The translations under genes were made by a program, and so were the position numbers. From Fictibacillus arsenicus (GTDB lineage: Bacteria; Bacillota; Bacilli; Bacillales; Fictibacillaceae), in assembly GCF_001642935.1 (NCBI RefSeq), contig NZ_CP016761.1, positions 868,001 to 932,000 on the forward strand: a stretch of DNA of 64,000 bases, read 5' to 3'. Below are positions 1 through 64,000 of this stretch, piece by piece. Numbering within the stretch: the stretch's first letter is position 1; each line of letters opens with the position of its first letter. The notes under the pieces were generated by a model, which was given only the letters and a program-made list of their open reading frames with translations, was not told the origin of the DNA and did no database searches.

Positions 1-651
1 CCTATCCTTTATTAGTTGTTGATACCCATAGGATGTATACACACTTCCTTGATCTGAGTGGATTATAACCCCTTTGGGGTTCCCTCGTGATTCCAAAGCT
101 GCTTTTAAGGTATCTGCCACAAGAGGAACTTGTTGATGGGTATAGAGCTTGTGAGCCACAATTTGATTATTAAATAAATCCATTATGGTCGATAGGTACA
201 ATGTAATAGAACCATATTGAACATATGTTATATCTGTTACCCACTTTTGATTAGGTCGAGCTGCTGAAAAATCTCGATTTAAAATGTTTGGTGCGACAAT
301 GATGGATTCCCCTTGAGATTTCCACTTGCGCTTTGGCTTTACACGGCACTGTAGATGATGCTTTTGCATAATACGTTGCACCGAATTTCGATTCAAACTA
401 ATTTGATATCGACGTTTAAGTAAATTCTTAATTTTACGATGTCCATACCGATAGTTAGTCTCTTCACAAAGTGAGATAATGACCTTCTCTGATTTAGACA
501 AATCATTAGATGGAGTAGACACCCAACGATAGTATGTGGACCTTGGAACGTTTAGCGCGCTTAGAATAGCCGTAACCGTGTACTTTTTTCGTAATTTTTT
601 TACCAAACGGAGAACTACTTCTTTTTCAACTCCTTTTCGATCTCCAAATAC
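1..651 (-). CDS. IS3-family transposase OrfB (DDE integrase), partial, made by -1 frameshift
   Basis: Reading the reverse strand from 651 gives about 217 open codons to the window edge with no stop and no good start codon. The protein begins with a helix-turn-helix segment like HTH_21 (YTVTAILSALNVPRSTYYRW), followed by an rve integrase core with the first two catalytic aspartates in WVTDITYV and IIHSDQGS. The third acidic residue lies outside the window. A six-A-plus-G slippery run at 651-657 sits just before the end of orfA, so the enzyme is expected as an OrfAB fusion produced by -1 ribosomal frameshifting, as known for this family. The frame is intact as far as it can be seen. Confidence 0.85.
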
Positions 652-932
652 TTTTTTAAGATTTCATTCTCCTGTTTATAGTGATTGAATTGACGGTCCT
701 TTTTTTCCTCTTCACTAGCTGAATCAGGTCCAAGACCGTAAGAGTATTGTTTGCCTATTGGCTGATTAAACCGGTGTACTTGATTTTCACGATACCATTT
801 CACCCATGTTTTTATTTGCGAAACATTTTTAATGCCATACTTATTCATAATTTCTTCATTCGTAAATTGGCCACTCATTTTATCCTTAACAACAGCCCAC
901 TTTGTTTCTTTTGAATATACGTTTTTGCCCAT
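615..932 (-). CDS. IS3-family OrfA (DNA-binding helix-turn-helix protein)
   Basis: A 105-residue protein with an N-terminal helix-turn-helix (residues about 8-50, with the segment IKTWVKWY at its end) and a C-terminal lysine/glutamate-rich stretch likely to form the leucine-zipper-like coiled coil seen in IS3 OrfA proteins. It binds the IS ends and alone usually regulates transposition; the fusion with OrfB is the transposase. The start ATG at 932 has a TCGGAGGT ribosome site at 941-948. The gene ends in a poly-lysine tract encoded by the A-rich frameshift region that leads into orfB. Confidence 0.88.
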   Translation of the reverse strand: MGKNVYSKETKWAVVKDKMSGQFTNEEIMNKYGIKNVSQIKTWVKWYRENQVHRFNQPIGKQYSYGLGPDSASEEEKKDRQFNHYKQENEILKKYLEIEKELKKK

Positions 933-935
933 GCA

Positions 936-987
936 AAAACACCTCCGATTATCACTTAGAATAAGTGTATCATTTCGGAGGTGTTTT
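936..987 (-). promoter_or_regulatory. Hairpin sequestering the orfA ribosome site
   Basis: A 13-bp perfect stem (936-948 with 975-987) encloses a second 6-bp stem (953-958 with 962-967). On the transposase-coding strand the distal arm contains the GGAGGT ribosome site. A transcript entering from outside the IS would fold and hide this site, while a transcript starting inside the stem would not. Protection from read-through expression is known for several insertion sequences; here it is inferred from the fold. Confidence 0.6.
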
Positions 988-1040
988 ATTGTGTCTCATC
1001 TACCTAGGTTAGTCTACCTTGAGACCAGCTTTTTCTTTGC

Positions 1041-2000
1041 TTATTTTTTGATAAGACCGATTTCTACAAGACGCTCATATAAGAAGTCACCAGCTGTGAT
1101 CGGCGGATACTTCTCAGGATTATCTTCAGTGATGCATGAAGGAATCGTCTCCAACAATGAATTCGGGTATGGGTGTACGAAGAACGGCATGGAATAACGA
1201 GATGTGTTCTCGCCTTCAGGATTTACTACACGGTGAGTAGTTGCCGGGATCACTTCGTTCGTGATACGGGAAAGCATGTCCCCAGCGTCAACGATAATTT
1301 GTCCTTTTTCAGCTTTAACAGGTACCCATTCGCCTTCATGAGTTAGAAGTTCTAAACCAGAAGCTGTTGATTCTACTAAAAGAGTGATCAAGTTAATGTC
1401 TTCATGCTCACCTGCACGAATCCCACCTTTATCCATTGAATCATCAAGTGGCGGATAGTGGATTGCACGAAGAATGCTGTTTCCGTCTTGGATCATGTCA
1501 GCAAAGAATCTTGGACGAAGGTCCATTTGAATCGCAAGTGCTTCAAGCATGTTGCGAGCAACACGCTCTAACTCACGATAGAAGTTCAACGCATATTGAC
1601 GAAGCTCTGCTACTTCTTCAGGCCAAACGTTAGCTGCATAATCACTTGAAAGCGGGTGTCCAACAGGAAGCTCTTGACCCACGTGGAAAAATTCTTTTAG
1701 ATCTCCAACAGAACGATTCTTTGCATGTTCTTTTCCGAATCCAGTGTATCCGCGCGCTCCGCCTTCAACACCTTCATACTTTTGCTTAATTTCTGTATCA
1801 AGTGTGAAAAACTTTTCCCAAAGTTCATAGTTTTTTTCGATTAGGTGAGTGTTCACACCATGACCTTCTAAAATGATGAAACCTGTTTCTTTCAGACCTG
1901 CTTCAAATTCAGCGGCGAATTCTTTACGCTGTTCAGAAGTGCCGTGCGTAAAGTTTTTCAGGTTTAATGTTTTAACTAGTGATGCAGTTTGTGTAGACAT
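1041..2000 (-). CDS. Isopenicillin N synthase-like 2-oxoglutarate/Fe(II) dioxygenase
   Basis: A 319-residue cytosolic non-heme iron oxygenase of the isopenicillin N synthase/plant DIOX_N family. The iron site is visible as HED (around residue 196) and the downstream His of THRVVNP (around 254), followed by the RYS motif that binds the 2-oxoglutarate carboxylate. The N-terminal DIOX_N region (GFIILEGHGV) is present. The start ATG at 2000 is chosen because it has a GGGGG ribosome site; an upstream ATG in frame has none. The gene stands alone; its substrate cannot be told from sequence, and close relatives are annotated only as family members. The IS3 element lies immediately downstream. Confidence 0.88.
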   Translation of the reverse strand: MSTQTASLVKTLNLKNFTHGTSEQRKEFAAEFEAGLKETGFIILEGHGVNTHLIEKNYELWEKFFTLDTEIKQKYEGVEGGARGYTGFGKEHAKNRSVGDLKEFFHVGQELPVGHPLSSDYAANVWPEEVAELRQYALNFYRELERVARNMLEALAIQMDLRPRFFADMIQDGNSILRAIHYPPLDDSMDKGGIRAGEHEDINLITLLVESTASGLELLTHEGEWVPVKAEKGQIIVDAGDMLSRITNEVIPATTHRVVNPEGENTSRYSMPFFVHPYPNSLLETIPSCITEDNPEKYPPITAGDFLYERLVEIGLIKK

Positions 2001-2214
2001 ATTATATAGCCCCCAGACTTTTATGTAATCGCTTTCAAACAGTTTAAATTTTATCATAAAAGTATTGAGTAGCAATAGCTATTTTCAAGAATAGTACTAT
2101 TTTTAAACATAGGTAGCAGGGAGATACAAGATACTGGAAGTGGTTAAATGAAATTCAAGTGCTTTGTGTTACTATTAAACTACAAATTATTGATTGGAAT
2201 CGGTAGGTGAATTC

Positions 2215-4497
2215 ATGCCTCAATCTGTAAAAATATCCGTTCGGACACTTGTCGAATATGTATTCCGTTCAGGTAGCATTGAATCAGGATTTAAAACGAC
2301 ATCCTCATTAATAGAGGGAACGAAAGCTCATCAAACGATACAAAAAACTTATGGTGAAGCAGATGCTGCAGAAGTATTCTTGCAGATGAGCTATACGTAT
2401 GAAGAGATTGATTTCATGGTGGAAGGCCGCTGCGATGGTCTTTTGTTTGAGGAAGATCATGTGACGATTGATGAAATCAAATCAACCGCAAAACAGTTAG
2501 ATGATATAAAGAAAGATTCTTATCCCGTCCACTGGGCTCAGGCAAAGTGCTATGCCTATATGTACTTAAAAAAAGAAGAAAAAGAGAAGGTTAGGGTTCA
2601 GCTTACATACGTACAGGTGGAGTCAGGTGAACAAAAAAGATTTCATGAAAACTGTACCATGGCAGAGCTAGAGGAGTTCATGCTTAATCTCGTAAAAAGC
2701 TATGCTCCTTATGCGAAACTTCGATTAGAGAATCTGCAGCTGAGAAACGAGAGCATCCAAGAACTTCCTTTTCCGTTTGATCATTATCGAAACGGACAGC
2801 GGAATTTTGCAGGTGCCGTTTATAAGACGATTGCGGATAAAAAAACACTGTTTGCTAATGCGCCAACGGGGACTGGGAAAACGATTTCTACCCTATTTCC
2901 TGCTGTTAAAGCCATGGGAGAGGAAAAGGCAGAAAAGATCTTTTATCTTACAGCAAAAACGCTGAACCGGAAGAATGCGGAAGAAGCCCTTTCGCTGATG
3001 AAAGAGAAAGGGTTGTTTTTTCAAAGTGTAACGATTACGGCGAAAGACAAGGTTTGTTTCAAAGAGGAGACGCGCTGTGATTCTTCCTATTGTGAATTTG
3101 CTGACGGGTATTTTGACCGAATCAACGATGCGGTACTAGATATTTTAAAAAATGAATCGATAATGAATCGTGATGTCATCTCTCGATATGCACAAAAACA
3201 TAAAGTCTGTCCGTTTGAATTTTCGATTGATCTGGCATATGCGGCAGATGGTGTGATCTGTGACTACAACTACGTGTTTGATCCGCGAGTATCTTTTAAA
3301 CGTTTGTTTGAAGAACAAAAGAAACGTACGGTGCTGCTCATGGATGAAGCGCATAATCTCGTAGACCGCGCTCGTGGCATGTATTCTGCAGAACTGCAGA
3401 AATCAGCATTCTTGCAGCTGTCCAGAGAATACAAAGGAAAGAATGACGGGCTATGGAGGACTGCAAAGGCGATAAATGATGAGATGCTGAAACTGAAAAA
3501 AGAATATGGGGAGAAACAGGTTGCCGTTCCTGATCTTCCTGAAGATTTTATCGGCTGTTTGGATGATTTTCTGGTGCAGGCCGAACAGCTGCTGGCAAGC
3601 GGTGAAAGTGATGAACAGCTGCTTGAAGCCTTTTTTGCTGCGCTTCAAATGGTAAAAATATCAGATTTTTATGATGAGCGGTTTGTTACATTTATTGATG
3701 TGTTTAAGAGCGAAGTAGAGGTTCGCTTATTCTGTATGGATCCGTCACAGCTTCTTTTTCAAACAGGGAAAAAATACGGCTCCCGCATTTTCTTTTCTGC
3801 GACACTTTCTCCGCTATCCTATTTTCGGGAGATGCTTGGCGGCGGGGAAGAAGACTATGTAATTCGCATGCCATCACCTTATGAGAAGGAACAGCTGGAT
3901 GTTTTTATTCAGCCTCTTTCTACTCGTTTCAGAGATAGAGAAACGACAATTGAACCTATAAAGGAAATGATTATCGATCTTGTGGATAAGAGGCCGGGGA
4001 ATTATCTCGTCTTTTTCCCGTCCTATCGTTATATGACCGATGTGGTTGATCGGCTTCTGGAAGAAGATCCAGCATTTCATCCTATTGTTCAGCACCCTGC
4101 CATGTCAGAGGACGAGCGTGAGAAATTCCTGGCTAACTTTGATACGGCTGGAGAGCAATCTCTTGTTGGTTTCGCTGTCATGGGCGGTATTTTTTCAGAA
4201 GGAATTGATCTGAAAGGCGACCGCCTAACAGGAGCTGTAATAATTGGAGTCGGTTTGCCGCAAGTCGGATTAGAGCGAGATACGATGAAGGATTATTTTC
4301 AAAACGCTGGGAAGAATGGCTATGATTTTGCATACGTTTACCCGGGCATGAACAAAGTGCTGCAGGCTGGGGGCAGGGTAATAAGGTCTGAAGAGGATCG
4401 CGGAACACTCGTACTTGTGGATGACCGGTTTTTAAGCCGCAAGTATGTGGAGATGCTGCCGGAAGAATGGAGGGATTTTGTTGTGCTAAAGGGGTAG
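2215..4497 (+). CDS. PD-(D/E)XK nuclease - Rad3/XPD-type DNA helicase fusion
   Basis: A 760-residue protein. The N-terminal 190 residues look like a PD-(D/E)XK nuclease (GRCDG near 71, DEIKST near 85 giving the E-x-K signature, then a QAKCYAYMY helix). The rest is a superfamily 2 helicase of the DinG/XPD group: Walker A APTGTGKT near 216, four cysteines between about 280 and 331 expected to hold a 4Fe-4S cluster, DEAH near 376, SATL and a C-terminal GGRVIRSEED motif VI. It probably unwinds and trims DNA during repair. The ATG at 2215 has GGTAGGTG upstream; a TTG seven codons earlier is less likely. It is a single-gene unit. Confidence 0.88.
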   Translation: MPQSVKISVRTLVEYVFRSGSIESGFKTTSSLIEGTKAHQTIQKTYGEADAAEVFLQMSYTYEEIDFMVEGRCDGLLFEEDHVTIDEIKSTAKQLDDIKKDSYPVHWAQAKCYAYMYLKKEEKEKVRVQLTYVQVESGEQKRFHENCTMAELEEFMLNLVKSYAPYAKLRLENLQLRNESIQELPFPFDHYRNGQRNFAGAVYKTIADKKTLFANAPTGTGKTISTLFPAVKAMGEEKAEKIFYLTAKTLNRKNAEEALSLMKEKGLFFQSVTITAKDKVCFKEETRCDSSYCEFADGYFDRINDAVLDILKNESIMNRDVISRYAQKHKVCPFEFSIDLAYAADGVICDYNYVFDPRVSFKRLFEEQKKRTVLLMDEAHNLVDRARGMYSAELQKSAFLQLSREYKGKNDGLWRTAKAINDEMLKLKKEYGEKQVAVPDLPEDFIGCLDDFLVQAEQLLASGESDEQLLEAFFAALQMVKISDFYDERFVTFIDVFKSEVEVRLFCMDPSQLLFQTGKKYGSRIFFSATLSPLSYFREMLGGGEEDYVIRMPSPYEKEQLDVFIQPLSTRFRDRETTIEPIKEMIIDLVDKRPGNYLVFFPSYRYMTDVVDRLLEEDPAFHPIVQHPAMSEDEREKFLANFDTAGEQSLVGFAVMGGIFSEGIDLKGDRLTGAVIIGVGLPQVGLERDTMKDYFQNAGKNGYDFAYVYPGMNKVLQAGGRVIRSEEDRGTLVLVDDRFLSRKYVEMLPEEWRDFVVLKG

Positions 4498-4525
4498 GAT
4501 GTTTGTGGGTAGTTTGTCGAAAAGT

Positions 4526-4613
4526 CTATAAAACATTTTGAAGGCTCATAAAAATTTTTGAAGGTCATAAAAAAATTTTGAGGACCATAAATTTCCTCGA
4601 AGGCTCATAAATG
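4526..4613. repeat. Degenerate ~20-nt tandem repeat patch 1
   Basis: Four and a half units of about 19-20 nt (4526, 4545, 4565, 4585, 4604), each of the form CTCATAAAAATTTTTGAAGG with a few changes. The patch lies directly behind the helicase stop codon. No coding capacity is seen. Related-looking patches occur at 22865, 32741 and 54075. Confidence 0.6.
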
Positions 4614-4671
4614 AAATCATACTTATTGTTAAGTTGCTTGGCACCGGCCAATCCTTCCTAAATCAAAAATG

Positions 4672-4710
4672 AAAACACTTGGAGTCACCGCTCCAAGTGT
4701 TTATTTTTTA
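4672..4710 (-). terminator. Rho-independent terminator of the methyltransferase gene
   Basis: A 12-bp perfect stem (4673-4684 with 4691-4702, loop of six) overlaps the reverse-strand stop codon at 4701. T-rich runs on both sides suggest it could also stop transcription from the helicase side. Confidence 0.75.
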
Positions 4711-5396
4711 TATAATCCAGCCCATAAAAATGGCAAACCAAATGTATCTGCCGGCTGCTTTATTTCTTTCATTTTACGAAGTTCGAGCTCTTCAAAATCT
4801 GAAAACACCTCACGAATCTTTTTAAATGTATAACCGAGGCCGCCTTTCATCGTTCGTTCCCGATAAACTTCCTCATCTGGTATATCAAGTCCCATGCCTT
4901 CTGCATCAAAACACGTAATCGCAAAGTGCCCGCCTGCTTTTAAACAGTTGTTTAATAGATGAAGATAGCTCACCCTTCTGTGAGGAGGGACATGGTGGAA
5001 ACAGCCAGAATCATAGATTAAATCGTATTCATCATGAGGAATATCGAGTTTGAAGATATTGCCTTGAATCAAATTTACATGAACATTTTTTTCTTCCGCT
5101 CGTTCACGTGCCCATTGAAGTCCTTCACTCGAAAGATCAACAGCATCAACCTTAAACCCTAGTTCTGCAAGATAGATAGCATTTCGTCCAGGTCCGCATC
5201 CCAGTTCAAGAACCCGTCCGGGCTTAATAATCCCGTTTTCAATATAGTTCACTAGATTCTCGTCCGGTGCGTCAATAAAAAAAGGAATCTTCTTATTTCG
5301 ATCTTCATAAAAAGAATTCCAGAATGCACCTTCATCACGTAAAAGTGAGTCCAGCATGTCATAAACATGTTCATTTTTAGTAATTAATTTTGTCAA
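4701..5396 (-). CDS. Class I SAM-dependent methyltransferase
   Basis: A 231-residue soluble methyltransferase of the Rossmann-fold class I type. Motif I is VLELGCGPGRNAIYLAELGF near residues 62-81, followed by acidic motif II VDAVDLS and a DLIYDSGCFHHV segment typical of TehB/YjhP-like small-molecule methyltransferases. The substrate is unknown. The ORF starts at an ATG at 5396. The gene stands alone, opposed to the helicase, and ends in its own terminator hairpin. Confidence 0.85.
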   Translation of the reverse strand: MTKLITKNEHVYDMLDSLLRDEGAFWNSFYEDRNKKIPFFIDAPDENLVNYIENGIIKPGRVLELGCGPGRNAIYLAELGFKVDAVDLSSEGLQWARERAEEKNVHVNLIQGNIFKLDIPHDEYDLIYDSGCFHHVPPHRRVSYLHLLNNCLKAGGHFAITCFDAEGMGLDIPDEEVYRERTMKGGLGYTFKKIREVFSDFEELELRKMKEIKQPADTFGLPFLWAGLYKK

Positions 5397-5513
5397 AAAA
5401 TCGTCCGCCTTTCATAGGTTAAATAGGCCGTTGACTGACTGAGATGTATATCTCTATTTTACCAAAAAATAGATTATAATTGGGGTGAAGAGTGAATAAA
5501 AGAGGTGGAAAAA

Positions 5514-6023
5514 GTGAAAGATTTAGCGGGTCTTACATTAAAAAAAGCAGGAACTGAGCATGTGGCAGGAATAGCTAAAGTTTGCTCAGAAGGATGGAGA
5601 GCAACATATGGTTATTTGGAAGATGAAGCGTATGTAGAGCAGGTTATTGAAGAGTATTTTAATCAGGATAGGGTCTTGAAAGAAGTCACCGAGTTCAGTG
5701 AACAGTGGCACGGCTACTTTATTGCGAAAGAGGAAGGTCAAGTTGTAGGTGCAATTGGCGGCGGAACAACGGGTAGCCAAAGGGGTGAAATCTTCGTCTT
5801 TTACATGGATCCAAATAAGCGAGGATTAGGAATCGGAAGTAAGCTATTGAGCTTTTATACGGATTATCAAAAAAGTCTTGGTATAAAAGAGCAATGGCTT
5901 TCAGCGCAAAAGGGTAATGAAAAAGGTATTCCTTTTTATGAAGCGAGGGGATTTGTAAAACAATCCGAAAAGGTAAGTAAACGAACCCATCACATTTCTT
6001 TCCGTTATATGAGAAAAATATAA
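5514..6023 (+). CDS. GNAT-family N-acetyltransferase
   Basis: A 169-residue acetyltransferase. The acetyl-CoA pyrophosphate loop is visible in MDPNKRGLGIGSKLL (Q/RxxGxG/A pattern, R-G-L-G-I-G), and the C-terminal FYEARGF segment is the usual beta6-alpha4 end of the fold. The GTG at 5514 is taken as the start because AGAGGTGG at 5501-5508 is correctly spaced from it; a GTG at 5505 overlaps that site. Substrate unknown. It is followed by a short hairpin and T-run near 6048-6083. Confidence 0.85.
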   Translation: MKDLAGLTLKKAGTEHVAGIAKVCSEGWRATYGYLEDEAYVEQVIEEYFNQDRVLKEVTEFSEQWHGYFIAKEEGQVVGAIGGGTTGSQRGEIFVFYMDPNKRGLGIGSKLLSFYTDYQKSLGIKEQWLSAQKGNEKGIPFYEARGFVKQSEKVSKRTHHISFRYMRKI

Positions 6024-6342
6024 GCCCTCCATCGAGGGAGGCCACTGAAAATCCGGTTGATTACACCGGTTTTTCTTTTTTTGCCTACAAACATGTAAGG
6101 ATTGTAGCGGAAGGGTACTGACTCCTCGAAAATGAAATTCACATTTTCTTCGTGAGAGGCAAAGCTGTCGAAGCCTTCCTTGTCCTGCGGGACGAGTGGG
6201 ACAGGTGAGACCCCTAAAGGCGCGTAGCGGCAGGGGGCTCACCGCCCGCCCCACGGAAAGCATGTACCCTGGAGCGGAGATCCCCGCATTCAACAGATTA
6301 TTTAGAGACTTTTTCAAAGCCCTCCATCGAGGAGCTTTTTTG
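6022..6342. other. Convergent intergenic region with duplicated terminator-like segment
   Basis: The 319 bases between converging genes hold repeat copy A (6100-6285) and two copies of the same 16-bp sequence AAGCCCTCCATCGAGG, at 6022-6037 and 6317-6332. The right-hand copy leads into a T-run (6336-6341) and can end the acetyltransferase transcript; a CCGGT/ACCGG hairpin with T-run at 6053-6081 follows the left copy. No gene is seen here. Confidence 0.6.
6100..6285 (+). repeat. Dispersed palindromic element, copy A (long form)
   Basis: One of six related elements in the window. Shared core: CAGGTGAGAC and GGCTCACCG arms, then CGGAAAGC. This copy carries the about 60-bp extra segment also present in copy C (TTCGAAGCCTTCCTTGTCC). 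Its ends are decayed relative to the GTTGAT/ATCAAC termini of copies B, C, E and F. Confidence 0.8.
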
Positions 6343-6969
6343 TTATTCATCCACGTTTTTTTTACGCAGCAATAAGGATTGAAAGTCCATGCTTCCACCG
6401 GCTTCAGGAACGACATGAAAGTTCCGCACTTCAAATAATGGCGATACTACGTCTTGAATGTCTTCGTTTGTATAAAAAGAAAAGAATCGTTTTGGTATAT
6501 ATGTGTCGTCTTCCCAAACTCCTTCTGAATCTTTTCCGCCGTATACTCCCATATAAAACAATCCATCGTCTTTAAGTACCGTATGAATGTTTTTGAGAAC
6601 AGCAGGCAAGCTCACTTTTGGAACGTGAAGCAGTGTATTCATCGCCCATACAGCATCAAAGGATTCAGCATCAAAATCGAGTGTATAATAATCCATCGCT
6701 TCTGCTTTTAATCCTTTCATACGGCATGTTTCGACCATGCTTGGAGAAAGATCGATACACGTTACATCAAAGCCGTGATCCAGCAAATATTTCCCGTGCT
6801 GTCCAGAGCCTGCGCCGATATCAAGAACTGTACGTAATCCTTCATTGCTAAGAGCATCTATGTAAGATTTCAGCTCAACAATCTTCCACTCTTCTATATC
6901 GGCTTTATCTCTTGAATCAGCCTGCTCGTTATAGCTTGCTTTCAGACTTTCTTTTAACAAAAGATCCAT
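6343..6969 (-). CDS. Class I SAM-dependent methyltransferase
   Basis: A 208-residue methyltransferase with motif I VLDIGAGSGQHGKYLLDHGF near residues 43-62, acidic motif TCIDLSPSMV, and AVWAMNTLLHVP as motif IV, a pattern shared with UbiE/MenG-like and TehB-like enzymes. It is not notably similar to the methyltransferase at 4701. The substrate cannot be deduced. The start ATG at 6969 has a reverse-strand AAGGAGCGAACT ribosome site. It is transcribed away from the AbgT gene, with a 258-bp divergent promoter region between. Confidence 0.85.
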   Translation of the reverse strand: MDLLLKESLKASYNEQADSRDKADIEEWKIVELKSYIDALSNEGLRTVLDIGAGSGQHGKYLLDHGFDVTCIDLSPSMVETCRMKGLKAEAMDYYTLDFDAESFDAVWAMNTLLHVPKVSLPAVLKNIHTVLKDDGLFYMGVYGGKDSEGVWEDDTYIPKRFFSFYTNEDIQDVVSPLFEVRNFHVVPEAGGSMDFQSLLLRKKNVDE

Positions 6970-7149
6970 GTAGTTCGCTCCTTAAAAAAGATATGTTCGA
7001 AAAGCAAAATGATAGATTTATTATAGCGAAAGATGTCAGACTGGTAAATTTTAAAATGAAAGAAAATTCTGCGAAGGAAAGCCCTTACATTCTCCTCCCG
7101 CCTTGTCAGTTCTGCTTTGTAGTAAAAAAGTTGTGTTCTTAATTCCCCC

Positions 7150-7178
7150 TTGAAAGCATGACGAGCAGCCTGTAGAAT
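7150..7178 (+). promoter_or_regulatory. SigA-type promoter of the AbgT gene
   Basis: TTGAAA at 7150-7155 and TAGAAT at 7173-7178 are separated by 17 bp, close to the vegetative consensus. It lies about 50 bp before the AbgT-family start codon. Confidence 0.6.
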
Positions 7179-7227
7179 GTTAAGAAATTCAATTTTCTGA
7201 ATAATCATAACAAAAAGGAGGATCATC

Positions 7228-8796
7228 ATGGCACGTTCAGCAATTAAAGCAGTACCAACACCAAAACCGCCAGAGCCGGATCAAAAACCAAAGAATTTTT
7301 TTAACAGGCTATTGGACTGGGTAGAGAAAAACGGAAATAAGCTACCTGATGTTCTTACTTTATTTGTGATTATTACAGCACTTATTCTTCTTGGATCTCT
7401 TATAGCTGGAGTATCAGGCTGGAGTGCAGTGAATCCTGCCAACAATGAAAGAATTGCAGCTGTCAATTTATTAAACGAAGAGGGCATTAAACGGATGCTG
7501 ACAGAACTGGTCAGCAACTTTGTAAACTTCCCTCCGCTAGGACTAGTCCTAGTTGTCATGCTTGGAGTTGGACTAGCTGAATCAACAGGTCTTATCTCAG
7601 CATTTATGCGCAGAGTCGTTCTAGCCTCGCCAAAAGCACTTATCTTGCCAATTATTATATTTATCGGAATCGTAGGAAACGCTGCTGCTGATGCCGCATT
7701 AATTGTACTTCCGCCTGTTGCAGCCATGGTGTTCTTAACACTTGGACGTCATCCGATTGCAGGACTTGCAGCAGCTTATGCAGCCGTTGCTGGCGGATTT
7801 AGTGCAAACATCATCATCAGCATGCTCGATGTCATGCTTGCCGGATTTACAGAATCAGCAGCACATCTGCAAGATAAAGAGTATATAGCGAATCCTGCAA
7901 TGAATTATTACTTCATGCTTACTTCCACATTTGTTCTTTTGCCTGTAGCCGTTTGGGTTACTACAAAGATCGTAGAGCCGAGACTTGGTGAGTACCATCC
8001 ACCTGACGATCTTGAAGTTAAAAAACAGGCTCTTTCTTCAGATGAAAAAAGAGGCTTAAAGTGGGCGACTATTTCTCTCCTCGTTTACACAGGTATCATA
8101 CTTCTTGTTACGGTTCCTGAGGGAGCAATGCTTCGTCATCCGAAAACAGGCGAGCTTATCGACTCCCCATTTATGGATTCACTCGTACCTATTATGCTTC
8201 TATTCTTTTTAGTTCCAGCAATGGCTTATGGGTTTGGCTCTAGGGCGTTGAAGAACGACAAAGATGTAGCCGAGCATTTAACGAAAGCGATGAGCGGAAT
8301 GGGGTACTATATCGTCCTTGCCTTTATCGCAGCTCAGATGATTGCTTATTTTAGCTGGAGCAACTTAGGATCAATTATTGCTATAACGGGTGCGGACTTT
8401 TTAAAGGAATCAGGATTTACCGGATTGCCGCTATTGCTGGCTTTCATTCTATTCACAGCACTTGTTAACTTGCTTATTGCAAGCTCATCAGCAAAGTGGG
8501 CAATTCTTGGTCCGGTCTTTGTACCGATGTTTATGGCCTTAGATTACAGCCCGGCATTCACACAAATGGCGTATAGAATTGGAGATTCGATTACAAACAC
8601 GATCACGCCGATGCTTGCATACTTTGCGATATTGCTTTCTTTTGCTAAAAAGTTCGATAAGAATATGGGGATGGGGACACTCATTTCGTCCTTGCTTCCG
8701 TACACGATCGCCTATACGATTTTCTGGTGCATCTTATTTGCTGTCTGGTACGTGCTAGGACTTCCATTAGGTCCTGGCGAATATATAAAAATGTAG
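7228..8796 (+). CDS. AbgT-family transporter
   Basis: A 522-residue inner-membrane protein of the AbgT family (E. coli AbgT, Neisseria MtrF), with about ten to twelve hydrophobic segments. The N-terminal WVEKNGNKLPDVLTLF and the later VPMFMALDYSPAFTQMAYRI region with SITNTITPMLAYF are family hallmarks. E. coli AbgT imports p-aminobenzoyl-glutamate; other members export sulfonamides. AAAGGAGGATCATC gives a strong ribosome site. The M20 amidohydrolase follows after 25 bases, mirroring the E. coli abgABT arrangement, so uptake of an N-acyl or aminobenzoyl amino acid for cleavage is the likely job. The exact substrate is inferred. Confidence 0.9.
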   Translation: MARSAIKAVPTPKPPEPDQKPKNFFNRLLDWVEKNGNKLPDVLTLFVIITALILLGSLIAGVSGWSAVNPANNERIAAVNLLNEEGIKRMLTELVSNFVNFPPLGLVLVVMLGVGLAESTGLISAFMRRVVLASPKALILPIIIFIGIVGNAAADAALIVLPPVAAMVFLTLGRHPIAGLAAAYAAVAGGFSANIIISMLDVMLAGFTESAAHLQDKEYIANPAMNYYFMLTSTFVLLPVAVWVTTKIVEPRLGEYHPPDDLEVKKQALSSDEKRGLKWATISLLVYTGIILLVTVPEGAMLRHPKTGELIDSPFMDSLVPIMLLFFLVPAMAYGFGSRALKNDKDVAEHLTKAMSGMGYYIVLAFIAAQMIAYFSWSNLGSIIAITGADFLKESGFTGLPLLLAFILFTALVNLLIASSSAKWAILGPVFVPMFMALDYSPAFTQMAYRIGDSITNTITPMLAYFAILLSFAKKFDKNMGMGTLISSLLPYTIAYTIFWCILFAVWYVLGLPLGPGEYIKM

Positions 8797-8821
8797 AATC
8801 TAAAAGAAGGAGTGAGCGGAT

Positions 8822-10024
8822 TTGGAACAATTATTCAACCGGTTGGCAAACTATCAAGATGAAATGGTGGAGATCCGCAGGCATCTTCATCAAAATCCTG
8901 AACTATCATTTGAAGAAGTGGAAACACCAGCTTATATTGCTGCTTATCATGAAAAATTAGGATTAGACGTTCGAACAGGAGTAGGCGGTAGAGGTGTAGT
9001 GGCTACATTAAGAGGCGGAAAGCCTGGCAAAACCGTCGCACTTCGGGCTGATTTTGACGCACTTCCAATTCAGGAAGAAAACGATTCTCCTTATAAATCA
9101 AATGTACCGGGTGTGATGCATGCATGCGGACATGATGGCCATACAGCTACACTTCTTGTATTGGCAAAAGTATTAAATGAAATGAAAGATGAGCTCGAAG
9201 GAAATGTTGTATTTATCCATCAGCATGCAGAAGAATTAGCACCAGGCGGAGCGATTGTCATGATCGAGGACGGCTGCCTGGACGGAGTTGACGTCATTTA
9301 CGGAACTCACCTTTGGGCAACAATGCCAACCGGAACAATCGGGTACAGAACAGGCCCAGTGATGGCAGCTGCCGACTCTTTTACAATAAAAGTTCAGGGG
9401 AAGGGCGGACACGGCGCTCAGCCTCATAAAACGAAAGACAGCATCGTGATCGGAGCACAGCTTGTTTCAAACTTGCAGCAAATTGTGAGCCGCCGAGTGA
9501 ATCCGCTTGACGCAGCAGTAGTATCAGTAGGCGCATTTGAAGCGAAAAATGCGTTTAACGTAATCGCAGACTCAGCTAAACTCACTGGTACAGTCCGAAC
9601 CTTTAAAGAAGATGTACGTGTTGCGATCGAAAACGAGATCGACCGCATTGCAAAAGGGACCTGTCTCGCTTCGGATGCTTCTTATGAATATGTATTTAAA
9701 AGAGGCTATCCTCCGGTTGTAAATCATAAAGACGATACAGAGTTTGTCGTAGACGTTGCGAGAAAAGTGCCAGGAGTTTTAGAGCTGGAAGAGATCGAGC
9801 CTCAAATGGGTGGAGAAGATTTCGCATACTACCTTGAAAAAGTACCAGGGACATTCTTCTTCACAGGCGCAGAAGACACAGCATGGGACGACACTTTTCC
9901 GCATCATCATCCTAAATTTAAGATTAATGAAGACGCATTATTGGTAGCTGCTAATTTATTAGGTGCTGCAACTCTCACTTATTTAAAACAAAATACAGCA
10001 GAAAAATTGGAAGTGACAAAATAA
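8822..10024 (+). CDS. M20-family amidohydrolase (N-acyl-amino acid / aminobenzoyl-glutamate hydrolase type)
   Basis: A 400-residue cytosolic metallopeptidase of the M20D group. The metal site is seen in HACGHDGH near residues 99-106, HAEELAPGG near 140 and the C-terminal MGGEDFAYY. The central dimerisation domain begins near 180 (FTIKVQGKGGHGAQP). The start is TTG, with AAGGAGTGAGCGGA before it. Relatives hydrolyse N-acyl amino acids, hippurate or indole-acetyl conjugates; AbgAB-type subunits cleave p-aminobenzoyl-glutamate. Being translated with the AbgT transporter suggests it cleaves the imported compound. A terminator lies five bases downstream, now disrupted and duplicated by an IS1182-type insertion. 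Confidence 0.9.
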   Translation: MEQLFNRLANYQDEMVEIRRHLHQNPELSFEEVETPAYIAAYHEKLGLDVRTGVGGRGVVATLRGGKPGKTVALRADFDALPIQEENDSPYKSNVPGVMHACGHDGHTATLLVLAKVLNEMKDELEGNVVFIHQHAEELAPGGAIVMIEDGCLDGVDVIYGTHLWATMPTGTIGYRTGPVMAAADSFTIKVQGKGGHGAQPHKTKDSIVIGAQLVSNLQQIVSRRVNPLDAAVVSVGAFEAKNAFNVIADSAKLTGTVRTFKEDVRVAIENEIDRIAKGTCLASDASYEYVFKRGYPPVVNHKDDTEFVVDVARKVPGVLELEEIEPQMGGEDFAYYLEKVPGTFFFTGAEDTAWDDTFPHHHPKFKINEDALLVAANLLGAATLTYLKQNTAEKLEVTK

Positions 10025-10029
10025 ATGTA

Positions 10030-10053
10030 AAAAGCCCCTGAAAAGGGGCTTTT
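10030..10053. terminator. Terminator, left copy of IS1182-type target duplication
   Basis: An AAAAGCCCC/GGGGCTTTT hairpin ending the amidohydrolase transcript. The same 24 bases occur at 11568-11591 on the other side of the insertion sequence, so this is the left half of the target-site duplication. Confidence 0.85.
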
Positions 10054-11567
10054 CAGACCGTAGACAAACCCCTTTTCACTATAAATTGAAAAGGGGTTTG
10101 TCCTGTTTTTAGCTTTTTTTAGTTAAGATATCAAGCTGGGCATGGCTCTCGCCATGTCCAGTTTGCCAGTTTTTTAAGGTTCATGGCAGCGAAAGTAAGC
10201 ATCGCCTGCATGGACACTTTTTTAAGCCCTCTGAGCTTCGTCCATCGCATACCATGCTTTTCTTTTGCATCCGCAAAAACACGTTCAATCGTTTCTTTTC
10301 GCTTTGCATACATTTCTTTATTCTCTTCAGTATGTCGGAGGTGATTGGCTTCTTCGAGATAATCCTCCCAGATGTGCCTGTGAATCATCTTTATGTGCTG
10401 TTGGCTCTGTGTACATTGAGAGAGTACTGGACAGTTTTGGCACTTCAAAGGATTGGAAGCGTATTGACGATAGCCCTCACGGGTCGTCGTTCTATACGAT
10501 AAAATCTCACCTTGTGGGCATATGTATTGATCATAGTATTCATCGTAGACGTACTCGTATTTCTTAAAGAAACCATCTTTTGTTTTGGGTCTGGTATATG
10601 GCATCACGGGACGGATTTCCTGATCTATTAAATACTTAGCGATAGCTGGCGTTTTATATCCTGCATCAACGGCAAGGGCAGTTGGTGTTCCTACATTTTC
10701 GATCAACTGATTCATCAATGGCTCGAGCATTCGACTGTCATGAACATTGGCTCCTGTGACTAAACTTCCTAATATAAATCCTCTCGAGTCGCTGGCTGTA
10801 TGAAAGGAATAGGCAAACAATTTCTCTCGTTCATCCTTCACATAGTAGCCACTCTCAGGATCAGTCGTACTTATTTTCACTTCTTTAGTTTCAATCTTCG
10901 TTTGAGGGGGTAATGGCTTTTTTCCGTGTTCCTCACGGTCAACATTAATTTCTTCTTCTAATAAGTTCTGATAGCTACGCGTTTCAACACGAACTGTTTT
11001 CTTATCGAACTTCTTTTTATTGGCGTTTGCTTTCACATGTGTGGAATCAATAAACGCAACAGTTGGATCAACCAATCCATGATTCATCGCTTCACGAAGA
11101 ATACGGTAGAAGATTTGTTCAAAGAGATCACTATCGTGAAAACGGCGTGCGTAGTTCTTACCGAAGGTTGAAAAATGAGGTATCTTCTCACTAAAGTCAT
11201 AGCCTAAAAACCATCGATAAGCGACGTTTGTTTCAATCTCTTTAATCGTTTGACGCATGGAGCGAATACCAAACAGGTACTGGATTAAGACCATTTTGAT
11301 AAGAACAACTGGATCTACACTCGGTCTGCCATTATCTAGTGAATATGTATGTTTTACTGCATCATAAATAAAATCAAAGTCCATAACTTGATCAATTTTA
11401 CGTACTAAATGATCCTGAGGTACAAGCTCGTCGAGAGCTGCTAAAGTTACTTGATGACGTCCTTCAGTAGAATGCTTAGATAACATGTTAATTTCTCCCC
11501 TCAAACATTATCTAGTTTAATTCTACAATAAAAAAAGCTTGTAGACATATACTTTGTCTACAAGCTG
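10054..11567 (-). mobile_element. Complete IS1182-family insertion sequence (1514 bp)
   Basis: The ends are CAGACCGTAGACAAA (10054) and, inverted, CAGCTTGTAGACAAA (ending 11567), matching at 12 of 15 positions. It is flanked by a 24-bp direct repeat consisting of a whole terminator hairpin. One intact transposase gene fills the element. A 16-bp perfect hairpin (10063-10078 with 10087-10102) built on the inverted repeat lies just inside the left end. The intact ends, reading frame and duplication point to a recent insertion. Confidence 0.92.
10131..11486 (-). CDS. IS1182-family transposase
   Basis: A 451-residue DDE transposase. The N-terminal DUF772-type region carries GRPSVDPVVLIKMVLIQYL, followed by the IS4/IS5-like catalytic core: Asp in AFIDSTHV, Asp in LAVDAGYKT and Glu in TIERVFADAKEKHGMRW, the usual DDE triad with the ERxFxxxK signature. 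A four-cysteine patch (CPQG...CQNCPVLSQC) in the C-terminal third is typical for this family. The start ATG at 11486 follows AGGGGAGAA. There is no frameshift or stop, so the element is predicted active. Confidence 0.93.
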   Translation of the reverse strand: MLSKHSTEGRHQVTLAALDELVPQDHLVRKIDQVMDFDFIYDAVKHTYSLDNGRPSVDPVVLIKMVLIQYLFGIRSMRQTIKEIETNVAYRWFLGYDFSEKIPHFSTFGKNYARRFHDSDLFEQIFYRILREAMNHGLVDPTVAFIDSTHVKANANKKKFDKKTVRVETRSYQNLLEEEINVDREEHGKKPLPPQTKIETKEVKISTTDPESGYYVKDEREKLFAYSFHTASDSRGFILGSLVTGANVHDSRMLEPLMNQLIENVGTPTALAVDAGYKTPAIAKYLIDQEIRPVMPYTRPKTKDGFFKKYEYVYDEYYDQYICPQGEILSYRTTTREGYRQYASNPLKCQNCPVLSQCTQSQQHIKMIHRHIWEDYLEEANHLRHTEENKEMYAKRKETIERVFADAKEKHGMRWTKLRGLKKVSMQAMLTFAAMNLKKLANWTWREPCPA

Positions 11568-11592
11568 AAAAGCCCCTGAAAAGGGGCTTTTT
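11568..11592. terminator. Terminator, right copy of target duplication
   Basis: Same hairpin as at 10030-10053. On the reverse strand it ends the transcript of the small peptide gene at 11642. Before insertion, one bidirectional terminator probably served both converging genes. Confidence 0.8.
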
Positions 11593-11641
11593 GCTTTAGA
11601 AGAAAAGAATTACTCACAACAGCTAATAGATTTTATCTGAA

Positions 11642-11812
11642 TTAGTTTTTAGAGTTCTTTTTATATGATTCTAAAACATTTTTAATAGCTTCAACTAGGT
11701 CTGTCTCAGAAGAAATACCTTCAGCAGGAACAGTGCTGTTACTGCTAGCTTCGATTGTAATCTTTAATTTACTTTCAGCTGAACTTTGATTTTCTTGGTT
11801 TTTAGCCAACAT
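11642..11812 (-). CDS. Small peptide 1, CWE-peptide paralogue, C-terminus frameshifted
   Basis: A 56-residue open frame of unknown family. The start ATG at 11812 is preceded by GGAGGTGATT. Its first 45 residues closely match peptide 2 (MLAK-x-QENQ, LKITIEA, DLVEA...VL). After KNS the two diverge: here a five-A run leads to an early stop, but adding one A restores a frame running to ISCCE and a stop at the place where peptide 2 reads ISDSCWE. So this copy has either lost one base and its tail, or uses slippage. Acidic/polar N-terminal part, no signal peptide or transmembrane segment. Function unknown. Confidence 0.55.
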   Translation of the reverse strand: MLAKNQENQSSAESKLKITIEASSNSTVPAEGISSETDLVEAIKNVLESYKKNSKN

Positions 11813-11827
11813 AATCACCTCCACTAA

Positions 11828-11876
11828 TACTATATGAAGTGGCAGAATGAGTGCTTGTACGTATCACCATTTTTTA
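11828..11876 (-). promoter_or_regulatory. Conserved upstream block of peptide 1 with CATATAGTA -10-like element
   Basis: On the reverse strand, CATATAGTA at 11828-11836 fits the CATANNNTA -10 pattern of the mother-cell factors SigE/SigK, and the segment 11851-11876 (GTACAAGCAC with flanks) is conserved before all three small genes. The -35 match to either factor is poor. The spacing leaves only about six bases before the ribosome site. Confidence 0.4.
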
Positions 11877-11958
11877 AAAATTTTAGTGATTATGCAGGAA
11901 TGATTGCAGCGGTTTATTTTAAAGGCTGTTTTCGTTTACTCTGTTGCTCTTGTAAGTG

Positions 11959-12085
11959 GTTGATTCCAGTTCCAGGATGCTCGCTTTCCGCGGGGCGTCC
12001 GGTGAGCCCCTGGCACGTTGCGCCTTAGGGGTCTCACCTGTCCCGCTCGTCCCGCATGATTCTCGCACCTTGCACTCCAATCAAC
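11959..12085 (-). repeat. Dispersed palindromic element, copy B (short form)
   Basis: A 127-bp copy in reverse orientation with clean GTTGATT and AATCAAC ends and the CTTTCCGCGGGGCG core. It sits between small peptides 1 and 2. The sequence from 11921 (GGCTGTTTTCG) to the left end also matches the flank of copy C and, inverted, copy F, so the conserved unit may be somewhat longer. Confidence 0.85.
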
Positions 12086-12128
12086 TAGCCAAGAAGCGAA
12101 TTTAAGAGAAAAGAGCGATTTTGAATGA

Positions 12129-12160
12129 TAAAAAGCCCCTTAACTGGGGGCTTTTTACTT
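12129..12160. terminator. Terminator of small peptide 2
   Basis: An AAAAAGCCCC/GGGGGCTTTTT stem immediately behind the reverse-strand stop of the gene at 12174. It resembles the IS1182 target hairpin at the same place behind peptide 1, consistent with tandem duplication of the whole unit. Confidence 0.75.
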
Positions 12161-12173
12161 TAGAAGAAAAGAA

Positions 12174-12389
12174 TTACTCCCAACAGCTGTCACTAATATT
12201 TTTGCTCTTGTTAGTGGCAGGGGTCTTCTGTTTTAGATATTTGTCTAAAACAGCTCTAAGTGCTTCAACAAGATCGTTGTTATTAGCAATACCTTCAATA
12301 AGAGAACCGGTATTGCTGCTGTCAGCTTCGATTGTAATCTTTAAATTACTTTCAGCTGTATTTTGATTTTCTTGGTCTTTAGCCAACAT
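12174..12389 (-). CDS. Small peptide 2 (71 aa) with C-terminal Ser-Cys-Trp-Glu
   Basis: A 71-residue peptide of unknown family, intact paralogue of peptide 1. The start ATG at 12389 has GGAGGTGATT directly upstream; an in-frame GTG four codons earlier is part of the ribosome site. The N-terminal half (QENQNTAESNLKITIEADSS) and central helix (DLVEALRAVLDKYLKQ) are polar. The C-terminus KNISDSCWE carries the only Cys and Trp. No signal peptide, membrane segment or known domain. The promoter block is nearly identical to that of peptide 1. Function unknown; a spore-associated small protein or precursor peptide are possibilities. Confidence 0.6.
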   Translation of the reverse strand: MLAKDQENQNTAESNLKITIEADSSNTGSLIEGIANNNDLVEALRAVLDKYLKQKTPATNKSKNISDSCWE

Positions 12390-12404
12390 AATCACCTCCA
12401 CTAA

Positions 12405-12452
12405 TACTATATGAAGTGGGAGAAGCTGTGCTTGTACGTATCACCATTTTTT
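12405..12452 (-). promoter_or_regulatory. Conserved upstream block of peptide 2 with CATATAGTA element
   Basis: CATATAGTA at 12405-12413 (reverse strand) and the conserved GTACAAGCAC block at 12428-12452, both in the same spacing as before peptide 1. Confidence 0.4.
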
Positions 12453-12534
12453 TAGTGTTTAACCAGATAAATTTTGTTTTATAGTTTTCCAGTTGTTTTT
12501 GAAAATCAGCCGTCGTTTTTTTATCTGAAAGGCA

Positions 12535-12714
12535 TTACTCCCAACAATTTTCATTAGAAGCTGAAAGCCCTATTCCTCCAGGGCCATTCTTTTTGCCTTT
12601 TTCAGCAGAAGCTTTTTTATCAGTCTGTTCAACTTGTTCAGCAGAAGCGTTTGTATCAGTCTGTTCAACTTGTTCAGCAGACTTTTTTGCTTTTTCGTTT
12701 TTTTTCTTGCCCAA
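12535..12714 (-). CDS. Small peptide 3 (59 aa) with C-terminal Asn-Cys-Trp-Glu
   Basis: A 59-residue, very lysine/glutamate-rich peptide. A TTG at 12714 is chosen as start because GGGGGTGATC lies before it, the counterpart of the ribosome site of peptides 1 and 2; a longer ATG frame would run through the conserved promoter block. It contains two copies of SAEQVEQTD and a third partial one, then a glycine-rich GPGGIG segment and the tail SNENCWE. Only the last three residues are shared with peptide 2, so the CWE tail and the promoter are conserved while the body is not. Function unknown. Confidence 0.5.
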   Translation of the reverse strand: MGKKKNEKAKKSAEQVEQTDTNASAEQVEQTDKKASAEKGKKNGPGGIGLSASNENCWE

Positions 12715-12731
12715 AAGATCACCCCCACTAT

Positions 12732-12782
12732 CACTATATGTATCTGGAGAGGGAGTGCTTGTACAAATCACTATTTTCTTTT
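12732..12782 (-). promoter_or_regulatory. Conserved upstream block of peptide 3
   Basis: CATATAGTG at 12732-12740 on the reverse strand (one base off CATANNNTA) with the same GTACAAGCAC block at 12755-12782. Confidence 0.35.
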
Positions 12783-12812
12783 TAAGTTCCGTAAAGTTCT
12801 GTAAAAAATTTC

Positions 12813-12841
12813 TTGTATAATAAATGGATTCCTTTTATAAT
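12813..12841 (+). promoter_or_regulatory. SigA-type promoter of the FAD-oxidase operon
   Basis: TTGTAT at 12813-12818 and TATAAT at 12836-12841, spacer 17 bp, about 45 bp before the TTG start. Confidence 0.6.
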
Positions 12842-12885
12842 AGTGTAAAATTACACTTTTTTATTTTGGAGGCGGTGTCGGTGAA

Positions 12886-14319
12886 TTGAAGAGGAAATGG
12901 ATATTATTATGCATACTAATCTACAGTTCTGCCATTTATTTAAGCTTGCGTGTTTATTCCGATCAAAACGAAACACATATGGTAACAGATGCAGGAAAAC
13001 TTTTACCGACAAAAATGAAATTTGTTCAAAATGTCCAATCCACACGTGAATTACAGCAGTGGATAAAAGAAACCAAAAAAACTGGAGAAACGATCGCCAT
13101 TGCAGGCATGCAGCACAGTCAAGGAGGTCATACACTCTATCCAGACGGTACACTTTTGGATATGAAGGGGTACAATAAGATTCTTGCATTTCATCCAGAG
13201 GCAAAAACAATTACCGTGCAATCGGGTGTGACATGGGCTGACATTCAGCAAAAGATTAACTCGTATGGTCTCTCAATAAAAGTGATGCAATCACAAAATA
13301 TTTTTACCGTTGGCGGTTCATTAAGTGTGAATGTTCACGGACGTGACATTCGATATGGTTCATTAATTGATTCAGTAGACTCGTTTCGGTTGTTAAAGCC
13401 TGACGGAGAAATAATTAATGTCAGCCGGACTGAGAATAGTAAATTGTTTCCTTACGTAATAGGAGGATACGGTTTATTCGGTGTCATACTTGATGTGACC
13501 TTTGAACTTGCAGATGATGAACTGTATCAGCATCGATCAGAAGCTATGAATTATGAAGCGTATGAAACTTATTTTAATGAAAAAGTGAAACAAGATGATT
13601 CAGTCAAGATGCACCTTGCCCGAATATCAGTCGCACCTGAATCTTTTTTAACAGAGATGTATGTAACTGACTATATGCTTGCTGCCGATCAACATGAACG
13701 AGAAAAATACATGGAATTAAAAGAAGAAATTGTCGCTCTGCCAAAGTTTATGCTGGGTTTATCCAGATACAGTGATTGGGGCAAAGATCTTCTCTGGGAA
13801 ACTCAAAAAGAATATTTTATGAATAATGATGGGAAGTATGAGACGCGGAATAATGTGATGAGGTCAGACAGTGAATTTATGGAATACGAGAATCCAAACA
13901 AGACAGAAGTTCTTCAAGAATACTTTGTCCCTATAGATCAGTTTGCTGAGTATATTGATGACTTAAGACCAGTTTTAGAAAAGGAAGAACTAAATTTATT
14001 AAACATAACAATAAGATATGTAGACCATGACGAGGATGCGGTTCTCTCTTATGCGAAGGACGATATGTTTGCTCTCGTCATGCTGATCAATCAAGGCCGT
14101 TCAAAACAAGATATCCAGAAAACAGAAAAAATTATACAAAAGCTGATAGATATAACTTTACAGCATGATGGAAGTTATTATCTGCCGTACTACTCCTATC
14201 CAACAAGAGCACAGTTAGAAAAGGCATATCCCCGAATTGATGAATTCTTAAAAAAGAAAAGAGAGTTTGATCCCGAAGAACGCTTTAAAAATCTGTTCTA
14301 TGAGAGGTATGGACAATGA
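12886..14319 (+). CDS. Membrane-anchored FAD-binding oxidoreductase (PCMH/FAD_binding_4)
   Basis: A 477-residue flavoprotein. Residues 4-24 form one hydrophobic segment, a signal anchor, so the enzyme may face outward. The FAD domain shows GMQHSQGGHT near 75, IRYGSL and the GGSLSVNVHGRDIRYG loop near 145-160, then GGYGLFGVILDV. The C-terminal cap has no feature I can tie to a substrate. Bacilli carry relatives annotated only as FAD-binding oxidoreductases, similar in layout to sugar-lactone or alditol oxidases. The start is TTG with GGAGG 14 bases upstream. The stop overlaps the next start (ATGA), so it is co-translated with a half-size MFS protein. Confidence 0.85.
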   Translation: MKRKWILLCILIYSSAIYLSLRVYSDQNETHMVTDAGKLLPTKMKFVQNVQSTRELQQWIKETKKTGETIAIAGMQHSQGGHTLYPDGTLLDMKGYNKILAFHPEAKTITVQSGVTWADIQQKINSYGLSIKVMQSQNIFTVGGSLSVNVHGRDIRYGSLIDSVDSFRLLKPDGEIINVSRTENSKLFPYVIGGYGLFGVILDVTFELADDELYQHRSEAMNYEAYETYFNEKVKQDDSVKMHLARISVAPESFLTEMYVTDYMLAADQHEREKYMELKEEIVALPKFMLGLSRYSDWGKDLLWETQKEYFMNNDGKYETRNNVMRSDSEFMEYENPNKTEVLQEYFVPIDQFAEYIDDLRPVLEKEELNLLNITIRYVDHDEDAVLSYAKDDMFALVMLINQGRSKQDIQKTEKIIQKLIDITLQHDGSYYLPYYSYPTRAQLEKAYPRIDEFLKKKREFDPEERFKNLFYERYGQ

Positions 14320-14888
14320 ACTATCGAACATTCGTAGCATCGCAGAGTATTTTAATGACGGCTAGCTCTATGGTGTTTCCTTTTTATTTGCTTCTTATAA
14401 GGAATATTGGTGACAGCTACTCGCAATTTGGATTGGCTTATGGACTCTTTGCACTTACAGCAGCACTGATTCATCCTATAATCGGAAGACTATCAGATAG
14501 AATAGGAGACCGTTCATTATTGCTGTTATATACGTGGGGGATGGCTGGAGTAATGATTATTGTTCCGCTTATTGAAACCATCTCAGCGCTTTATATTTTA
14601 CAAATCATAATGGGTATTTTAGGAGCGGTACAGAAAACCACTGAAAAGACAGCTCTTGCAAGGCAAACAGCTGGAAAACATACTGGACAGAAAATAGGAA
14701 ACTACCATTTATGGACGAGTGTATGGGGAGCTGCTGCGGTAATGGCAACTGGATATTTAATAGATTTCCTGACGATTGGAAGCCTTTTTTATATCGCTTC
14801 ATTCTTATATATGATATCTGCTGTGATCTTAATGAGATCTGATTACATTTTGACGGACCAAATGAAAGAAAAGCCCGTGCAGCCATAA
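14316..14888 (+). CDS. Half-size major facilitator (MFS) membrane protein
   Basis: A 190-residue integral membrane protein with about six hydrophobic segments, half the normal 400 residues. The MFS motif A is present as GRLSDRIGDRSLL near residues 57-69 between helices 2 and 3. It ends naturally: its stop codon lies inside a terminator hairpin, so there is no sign of a lost second half. It could work as a dimer or be a degenerate permease. Overlap with the FAD oxidase by four bases suggests a shared function such as moving the enzyme's substrate or product. Six-helix MFS-like proteins are known but little studied. Confidence 0.75.
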   Translation: MNYRTFVASQSILMTASSMVFPFYLLLIRNIGDSYSQFGLAYGLFALTAALIHPIIGRLSDRIGDRSLLLLYTWGMAGVMIIVPLIETISALYILQIIMGILGAVQKTTEKTALARQTAGKHTGQKIGNYHLWTSVWGAAAVMATGYLIDFLTIGSLFYIASFLYMISAVILMRSDYILTDQMKEKPVQP

Positions 14889-14903
14889 GCTGACGGGCTT
14901 TAG
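14871..14903 (+). terminator. Terminator overlapping the half-MFS stop codon
   Basis: GCCCGTGCAGC pairs with GCTGACGGGC around a short loop containing the stop codon, followed by TTTAGT. Confidence 0.7.
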
Positions 14904-14948
14904 TATAAAAGGAGGCTGTTTTCGCAAAAATTGTTGCTCTTGGAAGTA

Positions 14949-15139
14949 GTTGATTTCCACTCCAGGCTGCTCGCTTTCAACGGGGCGTACGGTGAGCCTC
15001 CTGCCGCTTTGCGCCATTAGGAGTCTCCACCTGACCGCTCGTCCCGTAGGACAAGGAAGGCTTCGACAGTGTTACATCGCACGAAGAAAATGTGATTTTT
15101 TCATTTTCGAGGAGTCTCGCATCTTGCGCTCCAATCAAC
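14949..15139 (-). repeat. Dispersed palindromic element, copy C (long form)
   Basis: A 191-bp reverse-oriented copy with GTTGATT and AATCAAC ends. It carries the same extra segment as copy A (GGACAAGGAAGGCTTCGACA on the plus strand). It fills most of the 326-bp gap between converging genes; no gene is supported inside it. Confidence 0.85.
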
Positions 15140-15214
15140 TATTCAACGTTGCCCATTTAATAAACATCCAAAAGCAAATCTATCAGAAAGCAGTCAAGAA
15201 AAGCAAGCTGATGA

Positions 15215-15304
15215 CTAAGCATTATTGAGTATTTTGCTAAAAATGGTTTCAAAAGAGATGACAATCAAAAAAGTATAAATAAAACCTAGAAGGATTTCTT
15301 CCAT
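15215..15304 (-). CDS. Possible 29-residue membrane peptide
   Basis: An ATG at 15304 with AAGGAG directly upstream (overlapping the stop of the lipoprotein gene) opens a 29-codon frame whose product is almost entirely hydrophobic (LLGFIYTFLIVISFETIFS). It would be a single-pass membrane peptide translated behind the lipoprotein. No known family is recognised. Short length means it could be chance, but the ribosome site and hydrophobicity argue for a real gene. Confidence 0.4.
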   Translation of the reverse strand: MEEILLGFIYTFLIVISFETIFSKILNNA

Positions 15305-15314
15305 ATTTAGCTCC

Positions 15315-15815
15315 TTATTTCATGGATTCTGCAATGTTTATCATATCTTCTGTTGTCCATGGATTGTTCGTTTGCGGAACAACATTCAATGTAATCTTGT
15401 AAGTCAGCTTCTGATTCTTTTCCGACCAGACTAATTCCCGCGTATCCACATGATTCATTCTCATATCTGCAATCGAACCATCTTTTAGTTTGAATGACAA
15501 GGGTAAGTCAGGATCAATATTTTCAACTCTATTAAAATAGGTAGTAGCAGTTAAACTGGCATTGTTGTCTTTATGGAATACGATTTCTGCAAACCTTGGC
15601 TGAAATCCGGCATTCTTTTCAACTGTTGAGGAGATTGAATCAGGTATGAAGGGCAAATGGCTGGGAATTTTCACTTGTGATAATTCTTCGTCTGGAAGAG
15701 TGTGCAATTCTTTTTGTATGTCAGGGTATTCCTTCATTAAACTTTCAAGCTCTGGTGAAGGAGATGAACAACCGAACAAAAACAGCAAAGTAACGATTCC
15801 AGCCAACCTTTTCAT
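15315..15815 (-). CDS. Hypothetical lipoprotein
   Basis: A 166-residue protein with a lipoprotein signal: a short basic start, hydrophobic stretch and lipobox LFGCSS, so Cys16 should be lipidated and the protein held on the outer face of the membrane. The mature part is mixed alpha/beta with no motif I recognise; the DLPLSFKLKDGSIADM segment looks like a beta-rich DUF4367-type fold, but this is uncertain. It is transcribed after the small membrane protein at 15837 with a 21-base gap, and a possible 29-residue membrane peptide follows. Confidence 0.75.
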   Translation of the reverse strand: MKRLAGIVTLLFLFGCSSPSPELESLMKEYPDIQKELHTLPDEELSQVKIPSHLPFIPDSISSTVEKNAGFQPRFAEIVFHKDNNASLTATTYFNRVENIDPDLPLSFKLKDGSIADMRMNHVDTRELVWSEKNQKLTYKITLNVVPQTNNPWTTEDMINIAESMK

Positions 15816-15836
15816 ATAAAAGCCTCCTAAATGGCA

Positions 15837-16073
15837 TTAAGAGAGATCATCCTCTCTTTCTTTCTTACGCCAATATTTTTGGATAAACTTTTTCACAATG
15901 TCTTTCCCGGCTAAAAGCGCACCTAGCCAGAAGAAGACTTCTCCTCCAATAAATAATCCACTCACGATGCCTGTCTTGGCAGCAGCACTAAATGATAAAA
16001 AGGGAATAATGGGAATAAAAATCCATAGGACAAATGAGAGTATGATAAATATAATTCCAGTTTTCTTTTTCAT
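15837..16073 (-). CDS. Small two-helix membrane protein (transporter suffix domain-like)
   Basis: A 78-residue protein with two hydrophobic segments (about residues 5-23 and 35-55) and a basic C-terminal tail. The pattern, with a conserved GLFIGGEVFFWLGALLAGKDIV segment in the second helix, resembles the short 'transporter suffix domain' proteins common in Bacillaceae. Its function is not known. It starts the reverse-strand group that includes the lipoprotein. The ribosome site AAAGGAGTT lies before the ATG. Confidence 0.7.
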   Translation of the reverse strand: MKKKTGIIFIILSFVLWIFIPIIPFLSFSAAAKTGIVSGLFIGGEVFFWLGALLAGKDIVKKFIQKYWRKKEREDDLS

Positions 16074-16273
16074 GGTTGAAAACTCCTTTATATATGTCTA
16101 ATAGTTAATACGAAAAAGTCTTCATAAAAGTTCCCTCATATCCATTTATAGTATAAAACCGCTTGTTTTTTTCACAAGAAGACTTGTCAAAATTCCCAAT
16201 TTATTCTTAGTTGTAAAATTTTCCAACTTTGGATAATGTTAAGAGGACACTGTTATAAAAGGTGGGGGACCGA

Positions 16274-16780
16274 TTGAAGAAAGAACTTGTATATCAAAGC
16301 AAAGATAAAGAGATAGAAGTTTTTGAAGATGAGTTTGGCAAGATTACTTTAAAAGAGATACCACACGAAGCAGCTGTAATGGTTGCCCTTGAAAATAATA
16401 GTTTAATATTGATCAGTCAGTTTCGGCCAGCGGTAGAAGAAATTATCATCCAGCTTCCAGGCGGGGGTATAAACGTTAATGAAGAACCTGGGGAAGCAGC
16501 GAAACGTGAGCTGCTTGAAGAAACTGGTATTGTATGCGGGGATGCTATGTTTTTAGGCAGCATTCAGCCGAGTGCTTGCTACAGTAATTGCGTTACACAT
16601 GTATATTTTACGAAAGACATTCTTGAATATAGGTCGCAGAAACTGGAGAAAAAAGAAGCTTCTATTCAAGCTTTTCATATTCCTATAGAGCGGGCCTTTC
16701 GCAATATTGAGCAAGGCATCTGGAAAGATAGTGAGCTGGCGCATGGATTGCTGCTTGCACGATTGAAGGGATTGATCTAA
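16274..16780 (+). CDS. Nudix hydrolase
   Basis: A 168-residue hydrolase. The full Nudix box is present (GGGINVNEEPGEAAKRELLE followed by ETGI; G-x5-E-x7-RELLEETG), giving the metal-binding glutamates for cleavage of a nucleoside diphosphate linked to another group. The upstream ISQFRPAVEE and downstream SACYSNCVTHVYF segments suggest ADP-ribose pyrophosphatase-like members. The TTG at 16274 is preferred because GGTGGGGG lies five bases before it; a GTG at 16262 overlaps that site. The stop abuts the ATG of the HIT gene, so the two are one operon of nucleotide-cleaning enzymes. Confidence 0.88.
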   Translation: MKKELVYQSKDKEIEVFEDEFGKITLKEIPHEAAVMVALENNSLILISQFRPAVEEIIIQLPGGGINVNEEPGEAAKRELLEETGIVCGDAMFLGSIQPSACYSNCVTHVYFTKDILEYRSQKLEKKEASIQAFHIPIERAFRNIEQGIWKDSELAHGLLLARLKGLI

Positions 16781-17182
16781 ATGAGTTGCCTAGGGTGCGA
16801 TTTAGCAAATGCTAAAATGCCTGTACATACCGTATATGAAGATGAACTTGTTCGTTGTTTTCTGGACATTGATCCTTTTAATGAAGGGCATACATTAATA
16901 TTACTGAAAAGACACGTAAGAGAACTTATTGAATTAACGCACCAAGAAACACTTGCCGTTATGAATGCAGCCAAACTGATCTCTGAAAAGTTAAACACTT
17001 GTTTAAAACCGGATGGGATTACAATTAACCAAAATGGGGGAAAATTTAGTGATCTGACTCACTTTCACATGCATGTTATTCCAAGGTATGAAAATGACGG
17101 GTTTACGTGGAGTGAATCAACGATTCAGGATGGTGCTCATAAGAGATTAGCTGAAACAGCGGATAAGCTACATGGAGTCTAA
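16781..17182 (+). CDS. HIT-family nucleotide hydrolase/transferase
   Basis: A 133-residue histidine-triad protein. The active-site triad is seen in HFHMHVIPRY near residues 97-106 (H-x-H-x-H). Two cysteines near the start (CLGCDLANA) could bind zinc as in bacterial Hit proteins. Members cleave nucleoside phosphoramidates or dinucleoside polyphosphates. The start ATG immediately follows the Nudix stop codon with no gap, so translation is probably coupled. Confidence 0.92.
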   Translation: MSCLGCDLANAKMPVHTVYEDELVRCFLDIDPFNEGHTLILLKRHVRELIELTHQETLAVMNAAKLISEKLNTCLKPDGITINQNGGKFSDLTHFHMHVIPRYENDGFTWSESTIQDGAHKRLAETADKLHGV

Positions 17183-17238
17183 TCTTTTTATCTGTTAGAT
17201 AAAGTGTGCCACAATGGTGACTAAGGAGGGATTCGTTT

Positions 17239-18084
17239 ATGGTTACGAGTGTTCATGATCGAGCGGTGCTGCATAACGGTGTTCAAATGCCTTGGGTTGG
17301 TTTAGGTGTTTATAAAGCAGAAGATGGTGATGAAGTCATCCAGTCCATTAAATGGGCACTTGATGCAGGGTATAGAAGCATCGACACAGCCAGTCTTTAT
17401 AACAATGAAGCAGGAGTCGGGCAAGCTATCGCTGAGTCAGATGTACCGAGAGAAGACCTTTTTATCACGACAAAGGTCTGGAACTCAGATCAAGGGTTTG
17501 ACGAAACACTAGCGGCTTTTGATGCCAGTTTAGAAAGGCTTGGACTGGAATATGTTGACCTTTACCTCATACACTGGCCTGTTCCTGGCAAGTATAAGGA
17601 AACATGGAAAGCTCTTGAGAAGATTTATAACGAGGGCCGAGCAAAGGCTATTGGTGTAAGTAACTTCAAGCAGCATCATCTTGAAGATCTAATAGCAGAT
17701 GCAGAGATTAAGCCGATGGTGAACCAGGTGGAATATCATCCTCGTCTGACACAAGAAGATCTTTTAACATACTGCAAACAGCAGGGAATACAGCTTGAGG
17801 CTTGGCGTCCGTTGCTAAAAGGTGAAATTTTTGAGGAACCAACTTTAGTAGAAATTGCTGATAAGCACAATAAAACCGCTGCACAGATCATTTTAAGATG
17901 GGATCTCCAAAATGGAGTTGTAACGATTCCAAAATCGATAACGCAACACCGTATTGAAGAAAATATTGATATTTATGATTTTGAGCTGACGAATGAAGAT
18001 ATGACGCGGATCTCCGCCCTTAATCAGGACAAGCGGAACGGTGCTGATCCTGACGATCCAGAATTTTATAAGCAGTTTGAATAA
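17239..18084 (+). CDS. Aldo/keto reductase
   Basis: A 281-residue NADPH-dependent oxidoreductase of the AKR5-type group found as YvgN/YtbE in Bacillus subtilis, which reduce glyoxal, methylglyoxal and other aldehydes. The catalytic tetrad is visible: Asp in DAGYRSIDTASLY, Tyr of the same segment, Lys in FITTKVW and His in LYLIHWP. The NADPH-binding end includes IPKSITQHRIEENI. AAGGAGGGA precedes the ATG. Single-gene unit with a terminator at 18092. Likely role is detoxifying reactive carbonyls, inferred from family. Confidence 0.92.
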   Translation: MVTSVHDRAVLHNGVQMPWVGLGVYKAEDGDEVIQSIKWALDAGYRSIDTASLYNNEAGVGQAIAESDVPREDLFITTKVWNSDQGFDETLAAFDASLERLGLEYVDLYLIHWPVPGKYKETWKALEKIYNEGRAKAIGVSNFKQHHLEDLIADAEIKPMVNQVEYHPRLTQEDLLTYCKQQGIQLEAWRPLLKGEIFEEPTLVEIADKHNKTAAQIILRWDLQNGVVTIPKSITQHRIEENIDIYDFELTNEDMTRISALNQDKRNGADPDDPEFYKQFE

Positions 18085-18091
18085 ATACAAA

Positions 18092-18127
18092 TGCAGTCTT
18101 TCTCAAATGAGGGGCTGCTTTTTTATC
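18092..18127 (+). terminator. Terminator behind the aldo/keto reductase
   Basis: GCAGTC pairs with GGCTGC through an inner TCTC/GAG helix, followed by a run of six T. Confidence 0.65.
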
Positions 18128-18147
18128 CATAAAAATGAGGTGGATAT

Positions 18148-18333
18148 ATGAATTTTACTGCAGGAGATAAATTTATCTTTGAAGAGATCAAAGTCAAGGT
18201 AATAGAGGTGAAAGCAGATTCCGTTATATTTGAAGTTTCAGAAACCGGTTATGAAGGAGATGAAGGAGGCTTGATGGAAGTGCCAAACGCCTATTTAAAA
18301 GAGAAAAAAGATCAGATTAGACGATGCCCTTAG
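18148..18333 (+). CDS. Hypothetical 61-residue protein
   Basis: A short acidic soluble protein preceded by GAGGTGG. It appears to be all beta: a run of alternating hydrophobic residues (FEEIKVKVIEVKADSVIFEV) then GLMEVPNAYL, reminiscent of a small KOW/SH3-like barrel. No family is recognised and no function is proposed. It stands between the aldo/keto reductase terminator and the DJ-1/PfpI gene, about 60 bases before the latter, and may be cotranscribed with it. Confidence 0.65.
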   Translation: MNFTAGDKFIFEEIKVKVIEVKADSVIFEVSETGYEGDEGGLMEVPNAYLKEKKDQIRRCP

Positions 18334-18393
18334 TTTTAAAAAAAGAATAACGGGAAAAATGATATACGTAGATGACAGAAAGGAAGTGCTAAC

Positions 18394-19056
18394 ATGTCAA
18401 AACGCGTATTGATTGTCGTAACAAACCACCAAAATATCGGAAATAACAAAACAGGTCTCTGGCTCGAAGAGTTTGCAGTCCCTTATAATGAATTTCGTGA
18501 TAAAGGATATGACATTACAGTCAAAAGTATTAAAGGCGGCAGTATTCCTTTAGATCCCAACAGCTTAGAAGAAGTCGAACAAGATCAATATAAGGAGGCA
18601 TTATCACTTCTGGAGGATACAGCTGAACTTAGTGCAGACGATGCAGTAAGTTATGATGCGATCTTCTTGCCTGGCGGTCATGGAACAGTCTTTGATTTCC
18701 CGAAAAGTGATGCGCTAAAAGAAGTGGTAAGCCAGATGGCGCAGACAAATAAGGTGATCGGCAGTGTTTGTCACGGACCTGCTGGACTTACAACAGCGAC
18801 ACTGAAAGATGGATCTTCTATTGTAAAAGGAAAGATCGTTACAGCCTTTACCGATGAAGAGGAAGAAGAAATGCAGCTTACGAAAGAAGTGCCATTCTTG
18901 CTCGAAACAAAACTTCGTGAGCTTGGTGCAGAATTTCAGAGAGCTGGTAAATGGGAAGATTTTGCCGTTACAGATGGAAATCTTGTTACCGGACAAAACC
19001 CGCAGTCCAGCAGAAGTGTAGCGCTTCGCATGATCGAAGTCCTTGATAAGAAGTAA
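18394..19056 (+). CDS. DJ-1/PfpI-family type 1 glutamine amidotransferase-like protein (Hsp31-like)
   Basis: A 220-residue protein of the DJ-1/PfpI superfamily. The nucleophile elbow with the reactive cysteine is GSVCHGPAGL near residues 126-135, and a glutamate near the start (GLWLEEFAVPY) matches the acidic partner in Hsp31-type members. Family members act as glyoxalase III, deglycase or chaperones; the precise activity is debated in the literature. Its place two genes behind an aldo/keto reductase fits a role in handling reactive carbonyls. GAAAGGAAGTGC is the ribosome site. A terminator lies at 19069. Confidence 0.88.
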   Translation: MSKRVLIVVTNHQNIGNNKTGLWLEEFAVPYNEFRDKGYDITVKSIKGGSIPLDPNSLEEVEQDQYKEALSLLEDTAELSADDAVSYDAIFLPGGHGTVFDFPKSDALKEVVSQMAQTNKVIGSVCHGPAGLTTATLKDGSSIVKGKIVTAFTDEEEEEMQLTKEVPFLLETKLRELGAEFQRAGKWEDFAVTDGNLVTGQNPQSSRSVALRMIEVLDKK

Positions 19057-19068
19057 TATATAAATTTA

Positions 19069-19100
19069 CAAAACGGCCGGCTTCTGCTGGTTGTTTTTTT
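19069..19100 (+). terminator. Terminator behind the DJ-1/PfpI gene
   Basis: A GGCCGGC/GCTGGTTG imperfect stem with TTCT loop, followed by seven T. Confidence 0.6.
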
Positions 19101-19165
19101 AGTTATTCACCCATTAAAAAAATGTGAGTATTTTATTAAAGACATTTTAAAATGGGGGAATTCTT

Positions 19166-19975
19166 GTGGGGTACTATATTAGAGTTGAGGAGAACGTCAG
19201 GATTTATGTGGAAGATGTTAACCCTGGCGCTGAAAAAACAATTCTTTTTATTCATGGATGGCCTGCGAATCACAAGCTGTTTGAGTATCAGTTTAATCAG
19301 CTGCCATCGATGGGTTTTAGATGTATCGGCATTGACCTTAGAGGATTCGGCAAGTCCGATAAACCGTACTCGGGCTATTCATATGATCGATTGGCAGATG
19401 ATATTTATGCAGTTGTTCAGACATTGAAATTACGGGATTTCACGCTTGTCGGGCACTCTGTTGGTGGGGCGATTTCAATCAGGTATATGGCAAGACATAA
19501 TAGCTTTGGGGTTTCAAAACTTGCTTTGCTTGGTGCTGCAGCTCCTAGTTTTACGAAGCGCGCTGATTTCCCATTCGGTCATACCGTTGAAGAAGTTAAC
19601 ACTTTTATCTCTGATACGTATAAAGATCGGCCTAAAATGCTTCAAGGATTCGGTGATATTTTTTTCTTTAAATATGTAACGGCTCCTTTTTCCGACTGGT
19701 TCTTTCAGTTAGGTTTAGAAGCTGCAGGATATTCGACTGCAGCAGTCTTAGGCTCTTTGCGTGATGAATCGCTTTTTTCTGATCTAGGTAAAATTCAAGT
19801 CCCGACCCTTATTCTGCATGGTGTTCATGATCAGGTTTGTCCATATCCTTTAGCTTTGGCGATGCAGAAAGGAATACGAAATTCCAAACTTGTTCCGATA
19901 AATAACAGCGGTCATGGGCTGTTCTGGGAAGAGTGGGAAGAAGTTAACAGAGAAATTGTCCAGTTTATTGGATAA
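19166..19975 (+). CDS. Alpha/beta hydrolase
   Basis: A 269-residue serine hydrolase fold protein. Oxyanion region FIHGWPANH near residue 31, nucleophile elbow GHSVGGAIS near 97 (G-x-S-x-G), acidic residue in LHGVHDQVCP near 218 and catalytic His in NNSGHGLFWEE near 250 make a complete triad. It resembles the haloperoxidase/esterase-like group and the hydrolase partners of lactonases. The start is GTG with GGGGGAATTC upstream. The GNAT gene begins 59 bases downstream, probably in the same transcript. Substrate unknown. Confidence 0.9.
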   Translation: MGYYIRVEENVRIYVEDVNPGAEKTILFIHGWPANHKLFEYQFNQLPSMGFRCIGIDLRGFGKSDKPYSGYSYDRLADDIYAVVQTLKLRDFTLVGHSVGGAISIRYMARHNSFGVSKLALLGAAAPSFTKRADFPFGHTVEEVNTFISDTYKDRPKMLQGFGDIFFFKYVTAPFSDWFFQLGLEAAGYSTAAVLGSLRDESLFSDLGKIQVPTLILHGVHDQVCPYPLALAMQKGIRNSKLVPINNSGHGLFWEEWEEVNREIVQFIG

Positions 19976-20033
19976 GGAGGAACGAGCAGTTCTATATAGA
20001 AAAAAGAGGAAAGTACAATTTAGGAGATAAAAG

Positions 20034-20519
20034 ATGAAGATAGAGTTAAAAAAAGTAACTCGCGACAATTGGGAAGAAGCATTAGGACTGCGTGTAAAGG
20101 AAGAACAAAGCAAGTTTGCACCGATTCCTGCTGTATCACTAGCCAAAGTTATTAAGCCAGACGGACCTGATGTTGAGTATCTGCCCTTTGCCATCTATGC
20201 TGAAGATAAAATGGTTGGTTTTATTATGCATGCATATGAAAAAGAAACATCAGATATGTACTGGATTAACGGGTTTATCATTGATAAAAAATATCAAGGA
20301 ATCGGCTATGGAAGGGCAGCTATTATTGAAATGATCGCTTGGATCAGAAAGTCATTTAATCAGTGCTGCGAGATCCGGATAACCGTATATCAGGATAATC
20401 ATCATGCAAAAAAGCTATATGAGAGTTTAGGATTCATTAAGACCACTCTAATGTCTGGAGAGGAAGAAGTGTGGCGTTTGCCTTTGGAAAAAGCTATGCG
20501 TAAAAAGAGTACAAAATAA
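20034..20519 (+). CDS. GNAT N-acetyltransferase, BltD/PaiA-like
   Basis: A 161-residue acetyltransferase. The N-terminal pattern (VTRDNWEEALGLRVKEEQ) and the region GFIMHAYEKETSDMYWINGF match the diamine/spermidine acetyltransferase-like group that includes Bacillus BltD. The acetyl-CoA loop is DKKYQGIGYGRAAI near residues 83-96. The C-terminal NHHAKKLYESLGF closes the fold. It follows the alpha/beta hydrolase and converges on the DUF421 gene. Polyamine substrate is an inference from family resemblance only. Confidence 0.85.
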   Translation: MKIELKKVTRDNWEEALGLRVKEEQSKFAPIPAVSLAKVIKPDGPDVEYLPFAIYAEDKMVGFIMHAYEKETSDMYWINGFIIDKKYQGIGYGRAAIIEMIAWIRKSFNQCCEIRITVYQDNHHAKKLYESLGFIKTTLMSGEEEVWRLPLEKAMRKKSTK

Positions 20520-20526
20520 CATGTAA

Positions 20527-21231
20527 TTACTTGTAATACATCACGTGAAGGTGTTCATGATGATCGAGTGTTGCGAGCAGAATATCAGGCAGTATAGTAT
20601 TCTGTTTTTGAATTTGATCTAACAGCCAAGCCTCATTTTTTCCTGTTTCCAAAAGTTCTTGTTGATTGATTTTTCCTTCTTTAATGACAACCTGAGGATA
20701 ATCGAATGGCTTTGGCGGCAAGTTTATATCTTTTTGAATAACGGTTTGGTATTGCGGCTGTAAAAATGAAGTAATGGTGCCATTGGATTCAAACAAAGCG
20801 AGTGCGACTTCTTGAATATCTATTACCCTATGTTTTCGCAGTTCAGAAAATAAAACATCCATTGAAATTCGGGCTTTTTTTAAGTTCTTATATAAAATTT
20901 GTCCATTCTTTACTAACGGAATAGGTGCCGGATCTATTAATTTTCTTAGCGGGTGCCAATGAAGGCCAGTCATGGTTGTAGTCACATAAAGAATAACAAG
21001 AACGGACATTGTGATAAGAGAACCTTTAAGCCCAAGATGCTGGTCAGAAAGCGGATGGGCAATGATGTTTCCAAAGATGAGAGCCATAATGAAATCTAAT
21101 AAACGAAGCTGTGAAAAAGATCGTTGTCCCATCAATTTTACAGCAAACAGCATAAAGAAAAAGGCAACGATTGCCCTTAGAATCCATTCGATCGCCAATA
21201 AATTCTCTTGAGCTTGATAAAAATCCAGCAT
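20527..21231 (-). CDS. DUF421 membrane protein (YetF-like)
   Basis: A 234-residue protein of the DUF421 family, found in several copies in Bacillus (YetF, YkjA, YdfS, YrbG). Three hydrophobic segments lie in the first about 85 residues, followed by a cytosolic part with the conserved ARISMDVLFSELRKHRVIDI helix and LFESNGTITSF. Some members have been linked to spore germination or lysozyme-like regulation, but the biochemical role is unsettled. It converges on the GNAT gene with only seven bases between stops. Confidence 0.88.
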   Translation of the reverse strand: MLDFYQAQENLLAIEWILRAIVAFFFMLFAVKLMGQRSFSQLRLLDFIMALIFGNIIAHPLSDQHLGLKGSLITMSVLVILYVTTTMTGLHWHPLRKLIDPAPIPLVKNGQILYKNLKKARISMDVLFSELRKHRVIDIQEVALALFESNGTITSFLQPQYQTVIQKDINLPPKPFDYPQVVIKEGKINQQELLETGKNEAWLLDQIQKQNTILPDILLATLDHHEHLHVMYYK

Positions 21232-21313
21232 ACTAGCACCTCGTAAATTCTTGATGCATATAGTATGGTCGTAAAAAATGACTTTTTAACCAGAAATAAA
21301 TTATAAAAATAGT

Positions 21314-21341
21314 TTGACTATTCGTGCAGGTATGCTACAAT
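21314..21341 (+). promoter_or_regulatory. SigA-type promoter of the riboswitch-sfnG unit
   Basis: TTGACT at 21314-21319 and TACAAT at 21336-21341, spacer 16 bp, about 30 bp before the aptamer. Confidence 0.7.
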
Positions 21342-21370
21342 CAATTTTAAATTAAAACTTAATCGAATTT

Positions 21371-21485
21371 CTTCTTATCCAGAGAGGTGGAGGGACTGAC
21401 CCTGTGAAGCCTCGGCAACCAGCACATTTGTGCACGGTGCCAATTTCAGGGAAGCTTAGGGAATAAGCTCCGAAGATGAGAAGCA
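21371..21485 (+). ncRNA. SAM-I (S-box) riboswitch aptamer
   Basis: Contains the recognisable S-box core: CTTATCCAGAGAGGTGGAGG, the GACTGACCCTGTGAAGCCTC segment, CGGCAACC, and the closing GATGAGAAG that pairs with the 5' CTTCTTATC to form P1. Such RNAs turn off sulfur-metabolism genes when S-adenosylmethionine is plentiful. An intrinsic terminator follows, so control is by transcription attenuation of the downstream sulfone monooxygenase gene. Confidence 0.95.
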
Positions 21486-21509
21486 AGTGGGTACTTTTTT
21501 CGATATTCG

Positions 21510-21546
21510 AACCCCTTCGCTCTTTTCTTGGAGTGAGGGGTTTTTA
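21510..21546 (+). terminator. Riboswitch expression-platform terminator
   Basis: An ACCCCTTCGCTC/GAGTGAGGGGT hairpin followed by TTTTTATT. It should form when SAM closes P1 of the aptamer. Confidence 0.85.
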
Positions 21547-21588
21547 TTATTTTAAGGAGGTGGACGGCATTAAAAAAGGAGTGAAAGT

Positions 21589-21666
21589 ATGGCAGTACTT
21601 TCACCCCGGCTGCGATTATCATCCTTGAGGAGGACACAGTATCGCTTAAATATTTTATCATTTTAA
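21589..21666 (+). CDS. Possible 25-residue leader peptide between SAM riboswitch and sfnG
   Basis: An ATG with AAGGAG seven bases upstream opens a 25-codon frame rich in Arg, Leu and Ser (LSPRLRLSSLRRTQYRL). The ATG lies inside a 9-bp perfect hairpin (GTGAAAGTA with TACTTTCAC, 21581-21605 region). The sequence CCTTGAGGAGGA occurs inside the frame and again as the ribosome site of the next gene. No similarity is recognised. It could be a translated regulatory leader or a chance frame. Confidence 0.35.
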   Translation: MAVLSPRLRLSSLRRTQYRLNILSF

Positions 21667-21713
21667 GTGAAATGGCGTCCAATTCAGGGAAAAATCCTTG
21701 AGGAGGAAAATAA

Positions 21714-22802
21714 ATGAGTGAGTTGAAATTTGCGTATTGGGTACCGAATGTAAGCGGAGGTTTGGTCGTATCTAAGCTGCCGCAGGAAACAGACTGGACA
21801 TTTGAAGCGAATAAACGTTATGCACAAATCGCGGAGGAATCAGGATTTGACTTTGCACTTCTTCAGACGCGATTCTTTGCCAGCTATGGTGCAGAATATC
21901 AGCTGGAGGCGGCTACACTTGCAGCAGCACTGGCAAGTGTAACGAAAAAGATTAATCTTATTTCAGCCGTTCATCCTGGTCTATGGCATCCTGGTGTTTA
22001 TGCGAAAATGATGGCTACACTGGATAATATCTCTGGTGGCCGTGCTGCGATTAACGTAGTAAGCGGCTGGTTTAAAGGCGAGTTTACAGGCTACGGGGAA
22101 CCGTGGCTGGAGCATGACGAACGATATCGCCGTTCTGAAGAATTTATTAGAGTTATAAGAAGTCTTTGGACAGAAGAAGAGACAACTTTTAAAGGTGATT
22201 TTTACAGAATAAATGGCGCTCCTTTGAAGCCGAAACCTGTTCAAAAGCCAACCCCTCCAATCTTTCAAGGAGGAAACTCAAAAGCTGCTAAAGAAATGGC
22301 AGCGAGAGTTTCAGATTGGTATTTTATGAACGGCAACACGACTGAGGGTTTTAAGAATCAGATCGAAGAAGTAAAAGCATTAGCTAAGAAAGAAGGTCGT
22401 ACTTTGAAGTATGCGGCCAATGGATTTGTCATTGTACGAGATACAGAAGAAGAGGCTGTTCAAGTACTGCGTGATATTGTATCGAACGCTGATGTTGAAG
22501 CCGTTGAAGGATTTGGAGAGGCTGTAAAAGAAGCGGGGCAATCTTCTAAGGAAAAAGAAGGTATGTGGGCAAATTCAACATTCGAAGATCTCGTCCAATA
22601 CAATGATGGATTTAAGACAGGATTGATCGGGACGCCTGAACAAGTAGCTGACCGCATTATTGAGCTGAAACAACTTGGAGTGGACCTTGTTTTGACAGCC
22701 TTTTTACATTATGAAAAAGATTTGAAGGACTTTGGGGAGAAAGTGATACCGCTGGTGAAAGAAAAAGAAACCAGATTGAAGGAAGAAGGAGTGCTTGTTT
22801 AG
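21714..22802 (+). CDS. sfnG: Dimethylsulfone monooxygenase SfnG (LLM-class flavin-dependent)
   Basis: A 362-residue luciferase-like monooxygenase. The start LKFAYWVPNVSGGLVVSKL and the segment INVVSGWFKGEFTGYGEPWL followed by EHDERYRRSEEF are the characteristic SfnG signature known from Pseudomonas. SfnG uses FMNH2 and oxygen to convert dimethylsulfone to methanesulfinate, releasing sulfur for growth under sulfate limitation. It needs a separate flavin reductase, which is not encoded nearby. The SAM-I riboswitch upstream fits a sulfur-starvation gene. GAGGAGGAAAATAA is the ribosome site. Single-gene transcript ending at the terminator at 22823. Related SsuD-type activity on other organosulfur compounds cannot be excluded. 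Confidence 0.9.
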   Translation: MSELKFAYWVPNVSGGLVVSKLPQETDWTFEANKRYAQIAEESGFDFALLQTRFFASYGAEYQLEAATLAAALASVTKKINLISAVHPGLWHPGVYAKMMATLDNISGGRAAINVVSGWFKGEFTGYGEPWLEHDERYRRSEEFIRVIRSLWTEEETTFKGDFYRINGAPLKPKPVQKPTPPIFQGGNSKAAKEMAARVSDWYFMNGNTTEGFKNQIEEVKALAKKEGRTLKYAANGFVIVRDTEEEAVQVLRDIVSNADVEAVEGFGEAVKEAGQSSKEKEGMWANSTFEDLVQYNDGFKTGLIGTPEQVADRIIELKQLGVDLVLTAFLHYEKDLKDFGEKVIPLVKEKETRLKEEGVLV

Positions 22803-22822
22803 ATTTGATACGAATATTGAGA

Positions 22823-22849
22823 AAAAGTCGCCATTGGCGGCTTTTTTGT
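22823..22849 (+). terminator. Terminator behind sfnG
   Basis: AAGTCGCC and GGCGGCTT pair around a three-base loop, followed by TTTTT. Confidence 0.85.
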
Positions 22850-22864
22850 TTTGTATTGTATAGA

Positions 22865-22927
22865 ATTTACGAGCGATTCTGGAATTTTACGAGTGATTCT
22901 AAAATTTTTACAAGCAATTCTCAGTTC
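22865..22927. repeat. Degenerate ~20-nt tandem repeat patch 2
   Basis: Three clear units of the form ATTTTACGAGTGATTCTAAA and a weaker fourth, directly behind the sfnG terminator. The rest of the 329-bp gap up to 23030 shows no gene. Confidence 0.55.
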
Positions 22928-23031
22928 ACGGGTTAAAATCGTAGTTCTTCTTCAGTTTGTAAGACTTAAGACCCAGGCGCCACTACCAGCCTTAAAAATT
23001 TATGGAAAGAACTTAGGGAAAATTCATCATT

Positions 23032-23050
23032 GACGATGATAATCATTATC
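23032..23050 (+). promoter_or_regulatory. Fur box 1 of the siderophore operon
   Basis: GACGATGATAATCATTATC matches the 19-bp Fur consensus GATAATGATAATCATTATC at 17 positions. It lies about 80 bp before the first siderophore gene, so iron-replete Fur should block transcription. Confidence 0.88.
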
Positions 23051-23072
23051 ATTTAAGGTTATACATGTAATT

Positions 23073-23091
23073 AATAATGAGAATCATTTTC
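23073..23091 (+). promoter_or_regulatory. Fur box 2 of the siderophore operon
   Basis: AATAATGAGAATCATTTTC matches the Fur consensus at 16 of 19 positions, 22 bp downstream of box 1, giving tandem repressor sites. Confidence 0.75.
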
Positions 23092-23131
23092 AGTAATCTA
23101 AATTCAATCAAAATCTCAAGGAGGAGCAAAC

Positions 23132-24478
23132 ATGAGCACCTTACAAATGGAAATGAACGAACTTTATCTGAAGCAGCAGGAAAAACGGGAATCAAACGCG
23201 AGATCCTACCCTAGACGCATACCGATTGCTATAGAAGAAGCTGAAGGAATCTATGTAAAAGATGCAGATGGAAGAAAATTCATAGATTGTCTGGCCGGGG
23301 CAGGGACGCTGGCACTTGGGCATAATCATCCGGTTGTGATCGATGCGATTGAAAAAGTGCTACATGACAAGCGTCCATTACATACACTGGATTTAACGAC
23401 GCCAGTAAAAGAAGAATTCGTAAGTGAAGTGTTTGATAGTTTACCAGAAGAATTCGCGAAACGAGCAAAGATTCAATTTTGCGGACCAACTGGCGGAGAT
23501 GCGATTGAAGCTGCGATCAAACTCGTAAAAACAGCGACGGGAAGAAGAAGCATTCTATCTTTCCAAGGTGGGTATCACGGAGCAACACATGGAACGATGG
23601 CTCTATCCGGTAACTTAGGGCCGAAACAAAATGTTCAAGGGCTAATGCCAGATGTTCACTTCATGCCTTACCCGTATGCATATCGCTGTCCATTTGGGAT
23701 GGGTGGAGATGACACTCATAAGATCAGTGCCAAATATATCGAAAACCTTTTATATGATCCGGAAAGCGGAATCTTGCCTCCAGCAGCAATGATCTTGGAA
23801 GTCGTACAAGGTGAAGGCGGATCCATCCCTGCACCGGTTGAGTGGCTCCGTGAAATACGCAGAATCACGAAAGAGCGCAATATTCCGCTTATTATCGATG
23901 AGGTTCAAACAGGTATTGGCCGTACAGGCGAGCTGTTTGCCTTCCAGCATGCAGGCATCATTCCTGATGTTGTTGTTTTATCAAAAGCTATTGGCGGAAG
24001 TTTGCCATTATCCGTTGTGATCTATGACCGTGAACTGGATAAATGGGCACCAGGAGCACATATCGGAACGTTCCGTGGTAATCAGATGGCGATGGCCGCT
24101 GGTACAGCTACTCTCAAATACATCAAAGAAAACAACTTATCACAGCATGCGAAAGAGCTCGGTGAAAAGCTCATGCTGGAACTAACTATTCTTCAAAATG
24201 AAATTTCTGAGATCGGTGATGTCCGCGGACGTGGATTGATGGTTGGGGCAGAAATTGTGAATCCAAAAATCCCGTCGGGGCAAAAAGGAACATTTGCGGC
24301 AAATCCTGAACTAGCGAGCCGCATTCAAAAAGAATGCTTTAAAAGAGGCTTGATTTTGGAAGTCGGAGGCAGATATGGAAGTGTCATCAGATTCCTGCCG
24401 CCACTTATCATTACTGAAGAACAGCTGGATGATGTGATAGCGATATTTACAGATGCGGTAAGAGCCGCGCTCAAATAG
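23132..24478 (+). CDS. Diaminobutyrate--2-oxoglutarate aminotransferase (RhbA-like)
   Basis: A 448-residue class III PLP aminotransferase. It makes L-2,4-diaminobutyrate from aspartate semialdehyde with glutamate as donor. Visible are GPTGGDAIEAAIKL and GGYHGATHGTMALSG of the PLP pocket, DEVQTGIGRTG, and the Schiff-base lysine in VVLSKAIGGSLPLSV. First gene of the seven-gene operon behind two Fur boxes; AAGGAGGAGC is the ribosome site. The order matches rhbA of Sinorhizobium rhizobactin 1021. EctB is a related enzyme, but no ectoine genes are present, and the decarboxylase next door fixes its role in siderophore supply. Confidence 0.93.
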   Translation: MSTLQMEMNELYLKQQEKRESNARSYPRRIPIAIEEAEGIYVKDADGRKFIDCLAGAGTLALGHNHPVVIDAIEKVLHDKRPLHTLDLTTPVKEEFVSEVFDSLPEEFAKRAKIQFCGPTGGDAIEAAIKLVKTATGRRSILSFQGGYHGATHGTMALSGNLGPKQNVQGLMPDVHFMPYPYAYRCPFGMGGDDTHKISAKYIENLLYDPESGILPPAAMILEVVQGEGGSIPAPVEWLREIRRITKERNIPLIIDEVQTGIGRTGELFAFQHAGIIPDVVVLSKAIGGSLPLSVVIYDRELDKWAPGAHIGTFRGNQMAMAAGTATLKYIKENNLSQHAKELGEKLMLELTILQNEISEIGDVRGRGLMVGAEIVNPKIPSGQKGTFAANPELASRIQKECFKRGLILEVGGRYGSVIRFLPPLIITEEQLDDVIAIFTDAVRAALK

Positions 24479-24487
24479 GGGTGCAGA

Positions 24488-25981
24488 ATGAACACAACTG
24501 ATTTTGACCGTTTTTTTCTAAATAACAGTGAAGCAGGATTGCAAAGTTTTCAGCACATCCTGTTTGAATCACAGCATTTGCTGAGCCAATTTTATAAAAA
24601 CAATACAGATGCCTTTAACGGAAAGCATCCACATGACATTGAAAAAGAAATTCTTGCCATGCCTATCGCTTCAAAAGATGGAGATGATCCTCTCATGGTC
24701 CTTGAAGAAGTGAAAGAAAAGATCGTTAAAAACAGCATACACGTATCACACCCGACAAGTATAGGGCATCTTCATTGTCCTCCGCTTATTCCAGCAGTTG
24801 CAGCTGAGCTGATCATCGGTGTACTAAATCAATCGATGGATTCTTGGGATCAAAGCTCAAGCGCCACGTACCTGGAAGAACGGCTGATCCAGTGGGTGAG
24901 CGAAAAACTGGGACTTCCGAATACGGCAGATGGCACATTTACAAGCGGAGGCACACAATCCAACTATATGGGATTACTGTTAGCACGTGACCATTTCTGC
25001 GAAAAAGAGTGGAGCTGGAACGTGAAGATGGAAGGTCTTCCGCCTGAAGCAGGCAAGATGCGTATTCTTTGTTCTGAAGATGCTCATTTTACGGTGAAAA
25101 AGTCAGCGTTCCAGTTAGGAATAGGTGAACAGGCAGTTGTAACCATCGAAACCGATCACAACAAAAAGATGAATGCCAATGTATTAAATGAAGAAATAAA
25201 TCGGTTAAAGTCTGAAGGCTTATATCCGATGTGTGTCGTTGCCACAGCGGGAACGACTGATTTCGGGAGCATCGATCCGATTCAGGATATAGCGGTGATA
25301 ACTGAGAGGAACGGTCTATGGCTGCACGTTGATGCTGCTTATGGAGGGGCATTGATGCTGAGTAAAAAGCATTCGAACAAACTCGCTGGTATTGAACAAG
25401 CTGATTCAATCACCATTGATTTTCATAAGCAGTTTTATCAGCCGATCAGCTGCGGTGCATTCTTCGTGAAAAATAAAGAAAACTTCCGTTATGTTGCGCA
25501 TCATGCTGATTACTTAAATCCTGAAAACGATGAGGAAGACGGACTCTTTCATCTGGTAAGCAAATCGGTTCAGACAACAAGACGATTTGACGCATTAAAA
25601 CTTTTTATGTCACTTCGAATCGTCGGTGAAAAGAATTTTGCAAGCATGATCGATTATACACTTCACCTTGCGGAACAAACGGTTAAAGTGATGAATCAAA
25701 AAGATACATTCGAAGTGTGCAATATGCATCCGGAGATCAATGCCGTTGTATTCTGTTACAGAAATGATGACCTTGAAGAACGGGACAATATTAACACTTT
25801 TATTTATAAAAAACTTCTTCATACAGGTACGGCATTGGTTGCAAAAACAAAAGTGAAGAGCCGAGTATTTTTGAAATTTACATTGCTGAATCCGCGAACG
25901 ACTATCGTGGATATTGAAGATATTCTTCATAGCATTTCTCAATTTGCAGCAGAGTACGAAAACAGGGGGATCACCCAATGA
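24488..25981 (+). CDS. L-2,4-diaminobutyrate decarboxylase (RhbB-like)
   Basis: A 497-residue group II PLP decarboxylase that turns diaminobutyrate into 1,3-diaminopropane, the amine arm of schizokinen-type siderophores. The PLP site is seen in HVSHPTSIGHLHCPP, the substrate loop TSGGTQSNYMGLL, HVDAAYGGALML and the Schiff-base lysine in SITIDFHKQFYQP. It starts ten bases after the aminotransferase and overlaps the next gene by four bases (ATGA). The aminotransferase-decarboxylase pair distinguishes this pathway from aerobactin, which uses lysine. Confidence 0.93.
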   Translation: MNTTDFDRFFLNNSEAGLQSFQHILFESQHLLSQFYKNNTDAFNGKHPHDIEKEILAMPIASKDGDDPLMVLEEVKEKIVKNSIHVSHPTSIGHLHCPPLIPAVAAELIIGVLNQSMDSWDQSSSATYLEERLIQWVSEKLGLPNTADGTFTSGGTQSNYMGLLLARDHFCEKEWSWNVKMEGLPPEAGKMRILCSEDAHFTVKKSAFQLGIGEQAVVTIETDHNKKMNANVLNEEINRLKSEGLYPMCVVATAGTTDFGSIDPIQDIAVITERNGLWLHVDAAYGGALMLSKKHSNKLAGIEQADSITIDFHKQFYQPISCGAFFVKNKENFRYVAHHADYLNPENDEEDGLFHLVSKSVQTTRRFDALKLFMSLRIVGEKNFASMIDYTLHLAEQTVKVMNQKDTFEVCNMHPEINAVVFCYRNDDLEERDNINTFIYKKLLHTGTALVAKTKVKSRVFLKFTLLNPRTTIVDIEDILHSISQFAAEYENRGITQ

Positions 25982-27759
25982 CAAATCATAAATTACGAGC
26001 AGAAAATGCAAGCATGCAAAGTTTTTTAAACTGTTACCTTAGAGAAACACAAAATTTCACGGAAGATCATCCAGCTAGGGTGGAATGGCGCGGTGACACA
26101 CCAGAAAAATGGCTGAAGATCTCATTAACAAATCAAGAAATATCCCTATTTGCAGCAGTTAAGCATTATTCATTAACAGGGCGTCATTTATTCCACTTCC
26201 CGGTTTTTTATAAAACGGATGAAAAAATGATTCCGCTTGATTACGTCACATTGGTTTCGCTTCTATCTAAAGAATTATTAATTGATCAAGAACGGGAAGA
26301 TGCAGAAGATGAGCTGCTGCTTCGCACAATACTTAGCTGCCGAAACATTCACCGTTATTTAGAAGAACGTAAAGATGACGCAGATCAGTTAGAGCAAAGT
26401 GAGTTTACGTTTATTGAAGCAGAACAGTCTCTTTTATTCGGCCATCTGCTTCATCCGACACCAAAGAGTAAGCAAGGCATGAATGTGGAGCAAGAAGCAC
26501 TTTATTCACCAGAACTAAAAGGTGCGTTCCAGCTGCATTTCTTTAAAGCAGACCGTTCTATTGTTGCTCAAGATTCGGCTCATGATTTGACAGCAGAAGA
26601 GATTACGCTGGAGCTTCTTAAACAAGATGAAAAGTTTACCAACACAATTGAGCAGGATGACCAGTCTGTCTTTATACCCGTGCATCCTTTACAAGTACCG
26701 GTTTTATTAAACGATCAGCACGTACAAAGATACATAGAAGTGGGCAAGCTGAGCTACATGGGACCATATGGTGAACCATTTTCAGCTACTTCATCGATGC
26801 GATCTGTGTACAACCGAAATTTTAAATACATGTTCAAATTCTCTGTTCCAATAAAAATCACGAATTCTCTTCGTGTGAATTTAGAAAAAGAACTTCATCG
26901 TGGAGTAGAAGTGACGAGGCTCATGCAGTCCCAGATCGGGCAAGAACTTAATGAGGTATTTCCCACTTTTAAAATCATTCAAGATCCAGCCTTCTTAAAC
27001 ATACCTTTGGAAAAAGAATCGTCGGGCTTTGAAGTAGTAATCAGAGAAAATCCATTCTATGAGAACGATCAAAATGCTAGTTTGCTAGCGGGGCTTTGCC
27101 AGGATCATGGATTTGGCGGACGTTCGCGAATTGCAGCCATCATTCAGGATCTTGCCGAAAAAGAAAACAGATCAACCGAAGAAGTAAGCAAAGAATGGTT
27201 CTCAGAATACTTAACGATTTGCTTAGATCCTTTGTTATGGCTGTATGAAACATATGGTGTGGCACTTGAAGCTCACCAGCAGAACTCTATTGTTCAGCTC
27301 GAAGGAGGCTATCCATCTCGATTCTATTATCGTGACAACCAGGGCTACTATTATAGTGAATCAAAGGCGGATTTATTGGTGGAACAAGTGCCTGACTTGA
27401 ATCGGAAGAGCGTTACGATCTGCAGCGATGAAGTTGCCATAGAACGGTTCCGCTATTACTTTTTCATGAATCACCTGTTCGGACTGATCAACGGATTCGG
27501 TTCAGCAGGTCTTATAGAAGAATCAGAGCTTATGAAAATGTTAAGGAACAGGCTGCTGCATCATGATAACCTGACTGGCGGCAAATCCGGATTATTAAGA
27601 AGTTTGCTAGATTCTGAACATCTGCCATGCAAAGCTAACTTGCTTACACGCTTTCATGACATGGACGAGCTTGTTGGTTCAATGGAAACTCAGTCAGTCT
27701 ATACGAACATCCCAAACCCATTGCAAAAGGTGTTGACTTTAGATGCAACCAGAATTTAG
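25978..27759 (+). CDS. IucA/IucC-family siderophore synthetase (RhbC-like)
   Basis: A 593-residue NRPS-independent siderophore (NIS) synthetase that should couple citrate with N-hydroxy-N-acetyl-diaminopropane using ATP. Family motifs: FIPVHPLQVP near 238, SATSSMRSVYN near 270 in the ATP-binding region, KITNSLRVN, and the C-terminal FerR-like FhuF-type YGVALEAHQQNSIVQL and YYFFMNHLFGLINGFG. One of two synthetases in the operon; its partner is the gene at 30816. One probably makes the first citrate amide and the other the second, as in rhizobactin assembly. Overlaps both neighbours. Confidence 0.93.
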   Translation: MTNHKLRAENASMQSFLNCYLRETQNFTEDHPARVEWRGDTPEKWLKISLTNQEISLFAAVKHYSLTGRHLFHFPVFYKTDEKMIPLDYVTLVSLLSKELLIDQEREDAEDELLLRTILSCRNIHRYLEERKDDADQLEQSEFTFIEAEQSLLFGHLLHPTPKSKQGMNVEQEALYSPELKGAFQLHFFKADRSIVAQDSAHDLTAEEITLELLKQDEKFTNTIEQDDQSVFIPVHPLQVPVLLNDQHVQRYIEVGKLSYMGPYGEPFSATSSMRSVYNRNFKYMFKFSVPIKITNSLRVNLEKELHRGVEVTRLMQSQIGQELNEVFPTFKIIQDPAFLNIPLEKESSGFEVVIRENPFYENDQNASLLAGLCQDHGFGGRSRIAAIIQDLAEKENRSTEEVSKEWFSEYLTICLDPLLWLYETYGVALEAHQQNSIVQLEGGYPSRFYYRDNQGYYYSESKADLLVEQVPDLNRKSVTICSDEVAIERFRYYFFMNHLFGLINGFGSAGLIEESELMKMLRNRLLHHDNLTGGKSGLLRSLLDSEHLPCKANLLTRFHDMDELVGSMETQSVYTNIPNPLQKVLTLDATRI

Positions 27760-28327
27760 TTTCTACGACTCAACGATTGGAAAAACACTATCATTTGTAA
27801 AAGTAGATTTGGAGCGGGATGTTTCACTTTTGCATAAGTGGCAGCAGCGGCCTTATGTTATTCCGTTTTGGAAACTGAATATTTCGTTTAAAGAATACGA
27901 AAAGCATTTAGAGAAATTTTTGTCAGATAAGCATCAGACCTTGTATTTGGGCTTGATCGATGGCGTTCCAATGAGCTACTGGGAAGCATATTGGGTAAAA
28001 GGGGATATCGTTGAAGATTACTATGATCCTCACTCAGAAGATCAGGGAATTCACCTTTTAATCGGAGAGGAAGCATATCTTGGGAAAGGATACGCACTCC
28101 CTTTATTGCGGGCGATCGTACATTTTCAGTTCCTGTCGCAAGGGACAGAGAAAGTGATCGCAGAACCTGACATACGAAATGAAAAGATGATTCATGTTTT
28201 TGAAAAGTGCGGCTTTACAAAAGTGAAGCCGATCGATTTGCCGGATAAGACCGGAATGCTCATGTATTGCCATAGAGAAACGTTTGAGAGGAGGTGGGAA
28301 GATGTCTTTGAAACAGCCACAACTTGA
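27743..28327 (+). CDS. Siderophore N-acetyltransferase (RhbD/IucB-like GNAT)
   Basis: A 194-residue GNAT enzyme of the AlcB/IucB/RhbD group that acetylates the hydroxylated diamine to form the hydroxamate. The signature HKWQQRPYVIPFW near residues 32-44, the glutamate-rich YWVKGDIVEDYYDPHSEDQG region and the coenzyme-A segment GEEAYLGKGYALPLLR are present, with VIAEPDIRNEKMIHVFEKCGF at the end. Starts 17 bases inside the preceding synthetase gene and overlaps the monooxygenase gene, so the proteins are probably made in fixed ratio. Confidence 0.92.
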   Translation: MQPEFSFYDSTIGKTLSFVKVDLERDVSLLHKWQQRPYVIPFWKLNISFKEYEKHLEKFLSDKHQTLYLGLIDGVPMSYWEAYWVKGDIVEDYYDPHSEDQGIHLLIGEEAYLGKGYALPLLRAIVHFQFLSQGTEKVIAEPDIRNEKMIHVFEKCGFTKVKPIDLPDKTGMLMYCHRETFERRWEDVFETATT

Positions 28328-29651
28328 AAAAGTGTATGACATCATCGGTGTTGGCATCGGTCCATTTAATCTTGGACTCGCGGCAATGCTCGATGAAACC
28401 GGAGGAAAAGAAGCATTGTTTTTTGAGAAAAAAACAGAGTTCAATTGGCATAAAGGGATGCTGATCGACGGTACAACTCTGCAAGTTCCTTTCTTCGCAG
28501 ATTTGGTAAGTATGGCAAATGTAAAAAGCAAGTACACTTTCTTGAACTATCTTCAGGAACATAACCGATTGTATCACTTTTATTTTCTGGAAAACTTCCA
28601 TATCCCAAGAAAGGAATACAATCATTATTGCCGCTGGGCAGCAAGTCAGCTGAACTCATGCCGATTTGGAATGGCAGTGGAACACATTCTGCCTGTTGAA
28701 TTTGCAGAGTTTCCACTTTATGAAGTCATCGTAAGATCTGAAGAGACAGGGGAAACAGAAACATATTACACGAAGCATCTCGCTGTTGGAATCGGGACTA
28801 TTCCTTCTATACCTTCACATCTTGAAAAGAAACTTGGTGCAAAAGTCATCCATTCTTCACAATATTTAGAATGCAGAGAAGAGATATTGAATGCTAGATC
28901 AATTACAGTGGTCGGATCAGGACAGAGTGCTGCTGAGGTGTTCTATGATCTTGCTCAGCTTCAGGATAATGATGCGTATTCGTTGAATTGGTTCACTCGC
29001 TCAAAAGGATTTTTCCCGATGGAGTATTCAAAGCTTGGGCTTGAATATTTTTCACCGGATTATACGAATTTCTTTTATCAGCTTCCCTCAACCAAGAAGG
29101 ACGAGCTTTTGCAAAAGCAAGACCTTTTATACAAAGGAATCAGCATGGATACGATTGCGGATATCTATGATCTGCTTTATGAAAAATCAGTTGGGCAAAA
29201 GAAACCTGAAATTCACTTACAGGCGATGACTGAACTTGTTCATTTAGAGAATGATGCAGATACGCATCTGCTCTCACTTCGCCAAAATGTTACGAGGGAA
29301 GTCTTTGAGCTCGAATCTGATGTTGTCATTTTAGGTACAGGCTATGCACCTTCATTCCCGCACTTCTTGATGGATATGCAAGAAAGAATCCAGTGGGATC
29401 ACAAGAACCGCTACCAGATCACTCAAGACTACCGATTGCAGACGAAAGATCTTGAGAACAACCATATCTTTATTCAGAATGGTGAGCTTCACACTCACGG
29501 TGTCGGTGCTCCAGATCTTGGTCTCGGTGCACACAGAAACGCAGTTATCATCAATAAACTTTTTGAGCAGGAAATCTATCCTGTAACTCATAGGAACGTG
29601 TTTCAAAACTTTGGAACGGAACCGGCATGGAAGCCCGCAACCGTACGCTAA
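28302..29651 (+). CDS. Siderophore amine N-monooxygenase (RhbE/IucD-like)
   Basis: A 449-residue flavin-dependent N-hydroxylating monooxygenase. It hydroxylates the terminal amine of 1,3-diaminopropane with FAD, NADPH and oxygen. The FAD motif is YDIIGVGIGPFNLGLAAML near residues 10-28, the NADPH motif is ITVVGSGQSAAEVFYDL near 200, and the ATGY-type motif LGTGYAPSFP is near 345. The ATG at 28302 is chosen for the GAGGAGGTGGGAAG ribosome site; it lies 26 bases inside the acetyltransferase gene. Lysine and ornithine hydroxylases are close relatives; substrate is assigned from context. Confidence 0.92.
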   Translation: MSLKQPQLEKVYDIIGVGIGPFNLGLAAMLDETGGKEALFFEKKTEFNWHKGMLIDGTTLQVPFFADLVSMANVKSKYTFLNYLQEHNRLYHFYFLENFHIPRKEYNHYCRWAASQLNSCRFGMAVEHILPVEFAEFPLYEVIVRSEETGETETYYTKHLAVGIGTIPSIPSHLEKKLGAKVIHSSQYLECREEILNARSITVVGSGQSAAEVFYDLAQLQDNDAYSLNWFTRSKGFFPMEYSKLGLEYFSPDYTNFFYQLPSTKKDELLQKQDLLYKGISMDTIADIYDLLYEKSVGQKKPEIHLQAMTELVHLENDADTHLLSLRQNVTREVFELESDVVILGTGYAPSFPHFLMDMQERIQWDHKNRYQITQDYRLQTKDLENNHIFIQNGELHTHGVGAPDLGLGAHRNAVIINKLFEQEIYPVTHRNVFQNFGTEPAWKPATVR

Positions 29652-30832
29652 ACCTATTTCTATTAAGCTGTGTCTTTCTGTTCGTATGTACAGAAGTATT
29701 GTTATCACCGTTCTATCCGCAATTTTTCAGGAAGGTATTTGGTATAACAGACCCGGATTTAACGGGATTTTATATTATGACGTGCAGGCTAGTTGTTGTG
29801 GTCTTCACCCCGATTTGGGGACTGATCGCTAACAAATGGCAAAACAGTTCTACTCTGCTGATCATCGGCCAATGTGGAACAGGACTTTCCTGCTTCTGGA
29901 TGGCGGTTTCACAGACGTTTGAGATGTTCGTCGCAGCGAGTGTTCTTTTGCTCATTTTTAAGAGCAGTTACTTTTTGCTGTACACGATACTGATGCAAGA
30001 GAACCGAAAAGAATCGTCAGGTGCTGCTGCAAGCTATCATGCTGTTCTGCAAGGTGCGATCGTAACGGCGACCTTATTGTCAGGATGGGTCATACAGATG
30101 AAAGATCCGCTGTTGATCTTTTGGATGGTTGGAACCATGGAATGTGCATTGGGTCTCGTCAGTTATTTCATGTTAAAAAAGGTGGATACAAGTGAAGTGA
30201 TAGATGCATCGTTACAAGACAACAGTAAGCACAGTTTGCTGCCGCAATTTTTGATGTTCGGAATTGTCGTGCTGACCTTACATTTAGCTGTAAATATGAT
30301 TCGTCCGTTTTTTACAACGTTCACCGAAAATGTGTATAACACTGATACAATGACGAGCAGTGTATTGTACTTGATACCAAGTCTTATGGCGATCGTATCT
30401 TTGCCGCTTATTCGTAAATACAGTGAGAGGCTTGGCTGGAACGGCTATATAGCCGCAACCGTTATGATTATTACAGGATTGTTTTTTCAGGGAATTGAAA
30501 CGGGCATCGTTGGTTTGATCCTGTTCCGCTGTATGTTTGGAATAGGAGCTGCATGGTGTCTATCAAAATTGGATGTGTTTATTTTTCAATGGAGTCAGAA
30601 CTCCCATGGAGATTACAGCAAGGTCTCTGCAATTCAAAACGTAGGACTCCTGCTCGCACCTGTAGCGGCATCATCGATCGTTAACACCCGTACGATATCA
30701 AACGTGTTTATCTATGCAAGTTTGTTTGTCGTTCTCCACTTAATTGTTTTCTTATGGGGAACGTTCACGAGAGAAAGAAACAGAGGGAAACTTCAGTTAC
30801 ATAAGGAGGAAAAGCATGCTTTATATAAATGA
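29627..30832 (+). CDS. MFS transporter, probable schizokinen exporter
   Basis: A 401-residue membrane protein with about twelve hydrophobic segments. The MFS start (LFLLSCVFLFVCTEVLLSPF) and the loop GLIANKWQNS between helices 2 and 3 are visible. It lies inside the siderophore operon between the monooxygenase and the second synthetase, overlapping both, where the Sinorhizobium operon has no gene. Its position argues for siderophore export; the rhizobial permease RhtX is an importer and is a less likely match. ATG at 29627. Confidence 0.85.
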   Translation: MEARNRTLNLFLLSCVFLFVCTEVLLSPFYPQFFRKVFGITDPDLTGFYIMTCRLVVVVFTPIWGLIANKWQNSSTLLIIGQCGTGLSCFWMAVSQTFEMFVAASVLLLIFKSSYFLLYTILMQENRKESSGAAASYHAVLQGAIVTATLLSGWVIQMKDPLLIFWMVGTMECALGLVSYFMLKKVDTSEVIDASLQDNSKHSLLPQFLMFGIVVLTLHLAVNMIRPFFTTFTENVYNTDTMTSSVLYLIPSLMAIVSLPLIRKYSERLGWNGYIAATVMIITGLFFQGIETGIVGLILFRCMFGIGAAWCLSKLDVFIFQWSQNSHGDYSKVSAIQNVGLLLAPVAASSIVNTRTISNVFIYASLFVVLHLIVFLWGTFTRERNRGKLQLHKEEKHALYK

Positions 30833-32615
30833 AACAGAATCGATTCTTAAAAAAGATACGTGGGAAACGGTAAACAAAAATTTGCTGGCTAAGATGCTGG
30901 CTGAGTATATGTATGAAGACATGATTCTTCCTGAACAAAATGAAGACGGATTTGTTTTCACCGTTAATGAAGAGCGTAAATACCGTTTTACTGCTGAAAG
31001 CCGTTTTTTTGACAGCTATGATGTAGATGCGTCATCGATTGAAGTGTTAGAAGAAGGTGAGTGGATTCCGGCAACGAGTGCGATCCGTTTCTTAATGGAT
31101 ATTCAGCCGATGATCGGAATGTCTGCCGAAACCGCCGGTCATCTTATTAAAGAATTGAATCATACACTGATCGCTGATGCCAATCTATTAAACAATCATA
31201 AAAAAACATCTGATGAATTGGTGGATCTTGATTATGCGGAGTTAGAAGGCGAGATGTCAGGACACCCATGGATCACGTACAACAAAGGGCGCATCGGTTT
31301 CGGCTTTGATGACTATAGCGAATATGCACCTGAAAATCAGCAGGAAACAAAACTGTTCTGGATCGCTGTTCACCGCGACCGAGCACAATTTCAATCAGTG
31401 AGCGCATTACATTATGAAAAACTGATCATAAGAGAGCTAGATGGTGTTCTTGTTCAGCGATTTAATGAAATTTTACGTGAGAATGGGAAACTGCCGATGG
31501 ATTACTATTTCATGCCTGTTCACGAATGGCAGTGGAAAAATGTTCTGATTCAAAACTTCCCTGAAGATTTGGCAAAAGGCATGATCGTTCCATTAGAAGA
31601 AGGAACGGATCACTATTTACCACAGCAGTCGATCCGTACGTTTGTGAACAGAACGAATCCGTTGAAGGCACATGTGAAACTGCCGATGAGTATTTTAAAT
31701 ACGCTCGTGTATCGCGGCCTGCCTTCAGAGCGGACAGTAATCGCTCCTCAAGTTACAGAGCATATAAAAGGAATTTATGAGAAGGACAGTTTTTTACGGG
31801 ATGAGTGCGAAGTTGTGCTGCCTGGCGAAGTGGCGAGCATTAATGTTAATCACACGCATTACAGCGAATTAAAAGGTGCTCCGTACCAATATCTAGAAAT
31901 GCTCGGAACAATCTGGCGAGAAAGCATCTACACCTACTTGAAGCCGGGGGAACAGCCGATTACACTCGCTGCTCTTCATCATGTTGATGGGAATGGAAAG
32001 CCATATGTACAAAGCCTAATCGAAAAGTCTGGCATAAGTGCGGACGAATGGGTGAAAAAGTTCTTTGGTGTTGTCATGCCGCCGCTGCTGCACTTCTTGT
32101 ATCAATATGGAACGGTTTTCTCACCGCATGGTCAGAATACGATCTTAATTTTAAAAGATTACCAGCCTGAAAGACTTGCGGTAAAAGATTATGTGGATGA
32201 TGTGAACATTTCAGATCAGCCTTTCCCGGAGTTAGAAGGTGTAACGGAAGAACTGCGAAAGGTTTTGCGCAGTGAGCCGCCTGAAGGTTTAACGCAGTTT
32301 ATTTTCACAGGACTCTTTATCTGCCATCTCCGTTATATGTCAAATGTGCTTGTACGAAACGAGCTGATTGAAGAGACCGCATTCTGGTCACATCTAGCTG
32401 ACAGCATTGAAGCGTATCAAGAGAGGTTCTCTCACTTAGAAGAACGTTTCAAGCTATTCGATTTCTTTAAGCCAGAGCTGACAAAACTATGTTTGAACCG
32501 AAACCGGATGGTGGATTACGGCTATGGTGATGGAGATGACCGCCCGCACGCATCAGAATTCGGAAAAGTAAAGAATGCGCTTCATGAAATACGTGTAAGC
32601 AGAGTAACTGTTTAA
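30816..32615 (+). CDS. IucA/IucC-family siderophore synthetase (RhbF-like)
   Basis: A 599-residue second NIS synthetase. Visible family segments include GHPWITYNKGRIGFG near 145, PVHEWQWKNVL near 232, PQQSIRTFVNRTNP near 268 with KLPMSILNTLVYRGLPS, and the C-terminal YGTVFSPHGQNTILIL. AAGGAGGAAAAGC before the ATG at 30816 sets the start; a longer frame upstream has no ribosome site and overlaps the transporter too far. Together with the synthetase at 25978 it should make the symmetric citrate dihydroxamate. It ends the operon, followed by a terminator. Confidence 0.93.
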   Translation: MLYINETESILKKDTWETVNKNLLAKMLAEYMYEDMILPEQNEDGFVFTVNEERKYRFTAESRFFDSYDVDASSIEVLEEGEWIPATSAIRFLMDIQPMIGMSAETAGHLIKELNHTLIADANLLNNHKKTSDELVDLDYAELEGEMSGHPWITYNKGRIGFGFDDYSEYAPENQQETKLFWIAVHRDRAQFQSVSALHYEKLIIRELDGVLVQRFNEILRENGKLPMDYYFMPVHEWQWKNVLIQNFPEDLAKGMIVPLEEGTDHYLPQQSIRTFVNRTNPLKAHVKLPMSILNTLVYRGLPSERTVIAPQVTEHIKGIYEKDSFLRDECEVVLPGEVASINVNHTHYSELKGAPYQYLEMLGTIWRESIYTYLKPGEQPITLAALHHVDGNGKPYVQSLIEKSGISADEWVKKFFGVVMPPLLHFLYQYGTVFSPHGQNTILILKDYQPERLAVKDYVDDVNISDQPFPELEGVTEELRKVLRSEPPEGLTQFIFTGLFICHLRYMSNVLVRNELIEETAFWSHLADSIEAYQERFSHLEERFKLFDFFKPELTKLCLNRNRMVDYGYGDGDDRPHASEFGKVKNALHEIRVSRVTV

Positions 32616-32635
32616 AGATGAGTTTAAATTAAGAA

Positions 32636-32667
32636 AGGACTGCATTTTTGGAATGCAGTCTTTTTTA
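32636..32667 (+). terminator. Terminator of the siderophore operon
   Basis: GACTGCATT and AATGCAGTC pair around a short loop, followed by six T. Confidence 0.88.
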
Positions 32668-32740
32668 GATTGCAGTGCTGATGATGATGCGGGGGGACAG
32701 AGGAGCAATGGTGTCGGCGGATTTCGGTGAATGTCTAGTC

Positions 32741-32837
32741 GTGGATAAACCTCGAAAATTTTTGGATTGAGGTCCATTTTTTGTGGATAAATGGCCAAAT
32801 CTTGTGGATTCACCGTCCAAAATTTTGAGATCACTGT
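32741..32837. repeat. Degenerate ~20-nt tandem repeat patch 3
   Basis: About four units of 19-24 nt containing GTGGATAAAC and AAATTTTTG, between the siderophore terminator and the DUF2500 gene. On the opposite strand the same words occur in patch 4 (54075). The rest of the 338-bp gap has no supported feature. Confidence 0.55.
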
Positions 32838-32953
32838 TTGCGCGAACGTGTATCAGATTAAAGAACACGTACCGTAAATTAAAACTGAAACTTCTGTCTT
32901 TTTATTTTCGTATGTAATAATATGTAAAAGAGGTGTGATGGGGGGGCAATTGT

Positions 32954-33367
32954 ATGGATGATTTTGAAGACTTTCAAGAGTTTCAAGAACCTGGTTTTGG
33001 TTCAGGAGATTGGATTTTTGATTTTGGACCAATGTTCATGGGAGTTATCTTTGTACTTGTTATAGGGGCGTTTCTTTTTGTGATTTTTAAAGGAATCAGT
33101 CAAAGGAGCCACAATAACAAACAACCGCAGTTGACGGTTCCTGCTGATGTAAAAACAAAAAGAAGCAGAGTTAGCGGAGGCGGTAATGATAGTTCAGCGC
33201 ATACAAGCTATTTTGTGACATTCGAAGTGGAAAGCGGAGACCGTATGGAATTGCAGGTGAAACCGCAAGATTATGGACAGCTGGTTGAAGGCGACAAAGG
33301 CAATCTTACTTTTCAGGGCACGCGTTATCTGGATTTCGAGCGAAATAGACAAATAGAATCTATATAG
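32954..33367 (+). CDS. DUF2500 membrane protein
   Basis: A 137-residue protein. An acidic N-terminus is followed by one transmembrane segment (about residues 29-50, MGVIFVLVIGAFLFVIF) and a soluble beta-rich domain with the DUF2500 pattern: VKTKRSRVSGGGND, TSYFVTFEVESGDRMEL and GDKGNLTFQGTRYL. Function unknown. The ATG follows GGGGGGCAATTGT. It is the first of three closely spaced genes (17-base then 4-base gaps), with the DUF2087 and phosphotransferase genes. Confidence 0.88.
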   Translation: MDDFEDFQEFQEPGFGSGDWIFDFGPMFMGVIFVLVIGAFLFVIFKGISQRSHNNKQPQLTVPADVKTKRSRVSGGGNDSSAHTSYFVTFEVESGDRMELQVKPQDYGQLVEGDKGNLTFQGTRYLDFERNRQIESI

Positions 33368-33384
33368 ATGGAGTTGGGAATAAA

Positions 33385-33687
33385 ATGGCAAAAGAACTTG
33401 AGAATTATCAATCAGGTGTTTTAAATGCTTTCTTAAATAAAGAAGGGAAACTGAAAAGCATACCTTCACAGAAGAAGAAAAAGTTAGTGGTACTGGAGTA
33501 CTTGGTGCGCAAATTAGAGGACGAAACTTACAGTGAAGTTCAGATCAATCAATTCATCAAACAATACCATGAGGATTTTTGTACAATTCGTAGAGAGTTT
33601 ATTGTAAATGGATATATGGATCGAGACGTAGGCTTTTATAAAAAAAGAGAAGAATCATTGTGGGTGAAGTGGCAGGAGCTGAAGTAA
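33385..33687 (+). CDS. DUF2087 domain protein
   Basis: A 100-residue soluble protein made up mainly of the DUF2087 domain: LNKEGKLKSIPSQKKKKLVVLEYL, FIKQYHEDFCTIRREFIVNGY followed by MDRD. In other proteins this domain sits at the C-terminus of ArsR- or MarR-like regulators; here no DNA-binding domain is attached. Its own role is unknown. GAGTTGGGAATAAA precedes the ATG. Confidence 0.88.
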   Translation: MAKELENYQSGVLNAFLNKEGKLKSIPSQKKKKLVVLEYLVRKLEDETYSEVQINQFIKQYHEDFCTIRREFIVNGYMDRDVGFYKKREESLWVKWQELK

Positions 33688-33691
33688 ACCG

Positions 33692-34696
33692 ATGGGTGTC
33701 GTTAGTTTAGATAAACAAGCTTCAGAACAATCGTTATGGGAACATCTAAAAAACGATGCAGAAAGCCGTTTTGATTTGCACATTTATAAAAGTATGCCAA
33801 TTAAACGCGGCTGGCTGAATCAAAAGTGGAAAATAGAAACGAAAAAAGGGACCTTTCTTTTAAAGCAATACAATAGGGAACGCATTAAAAAATATGACCT
33901 TGATACCATTCGAACGGCACTTCAGACTCAAAACCGCTGTCTTCATCATGGAGTTCCCTGTCCGGAACTGCTGGAACTTGGAGGTGAACTTTTACATGAG
34001 ACTGCGGATGGTGAGCTTTATACGATTATGCGCTTTATGGAAGGAAACTTAATGAAGGCTGGAAATACTAACCTTCAACAGATGAAATCATTAGGATCAG
34101 CTGCAGGAAAGCTTCACAAACGATTAAATGATGGAACTCTTCCTCCCAAAAAAGAAACAATGTTTAATCTGCCGGCTATCCAAGATCGTATTGATTATTG
34201 GAATTCTGTTTTATTGGAGTGCGATGAAAAAGATTTAACAGAATTAAGACCCTTAATACTTTATCAAAAAGAGGCAACCAATAAAATGGTTAAGGAAGAC
34301 TTTGAAAACCTGACTCCAGGATGGTGTCATCGGGATTTATGGGTCGATAATGTATTATTTTCGGCTGACTCCGCAACAGCTATCTTGGATTTTGACCGAA
34401 TGAATTATGACTATCTTGAATTAGATATTGGCAGAATTATTATCTCAGCCTGCTTACATAACGATACTCTAAATAGAGAAGCAGTACATGCATTTATTGA
34501 AGGATATCGCCATACAAATGAATTATCGCTTGAGAGGTTAATTAGGTCGTTAAGGCTAGTTTGGTACATGGAGAGCACGTGGTGGATATCCGTTACCGAG
34601 CATGAAGGTGAGCCGCCTAAAAGATTTGCACACGAAATGAACTGGCTGGCACAACATTTAGGCAATCTAGAAGAGATTTTAGCTTGGAAAAAATAA
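33692..34696 (+). CDS. Aminoglycoside phosphotransferase-family kinase (CotS/YutH-like)
   Basis: A 334-residue protein with the protein-kinase-like fold of the APH/choline kinase group. Lysine in TFLLKQYNRERIKKYDLD region (near 55) fits the ATP-binding residue, the Brenner catalytic loop is GWCHRDLWVDNVLF near 210-223, and the metal-binding AILDFDRMNYD is near 233. Spore-coat relatives such as CotS and YutH share this architecture, but so do homoserine kinases and antibiotic kinases, so the substrate is open. Four bases separate it from the DUF2087 gene. Confidence 0.85.
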   Translation: MGVVSLDKQASEQSLWEHLKNDAESRFDLHIYKSMPIKRGWLNQKWKIETKKGTFLLKQYNRERIKKYDLDTIRTALQTQNRCLHHGVPCPELLELGGELLHETADGELYTIMRFMEGNLMKAGNTNLQQMKSLGSAAGKLHKRLNDGTLPPKKETMFNLPAIQDRIDYWNSVLLECDEKDLTELRPLILYQKEATNKMVKEDFENLTPGWCHRDLWVDNVLFSADSATAILDFDRMNYDYLELDIGRIIISACLHNDTLNREAVHAFIEGYRHTNELSLERLIRSLRLVWYMESTWWISVTEHEGEPPKRFAHEMNWLAQHLGNLEEILAWKK

Positions 34697-34767
34697 GCAA
34701 GGCAAATCACGTTTTAATCATTCAGCTTAAGGGAAATTCCTCATTATCAGATCAGAGGAGTGGTTAA

Positions 34768-35493
34768 GTGGAAACGAAACAATTAACTTTGCTTACTAAA
34801 GAAGATATGACAAATCCAGATAGAGTTCCAGCTTGGGTCATTGAAGAGTATAAGACCTTTCATGAAACAGTAACTGACAAGACGTTTCCTTGTTACTTTG
34901 GTATGGCCGCTGAGAAAAAAGGTGAGCTCCGCTATGCTTATGTGACTCATGATGACTGGTCAAACCTGCCTGAAGCTATTAAAGAATTCAATAAACTATT
35001 TGACACGCCTAAACTGATTCGCCATGGTTTATTTGTGTTCGTCGAACCTGAAAAAGAAGAGAAAGACATTCCGCATTATCGTGAATATTTCTGGAACATC
35101 CTTAAATACCTTCACGAAACAGATGATCAACCATGGCCAGAACATATTCCTAAAGATCCTGATCATCACTTGTTTGCCTTTTCAGTGGATAATGAACCCT
35201 ACTTTGTGTTTGGCAACGCACCAGCATATAAACAGCGTAAAACGAGGGATCTCGGAAACAGCTTAGTATTAGGATTCCAGCCAAGACGTATTTTCGAAGG
35301 CTTAGAAGGAACATCCCCAGGCGGAAGCATGTCACGTGAAAAAGTACGTGAACGTGTAGAGAAGTGGGATAACTTGCCGACACATCCGAACATCAGCCAT
35401 TATGGTGACCCTGAGCATCGGGAATGGAAGCAGTACTTTATCGGAGATGACGTAGAACCGATTACAGGAAAATGTCCGTTTCATCATAAGTAA
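34768..35493 (+). CDS. YqcI/YcgG-family heme-oxygenase-like protein (GntA-related)
   Basis: A 241-residue protein of the YqcI/YcgG family. Family landmarks are PAWVIEEYKTFHETV, the FPCYFGMAAEKKGELRY segment, LFVFVEPEKEEKDIPHY, and the conserved FSVDNEPYFVFGNAPAYKQR, with GKCPFHH at the C-terminus. One characterised member, GntA of cyanobacterial guanitoxin synthesis, is a heme-dependent arginine-derivative N-hydroxylase, so an N-oxygenase role is possible here. No guanitoxin genes are nearby. The start is GTG with AGAGGAGTGG. Single gene ending at the terminator at 35511. Confidence 0.85.
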   Translation: METKQLTLLTKEDMTNPDRVPAWVIEEYKTFHETVTDKTFPCYFGMAAEKKGELRYAYVTHDDWSNLPEAIKEFNKLFDTPKLIRHGLFVFVEPEKEEKDIPHYREYFWNILKYLHETDDQPWPEHIPKDPDHHLFAFSVDNEPYFVFGNAPAYKQRKTRDLGNSLVLGFQPRRIFEGLEGTSPGGSMSREKVRERVEKWDNLPTHPNISHYGDPEHREWKQYFIGDDVEPITGKCPFHHK

Positions 35494-35510
35494 AAATGAA
35501 ATAAATAAAG

Positions 35511-35538
35511 TAGGACTCTTTTGCTGGAGTCCTTTTTA
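35511..35538. terminator. Terminator between converging genes
   Basis: GGACTC and GAGTCC pair around an eight-base loop with T-rich sides; it follows the YqcI-like stop and precedes the opposed small membrane gene. Confidence 0.7.
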
Positions 35539-35757
35539 TATGGAAACCTTCTGCTTTTTATCTTTGTGATATCTGACATTGCTGATGAAAATAACGATAC
35601 TAATAATAGTAGCTGTAAAATAGGCTTTGTTAAAATCGAAACGTTCAATACTACCGTCTTTAATCCAAATATGATAGCTAAGCTTTGCTGCCATAATCAA
35701 AGGAACAGAAAGAATCATTAGAAGCACATAATAATATAAGGTTTTTTTTGAAATCAT
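35536..35757 (-). CDS. Small two-helix membrane protein
   Basis: A 73-residue protein with two hydrophobic segments (about residues 7-24 and 45-60) and a basic C-terminal tail. The ATG at 35757 is taken as the start for its GAGGAGGC ribosome site; the longer frame upstream has none. No family recognised with confidence; short two-helix proteins of this shape are common in Bacillaceae. Transcribed alone toward the YqcI-like gene, away from the nucleotidyltransferase gene. Confidence 0.65.
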   Translation of the reverse strand: MISKKTLYYYVLLMILSVPLIMAAKLSYHIWIKDGSIERFDFNKAYFTATIISIVIFISNVRYHKDKKQKVSI

Positions 35758-35879
35758 AAAAGCCTCCTCAAACTTTCTAAAAACGAATTCTATAGGGAAC
35801 AGATGAATTCCTATCATTTAATAAATTTTTTTCTTAAAATAGAAATAGAATGTTATTTAATAAATGGGAGATTACTTTT

Positions 35880-36722
35880 ATGAGATTAAAAGATATTGCA
35901 ATAAATATGGCATCAATTTATCAGCAAAATCCAAAAATAGAGGCTGTTTTACTCGCAGGCTCCGTTTCGAGAGGATGGGAAGATAAACATTCAGACATCG
36001 AGCTGAATATCTTCTGGTCTGAACCGCCAACAGATGAAGACCGAATGCATCCCATTCAAACTATCAATGGATCAGTGATTGATTTTCACCCATTTGAGGA
36101 AGAAGAATGGGCAGAGAGCTATTTAACACCTGAGAATGTGAAGCTGGAAATCAGCAGCTTTTTAACAAGTACTGCTGAAACTTGGATTAATGATGTGGTG
36201 AATGAGTTTGATATGGATTACGGAAAACAATGTATGGTTTCTTCTATCTATTACGGACGGAGTTTATATGGAGATCAATTGATTAATAAATTAAAAAGAA
36301 AAGTTCAAATTTATCCAGCTGAACTTGCAGAAAAGATGATTGAAGAGAACTTGGCGCTCTGGTACAGATGGAACAATCGCAAAGCATTATTAGACCGGAA
36401 AGACTGGCTAATGCTGTATGATCTGATGGGATCGGTTCAGAAAAAGCTAATGGGTGTGCTATTTGGATTAAACAAATTGTATATTCATCATCCATCGTTT
36501 AAATGGATGCACAAATATAGTGAGATTTTTAGCATTAAGCCAGAAAATATGGATGAAAGATTTTCTGCAATTTTTATAGGAGATGTACATAACAGTGTGC
36601 AAGAGTTGGAACTTTTAATCCACGAGGTTTTCCTTCTTGTAGAAAAGCATAATCCTCATCTCGAATTTTTGAAATTATACAAAGGAAAACTGGATTTTGT
36701 CCGACCTGAAAACAAGGTATAA
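35880..36722 (+). CDS. Nucleotidyltransferase-fold protein
   Basis: A 280-residue protein. Near residues 25-42 it carries the polymerase-beta-like nucleotidyltransferase signature LLAGSVSRGWEDKHSDIEL (G-S-x-x-R-G ... D-x-E), followed by a second acidic strand SVIDFHPFE. The C-terminal helical region (WYRWNNRKALLDRKDWLML) resembles the kanamycin-nucleotidyltransferase-like partner domain. Members modify small molecules or act in unknown reactions. ATG 35880 is chosen with GGGAG ten bases upstream. Single gene with its own terminator. Confidence 0.78.
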   Translation: MRLKDIAINMASIYQQNPKIEAVLLAGSVSRGWEDKHSDIELNIFWSEPPTDEDRMHPIQTINGSVIDFHPFEEEEWAESYLTPENVKLEISSFLTSTAETWINDVVNEFDMDYGKQCMVSSIYYGRSLYGDQLINKLKRKVQIYPAELAEKMIEENLALWYRWNNRKALLDRKDWLMLYDLMGSVQKKLMGVLFGLNKLYIHHPSFKWMHKYSEIFSIKPENMDERFSAIFIGDVHNSVQELELLIHEVFLLVEKHNPHLEFLKLYKGKLDFVRPENKV

Positions 36723-36751
36723 AAAATGTGTAATAAATACAAAATAGTGAT

Positions 36752-36793
36752 AGCCATCCGGGTGGATTCGTCCGCTCGGGTGGTTTTTTTATA
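36752..36793 (+). terminator. Terminator behind the nucleotidyltransferase gene
   Basis: AGCCATCCGGG pairs with CTCGGGTGGT through an inner stem, followed by seven T. Confidence 0.75.
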
Positions 36794-36918
36794 AAGAGAG
36801 ATAACTTTTAGCCATTATTGGCAAAAATGAAAATAGAATAGTTGAAAGTGTAAAAAACGTTTACGGTACAGATGATTTAGGGAAGAGCCTTATATATACC
36901 TTAAATGGAGGATTATGA

Positions 36919-37785
36919 ATGGCTACCGTAATTAAAGGAGAATATAAGCTCGTGAACTGTGACAGTGAATATGGAACGTTAAAAAAAGTAATTGTTTGTG
37001 AACCTAGATATATGAAGATCGATGAAATCATCAATGAAACGCAGCGTCATTTTGCGAAAGACAATATAAATATGAAACGTGCGATGAAACAGCACCAGGA
37101 TTTTGTGAAAATGATGGCCAATCATGGTGTAGATGTTTATAAACTTCCTCCAATGGAAAAATTCCCGGAACAGGTTTTTACACGGGATATCGGTTTCACA
37201 ATTGGTGAGACGGTATTCGTTTCGAGAATGGGAAGCAATATTCGTGATGGTGAAGAAAAAATCCTCCGAAACTGGCTTCTGGAGCATCAAGTGAACCTCT
37301 CTTTAATAGAAGGAGACCGAATTGAAGGTGGAGATGTAATCGTTCATGGCCATAAAGTATATATCGGAGTAAGCGGACGGACTTCAGAAGAAACCATTCA
37401 ACAATTGCAATCTCAGCTTCCGGATATGGAAGTTATCGCTGTTCCATTCGATCCAATTTATTTACATTTAGATTGTGTGTTTAACATCTTATCTGATAAA
37501 GAAGCACTTGTATATCCGCATGCGTTTGAAGAAAATGACTTTAAACTTCTCGCATCTCATTTTGAATTAATCGAAGTGAATAAAGACGAGCAATTTACGA
37601 TGGGAACAAACGTATTATCGATCGGAAACAAAAAAGTATTAAGTCTTCCGTGCAATAAAGATGTAAATAACGCATTACGGGAACGAGGATATGAAGTCCT
37701 AGAAGTAGATATTTCGGAAATCATAAAATCAGGGGGATCGTTCCGCTGCTGCTCGATGCCTTTATATAGAGAATCGGTATATTAA
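36919..37785 (+). CDS. Dimethylarginine dimethylaminohydrolase-family protein (YkgA-like)
   Basis: A 288-residue guanidino-group hydrolase of the amidinotransferase/arginine deiminase fold, close to Bacillus subtilis YkgA. Catalytic residues are in view: Asp in FTRDIGFTI near 91, the EGGDVIVHG strand, His in YLHLDCVFN near 190 and the nucleophilic Cys in SFRCCSMPL near 276. DDAH enzymes turn methylarginines into citrulline and methylamines; the true substrate in bacilli is not settled. AATGGAGGATTATGA precedes the ATG. Terminator at 37790. Confidence 0.9.
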   Translation: MATVIKGEYKLVNCDSEYGTLKKVIVCEPRYMKIDEIINETQRHFAKDNINMKRAMKQHQDFVKMMANHGVDVYKLPPMEKFPEQVFTRDIGFTIGETVFVSRMGSNIRDGEEKILRNWLLEHQVNLSLIEGDRIEGGDVIVHGHKVYIGVSGRTSEETIQQLQSQLPDMEVIAVPFDPIYLHLDCVFNILSDKEALVYPHAFEENDFKLLASHFELIEVNKDEQFTMGTNVLSIGNKKVLSLPCNKDVNNALRERGYEVLEVDISEIIKSGGSFRCCSMPLYRESVY

Positions 37786-37789
37786 AATA

Positions 37790-37820
37790 AAGTCTCTGCC
37801 ACTAGGCGGGGACTTTTTTA
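37790..37820 (+). terminator. Terminator behind the DDAH-family gene
   Basis: AGTCTCTGCC and GGCGGGGACT pair around an ACTA loop, followed by six T. Confidence 0.8.
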
Positions 37821-37904
37821 TTATTTATTTAAAACTGTTTCATAGGAACATAATTTTCTTAGTTGAGGGAAAAGAGTAAGTATTCTACATAATAGGAGGT
37901 TATT

Positions 37905-39044
37905 ATGAGAGCAGTTACTTTCCAAGGTACAAAAGACATCCAGGTGAAAAATGTTGCAGATCCGGTAATTCAGAAAAAGGACGACATTATTGTACGAATC
38001 ACTTCAACAGCTATTTGTGGTTCTGATCTTCATATTTATCAAGGTGCCTTGCCTACTACGAAAGATTACGTAATTGGACATGAACCAATGGGAATTGTAG
38101 AAGAAGTTGGTCCAGAAGTTACACGGGTAAAAAAGGGGGATCGAGTAGTACTTCCTTTTAATATTTCGTGCGGTCAATGTTTTTATTGTAATCATGATAT
38201 GGAAAGTCAATGTGACAATTCCAATCCAAATCCAGCGATTGATACAGGGGGATATTTTGGATTTACGGAAAGGTACGGGAACCATCCAGGAGGACAAGCA
38301 GAGCTGCTGCGTGTACCTTATGGAAATTTCATGCCATTTGTCATTCCTGAATCATGTGAACTTGAGGATGAAGCTTTGTTGTTCATGTCGGACGTACTTC
38401 CAACAGCTTATTGGAGCATCGAAAGTTCGGGTATGAAAGAAGGAGATACAGTAGCTGTGCTCGGATGTGGACCTGTCGGTTTAATGGCCCAGAAATTTGC
38501 TTGGATGAAAGGGGCTAAACGAGTTATAGCCATTGATAATATCAATTACCGTTTAAATCATGCTGCAACAAAAAATCGTGCGGAAGTTTACAATTTCGAT
38601 GATTTCGATAACATGGGTGCTCATCTTAAAGAAATAACAAGCGGCGGTGTCGACGTGGTAGTCGATTGTGTAGGTATGGATGGAAAAAAATCGGTTGTTG
38701 AGAAGGTTGAACAGAAATTGAAGTTGCAAGGAGGTACACTCAGTCCCATTGAAATTGGCCTTTATGCAGTGAGGAAATTTGGAACGATACAGCTTACAGG
38801 TGTTTATGGATCTATGTATAACATGTTTCCCTTAGGAAATATCTTCGAGAGAAATGTAACGTTGAAGATGGGGCAGGCACCAGTCATTCATTACATGCCT
38901 TTGCTTTTTGATAAAATTATTAATCAGGAATTTGATCCAACAGAGATTATTACACATCGAATTCCATTAGAGGAGGCAGGGAATGCCTATAAAACATTTA
39001 ACGACCATGAAGATGAATGTATTAAAGTTGTACTGAAACCTTAA
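37905..39044 (+). CDS. Zinc-dependent alcohol dehydrogenase (glutathione-independent formaldehyde dehydrogenase-like)
   Basis: A 379-residue medium-chain dehydrogenase. Catalytic zinc ligands are in TAICGSDLHIY near 38 and IGHEPMG near 60; the structural zinc site is C-x2-C-x2-C-x7-C in CGQCFYCNHDMESQC near 90-104. The NAD-binding GxGxxG is VLGCGPVGLMAQ near 185. The long insert with YFGFTERYGNHPGGQAELL is typical of the group named after formaldehyde dehydrogenase and B. subtilis AdhB. Substrate not fixed. GGAGGTTATT precedes the ATG. Single gene ending in a bidirectional terminator. Confidence 0.9.
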   Translation: MRAVTFQGTKDIQVKNVADPVIQKKDDIIVRITSTAICGSDLHIYQGALPTTKDYVIGHEPMGIVEEVGPEVTRVKKGDRVVLPFNISCGQCFYCNHDMESQCDNSNPNPAIDTGGYFGFTERYGNHPGGQAELLRVPYGNFMPFVIPESCELEDEALLFMSDVLPTAYWSIESSGMKEGDTVAVLGCGPVGLMAQKFAWMKGAKRVIAIDNINYRLNHAATKNRAEVYNFDDFDNMGAHLKEITSGGVDVVVDCVGMDGKKSVVEKVEQKLKLQGGTLSPIEIGLYAVRKFGTIQLTGVYGSMYNMFPLGNIFERNVTLKMGQAPVIHYMPLLFDKIINQEFDPTEIITHRIPLEEAGNAYKTFNDHEDECIKVVLKP

Positions 39045-39051
39045 AAATAAT

Positions 39052-39086
39052 AAAAAGGAGCTCGGCAAATCCGAGTTCCTTTTTAT
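39052..39086. terminator. Bidirectional terminator between alcohol dehydrogenase and histidine kinase
   Basis: GGAGCTCGG and CCGAGTTCC pair around CAAAT with A-run before and T-run after, so it can serve both converging genes. Confidence 0.82.
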
Positions 39087-40223
39087 TTATAATTGATGTA
39101 TTTCTTTATGAACTACAGCATGAAGCGGCAGTAGGATCGAAAATGTTGTAACTTCATCAGAAGAAGTGCAGCTGATTGTTCCTTTATGCTTTTCTATGAT
39201 CTTTTTGCACACAAAAAGACCTATTCCGGTACCTAACTCCTTTGTTGTGAAAAACGGTTCGAAAATCGTTTTAATCGTTTTAGGAGGAATAGCAGGACCG
39301 TTGTTTGAGATCGTAATATGTACGTTCGAATCTGACTCGGTTTTGCTGTAAATCATAATACGGCGATCGTGTTTCTTTTGCCGCAGAGCATCTATGGAAT
39401 TCATGATCAGGTTAAGCAGAACCTGTTTCAACTCATCTTTGTGTGCCCACAACGTAATGGTCGGGTCAATCCGAGGGACCACATTCACATCAGCATCTAC
39501 CAGACTCGGATACATAAAGTCCAGTATGTCTGAAAATAAATCCTCGAGCGCAAATTCCTCTGCATCTCTTTCCTGAACCCCTTTTCTAGAAGCATGAAGA
39601 AATTGAGAGATACGGAAATTAAGTTGAGTTAGCTCATGGCTGATGATGTCGATATACTTCATTCGCGGGTTTTCTTGCTGCATGAGTTTTACAAACCCCA
39701 TAACCGCAGTTAGCGGATTTCGGAACTCGTGAACAAAGCTCGATGACATCTGTCCGAGAATGGTCAGGCGCTCTTTGTGGCTTTGGTCGATAAAGTGCGT
39801 CTTCTCTTGAATTTCAGCGTCTTTTAATTGGGTATACTTTTTAACGGCGTGGTATAAAAACTCATCAAAAAGAGAATTAATCGTTTCAATGACCGGCTGA
39901 AGCTGTTCAATAGAAATACCTGAACCCGTGACGAACCTGACAATTTCACTTCGGCCTAAATTTACATTATATACGAATTCGCCAATATTAATTTTTGCTT
40001 CTAATCTTTGAACGGCAACTTCACGTGCGAGCTGCTTAATTTTTTCAGGTGAAAGCTGGCCGCGTAAGGAAAGCTTTACGAGCTCAACCATGTGCAAAGC
40101 ATTTTCGATGACCTTATCCTTATGTATATCATGGTTAGAGATCACGACTTTTTTATGCCAATCGTTTAAATAATTCGGCAAATTTTCATCCATATATGTA
40201 ATCAGACTCTCCGTAATGTCCAA
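39087..40223 (-). CDS. Sensor histidine kinase, soluble sensor domain
   Basis: A 378-residue kinase with no membrane segment. The N-terminal about 160 residues are all-helical and resemble the HisK_N/RsbR-like sensor region. The phosphoacceptor His lies in SSFVHEFRNPLTAVMGF near 180, and the catalytic ATPase boxes are LLNLIMNSIDAL (N box), ISNNGPAIPPKTIKTIFEPF (G1/F) and GTGIGLFVCKKI (G2). A TTG at 40223 is preferred as the start because AGAGGTG is six bases upstream; an ATG seven codons earlier has no ribosome site. No response regulator adjoins it, so it may feed the sporulation phosphorelay, as such orphan kinases do. Confidence 0.85.
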   Translation of the reverse strand: MDITESLITYMDENLPNYLNDWHKKVVISNHDIHKDKVIENALHMVELVKLSLRGQLSPEKIKQLAREVAVQRLEAKINIGEFVYNVNLGRSEIVRFVTGSGISIEQLQPVIETINSLFDEFLYHAVKKYTQLKDAEIQEKTHFIDQSHKERLTILGQMSSSFVHEFRNPLTAVMGFVKLMQQENPRMKYIDIISHELTQLNFRISQFLHASRKGVQERDAEEFALEDLFSDILDFMYPSLVDADVNVVPRIDPTITLWAHKDELKQVLLNLIMNSIDALRQKKHDRRIMIYSKTESDSNVHITISNNGPAIPPKTIKTIFEPFFTTKELGTGIGLFVCKKIIEKHKGTISCTSSDEVTTFSILLPLHAVVHKEIHQL

Positions 40224-40627
40224 CGCCTGCACCTCTTTCAACATGAAATGATGAAATATGAAGAGAATTTATTTGCTATGTAAAAGGATCCCTACTACAT
40301 ATAGTAATTGATAAAGGAATTAAATGCTATATGCAGTTTACAATTTTTTCATTGAAAAGGGAAAAAATAAGGTAGGTAATTTGATAGTTTATAACGAAAT
40401 CTATAAATGAACTTCAATACCTATACTTCTTCTTTACTAGCAAAAGCTATCCTTCAATAGTCTGCTAAATTTTCTAATAATTCTAAAAATATTTTAAGAG
40501 ATTTCATATTATGAAATTATTCGATTGTATCAAACCATCTTTTTAAATACGATGAACGCATATTGAAAGGGGTGGTTGTCTTTAAGCTGACATTCTAAAT
40601 AACGTATCCGTTTGAGGGGGAGAATTT
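40224..40627. other. AT-rich divergent promoter region
   Basis: About 400 bases between the kinase and the IclR gene, strongly AT-rich with no supported reading frame. It should hold promoters for both directions. The one clear element is the palindrome at 40501-40517, shared with the catabolic operon promoter at 44649. Confidence 0.6.
40501..40517. promoter_or_regulatory. Putative IclR operator at the regulator gene
   Basis: ATTTCATATTATGAAAT, a 17-bp palindrome differing only at its centre from the one at 44649-44667 before the monooxygenase operon. Sharing between a regulator and its likely target operon points to the IclR-type protein as the binder; this is inference. Confidence 0.6.
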
Positions 40628-41377
40628 GTGATCTCATCTGTTCAAAAAATTTCAAGGATATTAAATTGCTTTACCAAGGATGAACCAGCACTAGGAAACT
40701 TGCAGATTGCTGAAAAATTAAATATGAACGCAAGTACTGTCCACCACCTTGTAAGGACACTTTGCTCTGAAGGCATACTAATTCAAGACAGTCAGAAAAA
40801 ATATAGATTAGGATGGAAGCTTCTAGAATGGAGCAACCATGTCATGTATCAGCAAGACATAAACACTGAAGCTCTTCCGCTGTGTGAAGGTCTTGTCAGA
40901 AGGTTCAATACAACTGTACATATCGGAATGCTAGATAGTGGAGAAGTGAGATTTGTTCTGCGTGTTGCATCATCGAATTCAGTACAAGTCCCGACTTTTA
41001 TTGGTGATACGAAGCCTGCTTATTGTACGAGTACTGGAAAAGTCTTGCTTGCTTACAATACCTCAATGATTAAACCGACGATATCAAGAGGACTGCTTCG
41101 ACGTGCACCTAACACCATTACATGCGTTGAAAAACTAAAAGATGAGCTCGCCGTAATAAGAGCAAACGGATATGCCATTAGTAATAATGAAAACGAAATG
41201 GGGCTGTATGGTATAGCAGCACCCATAAAGTCGTACACAGGACAGACGATTGCGGCACTTAATATGGTAGGACCCGTGTCTTATATGCTCGGACAGGACA
41301 CCCCTTCCATGATTCATCATGTCGTGAAGACAGCAGAATCCATTTCAAAAGAACTAGGTTTTATCAGTGTTTTATGA
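40628..41377 (+). CDS. IclR-family transcriptional regulator
   Basis: A 249-residue regulator. The N-terminal winged helix-turn-helix is SVQKISRILNCFTKDEPALG then LQIAEKLNMNASTVHHLVRTL near residues 25-45; the C-terminal GAF-like effector domain carries the IclR segments STGKVLLAY near 137 and the YGIAAPIKSYTGQTIAALNM near 200. Start is GTG after GAGGGGGAGAATTT. It heads the catabolic region and very likely senses an intermediate such as anthranilate or 3-hydroxyanthranilate. The stop codon overlaps a cre-like site. Autoregulation is suggested by the palindrome at 40501. Confidence 0.92.
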   Translation: MISSVQKISRILNCFTKDEPALGNLQIAEKLNMNASTVHHLVRTLCSEGILIQDSQKKYRLGWKLLEWSNHVMYQQDINTEALPLCEGLVRRFNTTVHIGMLDSGEVRFVLRVASSNSVQVPTFIGDTKPAYCTSTGKVLLAYNTSMIKPTISRGLLRRAPNTITCVEKLKDELAVIRANGYAISNNENEMGLYGIAAPIKSYTGQTIAALNMVGPVSYMLGQDTPSMIHHVVKTAESISKELGFISVL

Positions 41378-41388
41378 TAGCGCTTACA
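41375..41388 (+). promoter_or_regulatory. cre-like site before dctP
   Basis: TGATAGCGCTTACA fits the CcpA consensus TGWAANCGNTNWCA at all but one position. It overlaps the IclR stop codon and lies 28 bp before the dctP start codon. Confidence 0.6.
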
Positions 41389-41415
41389 TTTTAAATCGTA
41401 TTGGAGGAGTTAAAT

Positions 41416-42435
41416 ATGAAGAAAAGGTTAAAGGTAGTACTTGCTCTTTTTTTAGCATTAATCCTTCTGACATCATGCAGCAGCGGAGCAAAAGATTCAG
41501 CTAGTTCTGGAGATGCATCATCTGATGGGAAAACGTATAAATTCAAGCTGGCTCATATTACACCGCCTTCACACATGTGGCACAAAGCTGCTGAAAAATT
41601 TAAAGAGGAACTTTCTAAACGTTCTGATGGAAGAATTGAGCTCGAGATCTATCCATCATCTCAGCTTGGGAGTGAAGCAGACATGATGCAGCAGATTGAA
41701 TCTGGATCGGTTGATTTTGGATTTATTACAGCAGCTTACACAAGTTCACGTTCTCCGTCTTTTGCGGCATGGTTTGCTCCATACGCATTTGAAGATCTAG
41801 AAGCAGCACACGAAGCAAGAGAATCAGAACCCGCAAAAAAGATTCTGGCAACACTTGATGAACAGGGAATCACAGGCTTGGATTATCTGTTTGCAGGACA
41901 GCGTGTAATGCTTTTTAAGGACAAGCATGTAAAGAAGCCTGAAGATATGAAAGGTTTGAAACTTCGTGTAACACCAAGTCCGCCGATGCAGGATTTCTAT
42001 AAATCCACTGGAGCATCAACAGAAGGACTTCCGCTTCCTGAGGTTTATTCTGCAGTTCAGACAGGAGTAATCGATGGTATGGATATGGACTTGGATGCAG
42101 CGATCACAAACAAATATTATGAAGTAGCTAAATACGGAGCGGTCACGAACCACATGGTGTGGCCAGCGGTTGCTATGGTTAATAAAAGCACGTTTGAAGG
42201 CATGTCAGACGAAGATCAAAAGATTGTACGCGAATCATTAAAAGCCGCAGCGGATTATGCGGTTGAAACGAGAGCAGGGCAAGAAGAAGAGTTCAGAAAA
42301 GAATTGGCTGACAACGGGATGAAAATCTATGATATCGATCCTGAACTATTCAAACCATATATAGAAGAATTTGATAAAAAATATGGACCTACTGACCCGC
42401 TGATTCAGGAATTTATAGATTCTGTAAGAAAGTAG
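41416..42435 (+). CDS. dctP: TRAP transporter solute-binding protein DctP
   Basis: A 339-residue extracytoplasmic lipoprotein. The signal peptide ends at lipobox LLTSCSS (Cys21). The DctP-type domain follows: KFKLAHITPPSHMWHKAAEK, DFGFITAAY and the carboxylate-binding arginine in GLKLRVTPSPPMQD. TRAP binding proteins capture organic acids; an aromatic carboxylate is inferred here from the operon downstream. ATG 41416 is preceded by TTGGAGGAGTTAAAT. Forms a complete transporter with the next two genes. Confidence 0.92.
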   Translation: MKKRLKVVLALFLALILLTSCSSGAKDSASSGDASSDGKTYKFKLAHITPPSHMWHKAAEKFKEELSKRSDGRIELEIYPSSQLGSEADMMQQIESGSVDFGFITAAYTSSRSPSFAAWFAPYAFEDLEAAHEARESEPAKKILATLDEQGITGLDYLFAGQRVMLFKDKHVKKPEDMKGLKLRVTPSPPMQDFYKSTGASTEGLPLPEVYSAVQTGVIDGMDMDLDAAITNKYYEVAKYGAVTNHMVWPAVAMVNKSTFEGMSDEDQKIVRESLKAAADYAVETRAGQEEEFRKELADNGMKIYDIDPELFKPYIEEFDKKYGPTDPLIQEFIDSVRK

Positions 42436-42458
42436 GCTCTGAGATTGGGGTGTTTTTA

Positions 42459-43010
42459 ATGAAGATTAACTACGATGGAAAAATGAATGAAAATATAAAA
42501 CGCCCAATTAATGGGGGAACTGGAATAATCCAAAGTGTCAGCAATGGAATTTCTCAAATCGAGAAATTCCTTGCTGCAATCCTCATGCTCGCACTTGCAA
42601 TAATCGTAGCGCTTTCAGTAGCATTTCGATATTTCCTGAATTCACCCTTATCATGGTCAGGAGAAGTTGCCGTATTTTTATTGATTTGGATCAGCTTTAT
42701 CGGCGGTAGTCTGGGACTAAAATATAAGTCTCAGGCTGCTGTTACGCTGCTGCTTGATTATTGTCCGCAAAGAGTAAAAATGTGGATTGCCGTTTTCAGC
42801 CAGGTGTTTATTATCATATTTCTCGTCTTAATATTGTCATACACGTATACATGGATATTGTCAGATGGAGTGGCTTTTCAAAAGTCGACAGCTATTTTGC
42901 TACCCATGTGGATTCCTTACAGTGCCGTTCCGATCGGCTTAACGTTTGCGTGCATACATGTACTTGCTCAATTAGTTCACGTTATTAAAACAAAGGGGGC
43001 AGAAATATGA
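42459..43010 (+). CDS. dctQ: TRAP transporter small membrane subunit DctQ
   Basis: A 183-residue membrane protein with four hydrophobic segments. The DctQ domain shows RYFLNSPLSWSGEVAVFLLIWISFIGG near residues 62-88, which is a hallmark of the family, and KYKSQAAVTLLLDYCP after it. The start ATG at 42459 has GGGGTG upstream; an alternative Met nine codons on is possible. It overlaps dctM by four bases (ATGA), as is common for these subunits. Confidence 0.9.
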   Translation: MKINYDGKMNENIKRPINGGTGIIQSVSNGISQIEKFLAAILMLALAIIVALSVAFRYFLNSPLSWSGEVAVFLLIWISFIGGSLGLKYKSQAAVTLLLDYCPQRVKMWIAVFSQVFIIIFLVLILSYTYTWILSDGVAFQKSTAILLPMWIPYSAVPIGLTFACIHVLAQLVHVIKTKGAEI

Positions 43011-44290
43011 TAACTGCTCTCATTATAGGGATCTTTATTCTGTTTTTATTGATGGGAATCCCGATTTCTCTCGTATTAGGGATGATAACAGTCGTTTACT
43101 TTTTCTTGAATGGAAACACTGCTTTATTAGATTCAACCCCAATGAGACTTTATTCTGGACTTGATAATTTCGGCTTGCTGGCTATTCCTTTGTTCATGCT
43201 CGCAGGTGAGCTTATGAATGGAGGAGGAATCACTACCCGTCTTGTGAAATTCGCAAAAGTTTTTGTTGGTCATGTACGCGGCGGACTGGCTTATGTAACG
43301 GTAGTTGCGAACATGTTCTTAGCCTCGATCTTAGGATCAGCGAATGCACAGGCAGCCATGATGAGCAAAATTATGGTGCCGGAGATGGAAAAGGAAGGAT
43401 ACAACAAAGAATTTTCTTCTTCCTTAACACTTGCGTCATCCATCATTGCACCTATCATTCCGCCAAGTATGATTTTTATCATTTATGGAACCCTTTCTGG
43501 AACATCAATCGGCGGCTTGTTTATGGCAGGGATTGTTCCAGGACTTATTTATGGGGCTGCGTTTATCAGTGTAATCGCTTATATGGGCTACAAATACAAT
43601 TTTCCTAAAAGTAAAAAAGCTACGGGTAAAGAAATGTGGGAAAGTACAGTAAAAGTACTGCCAGCACTTGTTGTACCTTTTGTTATTATCTTTGGGATTT
43701 TAAGCGGTGCCTTTACAGCCACTGAATCAGCAGCAGTAGCTTGTGTGATTGCCTTCTTGGTTGGGATGTTTTTTTATCGTGAACTCAAGTGGACGTCCAT
43801 TCCTCAAATTTTAATCAATACGGTTGTAAGCACAGCTACGGTTACATTCTTAATCGCTATGGCTAATATCTTCGGCTGGCTGATCGCGTTTGAACAAATT
43901 CCGCAGGTTTTTGCGGACAGCATGTTATCTATTTCGGAAAATCCGTTTGTGTTTTTGTTGCTCGTTAACATTATGCTGTTGATTGTTGGGATGCTGCTGG
44001 ATGGGATTGCGGCGCTGATCATATTAGTCCCTGTATTTATGCCTTTAGTTACATCCTTTGATATCGATCCGATTCATTTTGGTGTAATTATCTGCATTAA
44101 CTTAACAATCGGTCTGTTAACACCGCCAGTTGGAACAGGGTTATTCATTGTTTCATCGATCGCTGAAGTTCGTTTTGAGAAGTTAGTCAAATCTTCAGCA
44201 CCATTTTTAGTAGTAGCGATCGCTATTTTATTTTTAATCACATATTTAGAAGATGCGGTTCTTTGGATCCCAAGAATGATCGGTCTTTAA
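43007..44290 (+). CDS. dctM: TRAP transporter large membrane subunit DctM
   Basis: A 427-residue permease with about twelve hydrophobic segments. DctM family marks include IPLFMLAGELMNGGGIT near 65, GSANAQAAMMSKIMVPEM, IIAPIIPPSMIFIIYG near 150, TATESAAVACVIA and ICINLTIGLLTPPVGTGLF near 365. It uses the sodium or proton gradient to import the acid bound by DctP. Ends with a terminator, so the regulator-transporter block is separate from the enzyme operon. Confidence 0.93.
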   Translation: MITALIIGIFILFLLMGIPISLVLGMITVVYFFLNGNTALLDSTPMRLYSGLDNFGLLAIPLFMLAGELMNGGGITTRLVKFAKVFVGHVRGGLAYVTVVANMFLASILGSANAQAAMMSKIMVPEMEKEGYNKEFSSSLTLASSIIAPIIPPSMIFIIYGTLSGTSIGGLFMAGIVPGLIYGAAFISVIAYMGYKYNFPKSKKATGKEMWESTVKVLPALVVPFVIIFGILSGAFTATESAAVACVIAFLVGMFFYRELKWTSIPQILINTVVSTATVTFLIAMANIFGWLIAFEQIPQVFADSMLSISENPFVFLLLVNIMLLIVGMLLDGIAALIILVPVFMPLVTSFDIDPIHFGVIICINLTIGLLTPPVGTGLFIVSSIAEVRFEKLVKSSAPFLVVAIAILFLITYLEDAVLWIPRMIGL

Positions 44291-44294
44291 AAAT

Positions 44295-44328
44295 GAAAAA
44301 GAGCCATTCTGCATGAGGGCTCTTTTTT
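44295..44328 (+). terminator. Terminator behind dctM
   Basis: GAGCC and GGGCTC form a stem around a short loop, followed by six T. Confidence 0.75.
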
Positions 44329-44382
44329 CATAAGGGTTTTCTCTATAAGGTTGTTGATTTTGACTCATGTCTTCATTGGAAA

Positions 44383-44583
44383 ATTGATTGGAGTGTAAGG
44401 TGCGTGCCAGCCATATGGATATACTTCTTGCAAGGCATGCGACGAGGAAGCACGCTTCGCTGGGTTTACGTGAAGACGCAGGAGCACAAATGCTTCCTTT
44501 ATGTGAGACTCCTAAAGGCGCAAAGCGGCAGGAGGCTCACCGCACGCCCCTAGGAAAGCGAGCATCCTGGAACAGAAATCAAC
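44383..44583 (+). repeat. Dispersed palindromic element, copy D (long, variant insert)
   Basis: A 201-bp copy between dctM and the monooxygenase gene. Its two ends and the GTGAGACTCC...GGAGGCTCACCG arms match the others, but the extra middle segment differs from that in copies A and C. Reading frames that cross it are chance. Confidence 0.8.
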
Positions 44584-44648
44584 AACTTTCAAGAGCTACA
44601 AAGTTTTTCAAACCTTAATTTTTCATAATATTAAATTAATTTTCTGAT

Positions 44649-44667
44649 AATTTCATAATATGAAATT
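44649..44667. promoter_or_regulatory. Putative IclR operator at the monooxygenase operon
   Basis: A 19-bp palindrome AATTTCATAATATGAAATT, nearly identical to the site before the IclR gene. It sits just upstream of the -35 box, a position compatible with activation or with blocking. A half-similar site TTTTCATAATATTAAA lies at about 44620-44636. Confidence 0.65.
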
Positions 44668-44673
44668 TCAGTA

Positions 44674-44701
44674 TTGAGAGTTGAAAGCGCTTTCTTATAT
44701 A
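44674..44701 (+). promoter_or_regulatory. Promoter of the catabolic operon with embedded cre site
   Basis: TTGAGA (44674-44679) and TATATA (44696-44701) with a 16-bp spacer. The spacer is almost filled by TGAAAGCGCTTTCT (44682-44695), a near-perfect cre site with a 12-bp perfect palindrome, so CcpA binding would block RNA polymerase when preferred sugars are present. Confidence 0.65.
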
Positions 44702-44745
44702 GTGGTTACAAATTCAATCATCTATTCATAGAGGAGGCAGATGGT

Positions 44746-46233
44746 ATGGGAATTAGAACTGGTGCTCAATATATTCAAGCTTTGAAATCTCGTTCACCAG
44801 AAATTTGGTTAGAGGGCAGGAGAGTTACAGATGTAGTGAACGAACCTGTTTTTAAACAGCCTATTCAAGAGATTGCCAAACTTTACGACATGCAGCATGA
44901 TCCGCAATATCAAGATTCCATTACTCATATTTGCAAAGAAACGGGCGAGAGGGTAAACAATGCGTTCCTGCACCCGACGAGCTATGAAGAAATGATGGCG
45001 AGAAGCCAGCTGTTTGAAATCTATGCAAAATCTACTTTTGGACTCATGGGACGTACACCTGACTTTTTAAATGTTGTTGTAACAGGCATGGCCCATAATG
45101 GATGGTTCCTAGATCGGTACAATCCCGAATGGTCTGTAAATATCAAAAACTACTATAACTACATAAGAGATAATGATCTATTTTTGACACATGCGATCAT
45201 TAATCCCCAAAATGACCGCAGCAAAAACTCTCATGGACAAAAAGATATGTTCACACATCTTGGAGCTGTTGAAGAAACTCCAGATGGGCTGGTCGTTCGC
45301 GGAGCAAAAATGCTGGCGACACTCGCCCCGATCACGGATGAAGTAATCATCTATTCGTTTCCTGGATTCGCACCTGGAGACGAGCGCTACGCTCTTGCAT
45401 TTGCGGTGCCGGTGGACACTCCAGGACTTAAGCTTATTTGCCGTGAGCCTATGCAGGACGGCAAGCGTTCACAGTTTGACCATCCATTGGCATCACGCTT
45501 TGAAGAGATGGACGCACTTCTTGTCTTTAACGACGTACTTGTTCCTTGGGATCGTGTATTCCTTTATAACAATGTTGAAGCTGCTAATCTTCTATATCCG
45601 AAGACAGGAATTGCACAGCAGCCTGCTCACCAGTCAGGTGTTAGAGGCTATGTGAAACTGGCATTTGCAACTGAAGTCGCTTGTAAACTAGCAGACTCTA
45701 TCGGTGTTGACGGATATCTGAATGTACAGAATGACCTTGGTGAACTCGTCCAGAACGTCGAAGTAATCCGATCATTATTACGAGTAGCAGAATATGAGTA
45801 TGAAACGACATCTTCAGGTGAAGTAATGCCGAATGCCGCAGCCCTGGAGACAATTCGCGGCATGCTTCCAAAAATGTATCCGAGAGCAATTGAAGTAATC
45901 CAGATTATCGGTGCGGGCGGGCTGCTCATGTCACCGACAGGAAATGATTTTAATGCACCGGAAATCCGAAGTGAGATTGATAAGTATTACTTAGGCCGTG
46001 AAGGTGTAGATTCGCTCGAACGTGTAAAGCTGTTTAAGCTCGCTTGGGATCTTTGCGGAGAAGCTTTCGGACAGCGACTTGTGCAATATGAGCGCTACTA
46101 CACAGGAGATCCAATCCGCAAGAGAGCGATTTTCTATAACGGATACAAAAGAAAAGCTAAGTTTTCAATGGTTGATGAAGCACTTTCTGTAACACATGAT
46201 CTTGTAGCTGACCAGCCTAAGCTGGCTAAATAA
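44746..46233 (+). CDS. HpaB-family flavin-dependent monooxygenase, probable anthranilate 3-monooxygenase
   Basis: A 495-residue enzyme of the 4-hydroxyphenylacetate 3-hydroxylase (HpaB) family, which uses reduced flavin supplied by a partner reductase. Family segments: [17 protein letters not shown] near 105, [12 protein letters not shown] near 150, [16 protein letters not shown] near 190, and [14 protein letters not shown] near 270. The next gene encodes 3-hydroxyanthranilate dioxygenase, so ortho-hydroxylation of anthranilate to 3-hydroxyanthranilate is the likely reaction; an FAD-dependent enzyme of this kind is known from Geobacillus. No flavin reductase gene lies in the window. Start ATG 44746 has GAGGAGGCAGATGG. 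Confidence 0.85.
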
Positions 46234-46248
46234 AAGGAGGCAATAAGG

Positions 46249-46791
46249 ATGAGTACAACGACAACTTTAAAATCTTTTAACCTATTAAAATGGATTGAAG
46301 AAAACAAGGATCTTCTTAAGCCGCCGGTAAATAACAAGGTAATTTGGCAGGACTCAGAATTTATCGCGATGATTTTAGGTGGACCGAACAAAAGACGTGA
46401 TTTCCATGTGGATCCTTCAGATGAGTTCTTCTATCAGATCAAAGGCAGCTGTTATGTAGAAATCATCAACAAACAAGGCAAGCGTGAAGTAGTGGAAGTA
46501 AAAGAAGGCGATGTGTTCATGCTGCCAGCAATGGTTCCTCACTCACCTCACAGGGTTGCTGATTCTTATGGACTGGTTATTGAGAGAAAGCGTGCACAAG
46601 GCGAGCTGGAAGACTTTGTATGGTTCTGTGACCGCTGTGACTCTGAGATGCACCGCGTGACAGTTCAGTTAAGTGATATTGAAAAGCAAGTTAAAGAAGC
46701 GATTCACAGCTTCAACTCCAACGAGCGTGTCCGTTTGTGCAAGGACTGCGGCTATCAGATGCCTGAGAACGTGGAGGAATGGAAGTGCTAA
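46249..46791 (+). CDS. nbaC: 3-hydroxyanthranilate 3,4-dioxygenase
   Basis: A 180-residue cupin-type extradiol dioxygenase that opens 3-hydroxyanthranilate to 2-amino-3-carboxymuconate 6-semialdehyde. Iron ligands appear as His53 and Glu59 in RRDFHVDPSDEFFYQIKG and His98 in PAMVPHSPHR. The C-terminus has two Cys pairs (CDRC and CKDC), the rubredoxin-like second iron site of bacterial enzymes. AAAGGAGGCAATAAGG gives the start. It overlaps the next gene. Presence of this enzyme identifies the pathway. Confidence 0.95.
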   Translation: MSTTTTLKSFNLLKWIEENKDLLKPPVNNKVIWQDSEFIAMILGGPNKRRDFHVDPSDEFFYQIKGSCYVEIINKQGKREVVEVKEGDVFMLPAMVPHSPHRVADSYGLVIERKRAQGELEDFVWFCDRCDSEMHRVTVQLSDIEKQVKEAIHSFNSNERVRLCKDCGYQMPENVEEWKC

Positions 46792-47825
46792 GAATCGACT
46801 TTCACACACATATCATTCCAGAGTCGTTTCCTGACTTTGCTGAAAAGTATGGTGGGGAGAGATGGCCGGTTCTAAACAGAACGTGTGCATGCGGTGCTGC
46901 AATTATGGTCGGAGGCAAAAACTTTAGAGACGTAACGGACCAAGTGTGGGATCCGAAAAAACGGATCGAAGACATGGATCGTGAAGGGGTAGACATTCAA
47001 GTTCTATCCCCGATCCCCGTGACGTTCTCTTACTGGGCGCCGCCAGAACAAGCCGAAGCGATGGCAAGAATCCAGAACGATTTTATCGCAGAAACGGTGA
47101 ATGAATATCCAGACCGCTTTGCTGGACTTGGGACTGTTCCGATGCAAGACGCAGATACCGCAATCAGGGAAATGGACCGTTGCATGAACGAACTTGGTCT
47201 TCATGGAATCGAGATCGGAACGAACGTTAACGGACAGAACCTGGATCATCCTTCTTTTCTTGAGTTTTTTAAGAAAGCAGAAGAGTGGGAAGTGCCTCTG
47301 TTCATTCATCCATGGGAAACACTAGGGAAAGAACGCATGCCGAACCATAATTTTATGTACACGATCGGTATGCCGAGTGAAACAGCACTAGCTGCTGCGT
47401 CTTTGATCTGGAGCGGCATGATGGAGAAGTTTCCAAAGCTGAAGATCTGTTTTGCTCATGGCGGAGGGTCTTTTCCTTACTTGATTCCGCGCCTCGACCA
47501 AGGCTGGCATGTGTGGCCGCACCTTCGTTTGACTACACATCCTCCGAGTCATTATGCAAAGCAATTTTATTTTGATTCGCTGAATTACGACCCGATGAAC
47601 ATCCGTTATATGATGCAGCGTTTTGGTTCTGACAAGATCTTTATGGGATCTGATTATCCGTTTTTGCTGCGTGAAGTGAATCCAGGAAAAGTGCTGGATG
47701 AAACAGTGGATCTTACAAATGAACAGCGCAAGGCAATGCTTGGCGGTAACGCAGCAGCCTTTTTAAATCTCGAAAAACGAAAGCGGGGTGCAGCCGTTGC
47801 AAGTCATTCAAACACCGGAGGATAA
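46785..47825 (+). CDS. 2-amino-3-carboxymuconate-6-semialdehyde decarboxylase (ACMSD)
   Basis: A 346-residue zinc amidohydrolase-fold decarboxylase. Zinc ligands: H-x-H in RIDFHTHIIP at the start, His in PLFIHPWE, His in ICFAHGGGSFPY and Asp in FMGSDYPF. The substrate loop RTCACGAAIMVGGKNFR near 30 is typical of ACMSD. It removes the carboxylate to give 2-aminomuconate 6-semialdehyde, beating spontaneous cyclisation to quinolinate. GTG 46785 is chosen since GGAGGA is six bases before it; an ATG at 46779 is too close to that site. Confidence 0.93.
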   Translation: MLRIDFHTHIIPESFPDFAEKYGGERWPVLNRTCACGAAIMVGGKNFRDVTDQVWDPKKRIEDMDREGVDIQVLSPIPVTFSYWAPPEQAEAMARIQNDFIAETVNEYPDRFAGLGTVPMQDADTAIREMDRCMNELGLHGIEIGTNVNGQNLDHPSFLEFFKKAEEWEVPLFIHPWETLGKERMPNHNFMYTIGMPSETALAAASLIWSGMMEKFPKLKICFAHGGGSFPYLIPRLDQGWHVWPHLRLTTHPPSHYAKQFYFDSLNYDPMNIRYMMQRFGSDKIFMGSDYPFLLREVNPGKVLDETVDLTNEQRKAMLGGNAAAFLNLEKRKRGAAVASHSNTGG

Positions 47826-48267
47826 GCTTGAAAGTCTGGGGCTTATTTTGCCAGAAGTGCGCCCGTCTGTCGGTAATTATGTGAGCTGTGTGAGAGTGGG
47901 TAACCTCCTTTTTACAGCAGGACAGGGTGTTGATCAATATCACGGAAAGCTTGGTGAAAACCTGACGCTCGAAGATGGATACGCGGCTTCGAGACAGTCC
48001 ATGCTCAATCTGCTGGCTGTTGTTCAGCATGAGCTCGGAAGTTTAAACAAAGTAAAGCGCATTGTGAAACTTCTTGGATTTGTGAACTGTACAGAGAATT
48101 TTACAGACCAGCCAAAAGTCATCAACGGTGCGTCTGACCTTTTAGTTAATATTTTTGGTGAAAAAGGAAAACACGCCAGATCCGCAGTTGGAATGGCACA
48201 GCTTCCGGGCGGAACAGCGATAGAAATTGAGATGATTGTTGAGATAGAAGAAGAGAAGGGGGACTAG
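47797..48267 (+). CDS. RidA-family protein, probable 2-aminomuconate deaminase
   Basis: A protein of about 156 residues in the RidA/YjgF family. Segments NLLFTAGQGVDQYHGKLGENL near 40 and the C-terminal ARSAVGMAQLPGGTAIEIE followed by MIVEIE match the family; the arginine in KHARSAVG corresponds to the conserved substrate-carboxylate residue. Bacterial 2-aminomuconate deaminases of this pathway are RidA-like, and its place between the decarboxylase and the dehydrogenase supports that role, turning 2-aminomuconate into 4-oxalocrotonate. The start is either GTG 47788 or TTG 47797; GGGGTG fits the latter. Overlaps ACMSD by about 29 bases. Confidence 0.87.
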   Translation: MQVIQTPEDKLESLGLILPEVRPSVGNYVSCVRVGNLLFTAGQGVDQYHGKLGENLTLEDGYAASRQSMLNLLAVVQHELGSLNKVKRIVKLLGFVNCTENFTDQPKVINGASDLLVNIFGEKGKHARSAVGMAQLPGGTAIEIEMIVEIEEEKGD

Positions 48268-48270
48268 GAA

Positions 48271-49740
48271 GTGAAAGCAGAAACCCTTGCACAGACGGTA
48301 AAAGTTAAAAATGCGAAACTGTTCATTGATGGAGAATACGTCGATGCACTTTCTGGTGAAACATTTGAATCCATTAACCCGGCAACTAATGAAAAACTGG
48401 CACTTGTAGCAAACGGCAGTGAGCAAGATGCGAAGCGGGCCATTCAATCGGCTAAAACAGCTTATGACAGCGGAGTGTGGAGCAAGATGCCGGTAGAAGA
48501 ACGGTCAGATATTCTTTGCAAGATGGCCGATCTCATCATGAAGAATGTCGATGATCTGGCGATGGTCGAAACTCTTGACGTTGGAAAGCCAATTAAAGAA
48601 AGCCGGGGATTTGATATTCCCCGTGCTGCATCTAATTTCCGATTTTTTGCTGAGATGTCAAAATACATGGTAAGTGAGCATTATGACAAACACAACATTA
48701 TGTCCTATGCCAAGTATAGTCCTGCAGGGGTTACGAGTCTGATCATCCCGTGGAATCTTCCTTTTATGCAGATGACATGGAAAGCTTCAGCGGCACTTGC
48801 TTCCGGAAATACAGTCGTTGTAAAACCAGCTTCGTACACGCCTCTTTCTGCCGTTATGTTTGGAGATATTGCGAATGAAGCAGGGCTCCCGCCAGGTGTT
48901 CTGAATATCATTACAGGTCCGGGAAGCACAATGGGAGCAGCGATGACCACTGATCCAAACGTCCGCCGCATCTCATTTGTCGGAGAATCAAACACAGGAA
49001 AAACAATTATGAAAAACGCCGCTGAAAATTTAATACCTGTATCGCTGGAGTTAGGCGGCAAGTCAGCAAATATCGTATTCGAAGATGCTGATTTAGACGA
49101 AGCGGTTAAAGGATCCATTGATGCCATCTACCGGAATCAAGGAGAAATATGCTTGGCAGGATCCAGATTGCTTCTGCAAGAAAGCATCTATGACGAGTTT
49201 TTGGACAAGTTTGTTGCAGCTGTTAAGAAGATTAAGGTTGGAGATCCAACCCAGGAAGATACCGATATGGGAGCGCTTGTATCGAAGAGTCACCTTGAAA
49301 CGGTTGAAAGCTATGTAGATATTGGGTTAAAAGAAGGTGCAAAGCTCGCGTGCGGAGGTAAGCGAGTTAAAGGATTCGAAGCAGGGAACTTCTATGAACC
49401 TACCGTTCTGTATGATGTGAACAATAAGTGGCGTGTGGCACAGGAAGAAATCTTCGGACCGGTGCTTGTCGTCATTCCATTTAAAACGGAGGAAGATGCG
49501 ATCCGAATCGCAAACGATTCACAGTATGGTTTGGCAGGAGTTGTCTGGACAAACGATATCCGCAGAGCACAGCGAGTTTCAGCCGCTGTAGATTCAGGTT
49601 TGCTCTGGGTAAACTGCTGGTACATACGTGATCTTCGCACACCATTTGGCGGTTCAAAAGCGAGCGGAATCGGACGTGAAGGCGGGAGACACAGCTTCGA
49701 GTTTTATTCAGAAGCGAAAACAATAACGATGAAACTTTAG
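48271..49740 (+). CDS. 2-aminomuconate 6-semialdehyde dehydrogenase (aldehyde dehydrogenase family)
   Basis: A 489-residue NAD-dependent aldehyde dehydrogenase. General-base Glu and nearby motif are in SLELGGKSANIVFEDADL near 255, the catalytic Cys is in NQGEICLAGSRL near 290 and the NAD loop is SFVGESNTGKTIM near 232. The C-terminal WVNCWYIRDLRTPFGGSKASGIG is the usual ending. By family alone it could act on hydroxymuconic semialdehyde or betaine aldehyde; the neighbours fix the aminomuconate role. GTG start after AAGGGGGACTAGGAA. Copy E of the repeat follows. Confidence 0.92.
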   Translation: MKAETLAQTVKVKNAKLFIDGEYVDALSGETFESINPATNEKLALVANGSEQDAKRAIQSAKTAYDSGVWSKMPVEERSDILCKMADLIMKNVDDLAMVETLDVGKPIKESRGFDIPRAASNFRFFAEMSKYMVSEHYDKHNIMSYAKYSPAGVTSLIIPWNLPFMQMTWKASAALASGNTVVVKPASYTPLSAVMFGDIANEAGLPPGVLNIITGPGSTMGAAMTTDPNVRRISFVGESNTGKTIMKNAAENLIPVSLELGGKSANIVFEDADLDEAVKGSIDAIYRNQGEICLAGSRLLLQESIYDEFLDKFVAAVKKIKVGDPTQEDTDMGALVSKSHLETVESYVDIGLKEGAKLACGGKRVKGFEAGNFYEPTVLYDVNNKWRVAQEEIFGPVLVVIPFKTEEDAIRIANDSQYGLAGVVWTNDIRRAQRVSAAVDSGLLWVNCWYIRDLRTPFGGSKASGIGREGGRHSFEFYSEAKTITMKL

Positions 49741-49793
49741 TTTTTGGAAAAAGATTTTTCTTTGGAAAGGATTTTGTAATAGCTTCGATGAAA

Positions 49794-49922
49794 GTTGATT
49801 GGAGCGAAAGGTGCGAGACTCTGCGGGATCAGCGGGACAGGTGAGACTCCTAAGGGCGCATGGCGCCGAGGAGGCTCACCGCACGCCCCGCGGAAAGCGA
49901 GCATCCTGTAGTGGAGATCAAC
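49794..49922 (+). repeat. Dispersed palindromic element, copy E (short form) inside the operon
   Basis: A 129-bp copy with GTTGATT start and GATCAAC end, lying in the 295-bp gap between the dehydrogenase and hydratase genes, which otherwise read in the same direction. No terminator-like T-run follows its stem, so transcription may pass through it. It may affect RNA processing between the upper and lower pathway genes. Confidence 0.87.
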
Positions 49923-50035
49923 ATCTTACATTAGTTTTTAGATATCAACAAAGTACTTATACAGTCTTTTATTAAAACGTGATTGGAATCCAGTCGCGTT
50001 TTGATCTTTGAATAGAGAAGGGAGGATCTACAAAG

Positions 50036-50821
50036 ATGCAACAACAAATCATTTCTAAGTTAACAGCAGAACTAATGGAAGCAGAAGAAAAGTTGGTCCC
50101 TGTTAAGCCGTTATCTGTACGATATCCTGAACTGTCCGTCAAAGACTCTTATGAAATTCAGCTGGAATGGGTTCAGAAGAAGCTGGAAGAAGGACGTGTG
50201 GTAATCGGGAAAAAGGTTGGTCTGACGAGTAAGGCAATGCAGAACATGCTCGGTGTCAATGAACCAGATTATGGTCACCTTCTTGATCATATGAAAGTTA
50301 CGACTGGCAGTGTGCTTTCCAGAAAAGATTTTATTAAACCAAAAGTGGAAGCTGAGATTGGTTTTATTTTAAAAGAAGATCTGAGCGGCCCGAATGTAAC
50401 GTATGTCGATGTTCTGATGGCAACTGAAGCGTTAGTTCCTACGTTAGAAATCATAGACAGCAGAATAGAAGATTGGAAGATTCAGCTTGTGGATACGGTT
50501 GCCGATAACGGTTCATCAGCAAGAGCCGTTATAGGTGAACCATTTTATGAGATTGAGCAAATAGATCTTCGTACATTAAGCATGACACTCATAAAAAATG
50601 GGGAAGTAACCGCGACAGGATCAGGGGCTGCAGCTCTTGGACATCCGGCACATGCGATTGCATGGCTTGCTAACAAACTAGCAGACTACAATATATCTTT
50701 AAAAGCAGGAGAACTCATTCTTCCAGGTGCCTTGTCTGCTGCAATCGATGTAGATTCAGGTGATGAAATAACCGCAGCTTTCGGAAAGCTAGGTTCAGTA
50801 ACCATCTCGTTTCGTGACTAA
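50036..50821 (+). CDS. dmpE: 2-oxopent-4-enoate (2-hydroxypenta-2,4-dienoate) hydratase
   Basis: A 261-residue member of the MhpD/DmpE/DmpH group with the FAH-like fold. Metal-binding glutamates are in KPKVEAEIGFIL near 102 and ATEALVPTLEIIDSRI near 145; GKKVGLTSKAMQNMLG near 60 and GAAALGHPAHAIAWLANKL near 205 are conserved. It adds water to 2-oxopent-4-enoate, giving 4-hydroxy-2-oxovalerate. Hydratase and 4-oxalocrotonate decarboxylase are homologues; this one is assigned as hydratase because gene order here equals dmpEFGHI. GAAGGGAGGATC ribosome site. Confidence 0.82.
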   Translation: MQQQIISKLTAELMEAEEKLVPVKPLSVRYPELSVKDSYEIQLEWVQKKLEEGRVVIGKKVGLTSKAMQNMLGVNEPDYGHLLDHMKVTTGSVLSRKDFIKPKVEAEIGFILKEDLSGPNVTYVDVLMATEALVPTLEIIDSRIEDWKIQLVDTVADNGSSARAVIGEPFYEIEQIDLRTLSMTLIKNGEVTATGSGAAALGHPAHAIAWLANKLADYNISLKAGELILPGALSAAIDVDSGDEITAAFGKLGSVTISFRD

Positions 50822-50848
50822 AATTATGTGCAGAAAGGACTAAAATCA

Positions 50849-51760
50849 GTGAAGAAGATTAAAGCAGCTATAATCGGATCGGGTAACATTGGCACTGATC
50901 TTATGTATAAGCTTCAAAAAAGTGATTCTCTGGAACTTACAGCAATGATCGGCATTGATCCTGAGTCTGATGGTCTAAGACGTGCAAACTCTGCAGGTTA
51001 TCGAGTATTCACGAATGGGATCGATGATTTTATTGAAAGACCGGATCTTGCTGACATCGTGTTTGATGCCACTTCTGCTAAAGCGCATTTAAGACATGCT
51101 GACATTTTAAAAGATATGGGGAAGACAGTGATCGATCTTACTCCGGCTGCTGTCGGTCCGTTTGTATGTCCACCCGTTAACTTAGGAGATCATATGGAAT
51201 CATGTAATATCAATATGATCACGTGCGGAGGACAGGCTACGATTCCGGTCGTGCATGCGATAAACGAAGCAGCTGATGTAACGTACGGTGAAATTGTTGC
51301 GACGATTTCATCATTAAGCGCGGGTCCTGGAACTCGTGCGAATATTGATGAATTCACCATCACAACGCGGCGGGGAATTGAAGAAGTCGGCGGTGCAGAT
51401 CAAGGAAAAGCGATTATTATCTTAAACCCTGCAGACCCTCCAATTTTGATGAGGGCAACCATTTACTGTGAAGTGAAGACTCTGGATGAAGAAAAAATCA
51501 GACAGTCAATCGCTGAAATGGAGAAAAAGGTTAAGAGTTATGTACCAGGTTACCGCTTAAAACAGGAACCATTATTTGACGGGAGCTGTGTAACTGTTTT
51601 TGTTGAGGTAGAAGGAGCTGGAGATTATTTTCCAAAATACGCAGGCAATCTGGATATCATGACAGCTGCTGCAAAACAAGCTGGAGAAATGGTAGCTAAG
51701 CACCTGCTTGGCCATGAGAAACATTTGAACAAGGCGGTGGCAACTCATGAAACGAAATAG
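50849..51760 (+). CDS. dmpF: Acetaldehyde dehydrogenase (acetylating)
   Basis: A 303-residue enzyme converting acetaldehyde, NAD and CoA to acetyl-CoA. NAD motif [17 protein letters not shown] near residues 5-21, catalytic Cys in [12 protein letters not shown] near 128, and [17 protein letters not shown] near 158. It forms a channelling complex with the aldolase encoded next, whose gene overlaps it by 14 bases. The start is GTG 50849 with AGAAAGGA upstream; a longer frame from GTG 50828 is less likely. Confidence 0.94.
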
Positions 51761-52775
51761 TTCTTTGCCGCTGAAATTTACAGAGGTATCCCTTCGTGAC
51801 GGCAGTCATGTGATGGCCCACCAGTTCACGGAAAAACAAGTGTTTGATGCAGCTAAAGCTCTTGATGAAGCTGGAATGCATTATATCGAAGTGAGCCATG
51901 GTGACGGGCTAGGCGGATCAACGCTTCAGTATGGCCGGTCTCTAACTGATGAGATGAAACTGATCGAAACTGCGGTTGGTGCTTGCCAACAGGCTAAAGT
52001 GGCAGTGCTTCTTCTTCCGGGCATCGGTACAGTCTCAGAGTTAAAGCAAGCAAATAAATTAGGTGCCAGTCTCGTCAGAGTGGCTACTCATGTTACTGAG
52101 GCTGATGTTTCCGCTCAGCATATCCACATGGCACGGGAACTTGGCATGGAAGTAATGGGCTTTTTGATGATGGCGCATTCTGCTCCGGCAGAAAAACTGA
52201 TCGAACAAGCAAAACTCATGGAGTCTTATGGTGCACAAGGTGTGTATGTAACGGACTCGGCAGGAGCCTTGCTTCCTCATGAAGTGAAGGAGCGGATATC
52301 TGCGTTAAGAAACTCACTTGATATTGAAGTCGGATTCCACGCACACAACAATTTATCTGTTGCTGTGGCTAACACTTTAGTGGCAATCGAAGAAGGTGCG
52401 ACCCGGATCGATGGAAGTGTTCGCTGTCTTGGAGCAGGTGCAGGGAATACTCAGACGGAAGTGCTGCTTGCAGTGCTGGACAGAATGGGGATTGAGACAG
52501 GAATTGATTTATATAAAATGATGGATTTAGCTGAGGATGTGATCGGACCGATGCTTCCGGGATCGCAGGAAATCCGGAAAGGCAGTCTCGCGATGGGGTA
52601 TGCAGGCGTTTATTCTAGCTTTTTGCTGCATGCTGAACGAGCGGGTAAACGATTTGGTTTAGACCCAAGAGATATTTTAATAGAATTAGGTAAACGAAAA
52701 GCGGTAGGCGGACAAGAAGATCTCATTATTGAAGTTGCTGCTGAATTAGCAAAGAAATCGAAACTGGAGGTGTAA
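51747..52775 (+). CDS. dmpG: 4-hydroxy-2-oxovalerate aldolase
   Basis: A 342-residue class II pyruvate aldolase with a DRE-TIM barrel start ([17 protein letters not shown] near 11-27: Arg-Asp-Gly metal and substrate site), metal-binding His pair in [13 protein letters not shown] near 195, and the C-terminal DmpG communication domain that contacts the acetaldehyde dehydrogenase. It cleaves 4-hydroxy-2-oxovalerate to pyruvate and acetaldehyde, the latter passed directly to its partner. Starts inside the preceding gene. Confidence 0.95.
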
Positions 52776-52778
52776 AGC

Positions 52779-53579
52779 ATGACAGTAACGAACAGGTCTG
52801 ATATTGAAGTGGTCGATTATCTTTTGCGAGCGGAAAGCGACGTGAAAGAAGTAGTGAAAATAACCGATCAGTACCCTGAACTGTCTATTGATGAAGCGTA
52901 TGATCTGCAAAAGAAGCTGATTGAAAGACGAATGGAGAAAACGAAAACAAAACGGCTCGGAATCAAACTTGGTCTGACGAGTAAGGCGAAGCAGGAGATG
53001 ATGGGTGTTCATGAGGCGATTTATGGATATCTTTTAAGTGACATGCTTGCTTTCGAGTGGGAACCGCTTCAGCAGCACAGACTGATTCATCCAAAAGCAG
53101 AACCAGAGATTGCATTTATTATGAGTGAAGATTTGATGGGGGAACATGTAACGGCAGATGATGTGATGAAAGCTGTAAAGTATGTTGTAGCAGCTATTGA
53201 AGTGATCGACAGCCGTTATAAGGATTTCCGCTTTACACTTCCAGATGTCGTAGCAGATAATTGTTCATCTGCGAAACTGATCCTAGGCAGCAAGATGGTT
53301 AAGCCGGAGGAGCTGGATTTGGCAAGCATCGGAATGGTTATGAGTAAAAATGGCGAAATGGTTGCAACAGGTGCGGGATCAGCCGTTCTTGGCCATCCGG
53401 CAGAAGCAGTTGCATGGGCGGTGCAAAAGCTTGCTAAGCGAGGCGAAGGATTGAAAAAAGGTGATATCGTACTTAGCGGAGCATTATCAGAAGCCGTTGC
53501 TTTTGATATGGATGACACAATCATTGCTCAATTTGATGGATTAGGTTCTGTCACGCTTTCGTCCAGATATGTAAAGTAG
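52779..53579 (+). CDS. dmpH: 4-oxalocrotonate (2-oxo-3-hexenedioate) decarboxylase
   Basis: A 266-residue homologue of the hydratase at 50036 with the same metal-binding pattern (HPKAEPEIAFIM near 105, AAIEVIDSRYKDF near 145, GSAVLGHPAEAVAWAVQKL near 208). Its position after the aldolase and before the tautomerase equals dmpH, so it is assigned as the decarboxylase that removes carbon dioxide from 2-oxo-3-hexenedioate. Decarboxylase and hydratase are known to form a complex. GGAGGTGTAAAGC ribosome site directly behind the aldolase stop. Confidence 0.82.
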   Translation: MTVTNRSDIEVVDYLLRAESDVKEVVKITDQYPELSIDEAYDLQKKLIERRMEKTKTKRLGIKLGLTSKAKQEMMGVHEAIYGYLLSDMLAFEWEPLQQHRLIHPKAEPEIAFIMSEDLMGEHVTADDVMKAVKYVVAAIEVIDSRYKDFRFTLPDVVADNCSSAKLILGSKMVKPEELDLASIGMVMSKNGEMVATGAGSAVLGHPAEAVAWAVQKLAKRGEGLKKGDIVLSGALSEAVAFDMDDTIIAQFDGLGSVTLSSRYVK

Positions 53580-53595
53580 GAGAAGTGAAGTTAAG

Positions 53596-53778
53596 GTGCC
53601 GATTATTCACGTACATGTTATAAAAGGCAGAACAGATGAGCAGCTGAGTGAGCTGATGGAAAGCTTAACTAATGCAGCGGCGGAAAGTTTAGACGTGAAA
53701 AAAGAGCAAGTACGCGTACTGATTCAGGAGGTTCCGAATAAACACTGGGGAGTAGGCGGAAAACCAAAGCAAAATTGA
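53596..53778 (+). CDS. dmpI: 4-oxalocrotonate tautomerase
   Basis: A 60-residue tautomerase of the 4-OT family. After Met removal the catalytic Pro1 starts the chain (PIIHVHVIKGRTDEQ), and the conserved arginine in QVRVLIQEVP near 37 is present; the ending NKHWGVGGKP is also family-typical. It moves the double bond of 2-hydroxymuconate/4-oxalocrotonate before decarboxylation. GTG start; the ribosome site (GGAGAAGTG, 16 bases upstream) is not ideal. Last gene of the operon. Confidence 0.92.
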   Translation: MPIIHVHVIKGRTDEQLSELMESLTNAAAESLDVKKEQVRVLIQEVPNKHWGVGGKPKQN

Positions 53779-53869
53779 GCCCCTTTGAGGACTGGAGCCG
53801 GTGAAAAAGCCGATTTGAAGAAGCTGATATGATTGAAGATGAAAACGGAGAACAGAACGTGATGTAGAT

Positions 53870-53903
53870 GTCCCTTCTGATTATTTTCAGGGGGGATTTT
53901 TCA
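53870..53903 (+). terminator. Terminator of the catabolic operon
   Basis: An imperfect TCCCTTCTGA/TTCAGGGGGGA stem with five T behind it, about 90 bp after the tautomerase stop codon. Confidence 0.65.
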
Positions 53904-54074
53904 ATTTTGAGGGAGAAAATGAGGTGAGTTTACCAAAAACTAAGCTGGTCAGGTTGAACCCTTCGAAAACGCTCAAATCAGGTACAGTTTCGATGACCGA
54001 AACTGTTTCCGGACGATACCCGACGTGGTATTCAGCCTTCGCCAAGAGTCCGATTCCAGAACAAAACGGCATTA

Positions 54075-54150
54075 ATCCAGAAATTTGGGCAGTTTATCCA
54101 CATGTTTTAGCCCTCAATCAAAAAATTTTAGCTGTTTATCCACGAGTCTG
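54075..54150. repeat. Degenerate ~20-nt tandem repeat patch 4
   Basis: Contains two GTTTATCCAC words separated by about 45 bases, with AAATTT blocks between. On the reverse strand its words GTGGATAAAC, AAATTTTTTGATTGAGG match patch 3. Confidence 0.5.
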
Positions 54151-54278
54151 CAATCCTCGACAAATTCTTCCCCTACCCCCCCTTGTATACCCCTGTCCTA
54201 ACTTCATGTAATACTGGAATAGTACAATCGTCAATTCTCATACCCTTAAACGATATGCTATCGTGAGGAGGGACCTTG

Positions 54279-55175
54279 ATGATTAAGCGTTTTAATAGAC
54301 TGGCTATCGAATTGCCGACGCCTACCAACCCTGATGCAAATGCTGCGGCAGCTGTTCAGGAGCTATTAGGCGGTCGATTCGGAGAGATGTCTACGCTCAA
54401 TAACTATATGTATCAATCGTTTAATTTTAGAAAAAGGGGAAAGCTTAAGCCGTTCTTTGATCTCGTTTCAAGTATTACTGCAGAAGAATTTGGCCATGTT
54501 GAACTCGTTTCCCATACGATTAATCTGATGATTTACGGTACAACGCAGCCGGGTGATGTGAATTCGGCACCGATGGCGGCAGCTACTGACAAAAGAAACA
54601 CGCAGCATTTTATTGCAACCGCACAAACTTCATTTCCGTTTGATTCGATGGGGAAAGCATGGAATGGAGATTATGTGTTCAGCAGCGGCAACTTATTGCT
54701 GGATCTGCTTCATAACTTTTTCTTGGAATGCGGGGCGCGGACTCACAAAATGAGAGTATATGAAATGACCAGCAACCCGGTAGCACGTGAAATGATTGGC
54801 TATCTGCTCGTTCGCGGCGGCGTTCACGTTCTTGCTTATGCAAAAGCGATTGAAATGGTAACAGGTGTAGATATCAAGAAAATGCTGCCTGTTCCGGATC
54901 TTGAAAACGCAGCATTTGAAACGACAAGAAAGTTTGAGGCGGAAGGTGTCCACCGGAAACTTTATACGTTCAGTGATACGGATTATCGGGATATTGCCTT
55001 GATCTGGGCAGGCGAGCATCCGCTTGGGGGACAGCTGGAAACCATAATCGGTGCTCCAGAAGGTGCTCCAATGCCTGAATTAAGATCAATATCAGAAGAG
55101 TTTGCACCAGGTATCTCGCAGGAAGATTTTTATCAAATCTATGAACGGTTAAAGAAAAATGCAGGAATTACCTAA
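54279..55175 (+). CDS. Manganese catalase
   Basis: A 298-residue ferritin-like catalase with a dinuclear manganese site. Glutamate/histidine ligands appear in PNAAAAVQELLGGRFGEMST near 20-39, SSITAEEFGHVELVSHTI near 65-82, and the C-terminal half FFLECGARTHKMRVYEM and GYLLVRGGVHVLAYAKAIE. It destroys hydrogen peroxide; spores and vegetative cells of bacilli both use such enzymes. ATG 54279 follows GTGAGGAGGGACC. A short terminator follows, so it is separate from the two-component genes behind it. Confidence 0.93.
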   Translation: MIKRFNRLAIELPTPTNPDANAAAAVQELLGGRFGEMSTLNNYMYQSFNFRKRGKLKPFFDLVSSITAEEFGHVELVSHTINLMIYGTTQPGDVNSAPMAAATDKRNTQHFIATAQTSFPFDSMGKAWNGDYVFSSGNLLLDLLHNFFLECGARTHKMRVYEMTSNPVAREMIGYLLVRGGVHVLAYAKAIEMVTGVDIKKMLPVPDLENAAFETTRKFEAEGVHRKLYTFSDTDYRDIALIWAGEHPLGGQLETIIGAPEGAPMPELRSISEEFAPGISQEDFYQIYERLKKNAGIT

Positions 55176-55204
55176 ACCGGCGTAATATGCGTCCGGTTTT
55201 TTTA
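55174..55204 (+). terminator. Terminator behind the Mn catalase gene
   Basis: AAACCGGCG and CGTCCGGTTT pair around a short loop with T-run. Confidence 0.72.
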
Positions 55205-55257
55205 TGTTATATTTTAAATGTTTATCTCAAATGACCTCAATTGAAGGGACTTACCTT

Positions 55258-56076
55258 ATGACATATCGACAAATTAAATGGCTGATTCTATTGATTCCAA
55301 CGATCTCTGTCGGGTTGTGGGAATATGTCCGGCATACGGTGCTGCTGCCTTATATATCTATGAATGTGGGAAACTGGCTGTCTGCCATTATCGTATTTCT
55401 TGTTACGTTATATTTTTTAAATATCCTGTTTGGCCGCTTGGAGCGAATGGTGCAGGAATTGCAAAAAGAACGTGCTGAAAAAGCAGTGCTGGAAGAACGC
55501 GAAAAAATCGCTAAAGAACTGCATGATGGGATCGCACAGTCACTCTTTTTCCTATCCGTTCAAGTCAACAAACTAGGAAATGAAGTAACAGATACTGAAA
55601 AATATAACAAACTAAAAAAGACACTGCAGCACATACATGAAGATACGAGGAGTGCCATTCAAAACCTTCGAAGTGTGCCTGCTGAATCAGATATTACGTG
55701 GACCAGATCTTTAAATGCTTTTTTTGATGAGATGGAAAGTCAGCATGATCTTACAATACATCGAGATTGGCAGCTGACTGATGAGGATCTTACTTCGAAA
55801 GAAAAGGTTGAATTGTTTGCATGTGTTAGAGAAGCGATTGTTAATGTTATCAAACATGCCGGAACATATGAAGTATGGGTGGAAGCAAAACCAATGACAA
55901 CCGGGTGGACATGTACAGTTTTGGATAATGGGTCGGGATTTGATCAGAACCAAAATACGGATGGATATGGTTTGAAAATCATTCAGGATAGGGCATCTTC
56001 CCTGGATTGGAAGTTAACGATAGAAAGCCAAAGCGGAAAGACTTTTATTTCGATTCAAAAGGAGGAAACGGCATGA
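55258..56076 (+). CDS. Sensor histidine kinase (HisKA_3/NarL-partner type)
   Basis: A 272-residue kinase with two transmembrane segments (about residues 8-24 and 37-58) joined by a very short outer loop, then a coiled coil (RLERMVQELQKERAEKAVL), the HisKA_3 phosphoacceptor KELHDGIAQSLFFLSVQVNKL near 98-118, and an ATPase domain with VIKHAGTYEVWVEAKP, LDNGSGF and GYGLKIIQDRAS. The lack of an outer sensor domain suggests it senses membrane state, like LiaS-type kinases. ATG 55258 has AAGGGACTTACC. Overlaps the response regulator (ATGA). Confidence 0.9.
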   Translation: MTYRQIKWLILLIPTISVGLWEYVRHTVLLPYISMNVGNWLSAIIVFLVTLYFLNILFGRLERMVQELQKERAEKAVLEEREKIAKELHDGIAQSLFFLSVQVNKLGNEVTDTEKYNKLKKTLQHIHEDTRSAIQNLRSVPAESDITWTRSLNAFFDEMESQHDLTIHRDWQLTDEDLTSKEKVELFACVREAIVNVIKHAGTYEVWVEAKPMTTGWTCTVLDNGSGFDQNQNTDGYGLKIIQDRASSLDWKLTIESQSGKTFISIQKEETA

Positions 56077-56705
56077 CACAGCCTATCCGGTTATTGATTG
56101 TGGATGACCACTTGCTTGCGCGTGAAGGAGTTAAAGAAATTCTAGAAGATCAAAAAGAATTCGTGATTGTTGGGGAAGCAGCGAACGGTATTCAGGCGAT
56201 CCAAAAAACGGAAGAGCTGTTGCCGGACCTAGTTCTTATGGATATTTCCATGCCGAAGATGAATGGGTTTGATGCGACAAAAGAAATCAAAAGTAAATTT
56301 CCAAATGTGAAGATTGTAATGATGACCGTGTCTTATGATATTACGGATTGGTTTGAAGCCTTAAAGCGCGGTGCTCAAGGGTATCTCCTTAAAAATTTGA
56401 ATACGGAAGATATGCTCAATGGATTAAAAGCTTACTCTATGGATGAAATTCCAATGTCGAAAGAGATGGCATTCCGCATATGGAAAGAATTCAAAAAAGA
56501 TGGACAAGCAGAACAAACCCTTTCTGTTAGAGAGCAGGAAGTGCTGCAGCTAGTCGCAAAAGGAAGTTCCAACAAGGAAATCTCTAAACAGCTCAGTATT
56601 TCAGAGAATACAGTAAAAACACATATGAAGAATATTCTTGGAAAGCTTCATTTGGAAAACCGTGTGCAGCTTGCAAGTTATGCTTACGATAATGGAATCG
56701 TTTGA
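56073..56705 (+). CDS. Response regulator, NarL/FixJ (LuxR-type) family
   Basis: A 210-residue transcription factor. The receiver domain has the acid pair in IVDDHLLAREGVKEIL, the phosphorylation Asp in LVLMDISMPKMNGFDA near 55, and Lys in GYLLKNLNTEDML. The C-terminal HTH is LSVREQEVLQLVAKGSSNKE followed by ISKQLSISENTVKTHMKNIL. Partner of the kinase, overlapping it by four bases; AAGGAGGAAACGGC ribosome site. Targets unknown; the PepSY-SCO genes downstream or the Mn catalase upstream are possible ones, by position only. Confidence 0.93.
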   Translation: MTQPIRLLIVDDHLLAREGVKEILEDQKEFVIVGEAANGIQAIQKTEELLPDLVLMDISMPKMNGFDATKEIKSKFPNVKIVMMTVSYDITDWFEALKRGAQGYLLKNLNTEDMLNGLKAYSMDEIPMSKEMAFRIWKEFKKDGQAEQTLSVREQEVLQLVAKGSSNKEISKQLSISENTVKTHMKNILGKLHLENRVQLASYAYDNGIV

Positions 56706-56710
56706 TAAGG

Positions 56711-56742
56711 AGTGTGACATTAATTTGACACACTTTTTTTGC
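56711..56742 (+). terminator. Terminator behind the response regulator
   Basis: GTGTGACA pairs imperfectly with TTGACACAC, followed by seven T. Confidence 0.55.
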
Positions 56743-56826
56743 ATGCATCACCCATTCGAGTGATTACCTATTTCCGTGCATTGATTATAATCTTTCATAT
56801 CGAGTACTACATAAGGAGAATATGAT

Positions 56827-58200
56827 ATGCAATCAGCGGCTAAACAATTGCCAGTTAAAAATGAAAATAAAGCAAGGGGAACGAATAGTCTTTACCAGAC
56901 ATTCTGGAGATGGCATTTTTATGGCGGAATTATTTTTGCCCCATTTTTAATTGTATTATCAATAAGCGGTGCTCTTTATTTGTATCAATCTGAGATCGAA
57001 ACAATGATTTACAAAGACAAGCTAATTGTCCAGCAGGGAGATAAAACCTTGCCGCTTTCAGAACAAGTTGATGAGGTAAATAGGGAATATCCGGAAGCTG
57101 AAATCGGTTCTGTTCGTTTGCCGAAGGAAGATAATAGGGCGACTCTAGTTAAGATAAGCGAGAATGAAGTGGTGACTCAAGTATATGTGGATCCATATAC
57201 AGCGAAAATTACAGGTACAATATTGGATGAAAAGCATTTTAAGAATGTGGCTGCAAAACTTCATAGTGAATGGATTGTAGGCGGGACGTTTGTTAATCGT
57301 TTAGTCGAACTGGCAGCTTGCTGGACGATTATCATTTTAGTGACAGGTCTGTATATTTGGTGGCCGAGAAACAAATTGTCACTCACGGGTACGATTGTTC
57401 CAAGATTTAAAAAGAATGGGCATGTTTTTTGGCGTGATCTGCATGCAGTAACTGCATTTTGGCTGTCATTCATGATTTTAATCTTAATTGTTACAGGATT
57501 GCCATGGTCAGGTGTTATGGGTGAGCAGATCAACAAACTTGCCACTTCTGCTAAAGCTGGTTATCCGACCTATGCATGGACTGCACCTAAGGCTGAAAAA
57601 ACAACGAATGAAATCGCAGAAGATATCCCTTGGGCAACTGAAAATAATCCTGCTCCAACATCAGAGCCAGCAGACGGAAAACTTTCACTTGATCAAATTA
57701 TGTATCTTGCTCAAGAGAACAATATTCAAAAACCGTATACGATCTCTTCGCCTATAGGAGAAGACGGTGTTTTTACAGTAGCATCTTCAAGAGATAAGCC
57801 GGAAAATGAAGCGACGGTTTATTTTAACCAGTACAATGGCGATATTGTAGAGGATGTTAGATTCAGTGATTATGGATGGATGGCTAAAACGATTTCGATT
57901 GGAATTGCGCTGCATGAAGGTCATTATTTTGGACTAGCTAATCAGCTTTTAGGTACAATTGCTGCACTTGGACTAGTCGCGATCGTAATCTTTTCACTGA
58001 TCATGTGGAAAAAGAGAAAGCCTGCAGGAAAATTAGGTGTACCGAAAAAATCCGATAAAAAGTTGCGACCATGGCTAATTGTAATCATGATTATAACCGG
58101 TATTGTGATGCCGCTTGCGGGAATTTCCTTTATTACTGTGTTCGTTTTCGATCGATTTATTATCCCAAGAGTGAATCCGCTTCAAGAATGGCTATCGTAA
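56827..58200 (+). CDS. PepSY domain membrane protein
   Basis: A 457-residue integral membrane protein of the PepSY-associated family (PiuB/YkoJ-like architecture). A first transmembrane helix near residues 28-49 follows the FWRWHFYGGIIFAPFLIVLS signature, a large outer PepSY domain comes next, then helices near 165, 210, 365-385 and 415-440. The HAVTAFW and ALHEGHYFG histidines could bind heme or metal. Relatives are linked to iron or copper handling and flavin-based reduction. AAGGAGAATATG precedes the ATG. The SCO copper-protein gene follows in the same direction. Confidence 0.87.
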   Translation: MQSAAKQLPVKNENKARGTNSLYQTFWRWHFYGGIIFAPFLIVLSISGALYLYQSEIETMIYKDKLIVQQGDKTLPLSEQVDEVNREYPEAEIGSVRLPKEDNRATLVKISENEVVTQVYVDPYTAKITGTILDEKHFKNVAAKLHSEWIVGGTFVNRLVELAACWTIIILVTGLYIWWPRNKLSLTGTIVPRFKKNGHVFWRDLHAVTAFWLSFMILILIVTGLPWSGVMGEQINKLATSAKAGYPTYAWTAPKAEKTTNEIAEDIPWATENNPAPTSEPADGKLSLDQIMYLAQENNIQKPYTISSPIGEDGVFTVASSRDKPENEATVYFNQYNGDIVEDVRFSDYGWMAKTISIGIALHEGHYFGLANQLLGTIAALGLVAIVIFSLIMWKKRKPAGKLGVPKKSDKKLRPWLIVIMIITGIVMPLAGISFITVFVFDRFIIPRVNPLQEWLS

Positions 58201-58230
58201 ATGTAAAAATAATTATAGAGGTGAAAGATA

Positions 58231-58866
58231 ATGAAAAAAATTATGATGATTTTAAGTTTAGTTTTTGTGATGACTGCATTATCAGCATGTGGTGGTTCAG
58301 GCGGATCACATGATGAGCATAAAGATCACAAACAACACGAAAATAACAGTGAAGAATCGTCTCAGTCATTAGACTGGGACGTTCAGTCGTTTTCTTTTAA
58401 AGATCAAAATGACGAAGCGTTTGGAAGTGAAGATTTAAAAGGGAAAGTATGGATGGCAGACTTTATATTTACCAATTGTGAGACTGTATGTCCGCCGATG
58501 ACGGCTCATATGGCGAAACTTCAGCAGATGGCAAAAGAGGAAAATGTTAATGTGGATTTTGTCTCTTTCTCTATCGATCCAAAGCGTGATGATGCAGAAG
58601 CAAGAACAAAATTCGGAGAGAACTATGATGCCGATTTTTCAAGCTGGCATTTCGTAGGAGGGTACAGTCAGGAAGAAATCGAGAAGTTTGCAAAAGAATC
58701 GTTCAAAACACCAGTTACGGCTGACCCTAAATCAGATCAGTTCATACATGCCACATCTTTCTTTTTAGTCGATCAGAACGGAAAAGTTGTATCCAGATAT
58801 GACGGTGTGGAAAATACTCCTTATGAACAGATCATAAAGGACATAAAGAAACTATCGGAAAAATAA
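58231..58866 (+). CDS. SCO1/SenC-family copper lipoprotein
   Basis: A 211-residue thioredoxin-fold lipoprotein. Lipobox ALSACGG (Cys20) anchors it. A His-rich linker follows (SHDEHKDHKQHENN near 26-39), likely to bind copper. The SCO metal site is the C-x3-C motif in FTNCETVCPPMTAHM near 89 and His in FIHATSFFLVDQ near 171. SCO proteins deliver copper to the CuA centre of cytochrome c oxidase or act as thiol reductants. AGGTGAAAGATA ribosome site. Adjacent PepSY gene supports a copper/respiration theme, inferred. Confidence 0.92.
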   Translation: MKKIMMILSLVFVMTALSACGGSGGSHDEHKDHKQHENNSEESSQSLDWDVQSFSFKDQNDEAFGSEDLKGKVWMADFIFTNCETVCPPMTAHMAKLQQMAKEENVNVDFVSFSIDPKRDDAEARTKFGENYDADFSSWHFVGGYSQEEIEKFAKESFKTPVTADPKSDQFIHATSFFLVDQNGKVVSRYDGVENTPYEQIIKDIKKLSEK

Positions 58867-58927
58867 AACGGCTGAGATGTGCTGGTTGTTATTGAGCAAA
58901 CACCCTATAGAAATACTCAATAAGGAC

Positions 58928-58974
58928 AAGGGAAATAAATTGTTTGGGGACTGACCCCAACAATCTATTTCCCC
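58928..58974. repeat. Palindromic intergenic element with GGGGACTGACCCC core
   Basis: GGGAAATAAATTGTT and AACAATCTATTTCCC are inverted around TGGGGACTGACCCCA. The stem is long (about 20 bp with one mismatch) without a proper T-run. GGGGACTGACCCC-type palindromes recur between genes in many bacteria as REP-like sequences; only one copy is seen here. Confidence 0.6.
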
Positions 58975-59072
58975 TTCATTTGTTCACACAATAGTTAGGG
59001 TTAAGGAGTCTATCTTTATGCGATTTATGATAAAACTAAAGATAGATTTGTAATATTGGAGGTATTTATTTT

Positions 59073-59354
59073 ATGAACCCAATTAAAATGCTGAAAACAA
59101 TTGGATTTTTAGAAGGCTGGTCATTCCTTATCCTTCTATTTATCGCAATGCCTTTAAAGTATTTTATGGATCAGCCGATGGCAGTAACGATTGTCGGTGC
59201 ACTGCATGGTCTGCTGTTTGTCCTTTATGTCTTAGCCATTCTTTATGTGTGGAACGTTAAAAAGTGGCCGTTCATGAGAGCGTTTCTTGCTGGACTTTCA
59301 TCTGTAGTGCCGTTCGGTCCTTTTATATTTGACCGTAAATTTTTAAGAGATTAA
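59073..59354 (+). CDS. DUF3817 membrane protein
   Basis: A 93-residue protein with three hydrophobic segments and the DUF3817 landmarks: LKTIGFLEGWSFLILLFIAMPLKYF at the start, VGALHGLLFVLYVLA in the middle and GLSSVVPFGPFIFDRK at the end. In some proteins this domain is fused to MFS or YdzA-like regions; alone its role is unknown. TTGGAGGTATTTATTTT is the ribosome site. Stands alone behind the palindromic element. Confidence 0.9.
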   Translation: MNPIKMLKTIGFLEGWSFLILLFIAMPLKYFMDQPMAVTIVGALHGLLFVLYVLAILYVWNVKKWPFMRAFLAGLSSVVPFGPFIFDRKFLRD

Positions 59355-59360
59355 ATGGGA

Positions 59361-59696
59361 GGGGATAACTGCTTTTGCGGATATTCCCTTTTTGTTTAAT
59401 GAGTATAATTTTTTGTTCGGTAAAACTCTTTTTTTGTAAGGTCCCAACAAATTTTTGTTCGGTTCGCTCCAATAAGTACACTTCCACATCAGCTTCTTTC
59501 CTTAATCGCCTCCAATATTGTTAAGAAATCGTTTAGATTGTTTTAATTTCCTATATTTCGGTTATTTATAGTTTAATATGTTCTTTAAAAGAAAAAGCAA
59601 GATGAACCTTTTACTCAAGTGGAATGACGACTGAGCGATATCAATATATATATCAAGATGCAATGTCATGAAATGAAAAGTTAAGGGAGGATATTT
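59361..59696. other. Gap before egtB: terminator and TTTTTGTTCGGT direct repeat
   Basis: An imperfect GGGATAACTGC/GCGGATATTCCC hairpin with T-run (59362-59393) ends the DUF3817 transcript. TTTTTGTTCGGT occurs twice (59410 and 59452). The remaining AT-rich 200 bases probably contain the egtB promoter, but no box pair stands out. No gene seen. Confidence 0.5.
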
Positions 59697-60971
59697 ATGC
59701 CGATTGAGCATGCTGCAGCTGTAAAGTTAAGCGAACAATATCAACAGGTCAGGTCCTTATCAGAAAAACTAGCATCAAAACTTCAAAATGAAGATACGAT
59801 CATTCAGGCAATGCCTGATGTCAGTCCTCCAAAATGGCACCTTGCCCATACAACATGGTTTTTTGAACGATTTATTTTAAAAGAAAACGATTCTTCTTAT
59901 GTCCCGTTTAACCCTCAGTTTGATTATCTATTTAACTCCTATTATGAAACGATTGGTTCCTATCATCCGCGTCACTCCAGAGGGGTGTTATCCAGACCGT
60001 CAATGGATGAAATCTATGAATTCCGTAATCATGTAGATGAAGCCATCATTCAACTCGTCAATCAATTTGAAAGTCAGCTGCCTCAGGAGATACACGATCT
60101 GATCGAGATCGGTCTTCAGCATGAACAGCAGCATCAAGAACTTCTTTTAACAGATGTGAAATATAATTTTTCATGCACTCCTTTATTGCCTCAATTTGCT
60201 GAACCTAAGACTTTCCAGCTTCCACAATCAAATACCGAAACAACGTATATCAATATTGAAGGCGGTCTTGTAGAGATCGGATATTCTGGTGCAGGTTTTT
60301 CGTTCGATAATGAACGGCCGCGTCATAAAGTATGGCTTGAGCCTTACCGGCTGGCTTCTCATCCTGTAACGAATGGTGAATACATCTCATTTATAGAAGC
60401 CGGCGGTTATGAACAGCCGGAGCACTGGCTGTCTGATGGCTGGGCCACCGTAAAAAAAGAGAAGTGGAAGCACCCCCTTTATTGGAGGAAAACCGAAGAC
60501 GGCTGGTATACATTTACCTTAACAGGCGAAAAGAAACTCAGCCTGGATGAGCCGGTTTGTCATATCAGTTTTTATGAAGCAGATGCGTTTGCAAGATGGA
60601 GCGGGAAAAGGCTCCCGACTGAAGCCGAATGGGAACATGCGATGGCTTCAATTCCAATCGACGGGAATTTTGCGGAAAGTGAGTGCTATCATCCTGTTGT
60701 GGATCATTCAGAAAACTTAGCTCCATTTAAACAAGTTTACGGAGATGTGTGGGAATGGACGAGCAGCCCGTACACATCTTATCCACGGAGCAAACCGCTT
60801 GAGGGTGCACTTGGCGAGTACAACGCGAAGTTCATGTGCAACCAGATTGTTTTACGAGGCGGATCCTGTGCATCCTCACAATCCCATATTCGTCCGACAT
60901 ACCGCAACTTCTTTCCAGCAGACAAAAGGTGGCAGTTCAGCGGATTGCGTTTAGCGGAGGACCAATCATGA
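59697..60971 (+). CDS. egtB: Ergothioneine biosynthesis protein EgtB (hercynylcysteine/gamma-glutamyl-hercynylcysteine sulfoxide synthase)
   Basis: A 424-residue non-heme iron enzyme. The N-terminal DinB-like domain holds His in KWHLAHTTWFFERFIL near 45 and the H-x3-H-x-E site in LQHEQQHQELLL near 140, the three-His iron facial triad. The C-terminal FGE-sulfatase-like domain includes VTNGEYISFIEAGGYEQPEH, RLPTEAEWEHA and GDVWEWTSSPY. It joins hercynine to cysteine or gamma-glutamylcysteine with oxygen. GGGAGGATATTT precedes the ATG. egtD overlaps its stop (ATGA). OvoA is a relative but is normally fused to a methyltransferase. Confidence 0.93.
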   Translation: MPIEHAAAVKLSEQYQQVRSLSEKLASKLQNEDTIIQAMPDVSPPKWHLAHTTWFFERFILKENDSSYVPFNPQFDYLFNSYYETIGSYHPRHSRGVLSRPSMDEIYEFRNHVDEAIIQLVNQFESQLPQEIHDLIEIGLQHEQQHQELLLTDVKYNFSCTPLLPQFAEPKTFQLPQSNTETTYINIEGGLVEIGYSGAGFSFDNERPRHKVWLEPYRLASHPVTNGEYISFIEAGGYEQPEHWLSDGWATVKKEKWKHPLYWRKTEDGWYTFTLTGEKKLSLDEPVCHISFYEADAFARWSGKRLPTEAEWEHAMASIPIDGNFAESECYHPVVDHSENLAPFKQVYGDVWEWTSSPYTSYPRSKPLEGALGEYNAKFMCNQIVLRGGSCASSQSHIRPTYRNFFPADKRWQFSGLRLAEDQS

Positions 60972-61933
60972 AAGCCGTTAAACAGAACGTGCATTATCAT
61001 GTCGGGAATGAAAACGAAACAGATATGTACAGTGAAATTTTGAACGGTTTAAAATCATCACCTAAATCAATCTCACCCAAATATTTCTATGATAAAAAAG
61101 GTTCCGAGCTTTTCGAATCGATCACAATGCTGCGGGAATATTATCCGACAAGAACAGAGTTATTTATTTTAAAAAAATATAAAAACGATATAGCAAATGC
61201 AGCAGGAACAGACAGTGCGCTTATTGAGTTTGGGAGCGGCAGCAGTGAAAAAGTAAGGACACTTTTAGAAGCGATGCCTGACTTGAAAGAATATGTGCCG
61301 ATTGATATCTCGAAAGATTTTCTTTATCAATCTGCTAGAGCGTTATCAATGGAATACCCAGATTTAAATGTTCATGCAGTCTCAGCGGATTATACCGCTA
61401 AATTTGCAATGCCAAAACTTGAATCAAAACGAAAAGTTGTATTTTTTCCAGGTTCAACAATCGGAAATTTTGAGCCGCATGAAATGGAGGAGTTCTTGAA
61501 ACAAACGGCTGACCAATTAAAACCAGGCGGAGGTCTATTGATTGGTGTGGATTTGAAAAAAGATCACGCCGTCTTAAATGCTGCTTACAATGATAAAAAG
61601 GGAGTTACACGTGAGTTTAATTTGAATCTGCTCAATCGATTAAACCGTGAACTGCTGGCAAACTTTAAGCTTGAAGATTTCAGTCATCATGCTTTTTACA
61701 ACGCTGAAAAAGGCCGGGTTGAGATGCATCTTGTAAGCTTGAAGAATCAGGTGATCACCATTGGTGACGTTCAGATTGCCTTCCAAGAAGGAGAGACTAT
61801 TCACACAGAAAACTCCTATAAATTTACGATTGAAGAGTTCCACCAGATCGCCGCCATGTGCGGATTTAAATCAAAGAAAGTCTGGTGCGATGAAAGGCAA
61901 TGGTTCAGCATGCACTATCTTGAAGTCATTTAA
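60968..61933 (+). CDS. egtD: L-histidine N-alpha-methyltransferase EgtD
   Basis: A 321-residue SAM methyltransferase that trimethylates histidine to hercynine, the substrate of EgtB. Motif I is LIEFGSGSSEKVRTLLEAMP near residues 77-96 with the EgtD-type GSGxSxK, and VFFPGSTIGNFEPHE near 157 and GGGLLIGVDLKKD near 185 are family-specific. The ATG at 60968 overlaps the egtB stop. EgtC and EgtE homologues are absent from the window; the C-S lyase step may be done by an unlinked or promiscuous enzyme. Confidence 0.93.
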   Translation: MKAVKQNVHYHVGNENETDMYSEILNGLKSSPKSISPKYFYDKKGSELFESITMLREYYPTRTELFILKKYKNDIANAAGTDSALIEFGSGSSEKVRTLLEAMPDLKEYVPIDISKDFLYQSARALSMEYPDLNVHAVSADYTAKFAMPKLESKRKVVFFPGSTIGNFEPHEMEEFLKQTADQLKPGGGLLIGVDLKKDHAVLNAAYNDKKGVTREFNLNLLNRLNRELLANFKLEDFSHHAFYNAEKGRVEMHLVSLKNQVITIGDVQIAFQEGETIHTENSYKFTIEEFHQIAAMCGFKSKKVWCDERQWFSMHYLEVI

Positions 61934-61941
61934 GGTAAAAA

Positions 61942-61971
61942 GGACCGAATTTTGTTTTCGGTCTTTTTTTC
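61942..61971 (+). terminator. Terminator behind egtD
   Basis: GACCGAA and TTCGGTC pair around TTTTGTT-type loop, followed by seven T. Confidence 0.78.
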
Positions 61972-62009
61972 TTTTACAATGAATGGAGAATGCTTTAAGG
62001 GAGGTCAAG

Positions 62010-62336
62010 ATGTTTGCTGCCATTTTTTTATTTATAATTGCTGGAATTGCCGAGATTGGCGGAGGATATCTCGTATGGCTTTGGCTCCGCGAATCAAAGC
62101 CGATTACATATGGAATAGCTGGAAGTTTAATTTTAGTCGCCTATGGCGTGATCCCCACTTTACAGAATTTCCCGACGTTCGGAAGGGTCTATGCTGCATA
62201 TGGCGGTGTATTTATCATATTAGCGGTACTATGGGGCTGGCTGATAGACAAGAAAACACCAGATATGTATGACTGGCTTGGTGCAGGAATCTGCTTAATA
62301 GGAGTTTCTGTCATGCTTTGGGCACCGAGGAGTTAG
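62010..62336 (+). CDS. YnfA/UPF0060 membrane protein
   Basis: A 108-residue four-helix membrane protein of the YnfA (UPF0060) family. Typical segments are [20 protein letters not shown] at the start, [20 protein letters not shown] near 50 and [20 protein letters not shown] at the end. YnfA is structurally like small multidrug resistance proteins and has been linked to drug efflux in enterobacteria; the role in bacilli is unknown. ATG 62010 follows AAGGGAGGTCAAG. Single gene. Confidence 0.92.
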
Positions 62337-62433
62337 CTTTTTTGTATATATATTAAAACACTGGGCCGTTTCATTGGGCATTTTTCACAAAAAAGCAGAT
62401 AATATAGAAAAAGCGTGAAAGAAGGTTTTATAG

Positions 62434-63405
62434 ATGGAACTAAAAGGAATTCACCACGTCTCAGCGCTTACGGCAAATGCTCCTGAGAATTTTAAGTTTT
62501 ATACAGAAGTGATGGGGCTCAGACTGATCAAGAAAACCGTGAACCAGGATGACACGAGTGTTTATCATTTATTTTATGGTGATGAAAAAGGAAATCCAGG
62601 AACGGAGCTTACGTTTTTTGAGATACCGATGGCTGGCCGCAACCATGATGGAAACAATTCGATTTCTGCGATCTCACTTCGTGTAAAAGATGATGCATCA
62701 TTAAATTACTGGGAAAATCGATTAAAAGAACATGGAATTGAAACAGAAGGGATCAAAGACCGTGCAGGACGGCAGACTCTCGCGTTTCGTGATTTTGAAG
62801 GGCAGCGTCTTATCTTAGTTTCTGATGAAAATAACAAAGGTGTAGCAGGCGGAACTCCTTGGAGTAAAAGTACAACTCCAGAAGAAACAGCGATTATTGG
62901 ACTTGGTCCTGTTCGATTAACTGTTCCTGCAGCTGAGCCAACCATACAAGTGTTAACAGAACTTTTAGGGTTCCGTAAAAGAGGATCATACTCTGCAGAA
63001 ATTTCTGGTCAGCCTGATATTATTGTTTTAGAAACTGGAGAAGGCGGATCTGGGGCTGAGATTCATATTGAAGAACGGACAGATCTGCCGCAGGAACGTC
63101 TTGGCCGCGGGGGAGTGCATCATGTCGCATTCCGTGTAGATAATGAAGATGAACTGCGTGAATGGATTGAAAAAGTAAGAACATCCAGATTCCCTAACTC
63201 TGGATTCGTTGATCGTTTCTATTTTAAATCACTTTATTTCCGGGAGCCTAATCGCATTCTTTTCGAGCTTGCGACAGACGGACCAGGTTTTGATACAGAC
63301 GAGGAATTAGAGCATCTTGGAGAATCATTGGCACTCCCGCCGTTTCTAGAACCGCAGCGTGAAGAAATAGAAGCACGGCTTAAACCGCTGAATACAAAAG
63401 CTTAA
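62434..63405 (+). CDS. Ring-cleaving VOC-family dioxygenase (MhqA/MhqO-like)
   Basis: A 323-residue enzyme with two vicinal-oxygen-chelate modules. Metal-binding candidates are His in KGIHHVSALTAN near 8, His in GRGGVHHVAFRVDN near 230 and Glu in RILFELATDGPGF near 282. Bacillus subtilis relatives MhqA, MhqE and MhqO are quinone-induced hydroquinone dioxygenases under MhqR control; a similar thiol-stress/quinone role is likely here. No MhqR-type regulator or nitroreductase adjoins it. AAGAAGGTTTTATAG is a weak ribosome site. Terminator at 63416. Confidence 0.88.
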   Translation: MELKGIHHVSALTANAPENFKFYTEVMGLRLIKKTVNQDDTSVYHLFYGDEKGNPGTELTFFEIPMAGRNHDGNNSISAISLRVKDDASLNYWENRLKEHGIETEGIKDRAGRQTLAFRDFEGQRLILVSDENNKGVAGGTPWSKSTTPEETAIIGLGPVRLTVPAAEPTIQVLTELLGFRKRGSYSAEISGQPDIIVLETGEGGSGAEIHIEERTDLPQERLGRGGVHHVAFRVDNEDELREWIEKVRTSRFPNSGFVDRFYFKSLYFREPNRILFELATDGPGFDTDEELEHLGESLALPPFLEPQREEIEARLKPLNTKA

Positions 63406-63415
63406 ATAAGGAATG

Positions 63416-63455
63416 ACGCTTGAATCAAACTTGATGATTCAGGCGTTTTTTTTTT
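63416..63455 (+). terminator. Terminator behind the VOC dioxygenase gene
   Basis: ACGCTTGAATCA and TGATTCAGGCGT pair around a short loop, then ten T. Confidence 0.85.
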
Positions 63456-63574
63456 AAATCTGTAATAAAAACTGCAAATTAGGAAAAAGTAAAAAACGCT
63501 AGGTATGACTTATATAACCTTTTCTAAAAGATTGTTGTTTTGGGTGGTTTTTTGTAATTTGCCTCCATTGGCAC

Positions 63575-63705
63575 GTTGATTGGAGTGTAAGGTGCGAGAC
63601 TCCTGCGGGATCAGTGTGACAGGTGAGACCACTCATGGTGCAAAAGCACCGAGAGGGCTCACCGCACACCCCGCGGAAAGCGAGCATCCTGAAACGGAGA
63701 TCAAC
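63575..63705 (+). repeat. Dispersed palindromic element, copy F (short form)
   Basis: A 131-bp copy with GTTGATT start and GATCAAC end, in the 355-bp gap before the last gene. Its right flank continues into AACAACGAAAACAGCC, which inverted matches the GGCTGTTTTCG flank of copies B and C. No gene is supported in the gap. Confidence 0.87.
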
Positions 63706-63760
63706 TTCTTTCAAAAACAACAACGAAAACAGCCTATTTAAAAGAGTGGAGGAGAACTAA

Positions 63761-64000
63761 ATGTTCCTAAAGTGGTTAACTGGATTGTTATTAATCGCAC
63801 ACCCCGTCAATCAGCCTGATAGCTTAACAGTGAGCCAGCAAGGGAAAATAATCGCCGAGGTGAATCGCACTCAATTTTCTGCCTCGATTCCAGGCATACC
63901 TATGATCGATGATGAAAAATACGACCGATTTGTAGATAAGCTCGAGAAACAAACCTACAAAGCCCCTGTTAACGCCAAGATCAATGATGTCGGAGGTGTC
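63761..64000 (+). CDS. VanW-like secreted protein, partial (cut by window end)
   Basis: The first 80 codons of a gene running off the right edge. ATG with GTGGAGGAGAACTAA upstream. A short hydrophobic start (FLKWLTGLLLIAHP) looks like a signal sequence. The following region (IAEVNRTQFSASIPGIPMID and the pattern KYDRFVDKLEKQTYKAPVNA) resembles the N-terminal domain of YoaR/VanW-type cell-wall proteins that precede the VanW domain. The diagnostic part is outside the window, so the family call is tentative. Confidence 0.5.
   Translation, partial: MFLKWLTGLLLIAHPVNQPDSLTVSQQGKIIAEVNRTQFSASIPGIPMIDDEKYDRFVDKLEKQTYKAPVNAKINDVGGV

Follow-up and report, generated by a model that had tools for sequence, protein, structure and literature searches.

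The window, that is, the whole stretch of 64,000 nucleotides from Fictibacillus arsenicus that was analysed, carries three short reverse-strand genes or gene remnants, designated copies 1 to 3, each of which is preceded by a conserved upstream block (Table 1). The blocks consist of GTACAAGCAC, exactly 14 bases, CATATAGTA/G, and then GGAGGTGAT or GGGGGTGAT. Copies 2 and 3 both end in Cys-Trp-Glu (CWE), as a preliminary description of this DNA had stated.

Table 1. Features of the three-copy locus, in window positions
Feature	Position	Strand	Description
Promoter block, copy 3	12732..12777	-	AAAATAGTGATTTGTACAAGCAC-N14-CATATAGTG; pattern match 12732-12764
Copy 3	12535..12714	-	ORF of 59 aa from probable TTG start; begins LGKKKNEK; nine-residue repeat SAEQVEQTD twice; ends NENCWE
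Promoter block, copy 2	12405..12450	-	Pattern match 12405-12437
Copy 2	12174..12386	-	ORF of 70 aa from probable TTG start; helix predicted for residues 36-52 (around VEALRAVLDKYL); C-terminus SDSCWE
Terminator-like hairpin and T run, 3' of copy 2	12130..12156 (limits approximate)	-	Identified by eye
Promoter block, copy 1	11828..11873	-	Pattern match 11828-11860
Copy 1	11642..11809	-	Body paralogous to copy 2; shortened by frame change; ends KNSKN
Tail relic of copy 1	11609..11620	-	Reads Cys-Cys-Glu-stop in a frame other than that of the body; behind the early stop
Terminator-like hairpin, 3' of copy 1	11567..11592 (limits approximate)	-	Identified by eye

The three copies and their upstream block

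Based on the likeness to the ORFs of other genomes, translation probably starts at TTG (12386 in copy 2 and 12714 in copy 3) and not at the GTG within the ribosome-binding site. Copies 1 and 2 share 59% identity over residues 1-55, so that two body types, not three, are present in the window. The preliminary description had proposed a family of three peptides, reading Cys-Cys-Glu for copy 1 in a shifted frame; this relic does lie behind the stop of copy 1, whereas copy 1 itself is best seen, from its sequence, as a frame-shifted paralogue of copy 2, namely a decaying tandem duplicate, and not as a third peptide. A terminator-like hairpin was also recognized by eye 3' of the ORF in all 15 loci from other genomes, and none is evident by eye downstream of copy 3. 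With hairpins behind most of the ORFs, most copies would probably be single-gene units. Directly downstream of copy 1, window positions 10131-11504 hold a transposase ORF without internal stop and with DDE_Tnp_1_6 and DUF772 domains, presumably an IS1182-type element, which may have inserted beside the duplicated gene. A GC-rich dispersed repeat, CAGGTGAGACCCCTNAGGCG, was observed at about 11950-12085 (between copies 1 and 2), 6202-6221 and 49838-49857; these are three window matches at up to three mismatches, against 0.01 expected.

The pattern GTACAAGCAC-(5 to 25 bases)-CATATAGTR had three matches in the genome of 4.06 Mb, all inside the window and on the reverse strand, and the reversed-pattern control matched nowhere. 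The near-identical, fixed-spacing blocks of the preliminary description were thus recovered, and exact matches occur nowhere else in the genome. When up to three mismatches were allowed, five matches were obtained against three for the control, so that only the three window matches (0, 0 and 1 mismatch) stand out. All six additional sites in the own genome at three mismatches, two from this search (control, three in all) and four from a second one (control, one), were inspected, and no similar small gene follows any of them. The site at genome position 1312317 precedes a longer ORF that was read as spermidine synthase-like. Without a close second site elsewhere in the genome, the block defines no regulon in which coat genes could be looked for. 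The consensus over the 18 copies from the genus, rounded from the 70-90% line, is about AAAATGGTGATTCGTACAAGCACTC-N13-TTCATATAGTAATAGTGGGGGTGAT, and both the spacer inside the block and the DNA upstream of it are free to vary.

Regarding transcription, the form CATAnnnTA, which we take to be the -10 form of sigma-K, fits 17 of the 18 copies; the sequence at this position is CATATAGTA in 16 of them, CATATTGTA in one genome (G012) and CATATAGTG in copy 3 of the window. ACAAGC in the block resembles what we assume to be the core of the SpoIIID site. A fixed upstream block combined with this -10 would point to a promoter that depends on help from an activator, and SpoIIID or GerE was considered as a candidate. 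For Clostridioides difficile, PMC3789822 quotes CATATATA, CATATTAT and CATATAAT as -10 boxes of the mother cell, and the -10 of the block fits this type, in agreement with the mother-cell sigma factor proposed in the preliminary description. The proposal is half supported, with no -35 element assigned: the same text gives AC for sigma-K and ATA for sigma-E in C. difficile, with a classical spacing of 16-18, and AC occurs 14 and 20 bases ahead of CATA, outside this spacing. For sigma-K of B. subtilis, PMC517825 describes two elements, of 5 and 10 bases, that are separated by 14-16 bases; measured between such elements, the spacing in the block may still fit. According to that text, its motif search omitted promoters with a strong dependence on GerE.

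A genus-restricted gene at one chromosomal site

The block was found, at up to three mismatches, in 16 of the 18 Fictibacillus genomes, once in each except for the three occurrences in the window strain, and in none of 16 genomes from three other genera of the same family. A shorter block pattern gave exact matches in 14 of the 18. An exact scan for GTGnTnnGTACAAGCAS-N14-CATATWGT over one genome per species (84,980 species, with the own genome or close kin possibly left out) yielded 10 loci, all of which belong to Fictibacillus records. In each of the 15 other block-bearing genomes, the block stands ahead of one short ORF.

The neighbourhood of this ORF is also retained. An M20 peptidase gene lies next to it in convergent orientation in 14 of the 15 loci, and in the fifteenth (G012) the contig stops 160 bases past the small gene, before any M20 gene. 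On the other flank, the stretch examined includes a gene for an ALO-type FAD oxidase at 13 of the 15 loci, and it is not always adjacent: two other genes intervene in G001 and G009, and one ORF in G007. One of the two intervening genes at L045 (G001) and L048 (G009) is a LysR-type regulator, as judged by its start. Family searches, which covered five window proteins, assigned the neighbours as an AbgT transporter, an M20 peptidase, an ALO-type FAD oxidase and an MFS protein. In the two genomes without a block (G016 and G017), the DNA that follows the M20 gene contains no small gene either; the M20 gene of G017 is 75% identical, has another neighbour and may not mark the same site. As the M20 and oxidase genes persist in G016 with no small gene between them, these neighbours look like bystanders. 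In the gap behind the M20 gene of G016 (L071), short repeats of the ATCCACGGTAATCC type occur in imperfect form.

A profile built from 17 members, without copy 1, was searched against 397 genomes of the order, an evenly drawn sample that may lack some of the 18 genus genomes and in which G016 was included and unmatched. Twelve genomes were matched, 11 from the genus and one from outside (G095, E 0.004). The G095 match falls in the Lys-rich end of a protein read as a phage holin and was dropped, leaving no credible relative outside the genus among the 397 genomes. Neither the copy 2 protein as a query against genome contigs nor a tblastn search against plasmids revealed a relative. When the 17 members were scanned, the best matches in Pfam (E 0.008) and NCBIfam (E 0.011) were to families without an evident link, and curated cut-offs were not reached (cut-offs viewed for copies 1-3 and the first alignment member). 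Titles and the opening parts of abstracts on CWE or SCWE spore proteins, the Fictibacillus coat and rapidly evolving coat genes contained nothing relevant. The preliminary statement that no family with this tail had been described is borne out in that no credible Pfam or NCBIfam match was obtained. On the evidence of sequence and gene order, the small gene is one orthologous, genus-restricted gene at one syntenic site, with no Pfam or NCBIfam match, that has been copied in tandem in the window strain.

Protein anatomy, selection and the C-terminal tail

The encoded proteins, with ORF lengths of 59 to 149 aa, usually consist of a basic head (LGKK or MSKK), a spacer that varies in length and contains Ser, Gly and PNGKG-like words, a VEALRSLL-like stretch, a Lys/Ser tract such as KSKKSSKKCKKS, and a terminal D-x-C-W-E. 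The VEALRSLL-like stretch was detected by a simple pattern in 12 of 17 ORFs, and variants were recognized by eye in G001, G009 and copy 2. Copy 3 has no helix-like stretch and carries the tail E-N-C-W-E, and copy 2 has no strong Lys/Ser tract. Exact internal repeats of at least five residues are present in 6 of the 17 ORFs, those of nine residues only in G012 and copy 3. The net charge is +3 to +19 in all 15 ORFs of other genomes; it is -3 for copy 2 and +1 for copy 3. The charge-hydropathy fold index is negative in 18 of 18 sequences, barely so in copies 1 and 2 (-0.01 and -0.04). A strongly hydrophobic stretch is absent; the highest 19-residue hydropathy mean, 1.03, is below the usual level of membrane segments. 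AlphaFold2 modelling of copy 2, based on an alignment of 16 rows that omitted G007 and copy 1, gave a mean pLDDT of 58.9, a low value that also fits a poor alignment, and a single helix at residues 36-52. These predictions describe a mostly disordered protein with one short helix-like stretch in most copies.

Selection was estimated from seven close genomes of the 15, which were picked for alignability and represent nearly one body type. The mean pairwise dN was 0.060 and dS 0.239, with a ratio of about 0.25 (21 pairs, 0.11 to 0.84), and changes in length stay in frame. Tail codons vary synonymously (TGT/TGC, GAA/GAG, TAA/TAG), implying that the tail is held in amino acids and not in bases. 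These comparisons at the nucleotide level show a real, fast-evolving protein under purifying but loose selection. For three neighbour genes in the same seven genomes, the mean dN was 0.019 to 0.035 and dS 0.51 to 0.59. At 0.24, the small gene has roughly half the dS of these neighbours; strong codon bias is one possibility behind the lower value.

The tail CWE is present in 13 of the 15 ORFs from other genomes in addition to copies 2 and 3, and these 15 tails are borne by about eight distinct bodies, as grouped by eye from the alignment. The exceptions are G007, which ends in FVVSD, and G010, which ends in FVDSD. Same-tail homologues, whose absence from related genomes had been named as refuting the proposed family, do exist within the genus, so that this check favoured the preliminary description; the tail is not universal. 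The idea of a conserved promoter and terminus around a variable body, which had been drawn from the window, holds genus-wide. The exchanged tail of G007 and G010, together with the lack of the gene at the sites inspected in G016 and G017, implies that it is dispensable. A search for the tail pattern TGYTGGGARTRR in the 18 genus genomes gave 113 matches, at 3 to 13 per genome, and the reversed control gave 77, at 1 to 9 per genome; the known tails account for 15 of the 113, and the 98 left are a modest excess over 77. G007 gave 13 matches against 2 in its control; eight of its sites were inspected and share no common gene, and this excess is probably due to chance or composition. Together with 23 further non-family loci (about 30 of the 98), these sites revealed no further gene of the CWE-tail kind; the inspected frames ending in CWE-stop measure 3 to 51 aa, and none is family-like.

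Proposed function and relation to known systems

We consider that the gene may encode a small, mostly disordered structural protein of the mother cell that is destined for the spore surface and bears a C-terminal attachment tail, and we give this reading a probability of about one half. The gene would be transcribed late in the mother cell by RNA polymerase with sigma-K or sigma-E, together with an activator acting on the conserved block, which spans about 24 bases, and the protein would then be laid onto the forming spore. The CWE tail may dock on, or become disulfide-linked to, a coat partner, and the variable body would serve as a spacer or filler in which length and charge outweigh sequence. 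CotH (PF08757) was found in none of the 18 Fictibacillus genomes by a search that was positive in 3 of 14 control genomes including B. subtilis, and CotZ (PF10612) in none of the 18 by a search that was positive in B. subtilis; this leaves room for lineage-specific surface proteins. A bolder and rather doubtful extension is that Asp-x-Cys-Trp-Glu represents a new spore-surface attachment signal, sufficient by itself to bring almost any disordered body to the spore and perhaps cross-linking through its Cys, in a genus that yielded neither CotH nor CotZ.

Other roles can be weighed against the same data. A regulator or adaptor of the mother cell or stationary phase, in which CWE binds one partner, would account for the observation that good alignment is confined to the helix-like stretch, the Lys-rich part and the tail; the low-complexity body, the species-specific repeats and the wide range of lengths would be more typical of a surface filler, and we regard such a non-structural role as unlikely. 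The preliminary description had favoured a set of tagged or processed peptides. A RiPP or pheromone-like peptide, with the Trp or Cys near the C-terminus as the modified core, would suit the combination of a conserved Cys-Trp-Glu with a variable upstream part, and ComX-type pheromones do bear a modified Trp near the C-terminus. Several observations disagree with this. No modification enzyme was seen beside the gene among the five window proteins searched for families, the M20 and oxidase genes remain in G016 where the small gene is missing, and no strongly hydrophobic segment for export is present. As, moreover, the other genomes hold one gene each and no further tailed gene appeared among the sites inspected, the idea of a peptide set is not supported, and a modified or processed peptide is judged very unlikely. 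Conservation is far higher in the promoter block than in the body, which might even suggest that the locus is no protein gene and instead a conserved element of DNA or RNA whose ORFs are fortuitous; the dN/dS of about 0.25 and in-frame length changes in the seven close genomes, and the synonymous variation of the tail codons, make this explanation extremely improbable.

If the spore-surface reading is true, Fictibacillus would possess a surface protein of its own, in which a three-residue terminus is nearly fixed while the rest drifts. Such a protein would offer a simple system for studying the recruitment of coat proteins by short tails, possibly a tag for spore display, and a hint as to how a genus without recognizable CotH and CotZ builds its spore surface.

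Among known systems, the precursors of ComX-type pheromones resemble the CWE proteins in being short and variable in sequence with a Trp near the C-terminus; in contrast, no prenyl transferase-like gene was seen among the family-searched neighbours, and the -10 of the block is of the mother-cell type. BclA-type exosporium proteins join a short fixed targeting segment to a variable body. The CWE family shares this design, whereas its fixed segment is C-terminal and no collagen-type Gly-X-Y domain is evident by eye. CotG and the CotG-like proteins of Bacillus, as presented in PMC9765600, are small, modular, mostly positive and disordered, features that the CWE proteins would share at least in part. 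Their centre differs between species and bears repeats in some of them; CotG uses its central repeats as spacers and its termini as the interacting parts. CotG-like proteins share no sequence among themselves according to that text, and a missing sequence match therefore decides nothing here. The charge of the CWE family is far lower than that of CotG, copies 2 and 3 being near neutral (-3 and +1) against +57 in the same source, and clear tandem repeats are missing in most members. Since CotH was found in none of the 18 genomes, the gene order with cotH that marks CotG-like proteins cannot hold, and the family is not classed as CotG-like. By analogy of architecture, CotG would nevertheless be the closest functional model for the CWE proteins.
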